Made by a program: the position numbers and the translations under genes. This document shows, piece after piece, positions 1 through 47,612 of a DNA stretch of 47,612 nt. The stretch comes from Oscillatoriales cyanobacterium PMM_0080 (GTDB lineage Bacteria; Cyanobacteriota; Cyanobacteriia; Cyanobacteriales; Microcoleaceae). How positions within the stretch are numbered: position 1 is the stretch's first letter; each line of letters opens with the position of its first letter. The stretch is from positions 1-47,612 of the forward strand of contig CASBQF010000263.1 of the NCBI GenBank assembly GCA_949127775.1, in the 5' to 3' direction. A model generated the notes under the pieces. The model was not told the origin of the DNA, made no database searches, and saw nothing but the letters and a program-made list of their open reading frames with translations.

Positions 1-338
1 ATCGTGCGATCGCCCAAAAGCTGCATATCCAAGCACGATCGCAAACTCCGGCCAATCAACCGCTGGATTTCTTGAGTGCGCCCCGACAATTTCATAAATT
101 CCCGATCTTGTCGCTGCGGCGTAGATCCTGGTAACATCCGGTACTCCGCAGTCAGCCAACCTTTTCCAGTATTCTCCAGAAACCTAGGCACTCCCGGCTT
201 AATCGTAACGCTGCACAGTACCTGAGTGTCGCCACTTTTTGCTATCACCGATCCGCTGGCAAATTTGGTAAATTCGCGATCGAAACTAATCGGACGGAGT
301 TGATTTGGCTGTCTGCCATCGGCACGTTTTATGGACAT
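1..338 (-). CDS. rph: Ribonuclease PH, N-terminal part (runs off the window)
   Basis: Phosphorolytic 3'-5' exoribonuclease that trims the 3' ends of tRNA precursors. About 112 residues are visible, starting [16 protein letters not shown] from the ATG at 336-338 on the minus strand. The family signatures are clear: the DGRQPxQLRP opening, [23 protein letters not shown], and [16 protein letters not shown], which forms part of the active site. The C-terminal half lies beyond base 1. It is on the same strand as adk, 91 bp downstream of it, with a heptamer repeat tract between them. Recognised from the family; the identification is secure even though the gene is truncated by the window edge. Confidence 0.95.
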
Positions 339-340
339 AA

Positions 341-396
341 GTTATTCGTTATTCGTTATTCGTTATTTGTTATTTGTTATTCGTTATTTGTTATTG
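341..396. repeat. Tandem heptamer repeat (GTTATTC/GTTATTT), 8 units
   Basis: Eight consecutive 7-base units of GTTATTY sit just upstream of the rph start codon, in the rph-adk spacer. This is the short tandemly repeated repetitive (STRR) type found in filamentous cyanobacteria. It leaves little room for a conventional ribosome binding site in front of rph. Confidence 0.9.
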
Positions 397-429
397 GTAA
401 CAATCAACTGCCAACTGCTTTCGGGCCAA

Positions 430-981
430 CTAACTATTAACAAATTTAAGAATATCCTGCTGTACTTCTTCTGATGGTCGATCGCCGTTGATAGTTAACA
501 GCTTGTTGCGATACTCATAATAATCTAAAAGCGGGAGAGTTTGCTCCTCGAATAAATCGAGCCGCCGTTGTAAAATTTCTGGACTATCGTCCGATCGCGC
601 TCGCTGGATCGATCGACTCAACAACAACTCAGTCGGAACCTTCAACCAAATCGCCCAATCTATCTCTTGTGCCAAATCGTCTAATAAAAAATCCAACTCC
701 TCAGCTTGAAAAGCCGTTCGTGGATAGCCCTCCAACACCCAGCTATTAAAGACATCCCACAGCATCAGTCGGCGGCGAATGAAGTGAATCATAGCTATGT
801 CGGGAACTAACTCCCCTGTTTTGACATAAGGCATCGCCAACTTGCCCAAAGCTGTTTCAGAAGCAATCGCCTCCCGCAGAATATCCCCCAAAGCGAGCAA
901 AGGAATGCTCAAATTGTTGCACAGTAGTTTTGCCTGAGTTCCCTTTCCCGCTCCTGGCCCTCCTATAATCACTAATCTCAC
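430..981 (-). CDS. adk: Adenylate kinase, short form
   Basis: Cytoplasmic enzyme catalysing ATP + AMP = 2 ADP. The 183-residue protein opens MRLVIIGGPGAGKGTQAKLL, which holds the P-loop GGPGAGKGT at residues 7-15. The AMP-binding region follows (LGDILREAI, then LEGYPRTAFQAEEL in place of the usual DGFPRT). A short lid segment has RARSDDSPEILQRRL with the catalytic arginines, and there is no zinc-binding Cys4 lid, as in short cyanobacterial forms. E replaces the usual D in the GYPRT motif. Cyanobacteria often carry more than one adk; the more typical copy lies next to ribosomal genes, so this may be an accessory paralogue. The family is certain, the paralogue status is inference. Confidence 0.9.
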   Translation of the reverse strand: MRLVIIGGPGAGKGTQAKLLCNNLSIPLLALGDILREAIASETALGKLAMPYVKTGELVPDIAMIHFIRRRLMLWDVFNSWVLEGYPRTAFQAEELDFLLDDLAQEIDWAIWLKVPTELLLSRSIQRARSDDSPEILQRRLDLFEEQTLPLLDYYEYRNKLLTINGDRPSEEVQQDILKFVNS

Positions 982-1205
982 ACTGCTTTGCTCCTACCGC
1001 TGCTACACTCAAATTTTACCTGTTATTGAGATCGATCGGGCAAAATGACTGCGAATCCGACTACAGCTAGCTTTTGACAATTTGTATATCTAGCGTGTGA
1101 TGCGATGTGCGATCGGCCAAGTACACTATATATTGTTAAGCAGGCTCCATCCCAGTCAAGGTCAAAGCCACACTCCAGACTCAATTACTAATTAAATATT
1201 GCCCT

Positions 1206-1736
1206 ATGGTTGCTCAGTTACAAACCCCTAAACTCAATTTAACCCACAGCTTGCCCTACACAGTTGAAGGGCTGGTGCAAGTTTTTACAGCCCCGCACCG
1301 CTGCTTTTTCACCAGTGTCATGGCTCAGGCGCTCCGAATTGCAGGACAGGGGAATCCGGTGTTAGCAGTGCAATTTCTCAAAGGGGGAATCAATCAAGGG
1401 CATCAGCATCCGGTGCGGCTGGGGCAGAATTTAGATTGGGTGCGATGCGATTTGTCCCGCTGCATTGACAAGGCCGATTTAGATGAGCTAGAAGTGCGAT
1501 CGATCGAACAATTGTGGCAATACGTTCAAAATACGGTGCGCGAAAGCAGTTATGCCTTAGTTATTCTCGACGAATTGAGTTTAGCTGTGAATTTAGGCTT
1601 AATTCCCGAATCTGAAGTGCTGGCATTGATTGACAGCAAGCCACACCATTTAGATATTATTTTGACCGGGCCTTCGATGCCACCAGCAATTTTGGAAGTT
1701 GCCGACCAAGTTACTGAAATTCGCCGCAGTCAATGA
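1206..1736 (+). CDS. BtuR/CobA-like P-loop-fold protein with degenerate P-loop
   Basis: The 176-residue protein has the fold signature of ATP:cob(I)alamin adenosyltransferases (BtuR/CobO): GLVQVF at about residues 22-27, VLAVQFLKGG at 52-61 and a Walker-B-like VILDELSLAVNLGLI at about 118-132, followed by ILTGPSMPPAILEVADQVTEI, which matches the family C terminus. However, the GNGKGKT loop expected after VQVF is replaced by TAPHRCFFTS, with no GK[ST]. ATP binding by the standard mode is therefore unlikely. I infer a cyanobacterial protein that kept the fold but not the classical activity. It stands alone, divergent from adk. The ATG at 1206 is the first in-frame start and gives the expected N terminus. 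Confidence 0.75.
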   Translation: MVAQLQTPKLNLTHSLPYTVEGLVQVFTAPHRCFFTSVMAQALRIAGQGNPVLAVQFLKGGINQGHQHPVRLGQNLDWVRCDLSRCIDKADLDELEVRSIEQLWQYVQNTVRESSYALVILDELSLAVNLGLIPESEVLALIDSKPHHLDIILTGPSMPPAILEVADQVTEIRRSQ

Positions 1737-1945
1737 CAATTTGTAGGGTGCGCAATGCGCACCTTACCACCGATCGGTGAGAACTCAAATAACAAATAAC
1801 AGCTAAAGTCGATTTGTAGCGCAATGCGCACCTTACCACCGATTATTGAAAATTCAAATAACTACTAACTACTAACAAATAACAACTAACAAATAACAAC
1901 TAACAACCAACCAACAACCAACTACTAACAACTAACAACCAACTA
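1737..1945. repeat. Spacer with duplicated 'GCGCAATGCGCACCTTACCACCGA' unit and heptamer tract
   Basis: Two copies of a TGTAG-GGTGCGCAATGCGCACC-type palindrome lie at about 1742-1775 and 1814-1842, each followed by TTACCACCGAT. A long AACTAAC/AACTACT heptamer tract (about 1855-1945) then runs directly into the stop codon of the minus-strand kinase gene. No gene is seen here. Confidence 0.75.
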
Positions 1946-3442
1946 CAAATCTCGCCGTGACAGCAAAAACCACACGCCGCCCAAACCCAAAACACCGCAT
2001 AAAACCCCGCCTTCCCACCCAAAAACAGTCCCCCCAGGCAAATGTCCAGGCATTGCCTTAGAAGTAAAATTTAGTTCAGAATAGTATACCCACTGACCAC
2101 TAACCCGCCAGCCCACGCGATCGCCAAACTTCTCCCAAACTGTGGCATCATAAACACTAGCCTTTCCCCCCGACTTTACCCACAAACCCTTTTGCACAGA
2201 AAAGCCAAACCTGCGGTGACTATGCTTAACCCAAAGTTGGTCAATAGTCTGCAAATCCTTAGCAGGAAACCTCCTAATATCTTCCTCGCTCAAATAACCC
2301 CTTGAAACTTGCTCCATCACTTCCAGCATTTTCACAGAAGTTTCCTCATCAGCAGCCCGCCAATTTTTAGCAGCCAGCAGCCTTTCCAATTGAGAATAAT
2401 CTATCCCTTTTTCCGACTCTAAGTTCATAGAAACTAGCGGAGTCTGAGTCACAGGTTGAGTCGGTATAGAAGGACTAAGAACAGTTGCCTGCTGAGAGTT
2501 TGGCGCTGGTGAAACCACCACAACAGCAGGTTTTACAAACTCCACAACTTCCAGAGCAGACTTATAGCGGTCTTTGACATATTCCTGAATCAACTTATCT
2601 AAAATTCCGCCTAAATCCTGGCTAATCTTTGTTCCTTTCGGCAAAGCCTCCCTCCACAGCCAGCGACCTTCGAGCGGGTCGTAAAGGTCATCATGAATGT
2701 CCCCGTAGATATCCAAATAAGGCATCACAGAAGTCAGCAACCGAATACAAGTCACCCCCAAACTATAAAGGTCGCTAGCAGGAACCGCCCTACCGTGGCG
2801 CTGTTCTAGTGCCGCATAACCAGGAGTTCCTAACTTCGTTCCAGCTTTAGTCGGAGCCTCAGCTACTACCTGTTTGGAAACCCCAAAATCTATCAGAACC
2901 AACTTGCGATCGCGATTGCGGCGGATTACATTCTCAGGCTTAATATCCCGGTGAATCACATTCCGCTCGTGAACAAAATTCAGCAAAGGCAACAAATCTA
3001 ACAGTAGTTCTCGAATCTTAATTTCGCTATAACCACCGTACTTTTCTAACTCATCCTTTAAATTATTGCCATCAATAAACTCTTGCACCAAATACAAGCG
3101 CCCATCTTCCTCGAAATAAGAAATCAACTGAGGAATTTGCGGGTGTTTCAGTTCGTAGAGCCGTCGGGCTTCCTGTTCAAACAGTCGGACATACTTCTTA
3201 AAATGAGCAGGCTTCCGCTGAAACTCCTGCGGCGGCGACAACTGTTTGATAACGCACAGTTCCTCAAATTTTCCATGATTGACAGCTCGAAAAGTCCTGC
3301 CAAATCCTCCGTCGCGCAGCGGCTCAGTTGCTGCATAAAGGTCTTTTAGCAGCAGCTTGGAACCACAATTAAGACAATACTTTGTGCCTGGTGGGTTCTG
3401 ACGCTTGTCTCTTGGGCAATCGAGATTAAGGCAGTATGTCAT
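1943..3442 (-). CDS. Serine/threonine protein kinase with C-terminal GUN4 domain
   Basis: A 499-residue multidomain protein. Residues about 4-30 form a zinc-ribbon-like Cys4 (CLNLDCP and YCLNCG). A eukaryotic-type kinase follows: glycine loop RDGGFGRTF, lysine in CVIKQL, catalytic loop HRDIKPENVI, metal-binding LIDFGVSK, and activation-segment GTPGYAALEQ. After a proline- and glutamine-rich linker (about 305-345) comes a GUN4 domain (about 350-455: IDYSQLERLLAAKNWRAADEET, with later RRFGFSVQKGLW and FGDRVGWR). A hydrophobic C-terminal helix (GGVLCGVLGLGGVWFLL) suggests a membrane anchor. GUN4 binds Mg-protoporphyrin and stimulates Mg-chelatase, so the fusion could link tetrapyrrole sensing to phosphorylation; that is inference. 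The stop codon lies against a heptamer repeat tract. Confidence 0.92.
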   Translation of the reverse strand: MTYCLNLDCPRDKRQNPPGTKYCLNCGSKLLLKDLYAATEPLRDGGFGRTFRAVNHGKFEELCVIKQLSPPQEFQRKPAHFKKYVRLFEQEARRLYELKHPQIPQLISYFEEDGRLYLVQEFIDGNNLKDELEKYGGYSEIKIRELLLDLLPLLNFVHERNVIHRDIKPENVIRRNRDRKLVLIDFGVSKQVVAEAPTKAGTKLGTPGYAALEQRHGRAVPASDLYSLGVTCIRLLTSVMPYLDIYGDIHDDLYDPLEGRWLWREALPKGTKISQDLGGILDKLIQEYVKDRYKSALEVVEFVKPAVVVVSPAPNSQQATVLSPSIPTQPVTQTPLVSMNLESEKGIDYSQLERLLAAKNWRAADEETSVKMLEVMEQVSRGYLSEEDIRRFPAKDLQTIDQLWVKHSHRRFGFSVQKGLWVKSGGKASVYDATVWEKFGDRVGWRVSGQWVYYSELNFTSKAMPGHLPGGTVFGWEGGVLCGVLGLGGVWFLLSRRDL

Positions 3443-3482
3443 ATATTAAAAGATGCAAACAAAATTATGCTCAGGGTGTCAT

Positions 3483-3605
3483 TAGACTTCTTGCAAAATT
3501 CATTTTAATCAAATTTTGTAACAGGCAAGATGCCTGTTCCACAAGAAAAAAACTTTTTGTGGGATGGGCATCTTGCCCGTCCTAGTTATTTTTGCAAGAG
3601 GTCTA
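3483..3605. mobile_element. Small MITE-like inverted repeat element
   Basis: Terminal inverted repeats TAGACTTCTTGCAAAA (3483-3498) and TTTTGCAAGAGGTCTA (3590-3605) match at 15 of 16 positions. The interior contains two GGCAAGATGCC / GGGCATCTTGCCC arms. It has no coding potential. It looks like a non-autonomous element or dispersed palindrome 41 bp upstream of the kinase start. Confidence 0.6.
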
Positions 3606-4342
3606 TTTTATTCAAGAGTCCGATCGCGAGCTGTTTTTTTGTTGTTGAGGCGAGCCCCCGAACTTTACTACAGTAGCAGCTATTTTCCCGCTCTCAGAGG
3701 CGCTCTCGCTAGACTGCCTCTGAGCAAGTATACCTCTCTTGAGGGTTTGACCTCAAACTCGAAGCCCAAATCTAGCCTGAAACTCCGAGAAGGCCCAATA
3801 CATTTGATTTAGCGGTCAAATAGCCAGCAGATTGGGTGGATCTGGTGCGCATTCAAATATATTCCTAGGGGCTTTCGCACTGACGGCAGTAAATCTCTGT
3901 TTCTCATTAATAAATTGCCTGCCGTCAGTGCGAGATCCCTTCCACTCATTGAGATGCACCCCAGCAGATTTAAAAAAAAATAGTAATTTATTATCGGCTC
4001 AGTTAGCTCTGCAACGCAAAAAAAACTTAGGATTCCACGTGAGATATAATTTTATTAGCAGAGAGAATCAGACTAATGGGCTCTGTGGCTGCCCTCAAGT
4101 TCGTTAGGGAAGCCCTCGAAGAGGATCGACCTTAATATTTCCCCTGTATAAACTTTTACAAAAAGCCCAGCCAAAGCAACAATCCAAAAGTCCCCAACAA
4201 ACGTACATTAAAAATCAATACAAGAAGAGCACGCTGAGTAATCCGAGCGCGATCGGACAATTAGCCAGTTTTCCCTCTGCCCTTCTTTCAGCTATTGCCA
4301 CTTAAATTTATTTCGCTCCGTCTACTTAATTAGGAACTGCCA
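3606..4342. other. Gene-free spacer with two strong hairpins
   Basis: About 740 bp without a credible gene; the open frames here lack ribosome sites, known domains and sensible composition. Two hairpins stand out: CTCAGAGGC/GCCTCTGAG at 3693-3701 and 3716-3724, and a perfect 15-bp stem TCGCACTGACGGCAG/CTGCCGTCAGTGCGA at 3875-3889 and 3919-3933 with a 29-nt loop. The last 200 bp probably hold the promoter of the downstream membrane protein gene, but I could not place it. Confidence 0.6.
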
Positions 4343-5794
4343 GTGACACCAAAACTACAGCCCTCTAAAAAATCAAACTCTCCCGCATTAGCACCAAAAG
4401 TACCCTGGTTCGAGCGGTTTATCGCACTTGTCGCCCTCGGAAATTTCAGCCTAGTATTATTTGACATAAGTTATGTACCTTGGCGAGATTTCTACTTTCG
4501 ACAATGGCCAGTTATTACCCAACTATACGACCCATTTAAAGGAATCAAACCCAACCGAGACACCGAACAATATCTAAAAACCTTACAAGAATTAAAAATT
4601 CAAGTAGTTGAAACAGGCTTGCCATCTCCCGTAGTAGCAGCAAAATTGCAGGAAATAAACAATCTGAGTACGAAAATGATCGACGAAGATCCGTTTCGAG
4701 TAGCATCCAAAAGTGGAACCCTAGAAAAAATTAAAGACCGAATGCGCGATCGCACCCCGAATCCGCAACAATCCGCCAAACAATCATTCCGAACATTCTG
4801 GAGCCAAGACCATTTAAGCAAACAAGGCTGGCAACAAGAAATAACATGGTTTGACGCCAAAATCAAGCCATTAATCGCCACCAACTATTACAGGACGATC
4901 GGAGAAAACGGCGAATTTACCGACAACTTCTGGCAAATCGACCTGCCATTTATCGCCATATTCGCGATCGAATTTTTAGCCCGTACCTACTTCATCAGCC
5001 GCCGCCACCGCAGCGTCAGTTGGCGAGCAGCCATGCTCTGGCGGTGGTACGACATCTTCCTGATCCTCCCATTCTGGCGACTGTTGCGAATATTACCAGT
5101 CACAATCCGCATCCACCAAGCCAAAATGCCCGATCTCCAACCCATACGCGCCCAAATCAGCCGAGGTTTCGTCGCCAACTTCGCCCAAGAATTAACCGAA
5201 GTAGTAGTAATTCAGCTCATCAACCAGATGCAACAATCAGTTACCACAGGCGAACTAGCTCGTCAACTATTTCAATCCCCAAAACAGCGATATTTAGACA
5301 TCAACAATATCAACGAAATAGAAGCGATCGCCACCCATCTAGTCCAAATCACCATCTACAAAGTCCTCCCCCAACTCCAGCCAGACCTAGAAGCTCTCCT
5401 CCGCTACAATATTGAAGGCTTCCTCAAACAATCCCCTCTCTATCAAGGATGGAAGCAAGTACCCGGATTGGGAAACCTGCCCACACAGCTAGCAGAGCAA
5501 TTAGTTGCAGAACTATCCAAATTAGTCACCGTCGGCCCCCAAGATGCCTACGAAGCCTTTAAAATCGCCAGCGAAGACCCCGTAGGCATCAAACTCTCAA
5601 GCCAGCTAGTCCAACATTTCGGGCAAGCTTTAGGAGCCGAACTGCAACAGCAGCAAACCTGGCAAGAAATACAACTGCTGCTGTGCGACTTCCTAGAAGA
5701 GTTCAAAATTAACTACATCCAGCGGTTGAGTGAAGAAGACTTCGAGAAAATTTTAGAACAAGCCAAAGAATTGCAACGGATAGCCCCGCGTTAG
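4343..5794 (+). CDS. Conserved cyanobacterial membrane protein of unknown function
   Basis: A 483-residue protein starting at a GTG (no ATG is available close to the first hydrophobic helix). A membrane segment lies at about residues 26-46 (FIALVALGNFSLVLFDISYV). A second hydrophobic region at about 195-260 includes LPFIAIFAIEFLARTYFIS and YDIFLILPFWRLLRILPV; its arginine-rich SRRHRSVSWRAAMLWRWYD loop resembles the S3-S4 region of voltage-sensor-like proteins. The last 220 residues are soluble, helical and rich in Gln and Glu. I recognise no enzyme motif and do not assign a function. It lies directly upstream of the rimP-nusA-infB cluster on the same strand, but a predicted promoter and RNA separate it from rimP. 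Confidence 0.8.
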   Translation: MTPKLQPSKKSNSPALAPKVPWFERFIALVALGNFSLVLFDISYVPWRDFYFRQWPVITQLYDPFKGIKPNRDTEQYLKTLQELKIQVVETGLPSPVVAAKLQEINNLSTKMIDEDPFRVASKSGTLEKIKDRMRDRTPNPQQSAKQSFRTFWSQDHLSKQGWQQEITWFDAKIKPLIATNYYRTIGENGEFTDNFWQIDLPFIAIFAIEFLARTYFISRRHRSVSWRAAMLWRWYDIFLILPFWRLLRILPVTIRIHQAKMPDLQPIRAQISRGFVANFAQELTEVVVIQLINQMQQSVTTGELARQLFQSPKQRYLDINNINEIEAIATHLVQITIYKVLPQLQPDLEALLRYNIEGFLKQSPLYQGWKQVPGLGNLPTQLAEQLVAELSKLVTVGPQDAYEAFKIASEDPVGIKLSSQLVQHFGQALGAELQQQQTWQEIQLLLCDFLEEFKINYIQRLSEEDFEKILEQAKELQRIAPR

Positions 5795-5894
5795 CAAAAT
5801 GTCACTTGTTAGTTGCGCTCGCTCGCGAAGTCCCGAAGGGATGCCTTGTTTGGCCCCACTCGCCCCTCCGGGAATAGGCCAGCTCTCAAGAGGT

Positions 5895-5924
5895 TTGTCA
5901 CTGGGCGGGCGATCGAGCTAAACT
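5895..5924 (+). promoter_or_regulatory. Promoter for candidate small RNA / rimP leader
   Basis: TTGTCA (5895-5900), an 18-bp spacer and TAAACT (5919-5924). Initiation would be near 5931, just before the structured element. Assigned by consensus only. Confidence 0.45.
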
Positions 5925-5930
5925 AAAAAC

Positions 5931-6015
5931 TGAGGTCTACCTTCGATCGGAAGGAGCCCTCAAACTTCTTGGAAGAAACTGTTTCACCTAGGAGTGGGTC
6001 AAGCCCACTTTTTTT
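5931..6015 (+). ncRNA. Candidate Yfr2/Cyano-1-like small RNA or attenuated rimP leader
   Basis: About 85 nt with three stacked structures. The first is hairpin CCTTC-GATCG-GAAGG (5940-5954). Next is a CAAACTTCTTGGAAGAAACTG segment (5961-5981) resembling the conserved TTGGAAAC-type loop of Yfr2 (Cyano-1) RNAs. Last is an intrinsic terminator AGTGGG-tcaag-CCCACT followed by seven T residues (5993-6015). A promoter fits at 5895-5924. Yfr2 RNAs are cyanobacterial sRNAs of 60-95 nt with a terminal hairpin; this version carries GGAAGAAAC rather than the exact GGAAAC. The alternative is a transcription-attenuation leader of rimP, whose start lies 53 nt beyond the T tract. Confidence 0.5.
5993..6015 (+). 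terminator. Intrinsic terminator upstream of rimP
   Basis: Stem AGTGGG / CCCACT (5993-5998 and 6004-6009) followed by a run of T to 6015. Its position 53 nt upstream of the rimP start codon means it either ends a small RNA or attenuates the operon. Confidence 0.75.
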
Positions 6016-6068
6016 GTTGCATAAGTCGCAGGAAAAGAGTAAGACCAGTTTTAACTTCACTATCCGAT

Positions 6069-6539
6069 ATGACTCATCCTCTAATCCCACAAATCATTGA
6101 CTTAGCTACCCCCGTTGCGGAAACACTGGGATTGGAAGTAGTGGGAGCAGTGTTTCACACCAACCAAAATCCTCCCGTCTTGCGGATAGACATCCGCAAC
6201 CTTCAGCAAGACACCGGTTTAGCCGACTGCCAACGGATGAGTACAGCCCTGGAAGCCGAGTTAGAAGCATCCGAAATCATCCCCGATGCCTACGTGCTGG
6301 AGATTTCCAGTCCCGGCATATCCCGATTGCTCAGTAGCGATCGAGAATTCATTACCTTTAAAGGTTTCCCCGTAACAGTCAAAGCCACCGAACCGGACTC
6401 GCGAATCAAAGAGTGGAAAGGACTACTGATCAGCCGGGATGAAACAACAGTTTATCTCAACCAAAAAGGGCGACAGGTAAAAATTCCCCGCCCTCAAATT
6501 GCCAAAGTTGAACTAGACGAAGGAACAAAGGAAAGGTAA
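6069..6539 (+). CDS. rimP: Ribosome maturation factor RimP
   Basis: Cytoplasmic factor needed for maturation of the 30S subunit. The 156-residue protein has the N-terminal alpha/beta domain ([22 protein letters not shown]) with the family signature [20 protein letters not shown] at about residues 76-95. The C-terminal Sm-like barrel follows ([34 protein letters not shown]). The ATG at 6069 ([10 protein letters not shown]) is preferred over an upstream in-frame start at 5994, because the upstream extension would translate the terminator. It opens the rimP-nusA-ylxR-infB cluster typical of bacteria. Confidence 0.95.
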
Positions 6540-6933
6540 AGGGAAATTTTGAGACTTGAGATTTAAGATTTGAGATTGCCTCGCAGTAAGCTAAAAATGC
6601 TTCGCTGCGAGTTAATTTTTAAGAATCAGATATGTATCAAGGGGTTGAATTGTTACCAAAAATAAATTGTAACAGCAACCAGCTTCCTTAATCTTATCGC
6701 GGAACTCATCAATCATCAACCATCGCTTTTTCTCGAAGATTACCAACTACAAATTACCGATTACCAGTTATAGCAAATCTGTGTTCGATCGGAATTGTAA
6801 AATCTACTCAACAGTCAACCACCAGTCATTTTTTCGACTGATAGTCAACAGTTAACAGTCAACAGTTAACAGTCATTCCGGTGCAACCGGAATTGATATT
6901 ACGTATTGTCAAAACAAAAAAGGAGTGTTTTAT
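6540..6933 (+). other. rimP-nusA spacer with repeats and a short palindrome
   Basis: Nearly 400 bp without a gene. It contains a hairpin CTCGCAG/CTGCGAG around 6582-6612, a tract of AGTCAACAGTTAAC repeats at about 6838-6874, and the palindrome ATTCCGGTGCAACCGGAAT at 6875-6893. The palindrome is the outer arm of the large palindrome family seen elsewhere in the window. The nusA ribosome site AGGAG lies at 6921-6925. Confidence 0.7.
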
Positions 6934-8226
6934 ATGTCAATGGTTCCCCTGCCCGGACTAAAAGAAATGGTCGAAGGTATTAGCAAAGAACGAAACTTAC
7001 CCAAACACGCCGTACAAGCAGCCTTGCGAGAAGCCCTGCTCAAAGGATACGAACGCTACCGCCGCACCCAAAAACTAGACCACTTCAGCGAAGAATACTT
7101 CGACAACTTTGATGTAGAACTCGACGCAGAACAAGAAGGTTTCCGCGTTTTAGCCAACAAAACGATTGTCGAAGAAGTCGCCAATCCCGATCACGAGATA
7201 TCACTTTCCGAAGTCCAAGAAGTAGCCACCGAAGCTCAGCCTGGGAGCATCGTGCTAGTAGACGTAACACCAAATCAAAAAGAATTTGGTCGCATGGCAG
7301 CCATCCAGACCAAACAAGTGCTGGCACAAAAATTGCGCGATCAACAGCGCAAAATGATTCAAGAAGAGTTCAAAGATTTAGAAGAAACCGTTCTACAAGC
7401 AAGAGTGCTCAGGTTTGAGAGGCAGTCGGTAATTTTGGCAGTCACCAGCAGTTTCGGTCAGCCAGAAGTAGATGCAGAACTCCCGAAGCGCGAACAGTTG
7501 CCTAACGATAATTACCGGGCAAACGCCACATTTAAGGTCTATCTCAAAAAAGTAGGCGAAGGCTCTACTAGAGGCCCACAGTTACTTGTTTCTAGAGCAG
7601 ATGCAGGTTTGGTGGTTTACCTATTTGCTAACGAAGTGCCAGAAATTGAAGACGGAGTGGTGAGGATTGTCGCCGTAGCCAGAGAGGCAAATCCTCCGTC
7701 GCGGCACGTCGGCCCCCGGACTAAAATAGCAGTTGATACGCTCGATCGCGACGTAGACCCAGTAGGAGCCTGCATCGGAGCACGGGGATCGCGGATTCAG
7801 GTAGTAGTCAACGAATTGCGTGGCGAAAAAATCGACGTAATCCGTTGGTCTCCCGATCCCTCAACCTATATTGCGAACGCCCTAAGTCCAGCTAGAGTAG
7901 ATGAAGTGCGTTTGGTGGCGCCAGAAGGCAGGCGTGCTCATATTTTGGTGGCTGAAGACCAACTGAGTCTCGCCATAGGCAAAGAAGGTCAGAACGTGCG
8001 CCTTGCAGCCCGCTTGACAGGTTGGAAAATCGATATCAAAGATATTGCTAAGTACGATCGCGACGCCGAAGACACCAAGTTAGAAGCAGAAGCAACTAGG
8101 CTCGAAGAACTAGCAGGCGATTACTACGAAGACGACGAAGCATCAGGCAATGGCGGCGACGAGGAAACCGCAGAATTTGAGGCACATCAAGCAGCCACCA
8201 CGGAAGAAACTGAAGCCCCAGTCTAA
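6934..8226 (+). CDS. nusA: Transcription elongation/termination factor NusA
   Basis: Binds RNA polymerase and nascent RNA and controls pausing, termination and antitermination. The 430-residue protein has the N-terminal polymerase-binding domain (MVPLPGLKEMVEGISKERNLPKHAVQAALREALLKGY region), an S1 domain (about 140-205), and two KH domains: DPVGACIGARGSRIQVVVNELRGEKID and LSLAIGKEGQNVRLAARLTGWKIDI regions. An acidic C-terminal tail (about 390-430) replaces the extra acidic repeats of E. coli NusA. I chose the ATG at 6934 because AGGAG at 6921-6925 is 8 nt away; a GTG at 6925 is part of that site. Confidence 0.97.
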   Translation: MSMVPLPGLKEMVEGISKERNLPKHAVQAALREALLKGYERYRRTQKLDHFSEEYFDNFDVELDAEQEGFRVLANKTIVEEVANPDHEISLSEVQEVATEAQPGSIVLVDVTPNQKEFGRMAAIQTKQVLAQKLRDQQRKMIQEEFKDLEETVLQARVLRFERQSVILAVTSSFGQPEVDAELPKREQLPNDNYRANATFKVYLKKVGEGSTRGPQLLVSRADAGLVVYLFANEVPEIEDGVVRIVAVAREANPPSRHVGPRTKIAVDTLDRDVDPVGACIGARGSRIQVVVNELRGEKIDVIRWSPDPSTYIANALSPARVDEVRLVAPEGRRAHILVAEDQLSLAIGKEGQNVRLAARLTGWKIDIKDIAKYDRDAEDTKLEAEATRLEELAGDYYEDDEASGNGGDEETAEFEAHQAATTEETEAPV

Positions 8227-8318
8227 AAACTGCGACATTCACTTTTATTTTCTTGACGGGAGACTAGGAGGACTTGTCCCCTACTCCCACTCTCCCACTC
8301 TCCCCCCTCTGACAAGAA

Positions 8319-8633
8319 ATGAAACCGAACTACCGGTGCTGTGCAAGTTGTCGAAAAATAGCTCTTAAAGAAGCTTTTTGGCGAGTAGTCAGGGTCTATC
8401 CTTCCCATCAGGTACAATTAGATCGTGGCCTCGGTCGTTCCGCTTACCTTTGTCAGGCGAGCCAATGCCTCAAAGCAGCTCAGAAAAAAAATCGACTGGG
8501 GCGATCGCTCAAAGCGCCTGTGTCTGATGAACTGTACCAAACACTTTGGCAGCGTTTAGCCACATCTGATTTAACATCTGACTGTGGCTTGTCGCTTCCC
8601 AAAAGCGACAATAGTTCGGCCTCGACTGTATAA
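8319..8633 (+). CDS. ylxR: YlxR family RNA-binding protein (DUF448)
   Basis: A small protein of 104 residues with the YlxR hallmarks: N-terminal YRCCASCRKIALKEAFWRVVR, then LDRGLGRSAYLCQASQCLKAA (the GRGAYLC family motif) and a basic NRLGRSLKAPV stretch. Members bind RNA and, in some bacteria, modulate RNase P. It sits in the standard position between nusA and infB, 92 bp after nusA. The last 25 residues are divergent and serine-rich. The ATG at 8319 gives the canonical N terminus. Confidence 0.92.
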   Translation: MKPNYRCCASCRKIALKEAFWRVVRVYPSHQVQLDRGLGRSAYLCQASQCLKAAQKKNRLGRSLKAPVSDELYQTLWQRLATSDLTSDCGLSLPKSDNSSASTV

Positions 8634-9148
8634 ACCCTCGCGGGCAGCGCTACCAGTAATTACCCGTAGCGCCAGCTCTCAAACCCCAATCCGATCGGCC
8701 CACCAGTCTGGAAAGATTTGTGTCAGATTATATAGGGATAGGGCTTAAAACAGTAGCCGAAATCTCTAGGTTTACCGAGGATTATAAGCTCTAATTCTCG
8801 GTATCTCTGGTCATAGCGCCGATGTGGCCCGGCTTAGCGTATAATTTGATAACGCTGGATTAATGCGGGTTGTTAAGGCTTTGACGGGGTGAAAGCCGTA
8901 AAACACCTAACGCAAATTAATCATCCAACTACAATTGAATAACTTACCCCCTCAAGGTCGCAAACTTTAACTAAGGAATCGTGGCCATGCTTAAGGTTAA
9001 GCGCAAGCGTCGCCATAAGCAAGCAGTAATGCACTACTTTTTACCTTGAGGAAGTTATACCGTAGACTTGGACTTGTGTTACATCTTGTTCTTCAAGAAA
9101 AGATTTACATAGGTTTTTAGAAGCGGTACTAGCAGAGGTATCCTCAAG
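8634..9148 (+). other. Unusually long ylxR-infB spacer, structured, possible internal promoter
   Basis: The spacer between ylxR and infB is about 770 bp. It holds a possible -10 element TATAAT within GCGTATAATTTGAT (about 8839-8852), a hairpin GGCTTT-gacggggtg-AAAGCC (about 8876-8898), and three copies of CCTCAAGGT or its complement (8950-8958, 9043-9051, about 9133-9141). The spacing suggests that infB has its own promoter or leader control. Confidence 0.5.
8987..9049 (+). CDS. Possible 20-residue basic peptide
   Basis: ATG at 8987 with AAGGA 11 nt upstream reads MLKVKRKRRHKQAVMHYFLP and then stops; half of the first 11 residues are Lys or Arg. The stop codon lies in the inverted CCTCAAGGT repeat. 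It could be a leader peptide for the downstream region or a chance reading. I recognise no family. Confidence 0.25.
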   Translation: MLKVKRKRRHKQAVMHYFLP

Positions 9149-9178
9149 GTGGAAAGACAAATTTTGAAGCTTGAAAGA

Positions 9179-9370
9179 ATGGCTGTTGCCAAAATTCAGA
9201 CTTCTCAGTTCTCTCGTTCCCCAAAAAACTTGAGAATTTTCCAACCACAAACTTCAGCGAGTTACATCTTTTTAGATAAAATTGCTGAGCGAGTACCAAA
9301 ACCCCGATTCCTGACACTGAATCAATTACAGCGAATGATGTCGTCATTAGAACAAAAAATCACAATGTAA
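9179..9370 (+). CDS. Hypothetical small protein upstream of infB
   Basis: A 63-residue frame starting [17 protein letters not shown] from the ATG at 9179; a GTG at 9149 with CAAGG upstream is an alternative start. It ends 32 nt before the infB ATG, so it could be co-translated. The second half ([25 protein letters not shown]) looks like an amphipathic helix with normal cyanobacterial codon use. I recognise no domain, and a chance frame in a long leader cannot be excluded. Confidence 0.35.
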
Positions 9371-9401
9371 AAACTGGTTGGCACAAAAGAGGGCAGAGTG
9401 G

Positions 9402-12400
9402 ATGAACAACGGCAAAGTAAGAATTTACGAGTTATCACGGGAACTAAATTTGGATAATAAAGACATCTTGGCAGTTTGCGAACGGCTCAATATTTCAGTC
9501 AAGAGCCACAGCAGCACAATTACAGAATCTGAAGCAGAACGAATTCGCAAAACAGCGGAAAAATACGTAGCCAGCAGCCACTCTTCCCCCGGCAAGCCAG
9601 CTCCCCCCGAAAGAGCAGCAGCGCCATCTAGAGAATCTGGCCCTCATCCCAACGATCAACAAAAAAAGCAGCAAATTTTAGAAATACGCAGTCCAAAAGT
9701 ACGGCCGGCTGGTGCCTCGTCCCAGCCCGCGGGCAATGAGGAGCAAAAAACCCAGTCTGGGGCCACCGTGGCAACTCCTCCCAAATCGCCCGCCACTCAA
9801 CAACAACTCCAGTCTCCAGCTAAACCAAATATCAATCGACCTGTACTGTCGAAGTCAGTCGCTGTCTCGGCGGCTCCGTCAGAAACAGTCTCAGAAACAG
9901 TCTCAGAAATAGTCTCAGAAACAGTAGGTACGGGCGCTCAGGCACCTGCGGCACTTCAACCGCCGTCAGAAAAGGCTCCCGAACGCACGCAACGCCCGCC
10001 AGTCGCCCCTCCAGCGCCGCCCGCGCCCGGGGCAAAACTCACTTCGCCACCAGTCAGAGGGGCGTCGGAGTCGGCGACGCGTAGCACACAAAATCTGGGA
10101 ACTAAGCCGGTACTCAAACTTGCCAGAACTGAGCAAGAGCTGGCAGAACAGGGACAAAATCTGGAAGCGCCGGCTAGACCCAGCCGTCCTAGCAGACCGG
10201 CACCCGGAGGTACCGAATCTCGCGACGGGCAAAGACCCCGACCAGGTGGTGGGCCAGTCAGAACTCCACTTGCCGATCGACCCCAGCCTGGTGGTGGGCC
10301 GCGCCGGAGTCTAGCCCCCGCAACGTCAGCTACCGGGCTGCGTAGCCGTGGTGGCGACACCGGAGCCGCAGGGGATGACACTGATGACAACGAAGAAGAT
10401 AATACGCCGGACTCCGGGATTCTTCTCCTGGAAAGGCCCTCCCTCCCTCGTCCTGCCAAAAAGACTTCGGCCATTTGGGAAGAAGACGACGACGAAAACT
10501 CAGATGCTGCCAAGGCTGCCAAGGCTGCCAAACTCAAACAACGTCGCCTCAAACCCATAGATGAGGATGACGATGACTTAGAAAGCTTGGATATGCCAGC
10601 ACCAGTCACGGTCAGTCTGTCCCTAGCCCGCCCTGCTAAGGCGAAAACACAAGCAGCACCAAAATCAACACCAACTCCGGGCGCACCCGGAAGTAGTGGC
10701 AAAAATAAGAGACCGGGCCCTTCTCACGATAAAAGCTCGTCTGGTTCTTCAGGCGGACGCGGTAGCCGTGGCAAAACAGTCGAAGCTAAGGTAGAACGTC
10801 CTGAAACACTGATGCTTAGCAGGCCGATGACCGTTCAGGAACTCGCAGCTACTTTGGCTGTTCCCGAAACGGAAATTATCAAGCGGCTGTTCTCTAAAGG
10901 GATTGCGGTCAACATTACCGAAACCCTGGATATTGCAGCGGTGAGAATCGTAGCTGAAGAAATGGGCATAGAGGTAGAAACCCCTGAAAAAGTAGCCCCA
11001 GCCCTCAAAGTGATCGAGATGCTGGACGCAACGGATATGGAATACCTCCAACGCCGTCCGCCAGTAGTAACGATTATGGGTCACGTCGATCACGGTAAAA
11101 CTACCTTGCTCGACTCGATCCGCAAAACCAAGGTTGCTCAAGGAGAAGCTGGGGGTATTACCCAGCACATCGGTGCTTATCACGTGGATGTGGTACACGA
11201 AGGCAAGAGCCAGCAGGTTGTATTTTTGGATACGCCCGGTCACGAAGCCTTTACAGCAATGCGGGCTCGTGGAACGCGGGTGACAGATATCGCGATCTTG
11301 GTGGTAGCGGCCGATGACGGTGTGCGTCCACAAACAATTGAAGCTATCAGTCACGCGAAAGCGGCTAAAGTGCCAATTGTTGTGGCGATTAATAAAATTG
11401 ATAAGGAAGGCGCTCAGCCGGAACGAGTCAAACAAGAGTTGACAGAGTACGGCTTGGTTGCCGATGACTGGGGCGGTGATATTACGATGGTTCCTGTCAG
11501 CGCGATCCGAGGCGAAAATCTCGATATGCTGTTGGAAATGATCTTGACCGTCGCGGAAATGGAAGACCTCAACGCTAACCCGAACCGCGCGGCTAAGGGT
11601 ACGGTGATTGAAGCTCACCTCGATAAGGCAAGGGGGCCTGTCGCAACTCTGCTGGTGCAGAACGGTACTCTGCGGGTAGGCGATATTGTGGTCGCAGGCT
11701 CGGCTTTGGGTAAGGTGCGGGCGATGATCGACGATCGCGGCGAACACGTAAAACAAGCAACTCCATCCTTTGCGGTGGAAGTGCTGGGGCTGCGAGAAGT
11801 TCCTCGTGCAGGAGACGAATTCGATGTCTTCGCGAACGAAAAAGAAGCTGCGGCGATCGCCGATGCCAGAGCTACATCCCAACGAGATTCACGTATATTG
11901 CAAGGTGGTCGGATCAGCCTCAGTGGCTTCTCTCAACAAGCTAAGGAAGGTGTTCTTAAGGAACTCAACTTAATCTTGAAGGCAGATGTCCAAGGCTCCC
12001 TCGAAGCAATTGTCGGCGCTCTGACTCAACTCCCTCAAAAAGAAGTTCAACTCCGACTGCTGCTATCTGCTCCTGGGGAAGTCACCGAAACTGACATTGA
12101 CCTCGCAGCCGCCAGTAATGCTGTGATTGTCGGGTTCAATACTACTCTCGCCACCGGCGCTCGCCAAGCGGCCGATCAAGCAGGGGTAGACGTGCGGGAA
12201 TATAGCATCATCTACAACCTCTTGGATGACATTCAAGGGGCTATGGAAGGTCTGCTGGAACCTGAACTGGTTGAAGAACCTCTGGGAAGCGTGGAAGTGC
12301 GTGCTGTCTTCGCGATCGGTCGTGGGGCTGTCGCTGGATGTATGGTACTCTCTGGCAAAGTCATCCGTAACTGTAAGGTGCGGGTGCGCCGGGGTAACAA

Positions 12401-12572
12401 TGTCGTTTACGAAGGTATCCTCGACTCCCTCAAACGGATGAAGGAAGATGCCAAGGAAGTCAATACTGGCTTTGAATGCGGTATTTCCTTGAGTGGGTTT
12501 AGCGACTGGGCGGATGGCGATACTATTGAAGCCTACCGGATGGTTACTAAGCGCCGAACTCTCTCGGCATAA
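9402..12572 (+). CDS. infB: Translation initiation factor IF-2
   Basis: GTPase that brings initiator tRNA to the 30S subunit. The protein is 1056 residues. The N terminus [20 protein letters not shown] is the IF2-N domain; about 400 residues of Pro/Ala/Gly/Ser-rich and acidic low-complexity sequence follow, including a repeated SETV (about 165-178) and KAAKAAK. A second IF2-N-like domain sits at about 470-530. The G domain starts at residue 560 with GHVDHGKT; then GGITQHIG (G2), DTPGHEAF (G3), NKIDKEG (G4) and an SAIRGEN G5. Domains II, III and the fMet-tRNA-binding domain IV complete it. I chose the ATG at 9402 because MNNGKVR is the family start; an upstream TTG only adds eight residues. 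It ends the operon before a perfect terminator. Confidence 0.97.
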
Positions 12573-12600
12573 TTTTGGATTCTGAATTGTGGATCTTGGA

Positions 12601-12634
12601 CTCAAGGCAGGTTAATTAACCTGCCTTGAGTTTT
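12601..12634 (+). terminator. Intrinsic terminator after infB
   Basis: A perfect 30-bp palindrome CTCAAGGCAGGTTAA/TTAACCTGCCTTGAG is followed by TTTT. It lies 29 bp after the infB stop codon and closes the rimP-infB cluster. Confidence 0.9.
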
Positions 12635-12680
12635 AAGCATCCTTCTTTGTTCTGCTTTCTTCCTGAATTTACCCCATTGA

Positions 12681-12846
12681 GGGAGGCAGGGGGGCTGTTT
12701 CATTCTCTTGTAGCGGCGGTGCCAAGAGTGTCCGCCCAAGCTCTGAAACATATACAAAATAGTCTATGAAGAGGGTCGGCACGGGGGCACAACCCCTACA
12801 AAATTATCGTTTTCTTGAGAATGAAACAGCCCTGGGAGGCAGGGGG
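12681..12846. mobile_element. MITE-like element with 15-bp inverted repeats and flanking direct repeats
   Basis: Inverted repeats GGCTGTTTCATTCTC (12693-12707) and GAGAATGAAACAGCC (12817-12831) are perfect. The 13-bp sequence GGGAGGCAGGGGG occurs on both sides in direct orientation (12681-12693 and 12834-12846), as a target duplication would. The interior is GC-rich with no gene. The rest of the 12635-12984 spacer shows nothing else I can name. Confidence 0.5.
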
Positions 12847-12984
12847 TTGACTTCTACCTGAAGCGGTTCCTGCCCTTCCACTACGCGATCGGATAAACTC
12901 CAGGAATGGTTCGACTACGCACGCGCCTACCGCCACGTAGCGGTGCGCTGAGCCCTTCTTCCTTCTACCTTCTTCCTTTTACTT

Positions 12985-13701
12985 ATGCGTTCTTTTTGGT
13001 CAGATCCTTTTTTGTGGATTCACCTTTCTGGGGTGGCTACAGTGCCAATTTTCTTGGGACTGTGCTTGCTGGGACTCGCAGTCGGTTCTCCCATGCTCCC
13101 TGTCTGGTTAGAAGTGTTTTTAGTGGCTGTAGCAGGTATTGCTCCTGTACTTTGGATGCAATGGTTCCGCCCTTTTTACATTTTTAGTATTTTAGTTGTG
13201 GCGGTAAAACCACAGAATTTAACACTTTCACAGCAGCAGATTCTGACTCGGTTTAAAACTAAGTTAAATCAAGGACTTGCTCTTTTTGTCGCTGTTTTGC
13301 TAGCAGTAATTTTGTGGCAGCTCTACCGATTGGCTCCCCTGGCTGCAACGGTTGCTCCGTTTCCTCCTTCCTGGCGGTGGGCTGGATTGTTGTTGGCAGT
13401 TGCTGCTTTTTTAGCTAGCAATTTGTTTTTGCAGGTGTCTGCTAGTGTTATGGCTGTTTTGCTGACGCCGGAATCGGAATTTGCAGCAACAAAGCCTTAT
13501 GTTTTAGAAGAAATTCGGCATGATTTTACGATCGCCCCTTGGCAAGTCGATCGACTTTTGCCGACTTTTGTGTGCGAAACAACTACCACTCCTGCTGTAC
13601 CCGCAGAGTCAATGGGCCCAGCATCCGGTAGTCTTGTCAACCCAAAACCCGCAGACACCAACCTCCCTACATCGCTACCCGAACAATCCCTCGAAAAGTG
13701 A
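12985..13701 (+). CDS. Low-complexity tail membrane protein (cyanobacterial family)
   Basis: A 238-residue membrane protein starting MRSFWSDPFLWIHLSG. Four to five hydrophobic segments are visible: about 12-34, 42-56, 58-76, 98-118 and 130-160. They are followed by a soluble region (PYVLEEIRHDFTIAPWQVDRLLPTF) and a Pro/Ser/Thr-rich tail of about 45 residues (ESMGPASGSLVNPKPAD...). This matches the cyanobacterial family named for its low-complexity tail, which often follows infB. The function is not known to me. The spacing from the infB terminator suggests its own transcript. Confidence 0.8.
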   Translation: MRSFWSDPFLWIHLSGVATVPIFLGLCLLGLAVGSPMLPVWLEVFLVAVAGIAPVLWMQWFRPFYIFSILVVAVKPQNLTLSQQQILTRFKTKLNQGLALFVAVLLAVILWQLYRLAPLAATVAPFPPSWRWAGLLLAVAAFLASNLFLQVSASVMAVLLTPESEFAATKPYVLEEIRHDFTIAPWQVDRLLPTFVCETTTTPAVPAESMGPASGSLVNPKPADTNLPTSLPEQSLEK

Positions 13702-13854
13702 AATGAAAAAATTAAAATTGAGATCAATGTAATTTAAGCTACTTTATTTAAGACAGATATATGCTCCAAAAAAAATAGGTAGTTTTTGCCTGTGATTAGG
13801 ATTATTAATAATATTAATATTTAATTTTTAATTACAGGTTGTGGATATTTTATA

Positions 13855-13883
13855 TTGGCTATTTGGAGAGAAGAATCTATAAT
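13855..13883 (+). promoter_or_regulatory. Consensus-like promoter upstream of small gene at 13943
   Basis: TTGGCT (13855-13860), a 17-bp spacer and a perfect TATAAT (13878-13883). Initiation would be near 13890, about 50 nt before the ATG. Confidence 0.6.
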
Positions 13884-13942
13884 AGAGAGAGTCAAGGTAA
13901 GCTTTAAATCCTAATAAGGGATTAAAACAGAGGTATCACAAT

Positions 13943-14167
13943 ATGGCGAATTATCTACCGATCGCACAACCACCTCAAGCCGCAGAGCCGATCGAGCTGT
14001 GCGAAGATTCTGAAATCTGGGGCAGTCTCAAATCTGCGATCGGCGCAAGCTCAGGATTTCAACGCTGGCAGCTAGAACTCAATTTTGAGCGTCAGCACCA
14101 AAATGCCACGATCGATCAGCAGGTTCGCTCCTATCTGCGGGAAACTTTAGAAACTTTGGCTTACTGA
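13943..14167 (+). CDS. Small hypothetical protein, probably conserved in cyanobacteria
   Basis: A 74-residue soluble protein starting MANYLPIAQPPQAAEPIEL, with AGAGG 8 nt before the ATG and a strong promoter at 13855-13883. The centre has two short predicted helices (EIWGSLKSAIGASSGFQRWQ and VRSYLRETLETLAY). There is no Cys, signal peptide or membrane segment. I do not recognise a named domain. Good expression signals and ordinary HIP1-containing codon use make it a real gene in my judgement; its role is unknown. Confidence 0.65.
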   Translation: MANYLPIAQPPQAAEPIELCEDSEIWGSLKSAIGASSGFQRWQLELNFERQHQNATIDQQVRSYLRETLETLAY

Positions 14168-14575
14168 GTCCCCCAAAACCAAATATTGTCAAGGTTTGTA
14201 ACTTTTAGAAGTAAATCATGCCGACATCCCCTCCAATATGCTAGATGAGTGCCGAAAGTGAGTGCAGATCGCAACTTCGGAGATCAAATTGCAGGGGATA
14301 GTATTTCTACTTATTCAATTGGAATTAATTCCCCGGCATTTGGCAATACACTCTCAGAAAAATTAAGAAAAAATTAGCCTGAAAGCCCCATCCAAAGCGA
14401 CTGCGGCTGCCATCTACTGATGTGCCTGTTTCCAAAACTCTTTATAATAAGACTGAAGCAAAAGAAAATTAACAGTCCGAGAGTGGCGATATATCCAACC
14501 ACTCCAAATTAAACTGATTACAAGTATTTTGTATCGTAAGTCTGATTAAATACTATACAACCAGAGTTTAGGAAA
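14168..14575 (+). other. Spacer upstream of glycosyltransferase, with a -10 box
   Basis: About 400 bp without a gene. A TATAAT lies at 14443-14448 with no good -35, and a short GGAATTAATTCC palindrome at about 14321-14332. No terminator or other structure was found. Confidence 0.4.
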
Positions 14576-15766
14576 ATGCGTTTAGTCATAGTTCAGTATG
14601 CGGGCGATTATGCAGAAGCTTTTCAGCGCTTGGCCGAAGAAGGAAGCGAAAACTACTACGCTCAAAAATATTCTGTTGATGCCGTTACCGAGATGCGGAA
14701 ACGAGCGGAGGTGGAGTCACTAACGGTTATTTGCTGCATCACACCAAAATTTGAGGATGTGGTTCTAGAAAACGGCGTGCGGGCGATAGCTTGTGGATTT
14801 ACTGACAAAATTAATTCCCAAAAATTGATCCAGTTAATTGCCCAGCAAAATCCGACTCATTTAGTCATGCGGGCGACTGTTCCAGACGTTTTCAAGTGGG
14901 CAATTAAAAATAAAATTAGAACCATCGCTGTATTTGCCGAATCTGTAACAAAAACTTGGCGAAATAAAATCCGTAACTATTTCTTCGCTAAGTTGTTGAA
15001 TCACCAGCAAATAGAATGGGTTGGGACTTACGGCATCACTTCATCTTTATTGTTCAAAGAAATTGGAGTAAAACCAGATAAAATAATTCCGTGGGACTTT
15101 CTCTTAGAGACAAATCCAGGCTCTTTGTTGCCGAAAGAATCCCCTACAGGCCTCAATACTTTGAAACTATTTTACGCTGGCGCGTTAGTCCAAAGTAAGG
15201 GAGTTGGCGATATCTTAGAAGCGGTAGCAAAGTTAAGAGAGCGGCATATCTCAGTTGACTTAAAAATGGCAGGGAAAGGCGAAGAAGAGTTTTTTTCCGA
15301 ACGAGTCGAAGAGCTGAAAATCAAAGATTCTGTAGAATTTTTGGGAATGATAGCAACTTCGACTTTAGAAAATAAGATGAGAGACTCTGATGTGGTCTTA
15401 GTTACTAGCAGACACGAATATCCCGAAGGCTTTCCCCTAACAATTCAGCACGCTTTGCGCACTAGAACACCGATCGTAGCTTCGGATCACCCGATGTTTA
15501 GAACCCACTTGAAGCATGGCGTTAATTCTATGATTTTTGAAGCGGGGAACTCTGTAGCTTTAGCGGAATGTCTGGAAAAACTCATTTCTGACTCAGCACT
15601 TTATCACAATATTTCTGTGGCTTCTCACTCAACCTGGTATGAGTTGCGCTTGTCTGTAAAATGGGCGGAATTGATCGATCGCTGGCTGGATGATACCCCT
15701 GAAAGCAAACAGTGGTTGTTTGAACAACGACTAGCTTCTGAATCCTACAACTCAAAACAAAGTTAA
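14576..15766 (+). CDS. GT4-type glycosyltransferase
   Basis: A 396-residue GT-B fold protein. The N-terminal half is the acceptor-binding Rossmann domain (MRLVIVQYAGDYAEAFQRL; HLVMRATVPDVFKWAI). The C-terminal half is a glycosyltransferase group 1 domain: LKLFYAGALVQSKGVGDILEAV, DLKMAGKGEEE, VEFLGMIATSTLENKMRDSDVVLVTSRHEYPEGFPL, then TPIVASDHPMF. The usual EX7E pair is altered: the first Glu (PEGFPL) is present but the second position reads Gln in TIQHAL rather than Glu. A cytoplasmic enzyme acting on a lipid or polysaccharide acceptor is likely; the substrate is unknown. It is convergent with a second GT4 gene. Confidence 0.85.
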   Translation: MRLVIVQYAGDYAEAFQRLAEEGSENYYAQKYSVDAVTEMRKRAEVESLTVICCITPKFEDVVLENGVRAIACGFTDKINSQKLIQLIAQQNPTHLVMRATVPDVFKWAIKNKIRTIAVFAESVTKTWRNKIRNYFFAKLLNHQQIEWVGTYGITSSLLFKEIGVKPDKIIPWDFLLETNPGSLLPKESPTGLNTLKLFYAGALVQSKGVGDILEAVAKLRERHISVDLKMAGKGEEEFFSERVEELKIKDSVEFLGMIATSTLENKMRDSDVVLVTSRHEYPEGFPLTIQHALRTRTPIVASDHPMFRTHLKHGVNSMIFEAGNSVALAECLEKLISDSALYHNISVASHSTWYELRLSVKWAELIDRWLDDTPESKQWLFEQRLASESYNSKQS

Positions 15767-15998
15767 TAATTAGGTGGCTCTAATTAAACTTGAGTAGGAC
15801 TTGTATCTGCTCCTGTCATCAGACAAGTAGTGAGGACGAAGAGTCATTTTTTAAAGACTTTAGCCAATCGCGACTCTTCGTCAGTCCTGTCCTAAGCTGT
15901 TCTGTATTTAAATTGCATATCAAAAAAAATTAAACTCTTGTGGGGTGTCCTGCCCGCCCTGAATATACAATTTAAATGTGGAACAGCTTATTTAGTTT

Positions 15999-17126
15999 TC
16001 ATTTTGTGTTAATTTTTTGCCGAATCTGCTCTGCGCGCCTAGCTGCAACTTGTGGCCAAGTCAATTCCAAAGCTCGCTTGCCCGCAGCGGCTCCCATCTT
16101 AGCGCGCAAATCAGTAGAATTAGATAGTTTTCGGAGTCCCTCCACCCAGGCGTCAGTATCGTAGGGTTCAAGAATTATGCCATCAATCCCATCACGCACA
16201 ATACCGCCTCCTCCCATCGGCGAAGCGAGAATGGGTAAACCATGAGCCATTGCTTCATAGATGACGAGTGCGCTACCTTCCTCCAGACTGGGAAAGGCAA
16301 AAAAGTCAGCTTGGCGATAGGCAGAACTGTAGTCCAAGGCATAATCAAAGTGAACTACATCAGGACGTTTCAGCAAATGGCTGCAACTTTGGGCGATCGC
16401 CGGTTCGAGCTCGCCAAAAATTGTCAGCTTTCCCTTAATCCCAGCTCGCTCCCAAGCCTGCAAGAGTAGGTGAGCCCCTTTACGCACGCAGGCAAAACCG
16501 AGAAACAAGACGTTAACTTCCTCTGTTGGCGGTTTGTGGGATTGATAATTGGGGAAACGCTCAGGCGACCAACCTTCAGTCGTTAGTAGCAGTTTCTCTT
16601 CAGAAACTCCGGCTTCTTGAAATGATTTTACTACTGCCGGGCTAGGGCAAAACACAAAGTCAACTACCTTGAGTTTTTGCTGTTCGTTCTGAATTTTTTC
16701 TGGGGTAATTAGGTGTTGAGGTTCCAATCCCAAGCGAGAGTAAGCATCGTCAAGGATACTCTTAGCTTGTTTTTGATAACTATTAACTCGCTCCAAAAAA
16801 ATCGGCTTGCTGTGCTTGTGAACACTCTTTACCGTATCGACTGAGGTGCCTGGCCACAAGTAGGCAACATCAAATTTTTTGATATCTTTGAGAAAACGTT
16901 TCTCTGCCTTGATTTGGGGAAGACTAGGGCTACTGTAGTAAAGTTTTGCCAGAAATGAGGGAATTGCTTCAATCAGATTGGAGTCGCGGCACGATCGATC
17001 GCAACTCGGGACAACCATGCGAGCCTTCAGCTCGGAGTTTTGCCATTCTTTGCACACTGATAAAAATACGTGGCTGATGGCTCGGTCGTTGCAATGTATG
17101 GGGAATAAAGCACTCAGTTTTAACAT
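15999..17126 (-). CDS. GT4-type glycosyltransferase
   Basis: A 375-residue GT-B protein starting MLKLSALFPIHCNDRAIS. The N-terminal domain contains DVAYLWPGTSVDTVKSV. The C-terminal group 1 domain shows VNVLFLGFACVRKGAHLLLQAW, KLTIFGELEP, VVHFDYALDYSSAYRQADFFAFPSLEEGSALVIYEAMAHGLPILASPMGGGGIV. The EX7E motif is intact (EGSALVIYE). The protein ends with a short basic tail. It probably makes an exported glycan together with the neighbouring GT4 gene and the DegT aminotransferase, but the substrate cannot be read from sequence. Confidence 0.88.
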   Translation of the reverse strand: MLKLSALFPIHCNDRAISHVFLSVCKEWQNSELKARMVVPSCDRSCRDSNLIEAIPSFLAKLYYSSPSLPQIKAEKRFLKDIKKFDVAYLWPGTSVDTVKSVHKHSKPIFLERVNSYQKQAKSILDDAYSRLGLEPQHLITPEKIQNEQQKLKVVDFVFCPSPAVVKSFQEAGVSEEKLLLTTEGWSPERFPNYQSHKPPTEEVNVLFLGFACVRKGAHLLLQAWERAGIKGKLTIFGELEPAIAQSCSHLLKRPDVVHFDYALDYSSAYRQADFFAFPSLEEGSALVIYEAMAHGLPILASPMGGGGIVRDGIDGIILEPYDTDAWVEGLRKLSNSTDLRAKMGAAAGKRALELTWPQVAARRAEQIRQKINTK

Positions 17127-17759
17127 GAGATTCCTCTTGAGTTAATTACAGTTTTCCTGCTGTTTTATAGACAACGGCATATAAAAATGAGGCTCCGTTT
17201 GGAGACCAGTTTCATTTGATTTAAAAACAGATGCACTAACTTGAAAACAATTGTATGATAAAACGATGACATTTAAGTATTATCACTGAAAAAGCCATAA
17301 AAATTAACTATGTATTTTCGCTTAGAATTATTGAAAAGTAGCATCAAAAACGCATTAAAAAAATTAATTATGTCTGGGATTTTAGTAAGTAAAGGCTTTT
17401 AGCTTTTAAACAACTTAGGGATTAAAATTGCTGCTACATATACTTTCCTCCGGGATATTACGTACTAAAGTTACCGATCGAGAACATTGAGGGTACAAAC
17501 TCCCGGATCGTGGCTGCCGATCGGGTCTTACCTGGACATCCGATCGCACAAATAAAAGTACAGCCCGCTTTTGTAGCATCTAAAATCTCAAATTTCAAAT
17601 CCATTGATCAGCTATTAAACCCGGATTTGGTATGGCAGAAGGAACAAGGAAGAACGAAGTTCGGCAACGACCAATGTACGGGATGTAACGGATGGAAGCA
17701 AGAAGAGAAATGGAAGTCGGAAGAGGAAGAAGTCAACTCCCCTGCTCCCTTGGGGGAAA
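17127..17759. other. AT-rich gene-free spacer
   Basis: No domain-bearing frame, no tRNA and no strong hairpin. The first 300 bp are AT-rich and probably contain the promoter of the minus-strand glycosyltransferase. A frame at 17510-17875 runs into the repeat element and is not supported. Confidence 0.5.
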
Positions 17760-17940
17760 TGATATCAATTCCGGTTGCATCGGAATTAATATCACCCGAA
17801 ATCAGGACACGGCAGTGCCGTATCCCTACAATTAATCGAGGTAGGGACACGGCAGTGCCGTATCCCTACAATTAATCGAGGTAGGGACACGGCACTGCCG
17901 TATCCTCGCTTATCATTCCGGCGCAGCCGGAATTGATATG
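17760..17940. repeat. Palindrome-family element with 40-bp tandem units
   Basis: Outer arms ATATCAATTCCGGTTGCATCGGAATT (about 17762-17787) and ATTCCGGCGCAGCCGGAAT (about 17916-17934) flank two and a half copies of a 40-bp unit. The unit is built around GGACACGGCAGTGCCGTATCC and contains CTACAATTAATCGAGGTAGG. Unit centres at 17811-17820, 17851-17860 and 17891-17900 give the period exactly. The element belongs to the same family as those at 23199-23332 and 26063-26386. Confidence 0.8.
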
Positions 17941-18045
17941 AGAAGGTAAATACAATAAAATCAATGGTTTGAGCAATTAAAAACGTCCGGTGGAATCGAG
18001 AAGGTTGCTAGAGCGTTACCTTGCAAAAGGCGTTGTGGAGTAAAA

Positions 18046-18087
18046 AAATATCCTAGCTGCTTTGGTTAAAAAACAGCTAGGATATTT
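18046..18087 (-). terminator. Intrinsic terminator of the DegT aminotransferase gene
   Basis: A perfect 14-bp stem AAATATCCTAGCTG/CAGCTAGGATATTT. Read on the minus strand it ends in a run of seven T residues, 24 bp after the stop codon of the gene at 18111-19319. Confidence 0.85.
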
Positions 18088-18110
18088 GAATTACAATTTA
18101 TTTCAGGACT

Positions 18111-19319
18111 TTAGCCTGCGGTTGCTAAAACAGGATTTTTAGCTTTGCCGATCGCCAAACATTTTTTAACACCAGCAATTACATCTTCCACATCTGCATC
18201 TGTTAATTTTGCTGAAATCGGCAAACTAATTGTGTGCAGTCCGATGTAGCGAGCATTCGGATAGTCTTGTGGCTGCCATCCAAACATTTCTTGATACACA
18301 GGATGTTCGGCCAGACTCATGTAATGTACGCCGACACCGATATTTTCAGCATTGATAGCGTTGAGAAACTCATCGCGGCTGATGCCTGTTTTGGCTTCAT
18401 CTACCAGAATTGTGTAGAGGTGATAACCGTGAATTGTATCCGCTTCTGGTTTCGCGGGCAAAGTAATCGGCAAATCGGCAAATGCTTCGTTGTAGCGCTG
18501 CCAAATTTGCTCGCGGCGCTGCCAATAGGGGGCGACTTGTTTGAGTTGATGAATGCCGATCGCAGCTTGCAGATCCATCATATTGTATTTAAAACCGATT
18601 TCCACGACTTGGTAATGCTTGTAACCTGAATCGCCGAAGCGCTTCCAAGCATCTTTGCTCATACCATGTAGCGCTAAAATTTTCAGCCTGTCAGCGTCTG
18701 CTTGAGCGCGAGCCAGAATCATGCCTCCTTCGCCCGTAGTGATGTTTTTGGTGACATAAAAGCTGAAGCATCCGAAGTCGCCAAAAGTGCCTGCTTTCTT
18801 TCCCTTGTACTCTGTTTCGATCGCGTGAGCGCAGTCTTCAATCAACTTTAAGTTGTGACGACTAGCAATCTCGCACAGGGCATCCATATCGCAAGGACGA
18901 CCGGCAAAGTGAACTGGTAAAATTGCTTTAGTTTTGGAAGTTATTTTAGCTTCAACTTGAGCCGGGTCAATATTCATTGTCACCGGATCTACATCCGCCA
19001 GTACCGGTGTTGCTCCGGCGTGGACGATCGCATTAACTGTAGCGCAAAAAGTCATCGGAGTAGTAATGACTTCATCCCCAGGTTTTAACGAAGCAGCGAG
19101 GATGCTCAAGTGCAGTGCCGCCGTACAGGAATTAACTGCAATCGCGTGCGGGGAACCCTTGTAAGCTTTGAAGTCATTTTCAAAAGTCATGACTTTTGGG
19201 CCTGTACCCAACCAACCTGTTTTCATGGTTGCTACCACTTCTTGAATTTCAGCATCTTCGATTGCTGGAGAACCAAAAACCAAGAAACGATCTTTTGAAC
19301 GAATAGGATTGTTGTTCAT
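18111..19319 (-). CDS. DegT/DnrJ/EryC1/StrS family PLP-dependent aminotransferase
   Basis: A 402-residue PLP enzyme that most often transaminates nucleotide-linked keto-sugars, giving amino sugars for surface polysaccharides. Characteristic parts: TGWLGTGPKVMTFENDF near the start, AVNSCTAALHLSILA (cofactor phosphate), GDEVITTPMTFCATVNA, LIEDCAHAIETEYKGKKAGTFGDFGCFSFYVTKNITTGEGG, with the PLP lysine in YVTKN, and KYNMMDLQAAIGIHQLKQ. Length and motif order are normal. It lies near two glycosyltransferases, which supports a glycan role; the exact sugar is unknown. It ends before an intrinsic terminator. Confidence 0.92.
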   Translation of the reverse strand: MNNNPIRSKDRFLVFGSPAIEDAEIQEVVATMKTGWLGTGPKVMTFENDFKAYKGSPHAIAVNSCTAALHLSILAASLKPGDEVITTPMTFCATVNAIVHAGATPVLADVDPVTMNIDPAQVEAKITSKTKAILPVHFAGRPCDMDALCEIASRHNLKLIEDCAHAIETEYKGKKAGTFGDFGCFSFYVTKNITTGEGGMILARAQADADRLKILALHGMSKDAWKRFGDSGYKHYQVVEIGFKYNMMDLQAAIGIHQLKQVAPYWQRREQIWQRYNEAFADLPITLPAKPEADTIHGYHLYTILVDEAKTGISRDEFLNAINAENIGVGVHYMSLAEHPVYQEMFGWQPQDYPNARYIGLHTISLPISAKLTDADVEDVIAGVKKCLAIGKAKNPVLATAG

Positions 19320-19840
19320 GTTGCTAGTTTTATCCAGTAAATAGAGTCGAGCGAGTGAAAGTGTACTACCCAGATAAGTAAGATTTTATTGGATTTGAGG
19401 TGCTGTTAATTTAATACAGTCTCTCACCGTCTTTTTTCAACTTTTTTGGGTCAAGAGTTTTAGGGAATGCGTTGCGTAGCATCTGCCATAGCACGAGCTG
19501 ACTACTAACTAGCTATTTTTTGGGCAAGCACCTTACTTTGCGAAGGTTTCTTTATCTTAAGATAGATAATCTGCAATGTCCACCCAATTATATTTCAGTT
19601 TTTGGGGGATACAGAAGCTCTTGTCCCTATTTTTATAATCAAAATACTTTTATCAGTAAAAATACGGATATTTATTTAATCTTTTTGTACATTCTCGAAC
19701 ATTTATCCTGAGAATTCTCTGACACTCAAGTTAAAATCTGGAAAGTTTTATACAAATAAAATGTGACTCTGCTGTAATTGATTCAGGAGAGTGAGATATT
19801 CACCCGATCGCCCGAATCAACGGCTGTTAGACGAAAACCT
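19320..19840. other. Gene-free spacer
   Basis: About 520 AT-rich bases between two minus-strand genes. I find no coding frame I would defend, no terminator-like stem and no repeat of note. It probably contains the promoter of the aminotransferase gene close to 19330-19400. Confidence 0.4.
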
Positions 19841-20416
19841 CTACAATTTAGGTAGGCGAATCTTGTTCAAAATGTCTTGGAGCCGTTCTGAAACGCCGCC
19901 CAATTGTTCTGACAAGGCTACAAGTTTGCCATAAGCTTCAACTAAGCGATCGCCCTCAACGTAAACTTCTGGAGTCGGATAATTCTTGATTGTTTCCAGC
20001 AACGTAATCTCGTTATCATTAGTTGCAGATAGCACCAAGGCCGATCGCAAAGCTGCTCGATTTGCATTCCCAGAAGGAGTCCGAATTACCTGACCAACCT
20101 CATCAAGAATCACTTCTCCAACTTTACTATTCAGCGTCCGATCCAAAAACCTTTGATTGACTTTAACCGGTCTGTTCAGACTGCGGCGGATTGCTTCAGG
20201 GTCTTTTTTTGCCTTTCCCAGCAGCATTTCTAACCCGGGCGACATTTTCCCAGTTTCGGCAAAAACTTCTAATTCGCTGACTGGTAGAGTCATCCGAATC
20301 ACACTATATTTGAGCACTACCTTTTCGGAGGCTACCGCCACACTGCTGTGAAATAGAATTCCCGCACCCGCTGCTAAAAATAACGTCCACCGCCCTTTGA
20401 AAAATGACCGCCCCAT
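19841..20416 (-). CDS. DUF1400 domain protein, exported
   Basis: A 191-residue protein from the ATG at 20416, which has GGAG 8 nt upstream; a longer reading from 20479 adds 21 residues with no support. An N-terminal signal peptide is clear (GRWTLFLAAGAGILFHSSVAVASEK, cleavage near AVAS-E). The mature part matches the N-terminal DUF1400 domain of cyanobacterial alpha/beta hydrolases: KYSVIRMTLPVSELEVFAETGKMS, VNQRFLDRTLNSKVGEVILDEVGQVI, ALRSALVLSATNDNEITLLETIKNYPTPEVYVEGDRLVEAY. The hydrolase domain that usually follows is absent, so this is a stand-alone module, probably periplasmic. Function unknown. Confidence 0.85.
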   Translation of the reverse strand: MGRSFFKGRWTLFLAAGAGILFHSSVAVASEKVVLKYSVIRMTLPVSELEVFAETGKMSPGLEMLLGKAKKDPEAIRRSLNRPVKVNQRFLDRTLNSKVGEVILDEVGQVIRTPSGNANRAALRSALVLSATNDNEITLLETIKNYPTPEVYVEGDRLVEAYGKLVALSEQLGGVSERLQDILNKIRLPKL

Positions 20417-20485
20417 AGTAAATTCTCCGAACATCTTTTTGTACTTCGACTTTGGCATATTTCTCGATCTTTCGCCCATAGCACA

Positions 20486-20531
20486 AAGCCGAACGCCAGC
20501 TCTTCTATAGGTGAAGGCTGGCGTTCGGCTT
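20486..20531 (-). terminator. Terminator-like 15-bp hairpin
   Basis: A perfect stem AAGCCGAACGCCAGC/GCTGGCGTTCGGCTT with a 16-nt loop. It lies between the DUF3493 gene and the DUF1400 gene, both on the minus strand. The T tract is weak, so termination is likely but not certain. Confidence 0.65.
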
Positions 20532-20698
20532 AAATTTATTTAATATGTTTAGGGTCTTTAAATTTGCTGACCCCAATTGAACCAACCTCTTTACAATTAC
20601 AGGGATCGATCGCTTTCCCAGGCTTTCGTAATAATTTCTTGATCTTTATAACTTTTGCTGGCCTCAGATATATTTTTGTGTCTATTTATAAATTTTTG

Positions 20699-21007
20699 TT
20701 ACTTCGATTTGGGCGATCGAGCTTCGGCGCGCTGCTCAAGGCGAAACAGGAACACCATCAGAGCGACAACTCCGACTTGGAGGGCAAAATTGGGCAAAGC
20801 AGAGCCAATTTCGCGCCCAGAAGCAATTTTAGCGAGGAAAACTACGCCACCGATGAAGCCGGAAGCGCCACAAGCTACGTAGACAACCTGTCGCAGAGGC
20901 CGATAGGGAGCGGCGATTTCTGCGGTTAAACGCTCGTATTGTTGACGGCTGAGGTTGCGAGGGTTTTTGGGGATGTACGGGCGATCGTCCGAATTTGGAG
21001 CTGTCAT
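20699..21007 (-). CDS. DUF3493 family membrane protein
   Basis: A 102-residue protein from the ATG at 21007 (MTAPNSDDRPYIPKNPRNLS); upstream residues in the same frame are not supported. Two membrane segments: about 40-60 (QVVYVACGASGFIGGVVFLA) and about 68-88 (ALPNFALQVGVVALMVFLF). This pattern is the DUF3493 domain, which also forms the C-terminal part of the plant photosystem II accumulation factor LPA1/REP27. A role at the thylakoid membrane is therefore possible but only inferred. Confidence 0.8.
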   Translation of the reverse strand: MTAPNSDDRPYIPKNPRNLSRQQYERLTAEIAAPYRPLRQVVYVACGASGFIGGVVFLAKIASGREIGSALPNFALQVGVVALMVFLFRLEQRAEARSPKSK

Positions 21008-21101
21008 AGATTTAGAAAATAAGTAAATTAGATCACACGGCGGTTTCAACCGCCCGGTCTTCTGTGCCTACAACAAATTATCTCACAACTGCCGAAATAA
21101 A

Positions 21102-22334
21102 TCAGCGCTGAAGCAAAAGCACAACTGTCTGTAGACATCCGACAAAAACACCCAAAAGGCCTCCTAAATTTACAATTCCCTGCAACTCGCTTTGGACAAT
21201 TCCCTGAATTGCTAACTCCAATTCTTCAGGAGAAGTACCTTTTACTCGATCGACAATTACCTGATCGATATTCAAAATGGGGATAGCCTGAGCTACAATA
21301 TTTTCTAAATCCCGTTCCAGATAGCGCTCTAAAACCAAAGCCAGTTCTTTGCTGACAATTTCCAGGGAAGCGCTCATCACCGCTGAAGTTTGCAATCGAT
21401 TGAGAATCAACCGCGAAATATTTTCCCAGTCAATAGATTTGCTCAACCCATCAAGTACCTCTGTACCCCGCTGTTGAACGTAGGTGCGAACGCTGTCGCG
21501 CATTGTTTTTCGTAACTGTCTCACAGTTGAAACAGGTAGATTTTGCATCGACAAATTTTGCAGCCATTCTTGAAGTCGCCCGCGAATTCCCAAAGAAATA
21601 GTTAACTCTGCTAACCGCTGATTTGTCGCTGTTTTGTCATCTAGACAAAACGTCCGCAGCCGAGTTAAAGTGTTACGCAAACCAAACAAGTTTGCTACTA
21701 CCCAATAAGTGCCGCTGGTTTTTTCTCTAAACCCTTCATCGATGATTGAAATATTGCGATCGGTCAAAAAGTCAATCAATGCCTGTCGAAGGACTTCCGG
21801 CGGTATTACTATCTGCAACAGCCAATCGGCTAACTGGCCCGCCTGAGCTTCTGTTAGCTGAATTTCCAGCAAAACTTGGTCAAAAATTTGATTGAGCTGA
21901 GATTCTAAAAAATCTTCCCGGCGCGCCAAAACTTTGAGAATTCGCGGCACGGATTCCCCTAGCAAATCTCGCAGAATGTTAGCGAGAATTTTAGCAGTTT
22001 TTTGCTCTGCATCTGCTTTTACCTGATCTAATGCTAACTGCAACAGCCAGAGAATTACCGATTGCATTCGCTCAGTTTGTAGGAGGCGACGGGCTAATTT
22101 TTGCAACTCCTCCGGCGTCAGCAGCGAACCCATGATTGTGTCAGAAATTCGCTTGGCTAAGCGCTCTTGGTTGCGGGGGATCAAGCCGGGAGTGAAAGGT
22201 AATTGCCGCCCTTTAATATAAATAGCTCGATAGGGACGGAACAGCATTTTGATAGCTATATCGTTAGTGAAATAGCCAATAATTCCTCCCACTACAGGTG
22301 GGGCAAACAATAGCCAAATGTCAGACGGGTTCAT
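21102..22334 (-). CDS. DUF445 family membrane protein
   Basis: A 410-residue protein from the ATG at 22334 ([20 protein letters not shown]). The N-terminal segment [29 protein letters not shown], followed by [28 protein letters not shown], is the DUF445 signature. The middle is helical and charged, and a C-terminal membrane segment ends the protein ([18 protein letters not shown]). An in-frame extension to 22412 would translate ATTGGGC heptamer repeats into [12 protein letters not shown] and is rejected. Function unknown. Confidence 0.88.
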
Positions 22335-22475
22335 CAATAATTGGGGAATTGGGAATTGGGCATTGGGCATTGGGCATTGGGCATTGGGCATAGTATTGGT
22401 TTTTTGTGGCAACTAACCAATAACAACTAACCAATAACCAATAACTAATAACTAATGACTAATGACCAATACTCC
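22335..22475. repeat. Two heptamer repeat tracts between menG and the DUF445 gene
   Basis: About seven ATTGGGC/ATTGGGA units at 22341-22391 are followed by a tract of TAACTAA/CCAATAA/ACTAATG units at about 22410-22475. The second tract overlaps the last codons of menG (see menG). Confidence 0.85.
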
Positions 22476-23153
22476 CATCATAGCTCCAGCGATGGGATAG
22501 TGGGTGGCGGTGGTAAATCCGGCTTGGCGGGCGATCGCGACTTGCTGCTGCCCGATCGGGAATTTTTCTAAACTAGGATTAATGTAGGCATATTCTTGAG
22601 TCATGCCAAATTGCTGAGCAATGGGGACAACGAGAGTGTCTAGATAGAACTGCTGAAAGCTTCGCATGACTGAATTATTGGGGCGGTGGAGGTCGAGAAT
22701 CGCTGCTGAGGCGCCCGGTTTGAGGACGCGGTGCAATTCCTGAAGGCTGCGGGGGATGTCTGTCACGTTGCGCAGGCCGTAGCCCATTGTGGCGCAGTCG
22801 AAGTAATTGTCGGGAAAAGGCAATTCTAGGGCGTCAGCTTCTACCCAGGTGATGGGACTAGAAGGGGTGAGAAAAGGTCGATCGCGCGTGCCCGCAACAG
22901 CCAATTGTGCGGCGGAAAAATCTACTCCAAATACTGAACCGCTAGGGCCTGCTTGTTTGGCCAACAGCAAAGCTAAATCCCCGCTACCACAACACAAGTC
23001 TAAACAAGTATTTCCGGGGGCGACATTGCTCCATTTCACCGCCATTTGCTTCCAAATCCGGTGCTGCCCAAAGCTCAACCAGTCGTTCATTTGGTTGTAA
23101 ACTGGGGCAATTCGATTAAATATAGTTTTAATTTTTTCTGAGTTATTAGTCAT
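22452..23153 (-). CDS. menG: Demethylphylloquinone methyltransferase MenG (UbiE-type)
   Basis: SAM-dependent methylation of 2-phytyl-1,4-naphthoquinone, the last step of phylloquinone (photosystem I cofactor) synthesis. 233 residues. Motif I LDLCCGSGDLALLLA at about 50-64 binds SAM; the UbiE signatures IFNRIAPVYNQMNDWLSFGQHRIWK near the start, GYGLRNVTDIPRSLQELHRVLKPG in the middle, and the G-rich MMGVLVI end are all present. The start codon and first codons (MTNN) and the last residues plus stop (VISH-stop) are written by heptamer repeat units on both sides. No ribosome site is visible in the upstream repeat. Confidence 0.95.
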   Translation of the reverse strand: MTNNSEKIKTIFNRIAPVYNQMNDWLSFGQHRIWKQMAVKWSNVAPGNTCLDLCCGSGDLALLLAKQAGPSGSVFGVDFSAAQLAVAGTRDRPFLTPSSPITWVEADALELPFPDNYFDCATMGYGLRNVTDIPRSLQELHRVLKPGASAAILDLHRPNNSVMRSFQQFYLDTLVVPIAQQFGMTQEYAYINPSLEKFPIGQQQVAIARQAGFTTATHYPIAGAMMGVLVISH

Positions 23154-23198
23154 TGGTTATTGGTTATTGGTTATTGGTAGAAATTAACTAATGAACAA
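23154..23198. repeat. Heptamer tract upstream of menG
   Basis: TTATTGG units (about 23150-23177) run into the menG ATG and supply its first codons. Confidence 0.8.
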
Positions 23199-23332
23199 TG
23201 ATATCAAATCCGGTAGCATCGGAATTATTAGCCAAATTAGGAGACGGCTTGGCCTTAGTCCCTACAATTAATCACGGTAGGGACTAAGGCCAAGCCGTCT
23301 CCTCTATATCATTCCGGTGTAACCGGAAACGA
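23199..23332. repeat. Palindrome-family element with 27-bp perfect arms
   Basis: The inner arms at 23239-23265 and 23277-23303 are exactly complementary over 27 bp with an 11-nt loop (AATTAATCACG). They are flanked by ATATCAAATCCGGTAGCATCGGAATTA on the left and ATTCCGGTGTAACCGGAA on the right. It shares its outer arms with elements at 6875, 17760 and 26063. Confidence 0.85.
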
Positions 23333-23405
23333 TGACCGATGACTAATGACTAATGACTAATGACTAATGACTAATGACTAATGACCAATGACCAATGACC
23401 AATGA
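23333..23405. repeat. Heptamer tract downstream of the response regulator gene
   Basis: Ten or so ATGACTA/ATGACCA units in a row, ending at the stop codon of the response regulator gene on the minus strand. Confidence 0.85.
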
Positions 23406-24350
23406 CTACTTATCCTGAAAACTCGTCAGTACCAAAGCAACTTGTTGAGCGGCGAGGTGAACTGTTGTGAGTTCGTCGGGGCGAAGGGAACAAGGTTGTT
23501 TCCACTGGATGGACATCAGGGCGATCGATCGACCTTTGTGAATCACCGGAACGATCAGGTGAGCTTGAATACCCGATTTCTGATAGTGTGGCAGGCTCGC
23601 TAGGGCGGTGTCACTCGCAATGTTCACAGCACCTTGAATAGTTCCAGAGGCAAGTGCTTGTTGAGCCAGGGGGTCATCTGCCAGCCAATTTTCCACAATT
23701 TGGCCGCTGGTATGACTGCCTTGGGCTGGCATTAAAACAGTTCCTTCCACCAGTTGCAAAATGCAAGTGTCCGCCAAAAAATTATCGCTTATAGCAGTAG
23801 CAATCGGTTCTAAACTTGCTGCCAAATTCGGATATTCTACAGCCGTTTGCATGATTACTGCCAACAGTTGGATTTGATTTTGGGCGTTGTGCAATTCCTC
23901 AGTCCGCTGCTTGAGAACTTCATAAGTGTCCGCCGCTTTTTGCACTACCATTTTCAATTCGTTCGGGTCCCAAGGCTTGGTGATATACTTGTAAACCTGT
24001 CCCGAGTTAATCGCATCCACCAAGTCTTCAATGTCCGTAAAACCAGTCAAAATAATTCTGACCGTATTCGGAAACTGGGGGACGGTTTTGCTCAAAAACT
24101 CCGTTCCCTTCATTTCTGGCATCCGCTGGTCAGAAATGATGACGGCAACCTCGCCCTCAATGTCGAGGACTTCCAAGGCACGAATCCCGCTTTCAGCCTT
24201 GAGGACGTTAAAATCTCGTCGGAAAGTGCGGTAGAGTAAATCCAGATTGTCTGGTTCGTCGTCTACTACCAGCATTTTGGGTTTTTTCGGTCGGTGTAGG
24301 GTCATGAGCTGGCGTTTAATTTGATCTAGCTCTGGAATGTCATTATCCAT
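23406..24350 (-). CDS. Response regulator with GAF-like C-terminal domain
   Basis: A 314-residue protein from the ATG at 24350 (MDNDIPELDQIKRQL). The receiver domain lies at about 25-140: KMLVVDDEPDN (acidic pocket), phosphoacceptor Asp in VIISDQRMPEMKG, ILTGFTD and the conserved lysine in KYITKPWDP. A short coiled coil (EVLKQRTEELHNAQNQIQLL) leads to a GAF-like sensor region (about 165-310: ADTCILQLVEG, LIVPVIHKGRSIALMSIQW, LTTVHLAAQQVALVL). There is no DNA-binding or catalytic output domain, so it probably acts by protein contact. Its upstream region is an IS200/IS605 relic end only 24 bp from the start codon. Confidence 0.85.
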   Translation of the reverse strand: MDNDIPELDQIKRQLMTLHRPKKPKMLVVDDEPDNLDLLYRTFRRDFNVLKAESGIRALEVLDIEGEVAVIISDQRMPEMKGTEFLSKTVPQFPNTVRIILTGFTDIEDLVDAINSGQVYKYITKPWDPNELKMVVQKAADTYEVLKQRTEELHNAQNQIQLLAVIMQTAVEYPNLAASLEPIATAISDNFLADTCILQLVEGTVLMPAQGSHTSGQIVENWLADDPLAQQALASGTIQGAVNIASDTALASLPHYQKSGIQAHLIVPVIHKGRSIALMSIQWKQPCSLRPDELTTVHLAAQQVALVLTSFQDK

Positions 24351-24373
24351 AACAATACGATAAACTCCCCTTT

Positions 24374-24780
24374 TTGACATACTCCCCGCCCTAAAAGGAG
24401 CGGGGATTCTAGGATACTGGCGAAAGATGCAAGGCAAACCCCGTCTGACTCTTTCTCTCCTACTGGAAAATGCCCTCACCAGTTGGATTACTCCAAGCTA
24501 CCAGAGTTGGTTTTCTTCCTTTAGGCTTTATAGAACTGATTTGAATCCCGCATTTTACCGCTGGCGACTCGTATTTTTCCCAACTAAACTACTAAGCTAC
24601 ATTCTTACAGTGCGTCTAAGATTTTACCGACCCAACTTCTGAATCGAACCCTATACCTTAAGTATGTCGAAGAACTTATCGCTTATTTTACAATGGTTGA
24701 GGACTATGCTGTATAAATATTGTTTACCGAAATTCAGACTACAAAGCCGTCAAGCTTATGACGGGGCTTTAAACCCAATT
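24374..24780 (-). mobile_element. IS200/IS605-type relic element (copy A)
   Basis: The right end is a TTGACATACTCCCCGCCC...GGAGCGGGGATTCT hairpin (24374-24410), the typical end of IS200/IS605 elements. The other end at about 24740-24780 is a CCGTCaagcttatGACGG hairpin within ACAAAGCCGTC...GACGGGGCTTTAAACCC. Both ends match those of copy B at 36867-37214. The interior of about 330 bp has no intact TnpA or TnpB. Orientation is minus, judged from the ends. Confidence 0.6.
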
Positions 24781-24914
24781 TTCCGGTAAATTTAGGCGAG
24801 CAACTATTCTGTAACAATAGTCTCATAACTCCCTTACTATCTATAGCTCTGCCGCGACACGAGCCTTGCTGGTATCCAATCACACATAACTTAGCGCTGG
24901 TTTTTGATTTCATT

Positions 24915-26009
24915 ATGACTGATACACCGCAAGATTTCTCACCTCCTGCATCTGCACCTGCCACAAATGCTGTGGATGTCGAAAAGTTAATTCGATCGCT
25001 CCGCCGCAAGGAAGGCACTTGGGTAGAGTGGGGACAGGCCTGCACGACTCTGCTGCAAGGGGGCTACAACTCTCAGACAATTTTTGAAGCAACTGGTTTT
25101 GAGCCAATTCAGCAAAATCAGGTAGGCGTTGCAGCACAAGTTTACACCAGCATGGTCAACGCTGGGGCTTCGGAGGAAGTTCGATCGCACTTTCTGCGAA
25201 AAGGTAGTGATATTTTATACGAATTTCGGATTCTCTCTCAAGTAGAGCGGGCCGGGGCGGCAGCTTTGATGCTAGCCCACAATTTGGATGTTGACGATGC
25301 TCGCCAAGTTGCTAAAGCGATCAAGGAGTTTTCGCACTTCGGGAGTCTCCCGCAGGGATTCACAGACACTCCTGGGGATGCTGTAGCTTACCAGTGTTGG
25401 CAGTTGGCGAGACAAAAAAGCGATTTGCAAGAGCGATCGCGCTTAATTGCTCGCGGCCTAAAATTAGCTAGTAGCCAAAGCGCTAGGGCACAAATCGAGC
25501 AGTTGCTCGTAGATTTTACCGTAGTTTCGAGGCGGGCCGCGCCCCGATTGCCTATCTACAGGCTCGATTCTGAGGAACAATTGCCCCGGATTGTGCCGGT
25601 TGTGGGCAAATTGCCCCTGTCTACGTCAGATATGCTGGCAGTGCCTTTGCCGGAGGAAATCTGGCCGTTCCGTATGGTAAAGTTTTCGGGAGCAGGAGCT
25701 TGGGTGGCGATTCCGGGATGGCAGGTAATTTTGAACGCTGAAGATCCGGTGGCGATTTTGGAAATGAGCGATCGATTGCCGGTGCCACTGGATGGGAAAG
25801 TTGAAGAAGTTTTGATTATTGCCGATCGAGCTCAAAGACTGTGGGATGCTGACAGTTATTTCCTCGCTGATAACGGCGGAAATTTAGAATTGTCTTGGTT
25901 TGAAACATCCCCGGATATTGCAATTTTGGGGCGAGTTGTGCTGGTGATGCGTCCGAAAAAGATTTTGGATGAAGACTATACCAAAGATGGATGGCAAATT
26001 GATGATTAG
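24915..26009 (+). CDS. raf1: RuBisCO accumulation factor 1
   Basis: Chaperone that stabilises RbcL dimers and helps assemble the L8 core of form I RuBisCO in the cytosol. 364 residues. The N-terminal alpha domain has LIRSLRRKEGTWVEWGQACTTLL and IFEATGFEPIQQNQVGVAAQVY; the flexible linker is near 200-215; the C-terminal beta domain has PRIVPVVGKLPL, LPEEIWPFRMVKFSGAGAWVAIPGWQVILNAEDPVAIL. Length and domain order match the family. The start MTDTPQDFSPP is the first ATG. It is divergent from the response regulator gene across copy A of the relic. Confidence 0.95.
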   Translation: MTDTPQDFSPPASAPATNAVDVEKLIRSLRRKEGTWVEWGQACTTLLQGGYNSQTIFEATGFEPIQQNQVGVAAQVYTSMVNAGASEEVRSHFLRKGSDILYEFRILSQVERAGAAALMLAHNLDVDDARQVAKAIKEFSHFGSLPQGFTDTPGDAVAYQCWQLARQKSDLQERSRLIARGLKLASSQSARAQIEQLLVDFTVVSRRAAPRLPIYRLDSEEQLPRIVPVVGKLPLSTSDMLAVPLPEEIWPFRMVKFSGAGAWVAIPGWQVILNAEDPVAILEMSDRLPVPLDGKVEEVLIIADRAQRLWDADSYFLADNGGNLELSWFETSPDIAILGRVVLVMRPKKILDEDYTKDGWQIDD

Positions 26010-26062
26010 TCAGTTGGCAGTTGACAGTTGACAGTTGACAGTTGACAGTTAACTGTTGACTG
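26010..26062. repeat. AGTTGAC heptamer tract
   Basis: Consecutive AGTTGAC units follow the raf1 stop codon directly. Confidence 0.85.
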
Positions 26063-26386
26063 GAAAGCTAATAACAACTAATATCTATTCCGGCTGCGCC
26101 GGAATGACAAGCGAGGACACGGCAGTGCCGTTTCCCTAGACCCGATTAATTGTAGGGAAACGGCACTGCCGTGTCCTGATTTCGGGTTATATTAATTCCG
26201 ATGCAACCGGAATTTATATAACCCGAAAGCTAATAACAACTAATATCTATTCCGGCTGCGCCGGAATGACAAGCGAGGACACGGCAGTGCCGTTTCCCTA
26301 CACCCGATTAATTGTAGGGAAACGGCACTGCCGTGTCCTGATTTCGGGTTATATTAATTCCGATGCAACCAGAATGGATATAACAA
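26063..26386. repeat. Tandem duplication (162 bp period) of a palindrome-family element
   Basis: Two nearly identical copies, 26063-26224 and 26225-26386. Each contains ATTCCGGCTGCGCCGGAAT, then complementary 25-bp arms built on GGACACGGCAGTGCC and GGCACTGCCGTGTCC, then a TTCCGATGCAACCGGAAT arm. Differences are few (for example CTAGACCC against CTACACCC). A recent duplication is the simplest reading. Confidence 0.9.
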
Positions 26387-26453
26387 CTGACAACTAACTA
26401 CTGACAACTGACAACTAACTACTGACAACTAACAACTAACTACTGACTAATGA
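26387..26453. repeat. CTGACAA/CTAACTA heptamer tract
   Basis: Consecutive AACTGAC/AACTAAC units run up to the stop codon of the minus-strand lipoprotein gene. Confidence 0.8.
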
Positions 26454-27449
26454 TTAATTAGGTGGTTTCGGTTCTTGAATTTTCGGAACAGAATGCTGTT
26501 TCTTAAATCGATTAAAGCCGTAAATTCCAGCCCCAATTAGTACGATATAAGGACTGTAAGCTAACATCCAAATAGCCAAAGCAAACAAACCGAGCGTCAA
26601 TTCACCCACAGAATGAGTGGCTTTTCCCCAAGTTTCCTGAACCTGCAAACCGAGAGAAGGTTCGGGTTCTTGCCTCGCTGTGACTGCTGCTTCTAAAGTT
26701 AAGTTAATAGTTGAATAGGCTACTTGATTCCGCAAACTTTTTAACTGAGCGTCGATGCGCTCGATCGACTCCCGAATCGTACTCAACTGCTCAGAAGCTT
26801 TTAGCACGTCGCCAACAGAGCCGGATCGCTCCATAATTTTTAACACAACTTCTTCCGATTTGCGGAGGTTTTTCAACCTAGCATCATTATCAACTAATTG
26901 ATCGCTAACATCCTCAGCCGTCAGCCCTTGGTTTTCTACACTTCCGAGTTTTGCTAAAGCATTTAAAGTAGTTTCTAACTTTTCTTGAGGGACACGAATC
27001 TGCAAGGTTGCGGTTTGGCGCACACTAGAATCCGGCGGCTTTTGGTTTTGGAAAGCCAAGATATCGCCTTGCTGTTTTTTCACAATCTCGGTGACAGATT
27101 TAGTGCTGGTGTCAATTGATTTGACAACTACACTCATTTCGGCTTTTTTAATCAGTTGGGGAGCAGTTGCGGTCGTTTCTGCGGCTGTTTTTTTTGCGGT
27201 GTCAGCAGCAACTTTTGACGATGCGCCTGCTCGCTCTGCTGCGGGTGCGGATTGGGGAGCTGGTGCGGCAATTTGGTTTTTACCGCTCGCCGAAGGTGCG
27301 GCGCTGAGAGTGTTGGGCGACGAAGCACAGCTCGGCAAAGCAATGGCGGATGATAAAGTTAAGAATGCCACGATAGCAAATCGAGTTGTACTGTTATTGG
27401 CTAGGTTTGGCTGGTGTGGAGGAAAATTGGTTTTGAGGTGAGTTTTCAT
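26454..27449 (-). CDS. DUF4349 domain lipoprotein
   Basis: A 331-residue envelope protein. An N-terminal signal segment with a lipobox-like ALPSC (about residues 37-41) is followed by an Ala/Pro/Ser/Lys-rich linker to about 95. The DUF4349 domain runs from about 100 to 300: LIKKAEMSVVVKSIDTSTKSVTEIVKKQQGDI, TATLQIRVPQEKLETTLNAL, then the coiled-coil region RLKNLRKSEEVVLKIMERSGSVGDVLKASEQLSTIRESIERID, ending with a C-terminal membrane helix (LGLFALAIWMLAYSPYIVLIGAGIYGF) and a basic tail. Members are envelope proteins of unclear function. Confidence 0.87.
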   Translation of the reverse strand: MKTHLKTNFPPHQPNLANNSTTRFAIVAFLTLSSAIALPSCASSPNTLSAAPSASGKNQIAAPAPQSAPAAERAGASSKVAADTAKKTAAETTATAPQLIKKAEMSVVVKSIDTSTKSVTEIVKKQQGDILAFQNQKPPDSSVRQTATLQIRVPQEKLETTLNALAKLGSVENQGLTAEDVSDQLVDNDARLKNLRKSEEVVLKIMERSGSVGDVLKASEQLSTIRESIERIDAQLKSLRNQVAYSTINLTLEAAVTARQEPEPSLGLQVQETWGKATHSVGELTLGLFALAIWMLAYSPYIVLIGAGIYGFNRFKKQHSVPKIQEPKPPN

Positions 27450-27614
27450 TGGGTTTTTTCCTGTAAAAAGGTTTGGGTATTGAATTTTATGCTGGTTTTA
27501 ATTTAAGCTCGAATAGATAGCGTTAGTTTAGCCGATACCGAAATGGAAACGGTAGAGGTTGAAGATTTTTTGATTTTTAACCGCAGATAAACGCAGATAA
27601 ACGCGGATGTAATA

Positions 27615-30050
27615 ATGACAGATGAATTTGATCCTGATTTTAGCCGATCGACTACCGAGATCGATCGCCCGGATGTCGCTGTTTTGCGAGAACAAGCTTG
27701 CCTTAAAATTCGCGAAAGCTTGCGTGCGGGGCAGCACGAGATGGCAGATTGGCAAGGCGGCCCCCTTGCGGTTTCGGCGGTTCCCGGGGCCGGGAAGTCT
27801 ACGGGAATGGCTGCTGCGTCGGCAATTGCGATCGCCCGCAACCGACTTTACAACCGCCGTCAGTTAATTGTGGTGACGTTTACGCGATCGGCTGCTGCTA
27901 ACATTAAAGCTAAAATTCGCGCCAGACTGCAACAATTGTCTTTATATCAAGGCGGTTTTGCCGTCCACACTTTGCACGGTTTAGCCTTAAATATTGCGAT
28001 GCGTCATCCCGATTTATCGGGTTTGAATCTCGAAAATTCAACTTTAGTTACTCCAACTCAAAGTCATCGATTAATTCGCACTTGTGTAGAACTTTGGATG
28101 GCAGAAAATCCCCGCAGATATCAAGTTTTGCTGGAAGGACAGCAATTCGATGGGGAGGAAACGGAGAGATTGCGGCGACAATCGGTTTTGCGGACGGAGA
28201 TTTTGCCGCAGTTAGCTAAAACTGTGATTCACGAGGCGAAATCCTCTGGTTTATCTCCCGAAGAGTTGTTAGAAATGAACGCTGTTGATACTGGGGACGG
28301 TTATGAAATTTTAGCGGTAGCTGGGGGTTTATATCAAAAATATCAGGCTTTGTTGAGGAGTCGGGAATTCATCGATTATGACGAGATGATTTTAGCAGCT
28401 TTGCGGGTGTTGGACAATCCGGGAGCAAGGGCGATCGAGCAAAAACAAGTATTTGCGGTTTTTGAGGACGAAGCCCAGGATTCTACACCTTTGCAGACTG
28501 AACTTTTGGAAATATTAGCTCAAGATCCAGACCTTCCTAATTCACCTCCCAATTTTATCAGAGTTGGCGATCCAAATCAAGCGATTAATTCTACTTTCAC
28601 TCCTGCCGATCCGATTTATTTTAACAAATTTTGTGACGACTGCGAAGTTGAAAATAAGTTAGCAACTATGGATAGTGCAGGCCGCAGCACCCAGGTGATT
28701 ATCGACGCAGCTAACTTTATGTTGCAATGGGTAAATCGCTCCGAATTAGCGGGAACCGAACAGCCTTTTCGTGACCAAACTATCAAGCCGGTTCCCAGCG
28801 ACGATCCGCAAAAAGATGCAAATCCCACTCCCATCGGCCGCGGCTTAGAATTGCATACTCCCCGCGATATTTATCATACAGTTGAATTGATTGGTAAGCG
28901 GATAGTTGACTTGGTTGAGGAGTTTCTACCAGCGGACTTTGAATGGGAAAGTTATAACCAAAATCTTGATTCTCGTGATGAATCGAGCAGTGAAGAAACT
29001 CGCCCAAAATTGCCAGTAGAAAATCTCAAATCAATGGCTGTTTTGGTGCGAGAAAACAAACAAGGCAAGTTTCTCAAAGAAGTCCTGGAAAATCCGCAAA
29101 AACACGGATTAAGCTTTGATTTGCGGAAATACGGGATTAAAATTGAGGATGTCGGAGAGCGAGACAGACATTCTCAAGTGCCTTGGGAAATCTTAACATT
29201 GCTGCAATTTCTCGATCGCCCGCACTCACCAGATTACCTGAAAGCAGCCTTAAAGATTTTGAGCGATCGGCAACTCATCCCCAAACAAGACTACAATGCC
29301 TTTGCCACCAGCCCCGAACAATTCCTGTACCCAGGCCCGCTAGACCCGAAACAGTCAGATCCCGTTCGCAAATGTCGCTATTTTTGCTGCGGTTTGCTGC
29401 AAGCCCGCTTAGAATTACCGCCCTATCAAATCATCTCATTTTTAGCCTTAGCGCTGCAATACGACCAAACAGAATTAGCAACCGCCGACAAATTAGCAGA
29501 AAGAGTAGCAATCCAAACCGCCGGCAACAATTTAATGAGCAACATTTTAGAAGTGCTGAGCGAAATTGTGAGCTCCGAAAGATTTGAACCTGTGGATGCA
29601 GATGACAAAATAGAAGAACGCTATACCAGCAAAGGTCAACTAACAATTATTACCATGCACAAAGCCAAAGGATTGGATTGGGATTGTGTGTTTCTACCAT
29701 TTTTGCACGACCAAACTATCCCCGGAAGTTTGCGAGTTTTACCACAAGCCAGATTTTTAGGAGATTTCACTTTAGCAGAGGTAGCAAGAGCGCAAATTCG
29801 AGCGAGTTTGCACGAAAAATATCCTTTGCCAAATCTCGGGGAAGCATGGGAACAAGCAGGTTATTTGAAAACAGCAGAAGAGTTCCGATTGCTATATGTG
29901 GCGATGACGCGGGCAAAAAGTTTGCTGTGGATGGCGGCGGAGAAAAAAGGGCCTTTCACTTGGAACAAACCGGAGAATTTGCAGGAACAAAAACCTTGTC
30001 CGGTGATGCCTGTTCTGAAACAGAGATTTCCGGGAAATGTGATGTTGTAA
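27615..30050 (+). CDS. UvrD/Rep-type ATP-dependent DNA helicase (superfamily 1)
   Basis: An 811-residue helicase with motifs in order: Walker A PGAGKST (about 57-63), Ia VVTFTRSAAANIKAKI, FAVHTLHGLAL, Walker B/DEAQD (FEDEAQDSTPLQTELL), III RVGDPNQAINSTF, IV/V LTIITMHKAKGLDWDCVFLPF, VI FRLLYVAMTRAKSLLWM. Between III and V there is a long region rich in Asp/Glu. It unwinds or remodels DNA in an ATP-dependent manner and probably serves repair or replication restart. No nuclease domain is visible at the C terminus. It is larger than typical UvrD and divergent in motif III. The start at 27615 follows a GCAGATAAAC repeat with little room for a ribosome site. Confidence 0.9.
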   Translation: MTDEFDPDFSRSTTEIDRPDVAVLREQACLKIRESLRAGQHEMADWQGGPLAVSAVPGAGKSTGMAAASAIAIARNRLYNRRQLIVVTFTRSAAANIKAKIRARLQQLSLYQGGFAVHTLHGLALNIAMRHPDLSGLNLENSTLVTPTQSHRLIRTCVELWMAENPRRYQVLLEGQQFDGEETERLRRQSVLRTEILPQLAKTVIHEAKSSGLSPEELLEMNAVDTGDGYEILAVAGGLYQKYQALLRSREFIDYDEMILAALRVLDNPGARAIEQKQVFAVFEDEAQDSTPLQTELLEILAQDPDLPNSPPNFIRVGDPNQAINSTFTPADPIYFNKFCDDCEVENKLATMDSAGRSTQVIIDAANFMLQWVNRSELAGTEQPFRDQTIKPVPSDDPQKDANPTPIGRGLELHTPRDIYHTVELIGKRIVDLVEEFLPADFEWESYNQNLDSRDESSSEETRPKLPVENLKSMAVLVRENKQGKFLKEVLENPQKHGLSFDLRKYGIKIEDVGERDRHSQVPWEILTLLQFLDRPHSPDYLKAALKILSDRQLIPKQDYNAFATSPEQFLYPGPLDPKQSDPVRKCRYFCCGLLQARLELPPYQIISFLALALQYDQTELATADKLAERVAIQTAGNNLMSNILEVLSEIVSSERFEPVDADDKIEERYTSKGQLTIITMHKAKGLDWDCVFLPFLHDQTIPGSLRVLPQARFLGDFTLAEVARAQIRASLHEKYPLPNLGEAWEQAGYLKTAEEFRLLYVAMTRAKSLLWMAAEKKGPFTWNKPENLQEQKPCPVMPVLKQRFPGNVML

Positions 30051-30298
30051 AATAGATTTATGGACGAACCGCGAAGACGCGAAGGACGCGAAGCAGAAGA
30101 AGGGATTTCGCAAAAACACCATACCTGTAGGGGCGGGTTTAGCCCAAGATTTGGTATAATGCCAACAATATCTGTACAAAACCCGCCCTCTCTTTTCTTT
30201 TCTTTTCTTCTCTTTTCTTCCTCTGCGCCCTCTGCGCCCTCTGCGGTTAGAAAAAAAATCTAATTCACAAATGAAATAAGATTACACTAAAACTCATT
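30051..30298. repeat. Spacer with small dispersed repeats
   Basis: Contains ACCGCGAAGACGCGAAGGACGCGAAG and CCTCTGCGCCCTCTGCGCCCTCTGCGG, which are complementary in theme and common around cyanobacterial genes, plus AGGGGCGGGTTTAGCCC and AAAACCCGCCC. No gene. Confidence 0.6.
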
Positions 30299-31045
30299 AT
30301 GCCTAACCCAGAAATTCGCACAGCTAATGTCACAATTCCCAACGGAGATTTGCAAATCGCTGCTTATCTAGCCCAACCCGCCACCTCCGGCGAATTTCCC
30401 GCAGTGATTGTGATTCAAGAAATCTTTGGTGTCAACTCGCACATTCGCGAAGTTACCGACAGAATAGCAAGGGAAGGATATGTGGCGATCGCCCCAGCCA
30501 TCTACCAACGTCAAGCCCCCGGCTTTGAAACCGGCTACACCCCCGAATCCATCAAAATCGGCAGAGAATACAAGGAACAAACTACCGCATCCCAACTGCT
30601 GAGCGACATCCAAGCCACCATCAATTACCTCAAAACCTTACCATCCGTCCAACAGCAAGGTTTTGGCTGCATCGGTTTCTGCTTTGGCGGACACGTCGCC
30701 TACCTCGCCGCTACTTTGCCCGAAATCAAGGCTACAGCGTCGTTCTACGGCGCTGGTATCGCGACTATTACCCCCGGTGGTGGAGCCCCGACGATCGATC
30801 GTACAGCCGACATTCAAGGCACTCTCTACGCCTTTTACGGCACTCAAGACGCCAGCATTCCCAAAGAACAAATTGACCAAATCGCCGCAGAATTGCAAAA
30901 ACACACAATTCCTCACCAAATTTTCCGCTACAATGCCGATCATGGCTTTTTCTGCGACCATCGCGGCAGTTACGACGCTACCGCAGCAGCCGAATCTTGG
31001 GTGCAGGTGAAGCAGCTATTTCATCAGGAACTTCAACCAGCTTAG
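30299..31045 (+). CDS. Dienelactone hydrolase family protein
   Basis: A 248-residue alpha/beta hydrolase. The catalytic triad of the family is visible: Cys in the nucleophile elbow GFCFGG (about 122-127), Asp in YGTQDASIP (about 182-190) and His in NADHGFFCD (about 217-225). Other signatures: VIVIQEIFGVNSHIREVTDRIAREGYVAIAPAIYQR and SFYGAGIATIT. Members hydrolyse lactones or esters; the substrate here is not known. It is probably monocistronic. Confidence 0.92.
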   Translation: MPNPEIRTANVTIPNGDLQIAAYLAQPATSGEFPAVIVIQEIFGVNSHIREVTDRIAREGYVAIAPAIYQRQAPGFETGYTPESIKIGREYKEQTTASQLLSDIQATINYLKTLPSVQQQGFGCIGFCFGGHVAYLAATLPEIKATASFYGAGIATITPGGGAPTIDRTADIQGTLYAFYGTQDASIPKEQIDQIAAELQKHTIPHQIFRYNADHGFFCDHRGSYDATAAAESWVQVKQLFHQELQPA

Positions 31046-31160
31046 AGAGTTGGAGATGATGTTTGTAGGGGCGGTGCCCCCGTGCCCGCCCCCGAGGAAG
31101 ATGGGAAAATGGGAAAATGGGGAGAGTGAGAGAATAGGAGAATATCTTTCTTCTTCCTTC

Positions 31161-31245
31161 AACAACTGACAACTATCAACTGACAACTGACAACTGTCAA
31201 CTTACAACTGTCAACTTACAACTAAATTACTGACAACTAAACTGA
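31161..31245. repeat. CAACTGA/CAACTGT heptamer tract ahead of the S1 gene
   Basis: About ten AACTGAC/AACTTAC-type units end two bases before the ATG of the S1-like gene, replacing the usual leader. Confidence 0.85.
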
Positions 31246-31246
31246 C

Positions 31247-32146
31247 ATGAATTCCAAATCTACAGGTTCTCAAAGCGCAACACCATCTTTTTCAATGGAT
31301 GATTTTGCTAAAGCCCTCGAACAGCACAATTATGAGTTTCAAAAGGGACAAGTAGTGCGTGGTAAAGTGTTCGAGCACGACTCAAACGGCGCGTATGTTG
31401 ATATCGGCGGCAAGTCTTCGGCTTTTTTGCCGATCGAAGAGGCTGCTTTGAGAACAATTACGGATTTGTCGGAAGTGGTTCCGCTGGATGAGGAACAGGA
31501 CTTTTTAATTATCCGCGAACAAGATGCCAATGGGCAAGTTACTTTGTCTCTGCGACAGTTGCAAATTCAGCAAGCTTGGGAAGATTTGGTTCAATTGCAG
31601 GAAACAGGTAAGGTGCTTCAGGTGCGGGTTTCTGGGGCGAATAAGGGCGGTGTGACGGTGGATGTTGAGGGAATGCGCGGTTTTATTCCCCGATCGCACT
31701 TGGCGCAACGCGATAACATGGAATCGCTGATCGGTCAATCTTTGACTGTGAATTTCTTGGAGGTCGATCGCGAACGCGAAAAACTGGTACTTTCCCAGCG
31801 GATGGCAATTCAATCGAACGCTTTCACTCAGTTGCAAATCGGCCAGTTGGTGGAAGGAACAGTCAGCAGCATCAAGCCTTTTGGCGTGTTTGTAGACTTG
31901 GAAGGAGTTAGCGGTTTGCTGCACATCAAGCAAGTCAGCCAAAAATATATTGAGAACCTCGGACAAGTTTTTGCCCCTGGCCAACCGCTGAAAGCCGTGG
32001 TTGTTGACCTCGATCAAAGTCGCGGCCGAATTTCCCTTTCTACTCGGGTACTCGAAAATTATCCCGGGGAAATGGTGGACAAAATGGCAGATGTTATGGA
32101 TACCGCAGAAGAGCGATCGGAACGTGCTCGGAAAACTCTTTCTTAA
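31247..32146 (+). CDS. rps1b: 30S ribosomal protein S1 homologue (three S1 domains, Rps1b type)
   Basis: A 299-residue RNA-binding protein with three S1 domains: about 34-100 (GQVVRGKVFEHDSNGAYVDIGGKSSAFLP), about 118-185 (GKVLQVRVSGANKGGVTVDVEGMRGFIPRSHL) and about 200-270 (GQLVEGTVSSIKPFGVFVDLEGVSGLLHIKQVS). Length and sequence match the shorter of two cyanobacterial S1 paralogues (Rps1b/NbpI) rather than Rps1a, from the start MNSKSTGSQ and the motif SSAFLPIEEAAL. It is likely to bind mRNA during initiation. The paralogue assignment is family knowledge applied to this sequence. Confidence 0.85.
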   Translation: MNSKSTGSQSATPSFSMDDFAKALEQHNYEFQKGQVVRGKVFEHDSNGAYVDIGGKSSAFLPIEEAALRTITDLSEVVPLDEEQDFLIIREQDANGQVTLSLRQLQIQQAWEDLVQLQETGKVLQVRVSGANKGGVTVDVEGMRGFIPRSHLAQRDNMESLIGQSLTVNFLEVDREREKLVLSQRMAIQSNAFTQLQIGQLVEGTVSSIKPFGVFVDLEGVSGLLHIKQVSQKYIENLGQVFAPGQPLKAVVVDLDQSRGRISLSTRVLENYPGEMVDKMADVMDTAEERSERARKTLS

Positions 32147-32154
32147 ATAAGGGA

Positions 32155-32175
32155 GGACACGGCATTGCCGTGTCC
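32155..32175 (+). terminator. Hairpin after the S1 gene
   Basis: A 9-bp stem GGACACGGC/GCCGTGTCC with a 3-nt loop, 9 bp after the stop codon and without a T run. It belongs to the inner-arm type of the palindrome family and may serve as a terminator. Confidence 0.5.
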
Positions 32176-32400
32176 CTACTTTACGTCATCCAGTGATATT
32201 AATTCCGTTTGCACCGTTAGGACAAGAGAGAAAATTGGGGAAATGTGCGATCGGGCTTCATCTCTCTATCCAGAAATACACTCCCCATTTGTGCGGCTTG
32301 ACAGCAGATGATTTTAAGCAAATTGTAAACAGATTTTTCCTTGTTTATGAGTAGGAAAAATAGTCAGTATTAGAAAAATTTAAAACATAAAGGACAAGTA

Positions 32401-32592
32401 ATGAAAATTCGTGAGGTACTCAAGCGATTAGAAGCGGATGGATGGTATGAAGCAAGAATGCGAGGAAGTCATCGAGTCCTGAAGCATCCTGAAAAATCCG
32501 GTATCGTAGTTGTACCGGGTAGTTTTTCCGATGAAGTCGCCATTGGAACTCTCAAAAGTATTTGGAAACAAGCACAACTAGAGGACGAATAA
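32401..32592 (+). CDS. hicA: HicA toxin
   Basis: A 63-residue mRNA interferase of the HicA family: MKIREVLKRLEADGWYEARMRGSHRVLKHP, with the catalytic His in GSHRVLKHP, and the closing VVPGSFSDEVAIGTLKSIWKQA. It cleaves mRNA and is neutralised by HicB. AAGGA lies 8 nt before the ATG. The stop codon TAA shares one base with the hicB ATG, which gives tight translational coupling. Complete length for the family. Confidence 0.95.
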   Translation: MKIREVLKRLEADGWYEARMRGSHRVLKHPEKSGIVVVPGSFSDEVAIGTLKSIWKQAQLEDE

Positions 32593-32807
32593 TGAAAGAA
32601 TATATTGTAATTTTTGAATGGGCTGGCACTAACTATTCAGCTTATGTTCCAGATTTGCCTGGTTGTATTTCTACAGGTAAGACACTTGAAGAAACAGAAA
32701 GTAATATTAAAGAAGCAATTGAGCTTTATATTGACACCCTCCGAGAGGATGGTCAACTTATTCCAGAACCATCGCTCAAGGCTAAGGCAATTTCTGTTAT
32801 GGCTTAA
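32592..32807 (+). CDS. hicB: HicB antitoxin
   Basis: A 71-residue partial-RNase-H-fold antitoxin: MKEYIVIFEWAGTNYSAYVPDLPGCISTGKTLEETESNIKEAIELYIDTLREDGQLIPEPS. This is the HicB core; no C-terminal ribbon-helix-helix DNA-binding domain follows, so autoregulation may depend on another region. I chose the ATG at 32592, which overlaps the hicA stop, over an upstream in-frame ATG. Confidence 0.95.
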   Translation: MKEYIVIFEWAGTNYSAYVPDLPGCISTGKTLEETESNIKEAIELYIDTLREDGQLIPEPSLKAKAISVMA

Positions 32808-32848
32808 TTAGCCTAATGATCTCGAATGAAATAATTTACACAAGGAAA

Positions 32849-32893
32849 GTGGGATGTCCCGCCCGTCCAGAAAGAACGAGCGGGACATCCCAC
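32849..32893. terminator. Bidirectional hairpin between hicB and nblS
   Basis: A perfect 14-bp stem GTGGGATGTCCCGC/GCGGGACATCCCAC with a 17-nt loop, located between convergent genes hicB and nblS. It has no T run. Confidence 0.6.
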
Positions 32894-32901
32894 GCACCTT
32901 A

Positions 32902-35058
32902 CTAACTGACCGCAGTTTCATTTTCTACCTTTACTTCGACTGGCCAAGAATGTTCCATTTCTAGTGCTTGTTTCGGCTCATAAACTGGTAAGTCAAACGA
33001 GAAAGTCGTACCCACATTAACTTCACTAACTATATTAATTTTAGTGTGGTGTTTGTCAATAATGTTTCTGACAATAGAAAGACCCAATCCGGTTCCTTCC
33101 AGAGTATGCACTCGGTTTTCTACTCGGAAAAAGCGCTCAAAAATTGCTTGTTGGTCTTTGGGATCTATGCCCATTCCAGTATCAGAAATTTCGATCCGCA
33201 CTATCGGAAAATGTCTACCATTCTCTGGCAAATTGTGGTTCCCGGATGCGCCGTCTTTGTGGGTTGCAGCCTCCGGCTCTACCAAATACGCTCGAATTCC
33301 TACCTTGCCACCGGATTCGGTAAATTTCAAGGCATTTCCGACTAAATTTGCAAATACTTGTAGCAGCAAATCGTAATGACCTAAAGCTGGTGGCAATAAT
33401 GGATCGACATCTTGCTCTAATTCTATTCCTTTATCCCTAGCATTTAACTGATAAGTCCGCAGGGTTTGTTCCACAGCTTGCGGCAAATCAACAGCGTCTA
33501 GGTGATAAACTCGGCAGGATTCCAACCGCGATAAGTCTAACACGTCGTTAACTAAACGGGTGAGGCGATCGGTCTCTCGATTGGCAATTTCTAGGAATTC
33601 CTTGCGCTCGCTTTCTTGAAGGTCTTCTCCGTATTCATAGAGAGTTTCAATAAAAGATTTGATATTAAACAAAGGTGTTCTCAATTCGTGAGAAACATTG
33701 CTGATAAAATTGCTTTTAGCCTCATTTAGTTCTACTTCGCGAGTGATGTCTTGGACTGTCATGGCAATGCCTTTGAGACTTTCTCGGTACTGCCCGGAAC
33801 CTTGATGCTTCGGGGTTTGTTCGTAGAAAGTACACTCTACCGCGATCGGGCGTTGCGACTCGGTACAGGTATTTTCCTCATCGCGGACGCAGCTTTTGCA
33901 CAGTGGTTCGGCGTCGGATGCTTTGTGCAGAATGACAGTAGTTAAAACAATCCGCATGGTACGGTTGACTGGTTCGCTGATCGAGATGCGAAATTCACCG
34001 CCTTCGCTCACGCCCGCAGCTATGTCGTACAGTGGTCTTGCCAACTCCCGCTGGACTTGAGTAGGTAAAATTTGCAAGACATTGACTCCGATCGCATTTT
34101 TACCTTCCCATCCAAAAATGCGCCTGCCTGTCGGGTTGACTAACATCACCTGCAAATTTGCATCCAACAACAGCGCCCCGTCAGCAATAGTTGAAACCAA
34201 AGTTTCTAACTTCGCTTTTTCTGCTGTCAACTCTTCAATATTTTGTTCTTCATAACTTTCTAGTTTCTCGGCCATTTCGTTAAAACTGCCAATCAACTCG
34301 CCCAATTCTCCCCCCAAAGGCAGGTCAACTCGCTGCTTAAAATTCCCGCCCGCGATGTTTTTGACCCCAAAAACTAATTGTTTGATCGGGTGAGTAATTG
34401 TCAGGGCGTTAAATACAGCGCCCAAAATAACCATCACCCAAATGGTGACAAATACTGCTAAAGTGACATCCCTAGTCAGATTTGAAGAGATAACGGCGGC
34501 GGGATTTGGGTTAATGCCGATCGCCAGCACCCCCAAATACTTGTCGTCATGAATTAGTGGCACAAATACATCAGTCACTTCTCCGTCTGGAGTCAAGTGC
34601 TGCCGCACCAAAGGCAAAGAAGTTAAATTTCTCGCTTCAATGTCGGCGATAAAATTATCCGGGAGTTTAATTTGGCGGCGCAGTGTCAGGGAAGTTTGCA
34701 CTTCCGATTCCGAGAAGGGTATCCCCAGGAAAATATCTCCTGCTTCGTCGGCGTACAGCATATAGCGGACGCTGGTGGTGCTGCTATAAAATTGGCGGGA
34801 AAAGCGGGCGACTTCAGAGCGATCGTTTTTCGCAATCAACGGCGCTACATTTGCCGATAACAGCAAGCCCAGGTCGCGACCGTAGCGAGTATCGTTAAGT
34901 CTGGCATCTTGCTGGATAGTATTCACGGCCCAAAATGTTAGGCCGCTCATAATTAACGAAACTACGAGGGTAGCACCGGCCATCAGGCGAGTCTGGAGGG
35001 TAAAGTCCGACCACCAGCGAGCAATAATTTCTCCGATTTTGTTTAGTATGGCCAACAT
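32902..35058 (-). CDS. nblS: Sensor histidine kinase NblS (DspA/Hik33 type)
   Basis: Membrane sensor kinase that controls phycobilisome degradation and high-light responses. 718 residues: membrane helix about 22-47, extracytoplasmic domain about 48-196, helix about 197-222, HAMP about 223-275 (VKNIAGGNFKQRVDLPLGGELGELIGSFNEMAEKL), PAS about 285-440, dimerisation/H box with His457 (FISNVSHELRTPLFNIKS), N box QVFANLVGNALKFTESG, G boxes DTGMGID and GTGLGLSIVRNI. Within the PAS there is a cysteine cluster, C387, C390, C398 and C409. It is downstream of purD on the same strand, a known cyanobacterial arrangement. Confidence 0.93.
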   Translation of the reverse strand: MLAILNKIGEIIARWWSDFTLQTRLMAGATLVVSLIMSGLTFWAVNTIQQDARLNDTRYGRDLGLLLSANVAPLIAKNDRSEVARFSRQFYSSTTSVRYMLYADEAGDIFLGIPFSESEVQTSLTLRRQIKLPDNFIADIEARNLTSLPLVRQHLTPDGEVTDVFVPLIHDDKYLGVLAIGINPNPAAVISSNLTRDVTLAVFVTIWVMVILGAVFNALTITHPIKQLVFGVKNIAGGNFKQRVDLPLGGELGELIGSFNEMAEKLESYEEQNIEELTAEKAKLETLVSTIADGALLLDANLQVMLVNPTGRRIFGWEGKNAIGVNVLQILPTQVQRELARPLYDIAAGVSEGGEFRISISEPVNRTMRIVLTTVILHKASDAEPLCKSCVRDEENTCTESQRPIAVECTFYEQTPKHQGSGQYRESLKGIAMTVQDITREVELNEAKSNFISNVSHELRTPLFNIKSFIETLYEYGEDLQESERKEFLEIANRETDRLTRLVNDVLDLSRLESCRVYHLDAVDLPQAVEQTLRTYQLNARDKGIELEQDVDPLLPPALGHYDLLLQVFANLVGNALKFTESGGKVGIRAYLVEPEAATHKDGASGNHNLPENGRHFPIVRIEISDTGMGIDPKDQQAIFERFFRVENRVHTLEGTGLGLSIVRNIIDKHHTKINIVSEVNVGTTFSFDLPVYEPKQALEMEHSWPVEVKVENETAVS

Positions 35059-35226
35059 TTTACTAATTCAATATTAAAAGCAAGATTAATTCAGTTTATT
35101 CTCGATCGAATTTTCGGCTGCGACTTGTCCGCTACCGCCACCGCCTCAGATACCAAACTTCATTGTTACACTTCTACTTTGAGATTGCTTGGCTTCGCGA
35201 TCGCGATCGATAGTCACACGCAATTC

Positions 35227-36507
35227 CTAATTTTTATCCCCCAGTGCTCGGCGGCCGATGTCCCGGCGGCAGTATACCCCTTCAAATTGGATACAATCTA
35301 CTGCTCCATAAGCTTTGGAAATAGCTTGTTCCAAAGTTTCTCCCGTCGCAGTCACACCCAAAACGCGGCCGCCGTCGGTGACTAACTGCTGTTTCAACTG
35401 AGTCCCAGCGTGAAACACTTCTGCCCCTTTGGCTTCAGCTTCCTCGATTCCCGAAATAACTTTGCCTTTTTGGTAACTTCCAGGATAGCCCCCAGAAGCC
35501 AAAACTACGCAAACAGATGCCCCCGACTTCCAGCGAATGTTGGAATATTCACCTAGACGCTGCTGACAACAAGCCAGCAGCAAATCTTCCAGAGGAGTTT
35601 CTAGCAAAGATAAAACCGCTTGAGTTTCGGGATCTCCAAAGCGGCAGTTAAATTCTAAGACTGTGGGATCTCCTTCTGGCGTAATCATTAAACCTGCGTA
35701 GAGGACGCCCCGGTAGTCAATTTTGTATTTTTGTAGAGCTGCGAGGGTGGGTTCGAGAATTTCTGTTTGAATTCTCTCCATGAGTTCGGGGGTGACAATG
35801 GGCGCTGGGGCGTAGGCTCCCATACCGCCGGTGTTGGCTCCCGTGTCGCCTTCGCCGATCGATTTGTGGTCTTGGGCCGGCAGCAGCGGCTCCACTGTAA
35901 CGCCGTCGGTGAGGGCGAGAATCGATATTTCTTGGCCTGTCACAAATTCTTCGACAACGACTCGGATGTTGTCACTGCCGAATTCGCCTCGAAAAATACT
36001 GTTAATGGCACTGTTAGCCATTTTGATGGTAGTGGCTACCGTGACTCCTTTGCCTGATGCGAGTCCGTCTGCTTTGATGACGATCGGAATTCCTTGCTCC
36101 ACAACATAAGCTTTGGCTGCATCTGCTTTGGTAAATACGGCAGCTTTGGGCGTTGGGATGCCTGCTTCGAGCATCAATTCTTTGGCCCAGGATTTGCTGG
36201 ATTCAATTTGGGCTCCGGCTTGGGTGGGGCCAAAAATCATCAGTTTTCGCTGTTGGAAGTAGTCAACGATGCCTAGCGATAGGGGAAGTTCGGGCCCGAC
36301 GATGATGAGTCCGATGTTGTTGACCATCACAAAGCGCTCCATGCCTTGGAAGTCGTCGATATTGAGCGACAGATTTTGACAGCCTTTGGTGGTAGCTGTG
36401 CCACCGTTGCCCGGTACGCAGAATACCTGTTTAACCCGCGTAGATTCAAGCAATTTTTTGGCGATCGCGTGTTCGCGACCTCCGTTCCCCACAACCAAAA
36501 CTTTCAC
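35227..36507 (-). CDS. purD: Phosphoribosylamine-glycine ligase (GAR synthetase)
   Basis: ATP-grasp enzyme for the second step of purine synthesis: phosphoribosylamine + glycine + ATP to GAR. 426 residues from MKVLVVGNGGREHAIAKKLL. The family signatures are present: IVGPELPLSLGIVDYF, AKELMLEAGIPTPKAA, VIKADGLASGKGVTVA, LLPAQDHKSIGEGDTGANTGGMGAYAPAP, and LEFNCRFGDPETQAVL. Probably co-transcribed with nblS, 168 bp downstream. purK lies 760 bp upstream in the opposite direction. Confidence 0.97.
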   Translation of the reverse strand: MKVLVVGNGGREHAIAKKLLESTRVKQVFCVPGNGGTATTKGCQNLSLNIDDFQGMERFVMVNNIGLIIVGPELPLSLGIVDYFQQRKLMIFGPTQAGAQIESSKSWAKELMLEAGIPTPKAAVFTKADAAKAYVVEQGIPIVIKADGLASGKGVTVATTIKMANSAINSIFRGEFGSDNIRVVVEEFVTGQEISILALTDGVTVEPLLPAQDHKSIGEGDTGANTGGMGAYAPAPIVTPELMERIQTEILEPTLAALQKYKIDYRGVLYAGLMITPEGDPTVLEFNCRFGDPETQAVLSLLETPLEDLLLACCQQRLGEYSNIRWKSGASVCVVLASGGYPGSYQKGKVISGIEEAEAKGAEVFHAGTQLKQQLVTDGGRVLGVTATGETLEQAISKAYGAVDCIQFEGVYCRRDIGRRALGDKN

Positions 36508-36866
36508 AGTATCCCCACCTATAATTTTTTTGCCTGAATGGCCACTTTGCAGTGTTGATATTTATTTATCTGCTTTTTTGCAGTGCTGTCAATTATGCCA
36601 TGCTTGGCGCTACGGAATTGCTAGATGTGGCACTTTTCTGGAGGGCTGGGGATCTAATGATGTTTGATAATGGGTCAACCAGTGCCACGATCGAAAACTT
36701 TCCCAGATCCAGGATGCTGCGGTTATTCTTTGATTCAATATTTTTACTTTAAGAGGTAGATTGCGATTTACTGTTGGGGCGGGCGGGTTTATTGAGATTG
36801 TTGGTACTTGTTATATATTGTTTGTGAGGAGAGCCCCTACAGGATATTCATCGAAAAATTGGGTAG
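36508..36866. other. Gene-free spacer upstream of purD
   Basis: About 360 bp between divergent purD and the relic element upstream of purK. It probably contains the purD promoter. I see no gene, tRNA or strong stem. Confidence 0.45.
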
Positions 36867-37214
36867 AAACCCCGTCCTTTTAGGACGGCTTTGTGTTACA
36901 ATATAACTTGTCAATGACCCACCCGCGACTATGTGAACATAAACCCTAATTAATAAGTTTGCGACAACCGCAACGGGAAAGAAAAATAGGTAGACCGGGA
37001 AAAGAGGACAGGGCAATGGGCAGTCCAACCCTAGAATCAAACAACAAAGATTTTTGTTGGTATTCGACACATAAAACCGCAGGGCTTGCGGGGTTAGTCT
37101 GTGGAGTGAACATAAGACCAAATCTCTTTGAGAGTGGAGGCAGTTGCTAAGAAGCAGAAATTCAAATCGTGAGGTTTGAGAATCCCCGTCCGCGACGGTC
37201 GGGGTGGATGTCAA
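36867..37214 (+). mobile_element. IS200/IS605-type relic element (copy B)
   Basis: Left end is AAACCCCGTCCttttaGGACGGCTTTGTG (36868-36893). Right end is GAATCCCCGTCCGCGACGGTCGGGG followed by TGGATGTCAA (37180-37214). These have the form of IS200/IS605 termini and mirror copy A at 24374-24780. The last 200 bp read like a worn-out TnpB C terminus (for example AGLAGLVCGVNIRPNLFES and, in another frame, VEAVAKKQKFKS). No intact transposase remains. It ends 54 bp before purK. Confidence 0.65.
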
Positions 37215-37267
37215 TGCGGTACTTTTTGCTATAAAATATTCTGGTTAACATAATGAAAATTACTTAG

Positions 37268-38440
37268 ATGAAATTTACCGAAACCGCTGCGAGTTCGTCT
37301 GCCAAATTTAAGCGGGTGGGCGTTGTCGGAGGCGGCCAGCTAGCTGCGATGATGGGGGATGCTGCTAGGGCGCTGGGTATCGAATTGGTAGTGCAAACTC
37401 CTGATGCTACTGACCCGGCTGTTTCTGTTGCTGCGGGTGCTGTTTTGGCTGCTATTGATGATATTAATGCTACCGCTGAATTAGCCGCTCGTTCTGATGT
37501 TATTACTTTTGAAAATGAGTTTGTGGATTTGGATGGTTTGCGCACTTTAGAACGGCAAGGTGTGTTATTTCAGCCGAGTTTGTCGTCGCTAGATCCTTTG
37601 TTGGATAAGTACGTGCAGCGCTGTTATTTAAAAGGTTTGGGTTTGCCAACTCCCGGGTTTTGGGCATGGGATTGCAGCGCGGATTTGCCGATCGACTTTC
37701 CGTTTGTGGTCAAAGTTCGCCGTCACGGTTATGACGGGCAAGGTACTTTTATTGTCAACGATCGCGAGAGTTTTGAGTCAATTCGTGCGAAACTTAAAGG
37801 CCAGTCTTTGCTGGTGGAAAAGTTTGTGCCGTTCGATCGCGAGTTGGCAGTGATTGCCGCTCGATCGGCAAATGGGGAAATGGCGATTTACCCGATCGTC
37901 GAAACCCAACAGGAAAATCAGGTTTGCCGCCTGGTGATTGCACCGGCCCAGATTAGTTTAGATGTGAAAAGTGAGGCTGAGGCGATCGTCCGTACTCTCC
38001 TCAACAGCTTAGAAGCTGTCGGCGTATTCGGCATTGAACTATTTTTAACTAGCGACAATAAACTGTTAGTCAATGAAATTGCCCCTCGCACCCACAACTC
38101 GGGACATTTTACCATCGATGCTTGCGAAACTTCACAATTTGAACAACATTTGCGCGCAGTTTGTCAACTGCCTTTAGGCAATTGCGATTTGAACTCTGCT
38201 GGTGCTGTCATGGTAAATTTGCTGGGCTACGAGTCGGCTGAGTCTGATTATTTAGAGAAGCGCCAACAACTGGCACAAATTAGCGGTGCTTTTGTGCATT
38301 GGTATGGTAAAAAAGTATCGCGTCCAGGTCGTAAACTGGGTCACGTTACTGTCTTGCTCGATCGGGAATTGGCGCAGAATGCCGGAAAGTCAGCTAGTGC
38401 GATCGCTCAAACCGTAGAATCCATCTGGTATACAAGTTAA
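37268..38440 (+). CDS. purK: N5-carboxyaminoimidazole ribonucleotide synthase (PurK)
   Basis: ATP-grasp enzyme converting AIR, bicarbonate and ATP to N5-CAIR in purine synthesis. 390 residues with RVGVVGGGQLAAMMGDAARALGIELVV (N-terminal nucleotide fold), DVITFENEFVDLDGL, VVKVRRHGYDGQGTFIV (ATP-grasp) and LVNEIAPRTHNSGHFTIDACETSQFEQHLRAV, which is the PurK signature. A possible -10 TATAAA lies at 37230-37235. It is followed by the 6S RNA gene on the same strand, and the neighbourhood with 6S RNA is typical of cyanobacteria. Confidence 0.96.
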   Translation: MKFTETAASSSAKFKRVGVVGGGQLAAMMGDAARALGIELVVQTPDATDPAVSVAAGAVLAAIDDINATAELAARSDVITFENEFVDLDGLRTLERQGVLFQPSLSSLDPLLDKYVQRCYLKGLGLPTPGFWAWDCSADLPIDFPFVVKVRRHGYDGQGTFIVNDRESFESIRAKLKGQSLLVEKFVPFDRELAVIAARSANGEMAIYPIVETQQENQVCRLVIAPAQISLDVKSEAEAIVRTLLNSLEAVGVFGIELFLTSDNKLLVNEIAPRTHNSGHFTIDACETSQFEQHLRAVCQLPLGNCDLNSAGAVMVNLLGYESAESDYLEKRQQLAQISGAFVHWYGKKVSRPGRKLGHVTVLLDRELAQNAGKSASAIAQTVESIWYTS

Positions 38441-38452
38441 ATTGCTCGGAGC

Positions 38453-38482
38453 TTGCCAAAATCTAGTTAGTTGCTGTATATT
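38453..38482 (+). promoter_or_regulatory. Promoter of the 6S RNA gene
   Basis: TTGCCA (38453-38458), an 18-bp spacer and TATATT (38477-38482). The first base of the proposed RNA, G38490, is 8 bases after the -10 box, and the -35 box begins 13 bp after the purK stop codon. Confidence 0.75.
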
Positions 38483-38489
38483 AAATAAA

Positions 38490-38677
38490 GGTTCTACTGC
38501 GACGTTGGTGACTGCCAATAATGTTTTTTTGATCTATAACTCTTAACTCTCGGGAATCAAGATGTTTGGACAGCAGTAAACTGGGCTTGTACCCAGAAAC
38601 TTTAAGTCCGAGCCAACGGTGCCCACCTGGTAAAATACCAGGTCAAAAGCTGAGGTAAGACGGCGTTGCGGGGAGCC
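38490..38677 (+). ncRNA. ssaA: 6S RNA (cyanobacterial SsaA)
   Basis: A 188-nt RNA that binds the RNA polymerase holoenzyme and mimics an open promoter. The evidence is structural. The 5' end GGTTCT...GCGACGTTG pairs with the 3' end CGGCGTTGC...GGGGAGCC to close the molecule (9 contiguous pairs in the inner part, with G-U pairs). An interior CTCGG/CCGAG stem and an apical hairpin CTGGG-cttgta-CCCAG follow. The 3' side of the central bubble has hairpin CCTGGTaaaaTACCAGG, in the same position as in E. coli 6S. A promoter lies at 38453-38482 and a terminator at 38696-38728. Position next to purK fits cyanobacterial 6S genes as I know them. Confidence 0.85.
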
Positions 38678-38695
38678 ATTAAAATATTGATTGAG

Positions 38696-38728
38696 ATAGG
38701 CGCTAATATGGCTAGCCTATTTTTTTTT
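38696..38728 (+). terminator. Terminator downstream of 6S RNA
   Basis: Stem ATAGGC/GCCTAT with internal GCTA/TAGC possibilities, followed by nine T residues. Confidence 0.75.
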
Positions 38729-38789
38729 GAGATTAAACGTAAAAATTTCGACTTTTGGTGTAATATCATGGTCGCAGAGAATGACCATA

Positions 38790-38860
38790 TTGGTTTGATC
38801 GTTCGGACTTTAGTCCTTTGATGGATGCGGACTCGCATTCCTCACTACGAACCAATTTGA
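38790..38860. repeat. Degenerate inverted repeat (TTGGTTTGATCGTTC...GAACCAA)
   Basis: Short GGACTttAGTCC stem and terminal TTGGTT.../...GAACCAA arms, resembling a dispersed cyanobacterial palindrome with the core GGTTCGTAGTGAGGA read on the minus strand. No gene in the 38729-38913 stretch. Confidence 0.4.
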
Positions 38861-38913
38861 CTATGGGTAATTCACTGGGGATCGTATGAATTTTGTGAAT
38901 TTGCGATCGCCCC

Positions 38914-38942
38914 TTGCCATCCCCACTCATCTCTGCTATTCT
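38914..38942 (+). promoter_or_regulatory. Promoter of the tetR-type gene
   Basis: TTGCCA (38914-38919), a 17-bp spacer and TATTCT (38937-38942). The operator at 38950 begins 8 bp downstream, so initiation falls at the edge of the operator. Confidence 0.6.
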
Positions 38943-38949
38943 TCAAAAA

Positions 38950-38963
38950 AGACCGATAGGTCT
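38950..38963. promoter_or_regulatory. Likely TetR operator 1, AGACC-GATA-GGTCT
   Basis: A 5+4+5 palindrome located between the promoter and the ATG of the tetR-type gene, as expected for autorepression. It shares both half sites and part of the flanks (GTCT followed by GT) with operator 2 read on the other strand. Confidence 0.7.
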
Positions 38964-38979
38964 GTCAGCACCGCTCAAA

Positions 38980-39567
38980 ATGTCAAAAGCTCAAGAAACC
39001 AGAGAGAAAATTCTCAGAGAAGCCGCAGCACTGTTCAATCAGTACGGCTACTCGGGTTCTTCTATGTCTGACATCATGCGCGTTACAGGCTTGCAAAAAG
39101 GAGGAATTTACAACCATTTCAAAAGTAAAGATGAGTTAGCCCTGCAAGCTTTTGACTTTGCTGCTGAATGTATGCGCAAAGAATATCTCCGGGCTTTGAA
39201 AGGAAAACACAATTCGGTCGATCGGCTAAAAGCTGTTATATCTTTATTTAGCACGTTTGCCGAAAATCCTCCAATACCCGGCGGCTGTCCCCTGTTAAAT
39301 ACAGCAGTTGAAAGCGATGATGCTCATCCAGCTTTGCGTCAGCGGGTGCAAATAGCAATGGATGGTTGGCGCGCTTTGATTTGCAAAATTATTAACAAAG
39401 GAATTGCTAAAGGCGAAGTTCGAGAAAATGTCGAAGCCGATGTCATCGCAACTATTGTGATTTCCACGCTCGAAGGAGCCGTGATGATGAGTAAACTTTA
39501 CGGAGATGCAATTCATGTCAAGAGAGCCATTGAGCATTTGCACCGATATCTCGACAGTCAACTTTAG
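38980..39567 (+). CDS. TetR family transcriptional regulator
   Basis: A 195-residue dimeric repressor. The start is the ATG at 38980 (MSKAQETREKILREAAALF), the family position for the first helix; an upstream in-frame ATG would place the operator inside the coding region. The helix-turn-helix is GSSMSDIMRVTGLQKGGIYNHFKSKDELAL. The ligand-binding part has a CxL-type motif in GGCPLLNTAVESDD, which resembles the NemR-like branch; Cys94 or so could sense electrophiles, which is inference. Two identical-half-site operators flank the gene. The likely regulated genes are itself and the thioesterase and GST-like genes downstream. Confidence 0.92.
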   Translation: MSKAQETREKILREAAALFNQYGYSGSSMSDIMRVTGLQKGGIYNHFKSKDELALQAFDFAAECMRKEYLRALKGKHNSVDRLKAVISLFSTFAENPPIPGGCPLLNTAVESDDAHPALRQRVQIAMDGWRALICKIINKGIAKGEVRENVEADVIATIVISTLEGAVMMSKLYGDAIHVKRAIEHLHRYLDSQL

Positions 39568-39593
39568 AACCGGATTTTTTTTTGTTATCAAAC

Positions 39594-39607
39594 AGACCTT
39601 TCGGTCT
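39594..39607. promoter_or_regulatory. Likely TetR operator 2, AGACC-TTTC-GGTCT
   Basis: Same half sites and spacing as operator 1; read on the minus strand it is AGACCGAAAGGTCTG against AGACCGATAGGTCTG upstream. It lies 26 bp after the tetR stop, before the MITE and the thioesterase gene. Confidence 0.65.
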
Positions 39608-39711
39608 CAAAAGAGCAATTTCTCCTCGCTACTACTGTACGTTCGCTCATTTTGATCGACTGATCGGAATTATCTACCAGAGAATAGGCATTACAGACAT
39701 CAAGAAAATTG

Positions 39712-39740
39712 TTGACATACCTCGAAATATGTGCATATAT
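39712..39740 (+). promoter_or_regulatory. Promoter-like site inside the MITE
   Basis: A perfect TTGACA (39712-39717), 17-bp spacer and ATATAT (39735-39740), pointing to the thioesterase gene 190 bp away. Confidence 0.5.
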
Positions 39741-39770
39741 CCCTGCTTGATTAAGTGGCTCTAGTCAGAG

Positions 39771-39804
39771 ACAATATCACGCTATATATAGCGTAATATT
39801 GTCA
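39771..39804. repeat. 17-bp near-perfect palindrome inside the MITE
   Basis: GACAATATCACGCTATA / TATAGCGTAATATTGTC, with one mismatch between the arms and no loop. It could be a stem in RNA or a protein-binding site. Confidence 0.65.
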
Positions 39805-39927
39805 GATATTAATTCTTGAGACACTAGAAAAAATGAGCGAACGTACAGCTACTAGGCTCTATCTTCAATTTTCCTCCCCAAGCGAGGCAGTTTTGCAATC
39901 ATTAAAAATAGACTGAGAGTACCCAAA

Positions 39928-40353
39928 ATGCAAGCATCCAGCGAACAGAAAAGACCTTTGGAAATAGAATTAAGCTTTCCCGTACAAACTTACGATATCG
40001 ACTTTGCGGGAATCGTCAGCAATATTGTTTATATCCGCTGGTTGGAAGACTTGCGGATCGCACTTGCTGATGCTTATTTTCCAGTACAGAAAATGCTAGA
40101 AAATGGTGTAGCTCCGATGTTGGTAAAAACAGCAATTGAATACAAGCAGCCGATTAATATTTTCGATAAACCAACTGGTAAAATTTGGATGAGTAAAATG
40201 AAATCGCTCAAATGGATGATGGATGCTGAAATAATTGTAGCTGGTAAAGTCGCTGCCATCGCCCAACAATCTGGTTGTTTTATTGAACTATCAACTCGCA
40301 AACCAGTGGCGATTCCATCTGAGTTTTCTGAAGCATACTTTGCACAGCGGTAA
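39928..40353 (+). CDS. Acyl-CoA thioesterase (hotdog fold, 4HBT type)
   Basis: A 141-residue hotdog protein. The 4HBT signature is VQTYDIDFAGIVSNIVYIRWLEDLRIAL at about 19-46, with the catalytic Asp in DIDFAGIV. Later strands are VKTAIEYKQPINIFDKPTGKIWMSK and AEIIVAGKVAAIAQQSGCFIELS. The enzyme hydrolyses an acyl thioester; its acyl chain is unknown. It follows tetR and precedes the GST-like gene, both plus strand, so it is a candidate target of the regulator. Confidence 0.88.
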   Translation: MQASSEQKRPLEIELSFPVQTYDIDFAGIVSNIVYIRWLEDLRIALADAYFPVQKMLENGVAPMLVKTAIEYKQPINIFDKPTGKIWMSKMKSLKWMMDAEIIVAGKVAAIAQQSGCFIELSTRKPVAIPSEFSEAYFAQR

Positions 40354-40442
40354 ATAGATAAATCTTCACCTAAAATACTGTTTACATTAAGCACTTCATT
40401 TCTTTGATTTTCCGCATTGTCAATAATGCCAAAGCCAAAAGA

Positions 40443-41243
40443 ATGCAAACATTTACAGAACTAAATTACTTTATGAATCATTCAAAAATTGCCAATATCG
40501 AAGTTGTCCGCTTCATCACCATCCCCATCAGTCACTACTGCGAGAAAGTGCGGTGGGCCCTTGACTTGCTAAAAATTCCCTACATTGAAGAAAGACACGT
40601 ACCACCTTTTCATCGATCGGCTACCATCAAACACGGAGGCAGCAGCGTTCCCGTTTTAGTTACCAAATCTGGCAATTTTACAGATTCAACAGATATTTTA
40701 CATTACCTCGATACAATCAGTTCATCAGGTCAGTATTTGTATCCGACAAATGCAGAAATGCGCCAAGAAGTCGAAGAACTTGAAGAGTTATTTGATGCTA
40801 AACTGGGAGTGGATACTCGAAATTGGGGATATTTTTATCGATCGGGCGATCGCAAAACAATGCGAAGAGCTTGGTGCAACAGTACCCCCGTACTTGAGCG
40901 AATAGGGTTTGAAATAGCCTTTCCGTTGATTAGTGCCAAAGTGCGGCAAGTCTACAATATTACAGCAGAGTCAGCAGCCCTTTCGCTGCAAGGGATTCGG
41001 GAAGTTTTCGAGATAGTCAATCAAAGATTAGCAGACGATCGCCCTTATTTAGCTGGCGATCGATTATCGGCCGCAGACTTGACTTTTGCCGCATTAGCTG
41101 CTCCAGTGTTGCAGCCCCTGGAACATCCGGTTTTGGTGGCTAAAATTGAGGAATTGCCGATCGATATGGCATCAGTAATTAGAGAATTGCAGGCTACTGT
41201 TGCTGGAAATTACGCACTCCGCTTGTACCGAGAGCAGCGCTGA
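40443..41243 (+). CDS. Glutathione S-transferase-like protein
   Basis: A 266-residue protein with a thioredoxin-like N-terminal domain: VVRFITIPISHYCEKVRWALDLLKIPYIEERHVPP, then GGSSVPVLVTKSGNFTDSTDILHYLDT (SSVPVLV with the cis-Pro and DSTDIL glutathione-binding pattern). The C-terminal helical domain has AGDRLSAADLTFAALAAPVL, with the conserved N-capping Asp. The CxK pair (HYCEKVRW) is at the site of the usual catalytic Ser/Cys. I use the ATG at 40443; an ATG at 40473 is as good, and a TTG at 40404 is not supported. It may detoxify electrophiles, which fits a TetR-controlled cluster. Confidence 0.82.
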   Translation: MQTFTELNYFMNHSKIANIEVVRFITIPISHYCEKVRWALDLLKIPYIEERHVPPFHRSATIKHGGSSVPVLVTKSGNFTDSTDILHYLDTISSSGQYLYPTNAEMRQEVEELEELFDAKLGVDTRNWGYFYRSGDRKTMRRAWCNSTPVLERIGFEIAFPLISAKVRQVYNITAESAALSLQGIREVFEIVNQRLADDRPYLAGDRLSAADLTFAALAAPVLQPLEHPVLVAKIEELPIDMASVIRELQATVAGNYALRLYREQR

Positions 41244-41846
41244 TCAACTATTTTGCACCATCCAGACAAGCATTCCCAAAATTATCTCAACAGGTGGAAA
41301 TGGATAATCTCTAACATCAATGGTCACAATTTGCCCTTCCAATTTGAGAAATCTCCAAGCAGTGCCGGTAGTTAATGAACCGTAAATGGTCGGAATTGAG
41401 TTACTATTAATTTCATTAAATCTTTGAGCCGCTATCATTTCGGCAATGCACTGTCCCAAACCACTGTTAATGTTATCTCGCTTCGCTTCTACTAACACAA
41501 TAGCTGGTGCTTCTATCTCAAATTGTTCGGGAGAGCGACTAATTAAAAAATCGCAAACTCCATTTAATCCCGCCGCGCTATCGACTGTAAAATCCGTGCC
41601 GGAAAATAGGCTGATTTGGCGGTTTAGCAGTCTTTTTACTTCCAAAAGTACGGGAGCGATGATTGCTTCGGATTTAGCTTTTTCTGTTCCTACTGCGATC
41701 GCCCAAGGCACTGTATCTTCCAACAAACCTGCTAAAATGGCACTGGGTGCGATAGGTTCAACTTCCGGCAAAAAGCGCCCACCTTCAACTGCGGTCAATC
41801 CGAAGCTTTGCTTAACCTTTCGTAGTGTAAAATCGCTGTATTCCAT
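41244..41846 (-). CDS. Conserved hypothetical protein, PD-(D/E)XK nuclease-like (copy 1)
   Basis: A 200-residue protein. Start ATG at 41846 (MEYSDFTLRKVKQSFGLTAVEGGRFLPE); an upstream TTG adds three residues only. The conserved pattern GVCDFLIS (Asp about 98), then 20 residues to IVLVEAKRDN with the EXK (about 118-120), then GLGQCIAEMIAAQRFNEIN resembles the D-EXK-Q series of PD-(D/E)XK folds such as the HsdR N-terminal domain. No partner subunit is nearby. It is divergent from copy 2 with a 92-bp gap; the two align without gaps over 200 residues at about 60 percent by eye. Confidence 0.7.
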   Translation of the reverse strand: MEYSDFTLRKVKQSFGLTAVEGGRFLPEVEPIAPSAILAGLLEDTVPWAIAVGTEKAKSEAIIAPVLLEVKRLLNRQISLFSGTDFTVDSAAGLNGVCDFLISRSPEQFEIEAPAIVLVEAKRDNINSGLGQCIAEMIAAQRFNEINSNSIPTIYGSLTTGTAWRFLKLEGQIVTIDVRDYPFPPVEIILGMLVWMVQNS

Positions 41847-41938
41847 GATTTTCAAATTTAACCAGGAATGTGCGCATTGCGCAACCTACGTTTGTTGAAC
41901 TATTCATAAAATTATATCAATAAAATAGGTAATGTTGA

Positions 41939-42541
41939 ATGTCCTACAGTGAATTTACGCTTAAAAAAGCTAAACGGGATTTTGGCTTAACAACCGTAGA
42001 AGCAGGGCGATTTCTGCCGCCAACTGAGCCGATCGCTCCTAGTGTATATTTGAGTGAATCCTTAATTGAAGGATTGCCACTGGCTACAGCTACGGGTTCA
42101 GAAAAAGCGCGATCGGAACTGATTATTAGTCCAATTTTAGTCGAAGTCAGAAAGATTTTACTGCGGCAAGTGAGTCTATTTTCTGGAGAAGATTTTACTG
42201 TAGAGCCGGAGTTGGGATTGAGCGGAGTTTGCGATTTTTTAATTAGTCGCTCTCCCGAACAAATATTAATCGAAGCGCCCGCGATTGTGATTGTTGAAGC
42301 GAAAAAAGCCGATTTAAAAGTTGGTTTGGGACAGTGCGCGGCCGAAATGGTGGCGGCTCAAAAGTTTAATGAAATTAACAATATTGCGATCGGCACAATC
42401 TACGGAAGTGTCAGCAGCGGTACTGCTTGGAGATTTTTGAAGTTGGAGGAAAAAACTCTGACAATTGACCTCAATGACTATGCTGTGCCACCTGTGGAGC
42501 CGTTGCTGGGGATGTTGGTGTGGATGGTTCGCGATGGTTAG
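41939..42541 (+). CDS. Conserved hypothetical protein, PD-(D/E)XK nuclease-like (copy 2)
   Basis: A 200-residue paralogue of copy 1 on the opposite strand: MSYSEFTLKKAKRDFGLTTVEAGRFLPP, with SGVCDFLISRSPEQ, IVIVEAKKADLK, GLGQCAAEMVAAQKFNEIN and the shared C terminus LGMLVWMVRDG. Both copies keep the D, EXK and Q positions, so both look intact. The head-to-head arrangement suggests an inverted duplication. Nuclease activity is inferred from the fold pattern only; cyanobacterial genomes carry many such unnamed proteins. Confidence 0.7.
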   Translation: MSYSEFTLKKAKRDFGLTTVEAGRFLPPTEPIAPSVYLSESLIEGLPLATATGSEKARSELIISPILVEVRKILLRQVSLFSGEDFTVEPELGLSGVCDFLISRSPEQILIEAPAIVIVEAKKADLKVGLGQCAAEMVAAQKFNEINNIAIGTIYGSVSSGTAWRFLKLEEKTLTIDLNDYAVPPVEPLLGMLVWMVRDG

Positions 42542-42597
42542 GGCGATCGGCTTTCAACTAAAAATAAAAAAAATAACCACAGGATTTTTAGCTTGTA

Positions 42598-42949
42598 TCA
42601 GAGGGGGAGTTTTGCAATGCGATCGACCCATTCTTCAGCACTAGATACCGCCCAAATTATTAACAATTCTTCGATAATAACTTCTATCGGTATCCTTCTT
42701 GAAACGATAATGACTCCTGCGATGCAGGCTGTTTGTTATGAATGCAGCAAACTCTGTTGGCATCGTCTTGCGATCGTGGCTAACAAGCACACGCTGCTGC
42801 TGTGCTGCAATCACCAATACATCTGAATCTTTAACGCCTTCTAGTCCGGCTACAAAAGCGGATTGGAAGTCAACTGCGGATTCTCGTCGTAAAACTCCTG
42901 TGACGATCGCATGATTCAAATCAGCATCAGCTTGGTAACGAACATTCAC
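42598..42949 (-). pseudogene. DUF5615 (PIN-like) toxin, frameshifted
   Basis: The first frame (from ATG 42949) gives MNVRYQADADLNHAIVTGVLRRESAVDFQSAFVAGLEGVKDSDVLVIAAQQQRVLVSHDRKTMPTEFAAFITNS, a normal DUF5615 protein with the acidic residues DAD and HDRKTMP. After NS the frame breaks. In the next frame the expected end appears, AGVIIVSRRIPIEVIIEELL and so on to EEWVDRIAKLPL-stop at 42598. The break lies at 42721-42727, where GATGCAG (plus strand) has replaced or been added. The read-through product from the first frame ends at 42641 with a non-family tail. Either the gene is inactivated, or the sequence contains an error, or a slip restores it. Confidence 0.8.
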
Positions 42950-43275
42950 GATTTCACCTGCTGTCTTGTTGTCTTTGCTGCGATTAATTTGTTGTACAAA
43001 GCAGGATCTGTAGACTGTAGCGGTTGAGGCATCGCATCAAATGCGGCTTCTTCTGCCCCCAGGTAAGCATCGATTTCAGTACGATTTGCTAGATAGAAGG
43101 CGATCGATCCATAAACTTGTTCGAGAGTCAGCAAGGGAAATGATTGAACAATGCTTTCAGGCGATTCCCCTTTTTGGAAAGCACAAACAACTGAGTCAAT
43201 GGCAATCCGAGTCCCTTTCACCCAGTAAGTATTGTTGCGATACTCTGTATAGGATTTAGCTGCTAGAACTTGCAT
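42946..43275 (-). CDS. DUF433 domain antitoxin
   Basis: A 109-residue protein: YTEYRNNTYWVKGTRIAIDSVVCAFQKGESPESIVQSFPLLTLEQVYGSIAFYLANRTEIDAYL is the DUF433 winged-helix-like fold of VapB-like antitoxins. The last four bases overlap the start of the DUF5615 gene (ATGA), as usual for this pair. If the toxin is dead, this antitoxin could remain as a DNA-binding orphan. A -10-like TATAAT (read on the minus strand, about 43298-43303) sits upstream. Confidence 0.85.
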   Translation of the reverse strand: MQVLAAKSYTEYRNNTYWVKGTRIAIDSVVCAFQKGESPESIVQSFPLLTLEQVYGSIAFYLANRTEIDAYLGAEEAAFDAMPQPLQSTDPALYNKLIAAKTTRQQVKS

Positions 43276-43351
43276 AAGTTTGTTTTGATCTAAACTATGT
43301 CTAATTATAGTCTTAAGGCTAGCAATATTACCTGCTAAAATTAGCAGCGGC

Positions 43352-43410
43352 AGATAACCTCAAACTCAGCACCAGCGGCTTTCATCAATCCACTGCATTG
43401 GTTGTTAGAC
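43352..43410 (-). other. attC-like recombination site candidate 2
   Basis: Read on the minus strand: GTCTAAC (R''-like RYYYAAC) at the start, AACCAATGCAGTGG, an 11-base loop-like segment, CCGCTGGTGCTGAG, ending near GTTATCT. The core GTCTAAC/GTTATCT is imperfect and the CAGTGG/CCGCTG arms pair. Length 59 nt lies in the range of integron attC sites. It sits about 145 bp after the acetyltransferase stop. The first 25 bases match candidate 1. Confidence 0.4.
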
Positions 43411-43555
43411 TGCCGTAACTCAATTCATTAGATGATACTAAGTAGATGAGTGGGAAAATACATAAGTCCTGGACGCAGCGAGTGAAACGAAGTAATTCGC
43501 TTACGGTTCTGGCAGCTTTACATTCGGTTACATACCCAGGTTTATTTGCACCCAC

Positions 43556-44134
43556 CTACTTATTCACTCTGTCAATCTTGTAAACTACCTCATCTAAGAT
43601 TTTGCCATTCGGAGTTTCAAGCTTCAACTCACCCACAATCTCACCACCCAAAAATTCAGGAATTTTGGAACTTGCGATGTTTTTGCGATCGACTGGATAA
43701 ATCAAGTAGTCGAAATCTATATTATTCCGTGACCAGTTAACCAGTGCTTGAATAGCTTCTCGACCATAATAACTTCCGTGGGCACTCTTTTTAAGCCAAA
43801 TACCAAGTTCTGGTGTTCTGACTTTACCTTCGCCATGAAGACCACAGCAGCCAAGAAACTCTCCTTTTTTTTGGGATAAGATGGCGAACACTAAGTTATT
43901 ACCCGCTTGCATACTACGCCTACTTTCGACTATGAAACTGCGTGTTTCTTCAATATCCTTACGAGGTGATGGAAACATATAGAGTGTAATTTCACTGGTG
44001 AACTCTTGAAATATATCCTGTTCAAATTCATCAGAGATAGCAACTAATCGTAGCCGCTCACCTTCAATAGTGACAGACAGTAAATCTGGAGGCTGAGGGC
44101 TGAAAAACTGAAATATGTTCATACAAGACAACAT
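43556..44134 (-). CDS. GNAT family N-acetyltransferase
   Basis: A 192-residue acyl-CoA-dependent acetyltransferase. The GNAT fold is visible in IEGERLRLVAISDEFEQDIFQEF, MQAGNNLVFAILSQKKGEFLGCCGLHGEGK, LGIWLKKSAHGSYYGREAIQALVNWSRNN (acetyl-CoA-binding helix, with S-Y-G in the loop) and DYLIYPVDRKNIASSKIPEFLGGEIVGE. A start at 44134 or at 44122 (MNIFQFFSP) is possible. Substrate unknown. It lies between two attC-like motifs, so it may have arrived as a cassette. Confidence 0.82.
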   Translation of the reverse strand: MLSCMNIFQFFSPQPPDLLSVTIEGERLRLVAISDEFEQDIFQEFTSEITLYMFPSPRKDIEETRSFIVESRRSMQAGNNLVFAILSQKKGEFLGCCGLHGEGKVRTPELGIWLKKSAHGSYYGREAIQALVNWSRNNIDFDYLIYPVDRKNIASSKIPEFLGGEIVGELKLETPNGKILDEVVYKIDRVNK

Positions 44135-44153
44135 CTAAGTTAGCCAATATCGC

Positions 44154-44199
44154 ATCCAACAGTTAGTATCTCAAGTCCGCTGCACTGGGGTTGTTAGGC
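44154..44199 (-). other. attC-like recombination site candidate 1
   Basis: Minus strand: GCCTAAC at 44199-44193, followed by AACCCCAGTGCAGCGGAC, and GTTGGAT at 44160-44154. The core forms RYYYAAC and GTTRRRY are both satisfied. The TAA of the upstream gene is inside GCCTAAC. At 46 nt it is shorter than most attC sites. Confidence 0.4.
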
Positions 44200-44436
44200 T
44201 GTGTCGCTGTCGGTAAGTTGTGGCATTGACTCCATTAGTGCCCTTAGCACCTTATTAACAGACTCTGATGTGGTAAAAACTTGAGCTACATCTTCATCTA
44301 AAACCACAACTTTTAGCAGTTGCTTTCCACTTTGAGCCGCAAAGCGGTTGGGCTTTGCCTTTTTATAATCAAATTGGTACTCAGCTAGAAGTTCTTCCTT
44401 TGAATCTTGTGACTCCTCAAAAGGCATTTTGTTCAT
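44194..44436 (-). CDS. Antitoxin partner of BrnT, novel type
   Basis: An 80-residue acidic protein overlapping the end of brnT: MNKMPFEESQDSKEELLAEYQFDYKKAKPNRFAAQSG, then KQLLKVVVLDEDVAQVFTTSESVNKVLRALMESMPQ. The second half resembles a short ribbon-helix-helix dimerisation module, as in antitoxins of BrnT-type systems, but the classical BrnA sequence is not evident. I use the ATG at 44436; 44427 is an alternative. The stop TAA is part of a GCCTAAC motif. Confidence 0.7.
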   Translation of the reverse strand: MNKMPFEESQDSKEELLAEYQFDYKKAKPNRFAAQSGKQLLKVVVLDEDVAQVFTTSESVNKVLRALMESMPQLTDSDTA

Positions 44437-44695
44437 AATCTTCACGCTCCCTTCGAGTGGCTAAACGGGCACTGATAATGCGAATGGTATTAGAACGTTC
44501 GGCGAAAGAAATCAACAGCAAGCGATTGTTTTGGGAGTGTCCAATAATAATCTCTCGCCTCTGGCCCACTGAGTGAGCTTCATCATCAAAAATAACTGCC
44601 AGCACATTATCAAACACGGTTTTGGCTTCTTCAAAGCTGACACCGTGCTTCTTTAGGTTAGCTGCTGCTTTTGACTCATCCCACTCAAACTCCAT
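44417..44695 (-). CDS. brnT: BrnT family toxin
   Basis: A 92-residue RelE-fold ribonuclease of the BrnT family: MEFEWDESKAAANLKKHGVSFEEAKTVFDN, DDEAHSVGQRREIIIGHSQNNRLLLISFAERSNTIRIISARLATRREREDYE. The signature W-DxxKAxxNxxKHGxxFexA and the RIISAR...ER end are both intact. The antitoxin gene follows with an overlap of 20 bp. The pair sits directly upstream of rpmI on the opposite strand. Confidence 0.92.
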   Translation of the reverse strand: MEFEWDESKAAANLKKHGVSFEEAKTVFDNVLAVIFDDEAHSVGQRREIIIGHSQNNRLLLISFAERSNTIRIISARLATRREREDYEQNAF

Positions 44696-44835
44696 GCCCA
44701 GATCGTAACCGATCGCCCATCCACACAGTCAAGAGCCGGTCGATCGCCCATCCTGACATATCGCCGCAAATCTCCCTTGCAGAAAGTAGCACAAACGTGA
44801 TACGGTTGAAGCTTGTGTCCAAATAACACCAGTCC

Positions 44836-45033
44836 ATGCCAAAACTCAAAACTCGCAAAGCAGCCGCGAAGCGCTTTAGAGCGACCGGCACCGGTAAAAT
44901 TGTGCGCCGCAAAGCTTACAAAAGCCACTTGCTCTCTCACAAAAGTTCAGCTCGCAAAAGCCGCTTGTCTAAATTGGTCGTCATTGACGAAACCAACGAT
45001 GGTAACGTGCGGTTAATGCTTCCATACTTGTAA
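44836..45033 (+). CDS. rpmI: 50S ribosomal protein L35
   Basis: A 65-residue basic ribosomal protein of the large subunit: [51 protein letters not shown]. Length and sequence are standard. It starts the L35-L20 pair; infC is not upstream in this window. The leader of about 140 bp to brnT probably has the promoter and any L20 autoregulatory site, which I could not locate. Confidence 0.97.
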
Positions 45034-45052
45034 AGTTTAACGGTAATCAACG

Positions 45053-45409
45053 ATGACACGGGTAAAACGCGGTAATGTCGCCAGAGCGCGCCGCAAAAAA
45101 ATTCTCAAATTAGCCAAGGGATTCCGAGGCGCACAGTCGAAACAGTTCCGCACAGCTAACCAACGGGTGATGCAAGCCCTGCGAAATGGTTATCGCGATC
45201 GCAAAAAACGCAAACGCGACTTCCGCCGCCTGTGGATTGCTCGGATCAATGCAGCATCTCGCTCGCACGGTACGAGTTATAGCAAACTGATCGGCAACAT
45301 GAAGAAAGCCAACATCGAAATCAACCGCAAAATGCTGGCACAAATGGCGATCATTGACCCCGCAACATTCGGTAAAGTCGTGGAAATGGCAAACCGAGCC
45401 GCAGTGTGA
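45053..45409 (+). CDS. rplT: 50S ribosomal protein L20
   Basis: A 118-residue ribosomal protein: [70 protein letters not shown]. It binds 23S rRNA early in 50S assembly and represses its own operon in some bacteria. 19 bp separates it from rpmI. Confidence 0.97.
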
Positions 45410-45681
45410 AAGCTCGATCGGGCTTTATAATACAGAAAGCAGAGGTAAGAAAGATTTAACTATCTGCCAGAGAAGGAAAACTCCTGATAAATTTAGGAGA
45501 TTTAGACCAAGTTTCCTTCTTTGTTCTTACTTCTGGATTCTGGCTTTTTGGGAAATATCGATCTAATTAGTCGATCGCCATTTTAGTGTTTTTTATACCG
45601 TTGCAGAGATAAGTCTTAGACATTGCTAAGGCATTACAATAAATAAAACCTTCCACAGACCTACTTAATTTAAAAAAAAAC

Positions 45682-46212
45682 ATGGATAGTAAGTTGCTAA
45701 TTGTTTACTTGTCAGCCCTGCTCGTTATACTGGGAAGCACTTCTTGGTTTCTGGTACGCCAGATTCTCAAAACTAGGAAGCTGGAAATGTCTCTCGAACG
45801 CTTAGAAAATAAGCTGACTACAGAAAAAGGAACAGGACAGGAATACTACGAATTGGGCAGTATTTATGTAGATAAGAAACTGTACTCCCAGGCGATCGTA
45901 CTATTTCAAAAAGCCCTGAAAACCAAAGACTTAGAAGGCGAAGAAGATCAAGCCGTTGTTTACAACGCCCTCGGTTTTGCACACTTCGGGCAAGAACAGT
46001 ACGACATCGCGATCCGCCAGTACAAAGAAGCCCTGAAGTTACAGCCAGAATACGTTACATCTCTCAACAATCTAGGTCACGCCTACGAGCGCAAGAAATT
46101 GACAGCTCAAGCCTTGGAAATATATGAACAAGCTCTCGTCTGCGAGCCAGACAATGTAACTGCTAAAGGGCGAGTTGAGTCCCTTCGGAAGCGTTTGGTA
46201 ATCTATAACTGA
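45682..46212 (+). CDS. ycf37: TPR protein, Ycf37-like photosystem I assembly factor
   Basis: A 176-residue protein with an N-terminal membrane helix (MDSKLLIVYLSALLVILGSTSWFLVRQIL, residues 5-28), a coiled-coil linker and three TPR units at about 55-88 (YYELGSIYVDKKLYSQAIVLFQKALK), 93-126 (AVVYNALGFAHFGQEQYDIAIRQYKEALKLQPEY) and 127-160 (VTSLNNLGHAYERKKLTAQALEIYEQALVCEPDN). Membrane anchor, length and repeat number match Ycf37, which helps keep photosystem I stable in Synechocystis. The symbol is a confident guess rather than proof. A terminator follows. Confidence 0.78.
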   Translation: MDSKLLIVYLSALLVILGSTSWFLVRQILKTRKLEMSLERLENKLTTEKGTGQEYYELGSIYVDKKLYSQAIVLFQKALKTKDLEGEEDQAVVYNALGFAHFGQEQYDIAIRQYKEALKLQPEYVTSLNNLGHAYERKKLTAQALEIYEQALVCEPDNVTAKGRVESLRKRLVIYN

Positions 46213-46244
46213 GCGCCCGCCCTGTAAGTAATATAGCTCCTGCA

Positions 46245-46276
46245 AACCTGGTTTCATTCAGAAACCAGGTTTTTTC
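46245..46276 (+). terminator. Intrinsic terminator after ycf37-like gene
   Basis: Perfect 11-bp stem AACCTGGTTTC/GAAACCAGGTT with a 5-nt loop and a T run. Confidence 0.9.
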
Positions 46277-46452
46277 TTCCCAGAGTCGAAGATAGTAAAC
46301 TATCGCACGCCTGAATGCGTTAGTTTTTAAGAACGGGAATTCGGCGGGACGAAGCTCGATCGCACACCAAGAAGGCAGTTTAAACTACTATCAAGACAAA
46401 AGCAGTACCTGCAATGCCGGTCAGCCTTAAACAATAGAAGGAGGAGAACGTA

Positions 46453-46830
46453 GTGACATCAATTCTCGTTGTCGAAGATTCGTGGTTGACTCGCAGGGTA
46501 ATCTGCAAAATCCTGCGAGCAGAAGGATACGAGACTTGGGAAGCAGCGAGCGGCCCGGAAGCTCTAGAACTGCTTACCACTAAAACCCCAAACTGTATGC
46601 TGTTGGATTTGCTGATGCCGGAAATGGAAGGTAGGGAAGTCCTGCAAGCTATGCGCGATCGAGGATACAAGATTCCAGTCATCGTAATTACCGCAGACAT
46701 TCAATCCACTACCAAATCCGAGTGCATGGAACTCGGAGCCCTAGCAGTCATACACAAAATGCCCAACTCAGACGAACTGATCGGGTGGATCAAAAAAGCT
46801 CTAGGTGCAAGCGAGGAGAGCACCCCATGA
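46453..46830 (+). CDS. CheY-like single-domain response regulator
   Basis: A 125-residue receiver-only protein: MTSILVVEDSWLTRRVICKILRAEGYETWEA, phosphoacceptor Asp in MLLDLLMPEMEG, VIVITAD with the switch Thr, and the conserved Lys in VIHKMPNSDEL. GTG start with AGGAGG-type site (about 46439-46444). It is the first gene of an operon with cheC and a PAS protein; the TGA stop overlaps the ATG of cheC. It presumably receives a phosphate that CheC removes. Confidence 0.93.
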   Translation: MTSILVVEDSWLTRRVICKILRAEGYETWEAASGPEALELLTTKTPNCMLLDLLMPEMEGREVLQAMRDRGYKIPVIVITADIQSTTKSECMELGALAVIHKMPNSDELIGWIKKALGASEESTP

Positions 46831-47435
46831 AATTAAGCGATCGAGAGCTCGATGCTTTGCAGGAACTCGTCAACATCGGGATTGGTCAAGCAGCAGGGAT
46901 TTTGAACGACATGATCGAGTCTCCCATTCGCTTGCAAATCCCCTACCTCCAAATCCTGTCTCCAGCGGACGTGCAAGCAGAATTAGAGCAGCACCTCAAC
47001 GGCGAGCAAATCTCCGCCGTCCAGCTCAAATTTACTGGCTCCTTTGGAGGCATTGCCCAGCTAGTCTTTCCCACCAACAGCGCAGCCACGCTCGTGACGA
47101 TGCTGACAGGGGAAGAAGTTGGAACCCACGACCTGGATTCGGTCAAAATTGGTACGCTGAGTGAAGTGGGAAATATTGTAATCAACGGGGTAATGGGTGC
47201 AATCAGCAACGTACTTCAGCAGCGCCTGAACTACTCAATCCCCAATTACACGGAAGGGACGATCGCCAGTTTGCTGACATCTGGCGGTTTGGCTGCTGAT
47301 ACAGTTGTGTTATTAGCCCAAACCCGTTTCATTATTGAAAAGCTGCACATTCAAGGAGATATCATCCTTATTTTCAATGTCAGTTCCTTTGACACACTGT
47401 TGGCTGCGATCAATCAACTTGCCGGGGGTCTATGA
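46827..47435 (+). CDS. cheC: CheC-type phosphatase
   Basis: A 202-residue CheY-P phosphatase. Both CheC active-site motifs of type ExxN are present: ELVNIGIGQAAGILNDMI at about 9-26 and LSEVGNIVINGVMGAISNVL at about 110-129, so the protein appears bipartite and active. The start at 46827 overlaps the upstream stop (ATGA), and the stop overlaps the next ATG. In the absence of other chemotaxis genes here it probably dephosphorylates the adjacent receiver. Confidence 0.93.
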   Translation: MKLSDRELDALQELVNIGIGQAAGILNDMIESPIRLQIPYLQILSPADVQAELEQHLNGEQISAVQLKFTGSFGGIAQLVFPTNSAATLVTMLTGEEVGTHDLDSVKIGTLSEVGNIVINGVMGAISNVLQQRLNYSIPNYTEGTIASLLTSGGLAADTVVLLAQTRFIIEKLHIQGDIILIFNVSSFDTLLAAINQLAGGL

Positions 47436-47612
47436 TCCAGGAGAGCAAAACTATTGAGGAAAAGTTTGGAGTTCTCGACAGCGTACCAGTCGGCGTCTGT
47501 TTGCTGCGAGATGATTTTGTAGTTCTGTTTTGGAATACCTGTCTCGAAGATTGGACGAAAATTCCCCGCGCTCAAATGTTGGGAACCAAGATCACAACTC
47601 ATTTTCCTCATC
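47432..47612 (+). CDS. PAS domain protein, N-terminal part (runs off the window)
   Basis: ATG at 47432 overlaps the cheC stop by four bases. The 60 visible residues, MIQESKTIEEKFGVLDSVPVGVCLLRDDFVVLFWNTCLEDWTKIPRAQMLG, form a PAS domain start (VLDSVPVGVCLLR, VLFWNTCLEDWT). A histidine kinase or diguanylate cyclase module probably follows; the rest is beyond the window. It completes the RR-CheC-PAS operon. Confidence 0.85.
   Translation, partial: MIQESKTIEEKFGVLDSVPVGVCLLRDDFVVLFWNTCLEDWTKIPRAQMLGTKITTHFPH

Follow-up and report, generated by a model that had tools for sequence, protein, structure and literature searches.

The closest described systems are archaeal. In Methanosarcina, MITEs are associated with insertion sequences (ISs) of the IS1634 family: the ISMba11-type MITE of Methanosarcina barkeri measures 247 bp (IR 20, DR 6) and is present in 23 copies, and the ISMac10-type MITE of M. 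acetivorans measures 249 bp (IR 18, DR listed as 0) and is present in 15 copies; in the representative alignments, resemblance to the partner IS is confined to the IR borders (PMC3852290, in the portions of the paper available to us). Among cyanobacteria, Microcystis has an ISL3-type MITE together with a moving 1,746-bp IS1634 element (available part of PMC11448079). In Anabaena sp. 90, 147 complete or partial MITEs occur beside the IS1634 element ISAsp5 and are termed type II, since they show no evident similarity to the inverted repeats of the resident ISs, as far as the accessible text of PMC3542288 goes. The Correia elements of Neisseria lie near genes and carry a promoter-like motif inside, as does the MITE described here; the promoters of Correia elements have been tested, whereas our element shows a -35-like motif alone (comparison drawn from part of PMC10969869).

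We focus here on a 214-bp element in a 47,612-nucleotide stretch of contig CASBQF010000263.1 of Oscillatoriales cyanobacterium PMM_0080, the whole of which we call the window. Its best explanation, to which we give a probability of roughly 0.93, is a non-autonomous MITE with IS1634-type ends that inserted at (C/T)TACTA in one Microcoleus lineage. Since IS1634-type MITEs are already known in archaea, the window MITE belongs to a known kind. Like the Methanosarcina MITEs, it is associated with IS1634, and the ISMba11-type likewise has a DR of 6; those MITEs, on the other hand, are archaeal and have an assigned IS partner, whereas the window MITE is cyanobacterial, is an orphan in its genome and has a core that recurs across genera (same portions of PMC3852290). 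What was an orphan repeat now has a named mobile-element family. Genomes are designated below by our G numbers.

Anatomy of the element and its empty sites

The element and its parts are as follows, with strands in brackets:

39635 to 39848 (+): MITE with IS1634-type ends, 214 bp, recognised from sequence, homologues and empty sites
39635 to 39653 (+): left terminal inverted repeat (TIR), 19 bp, the same as both TIRs of an IS1634-family IS in G319
39830 to 39848 (-): right TIR, 19 bp, the exact reverse complement of the left TIR
39629 to 39634 (unstranded): left 6-bp target duplication CTACTA, a single TTACTA in the empty alleles of G008 and G011
39849 to 39854 (unstranded): right 6-bp target duplication CTACTA, from sequence and empty alleles
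39676 to 39696 (+): asymmetric core motif, consensus ACGANNNAATNNGGGTTNNAG, with 3 mismatches in the window copy
39712 to 39717 (+): TTGACA, a -35-like motif conserved in a related sub-family, with no good -10 after it
39770 to 39803 (unstranded): 34-bp palindrome with TATA|TATA at its centre; relatives carry the related ACACTATATATAGTGT

The TIR sequence is CTGTACGTTCGCTCATTTT, exact over 19 bp at both ends, and CTACTA adjoins both flanks, as the original prediction had it; the TTGACA and the palindrome that were claimed for the interior are also present, the palindrome being symmetric at 32 of its 34 positions. At 214 bp, the element is under 500 bp and contains no transposase gene, and the one ORF of at least 60 aa that overlaps it (39582 to 39764, 60 aa) starts outside the element. 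Shuffling the bases of the window 20 times produced no exact 19-bp inverted pair 60 to 2000 bp apart. Unshuffled, the window contains further such pairs, mainly hairpin repeats at about 26114 to 26339 and an inverted gene pair; among the 16 inverted pairs listed for the window (arms of at least 15 bp), the MITE alone is flanked by identical hexamers. A search of Rfam at E up to 1 returned a single match, of sub-gathering score and outside the MITE.

The strongest indication of insertion comes from relatives at the same locus. Used as a query against 29 genomes of the genus (own included), the region from the TetR gene to the thioesterase gene found matches in 11. The site comparison is drawn from G008, G011, G017 and G026; the other matching genomes G001, G002, G004 and G015 were left out of it, and G023 and G009 are uninformative on the site because their neighbours are different. 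In G008 and G011, the empty site reads TCG-TTACTA-GGCTC, with both flanks on one contig, one hexamer and no element, and the single hexamer thus shows that the window element arrived by insertion, duplicating 6 bp of its target. Counted by hand, the distance from the putative operator 2 (see below) to the ATG is 320 bp in the window versus 100 bp in G008, a difference of 214 + 6. G017 (contig C36) and G026 also have no MITE at the window-equivalent site. The assignment to MITEs made in the original prediction is hence upheld by the perfect TIRs, the target duplication, the empty sites and the homologues at other loci.

A separate observation concerns the site itself. In G017 (contig C36, locus L015) and G026 (L013), a different palindromic insert of about 30–40 bp lies at the equivalent of window position 39849; in G017 it reads approximately TTACTAGGATCTGCCTAGTAACGCAGATCCGG and adjoins the target hexamer used by the window MITE. 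The target site seems to have been struck twice, by the MITE in the window and by the palindromic insert in G017 and G026.

No second copy of the MITE was found in its own genome (6.36 Mb, a draft of 431 contigs), where the one additional match was to the palindrome within the MITE, and among 58 other relatives searched, G017 alone has a matching element, a 212-bp homologue of 73% identity at a different locus, flanked by TGATTA and TCATTA. Dispersed copies at unrelated sites thus exist across genomes, in G017 and others, with one copy in the own genome; the search for copies with different hexamers that had been proposed was in this way successful, at other loci in other genomes. A lone copy in the genome and presence of the element at this locus in all relatives had been named as observations that would speak against a MITE: the copy is indeed the only one found in its genome, but the locus is without it in G008, G011, G017 and G026. 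An exact 18-mer scan of genome contigs gave 16 matches. The one in Microcoleus (L051) corresponds to the copy in G017, and 15 are in records titled as organisms outside the cyanobacteria (one merely as 'uncultured bacterium') and were taken as chance by title. There were no exact 19-mer matches in viral contigs and no plasmid match at E 0.01.

IS1634-family insertion sequences and the ends of the element

At E 0.01, a phylum-wide BLAST with the 214-bp query had matches, most of them short and weak, in 16 of 386 genomes, counting its own; G149 and G319 proved to have the identical TIR, and these two matches were taken further. In G319 it belongs to an IS (L063, 3972 to 5715) of 1744 bp enclosed by two TIRs, each 19/19 identical to the window TIR, and with a split transposase, whose two ORFs match the NCBIfam model NF033559 (IS1634 family) at 109.6 and 99.2 bits, the cut-off being 100. 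This IS has itself no matching target duplication. An IS with the same TIR, which the original prediction suggested looking for, is thus in hand. With the first G319 transposase piece as query, 49 of 388 Cyanobacteriales genomes were matched at E 1e-10, and both ends could be placed for 19 ISs out of 30 loci fetched. The tip of these 19 IS1634-family ISs is CTnnnnGTTCGCYCATTTT or near; exact 6-bp duplications flank 11 of them and are missing from eight, in agreement with the prediction that the parent transposase makes 6-bp duplications. The closest intact IS1634-family transposase encountered is of the G645 type, with ends that differ from those of the window MITE by 2 mismatches each.

The Cyanobacteriales ISs share this TIR and the 6-bp duplications with the MITE. 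The 19 measured, on the other hand, are 1.06–2.2 kb long and carry a whole or broken transposase (NF033559), whereas the MITE has none and differs in its interior. The parent can thus be named to type, as the IS1634 family, and none of the ISs examined is recognisable as the source of the MITE interior.

The IS1634-family model gave no match to a transposase in the own genome at E 0.001 (draft of 431 contigs), and Microcoleus is absent among the 49 genomes matched by the transposase piece at E 1e-10. With no IS1634 transposase found in its own genome or, in the sets searched, in its genus, the window copy looks orphaned, within the limits of draft assemblies, since an IS could be missing from 431 contigs. 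In the mechanism we propose, an IS1634-family DDE transposase would act in trans by recognising the 19-bp TIRs, and by cutting (C/T)TACTA with a 6-bp stagger, so that the element came to lie between the TetR gene and the thioesterase gene. An IS1634-type transposase, none being detectable in the own genome today, would have moved the element, which would now be immobile.

Related elements across Cyanobacteriales and their core

A pattern of two TIR cores 120–180 bp apart matched 5 of 388 genomes, and the five elements found in this way align end to end, with common inner motifs. Similarity of the interiors is clear for the Microcoleus pair; when the other nine pairs were compared with 300 base shuffles, five were matched by at most 2 shuffles and four by at least 55. 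The DNA of one element has copies or fragments in 5 of the 14 genomes of its family (own genome included). A sequence model, R1, built from five elements that carry the core, whole or in shifted form, matches 41 of 388 Cyanobacteriales genomes at E ≤0.001, the five training genomes included, and several of these have more than one copy; with the best six candidates per genome scored, it finds at least six separate locations in G523 and as many in G200. Mostly full-length matches among the best six candidates per genome made up a set of 47 extracted elements (40 newly fetched plus 7). Exact 6-bp duplications flank 21 of the 47 and are missing from 26, and three of the 21, in G200, have identical flanks and may be one event. 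Removing six truncated or ill-bounded elements and merging near-identical ones left 26 for alignment.

Sixteen genomes have both a MITE and an IS1634 transposase, versus 5.2 expected (hypergeometric p 4e-6), in a test that disregards phylogeny and assumes the same 388 genomes in both searches. Furthermore, in six genomes for which both were compared, the MITE TIRs are closer to the TIRs of the resident IS than to those of other genomes, with 4 of 720 permutations as low (phylogeny again ignored), and this six-genome comparison suggests that, within each genome, the MITE has ends that match those of its resident IS.

MITEs across the order share an asymmetric core, ACGAnnnAATnnGGGTTnnAG, which lies some 43 bp in from one of the two ends. 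Its consensus, derived from the same 26 elements, occurs within 3 mismatches at position 42–44 in 22 of them, versus 1 of 26 when measured from the opposite end and 16 of 5200 shuffled interiors; in addition to the 22, G567 and G599 have, by eye, the core with a one-base shift. As R1 was trained on core-bearing elements, the frequency of the core among relatives is biased upward. Among the IS ends, the core is absent from 37 of 38, being found in one of 19 left ends (L090, in G652) and none of 19 right ends.

That left end, of an IS1634-family IS at G652:C407, is closer to the MITE left end than to related ISs, and its sequence match to the core hints that ends may have been exchanged between IS and MITE, or that one descends from the other.

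It is conceivable, though on balance we doubt it, that the element is a twig of an old, self-standing non-autonomous lineage present in at least five Cyanobacteriales families, with the core (in part also TTGACA and the TATATA palindrome) under selection and the TIRs tracking the host's IS1634 transposase. If this were true, the core would be a working part, such as a host-factor site, a second site for the transposase or a small transcript, and not leftover IS; an asymmetric core under selection would give a handle on which parts, apart from its ends, a non-autonomous element cannot do without.

Cyanobacteria gain an IS1634-type MITE family and a ready search model. We found no account of this TIR or of a cyanobacterial IS1634-type MITE in the literature covered, which was mostly open-access, with ISfinder and the Anabaena supplementary list outside its scope. 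Nezha is reportedly a small MITE of cyanobacteria, said to have been described by Zhou et al. in 2008. It is cited in the available portions of PMC10969869 and PMC3733652.

An autonomous element behind 68-bp matches in G476 (C1:3325424) and G530 (C94:168201) was considered and rejected, as both places, 12 kb each, hold the same decayed remnant. G476 and G530 have the decayed half of a related MITE at one syntenic locus (L110 3430 and L111 3208). A different IS1634-type MITE is present at L176 (G656:C95:31329-31580) and resembles, by eye, an internal-deletion derivative of the right end of an IS.

Neighbouring genes and alternative readings

The insertion lies between a regulator gene and an enzyme gene:

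38980 to 39567 (+): TetR-family regulator (Pfam PF00440, PF16925)
39594 to 39607 (unstranded): palindrome AGACCTTTCGGTCT, a putative TetR operator 2 by its sequence, 21 bp upstream of the target hexamer
39928 to 40353 (+): thioesterase-like gene (4HBT_2, Pfam PF13279), downstream of the insertion

A GST-like protein is encoded after the thioesterase-like gene. AGACC-N4-GGTCT has two exact sites in the window, one before the TetR gene (38950 to 38963) and the other between the TetR and thioesterase genes; when one mismatch is allowed, 23 of 100 shuffles have at least two matches. By eye, the putative operator 2 is kept as AGACC(T/G)TTCGGTCT in G008, G011, G017, G026 and G009. Relative to the empty allele, the insertion does separate this putative operator from the thioesterase gene, as had been claimed, and the locus thus offers a naturally occurring insertion that parts a putative repressor site from the gene it presumably controls. 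As for the thioesterase, the insertion would probably have lengthened its leader or displaced its promoter, an effect not owed to selection.

The original prediction went further in proposing that the element could supply the promoter of the thioesterase gene, and the element might accordingly have been retained as a mobile promoter, with the TTGACA at 39712 driving the thioesterase and freeing it from the TetR repressor. The motif is present and points toward the thioesterase gene, it is exact at position 77–80 in 12 of the 26 non-redundant elements, and promoter-carrying MITEs are reported elsewhere, for example the Correia elements (available part of PMC10969869). However, no hexamer at spacings of 15–19 after TTGACA scores above 4/6 versus TATAAT, a consensus promoter scan returned 0 promoters, and the palindrome and the TIR stand between TTGACA and the thioesterase gene. 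Nor is there an orientation bias: for the 21 of 47 elements with usable flanks (at least 400 bp), genes nearest on the right-hand side, counted up to 500 bp away, have the direction of the element in nine cases and the opposite direction in nine. The lack of a -10 partner, the empty scan and the even orientation leave promoter supply unproven, so that promoter donation is possible but unsupported, and we consider retention as a mobile promoter unlikely. The altered TetR regulon that the original prediction derived from it is likewise unproven.

There are two further alternatives. The palindrome, centred on TATATA, appears to resemble the NrdR box, and the element could be a regulated cassette in which the palindrome is the operator for a host regulator. 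A palindrome like ACRCTATATATAGYGT (at most 2 mismatches) is indeed found in 13 of the 26 elements, 59–60 bp (11 elements) or 69 bp (two) before the right tip, but it is missing in the other half. Compared with 200 shuffles, none was as good in the window and G476, and 1 to 28 were elsewhere when it is the best palindrome; in the remaining elements, another palindrome equals or beats the TATATA-centred one, or the latter is missing. When up to 2 mismatches to ACACTATATATAGTGT were allowed, the MITE was the sole match in the own genome; the NrdR-box reading was therefore set aside, and a regulated cassette seems to us highly improbable. The whole structure might also be a chance or fold-driven inverted repeat, that is, a hairpin rather than an insertion, given the good folding of the strand (z -5.3 and -7.7) and the other hairpin repeats in the window. 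The empty sites, which have a single hexamer, refute this, and it is at odds with the homologues elsewhere with different hexamers, leaving it a negligible chance. An inserted MITE with IS1634-type ends is the reading that we retain.

The window has several other inverted structures. At 26114 to 26339, there is a tandem pair of a hairpin repeat (AGGACACGGCAGTGCCGTTTCCCTA...) with arms of 25–27 bp, the two being 162 bp apart, and another hairpin, of a different sequence, lies at 23239 to 23303. Two similar ORFs, at 41244 to 41855 on the minus strand and 41939 to 42541 on the plus strand, share a 39-bp identical inverted arm (41523 and 42262), and the pair, as read from its sequence, is apparently an inverted gene duplication.
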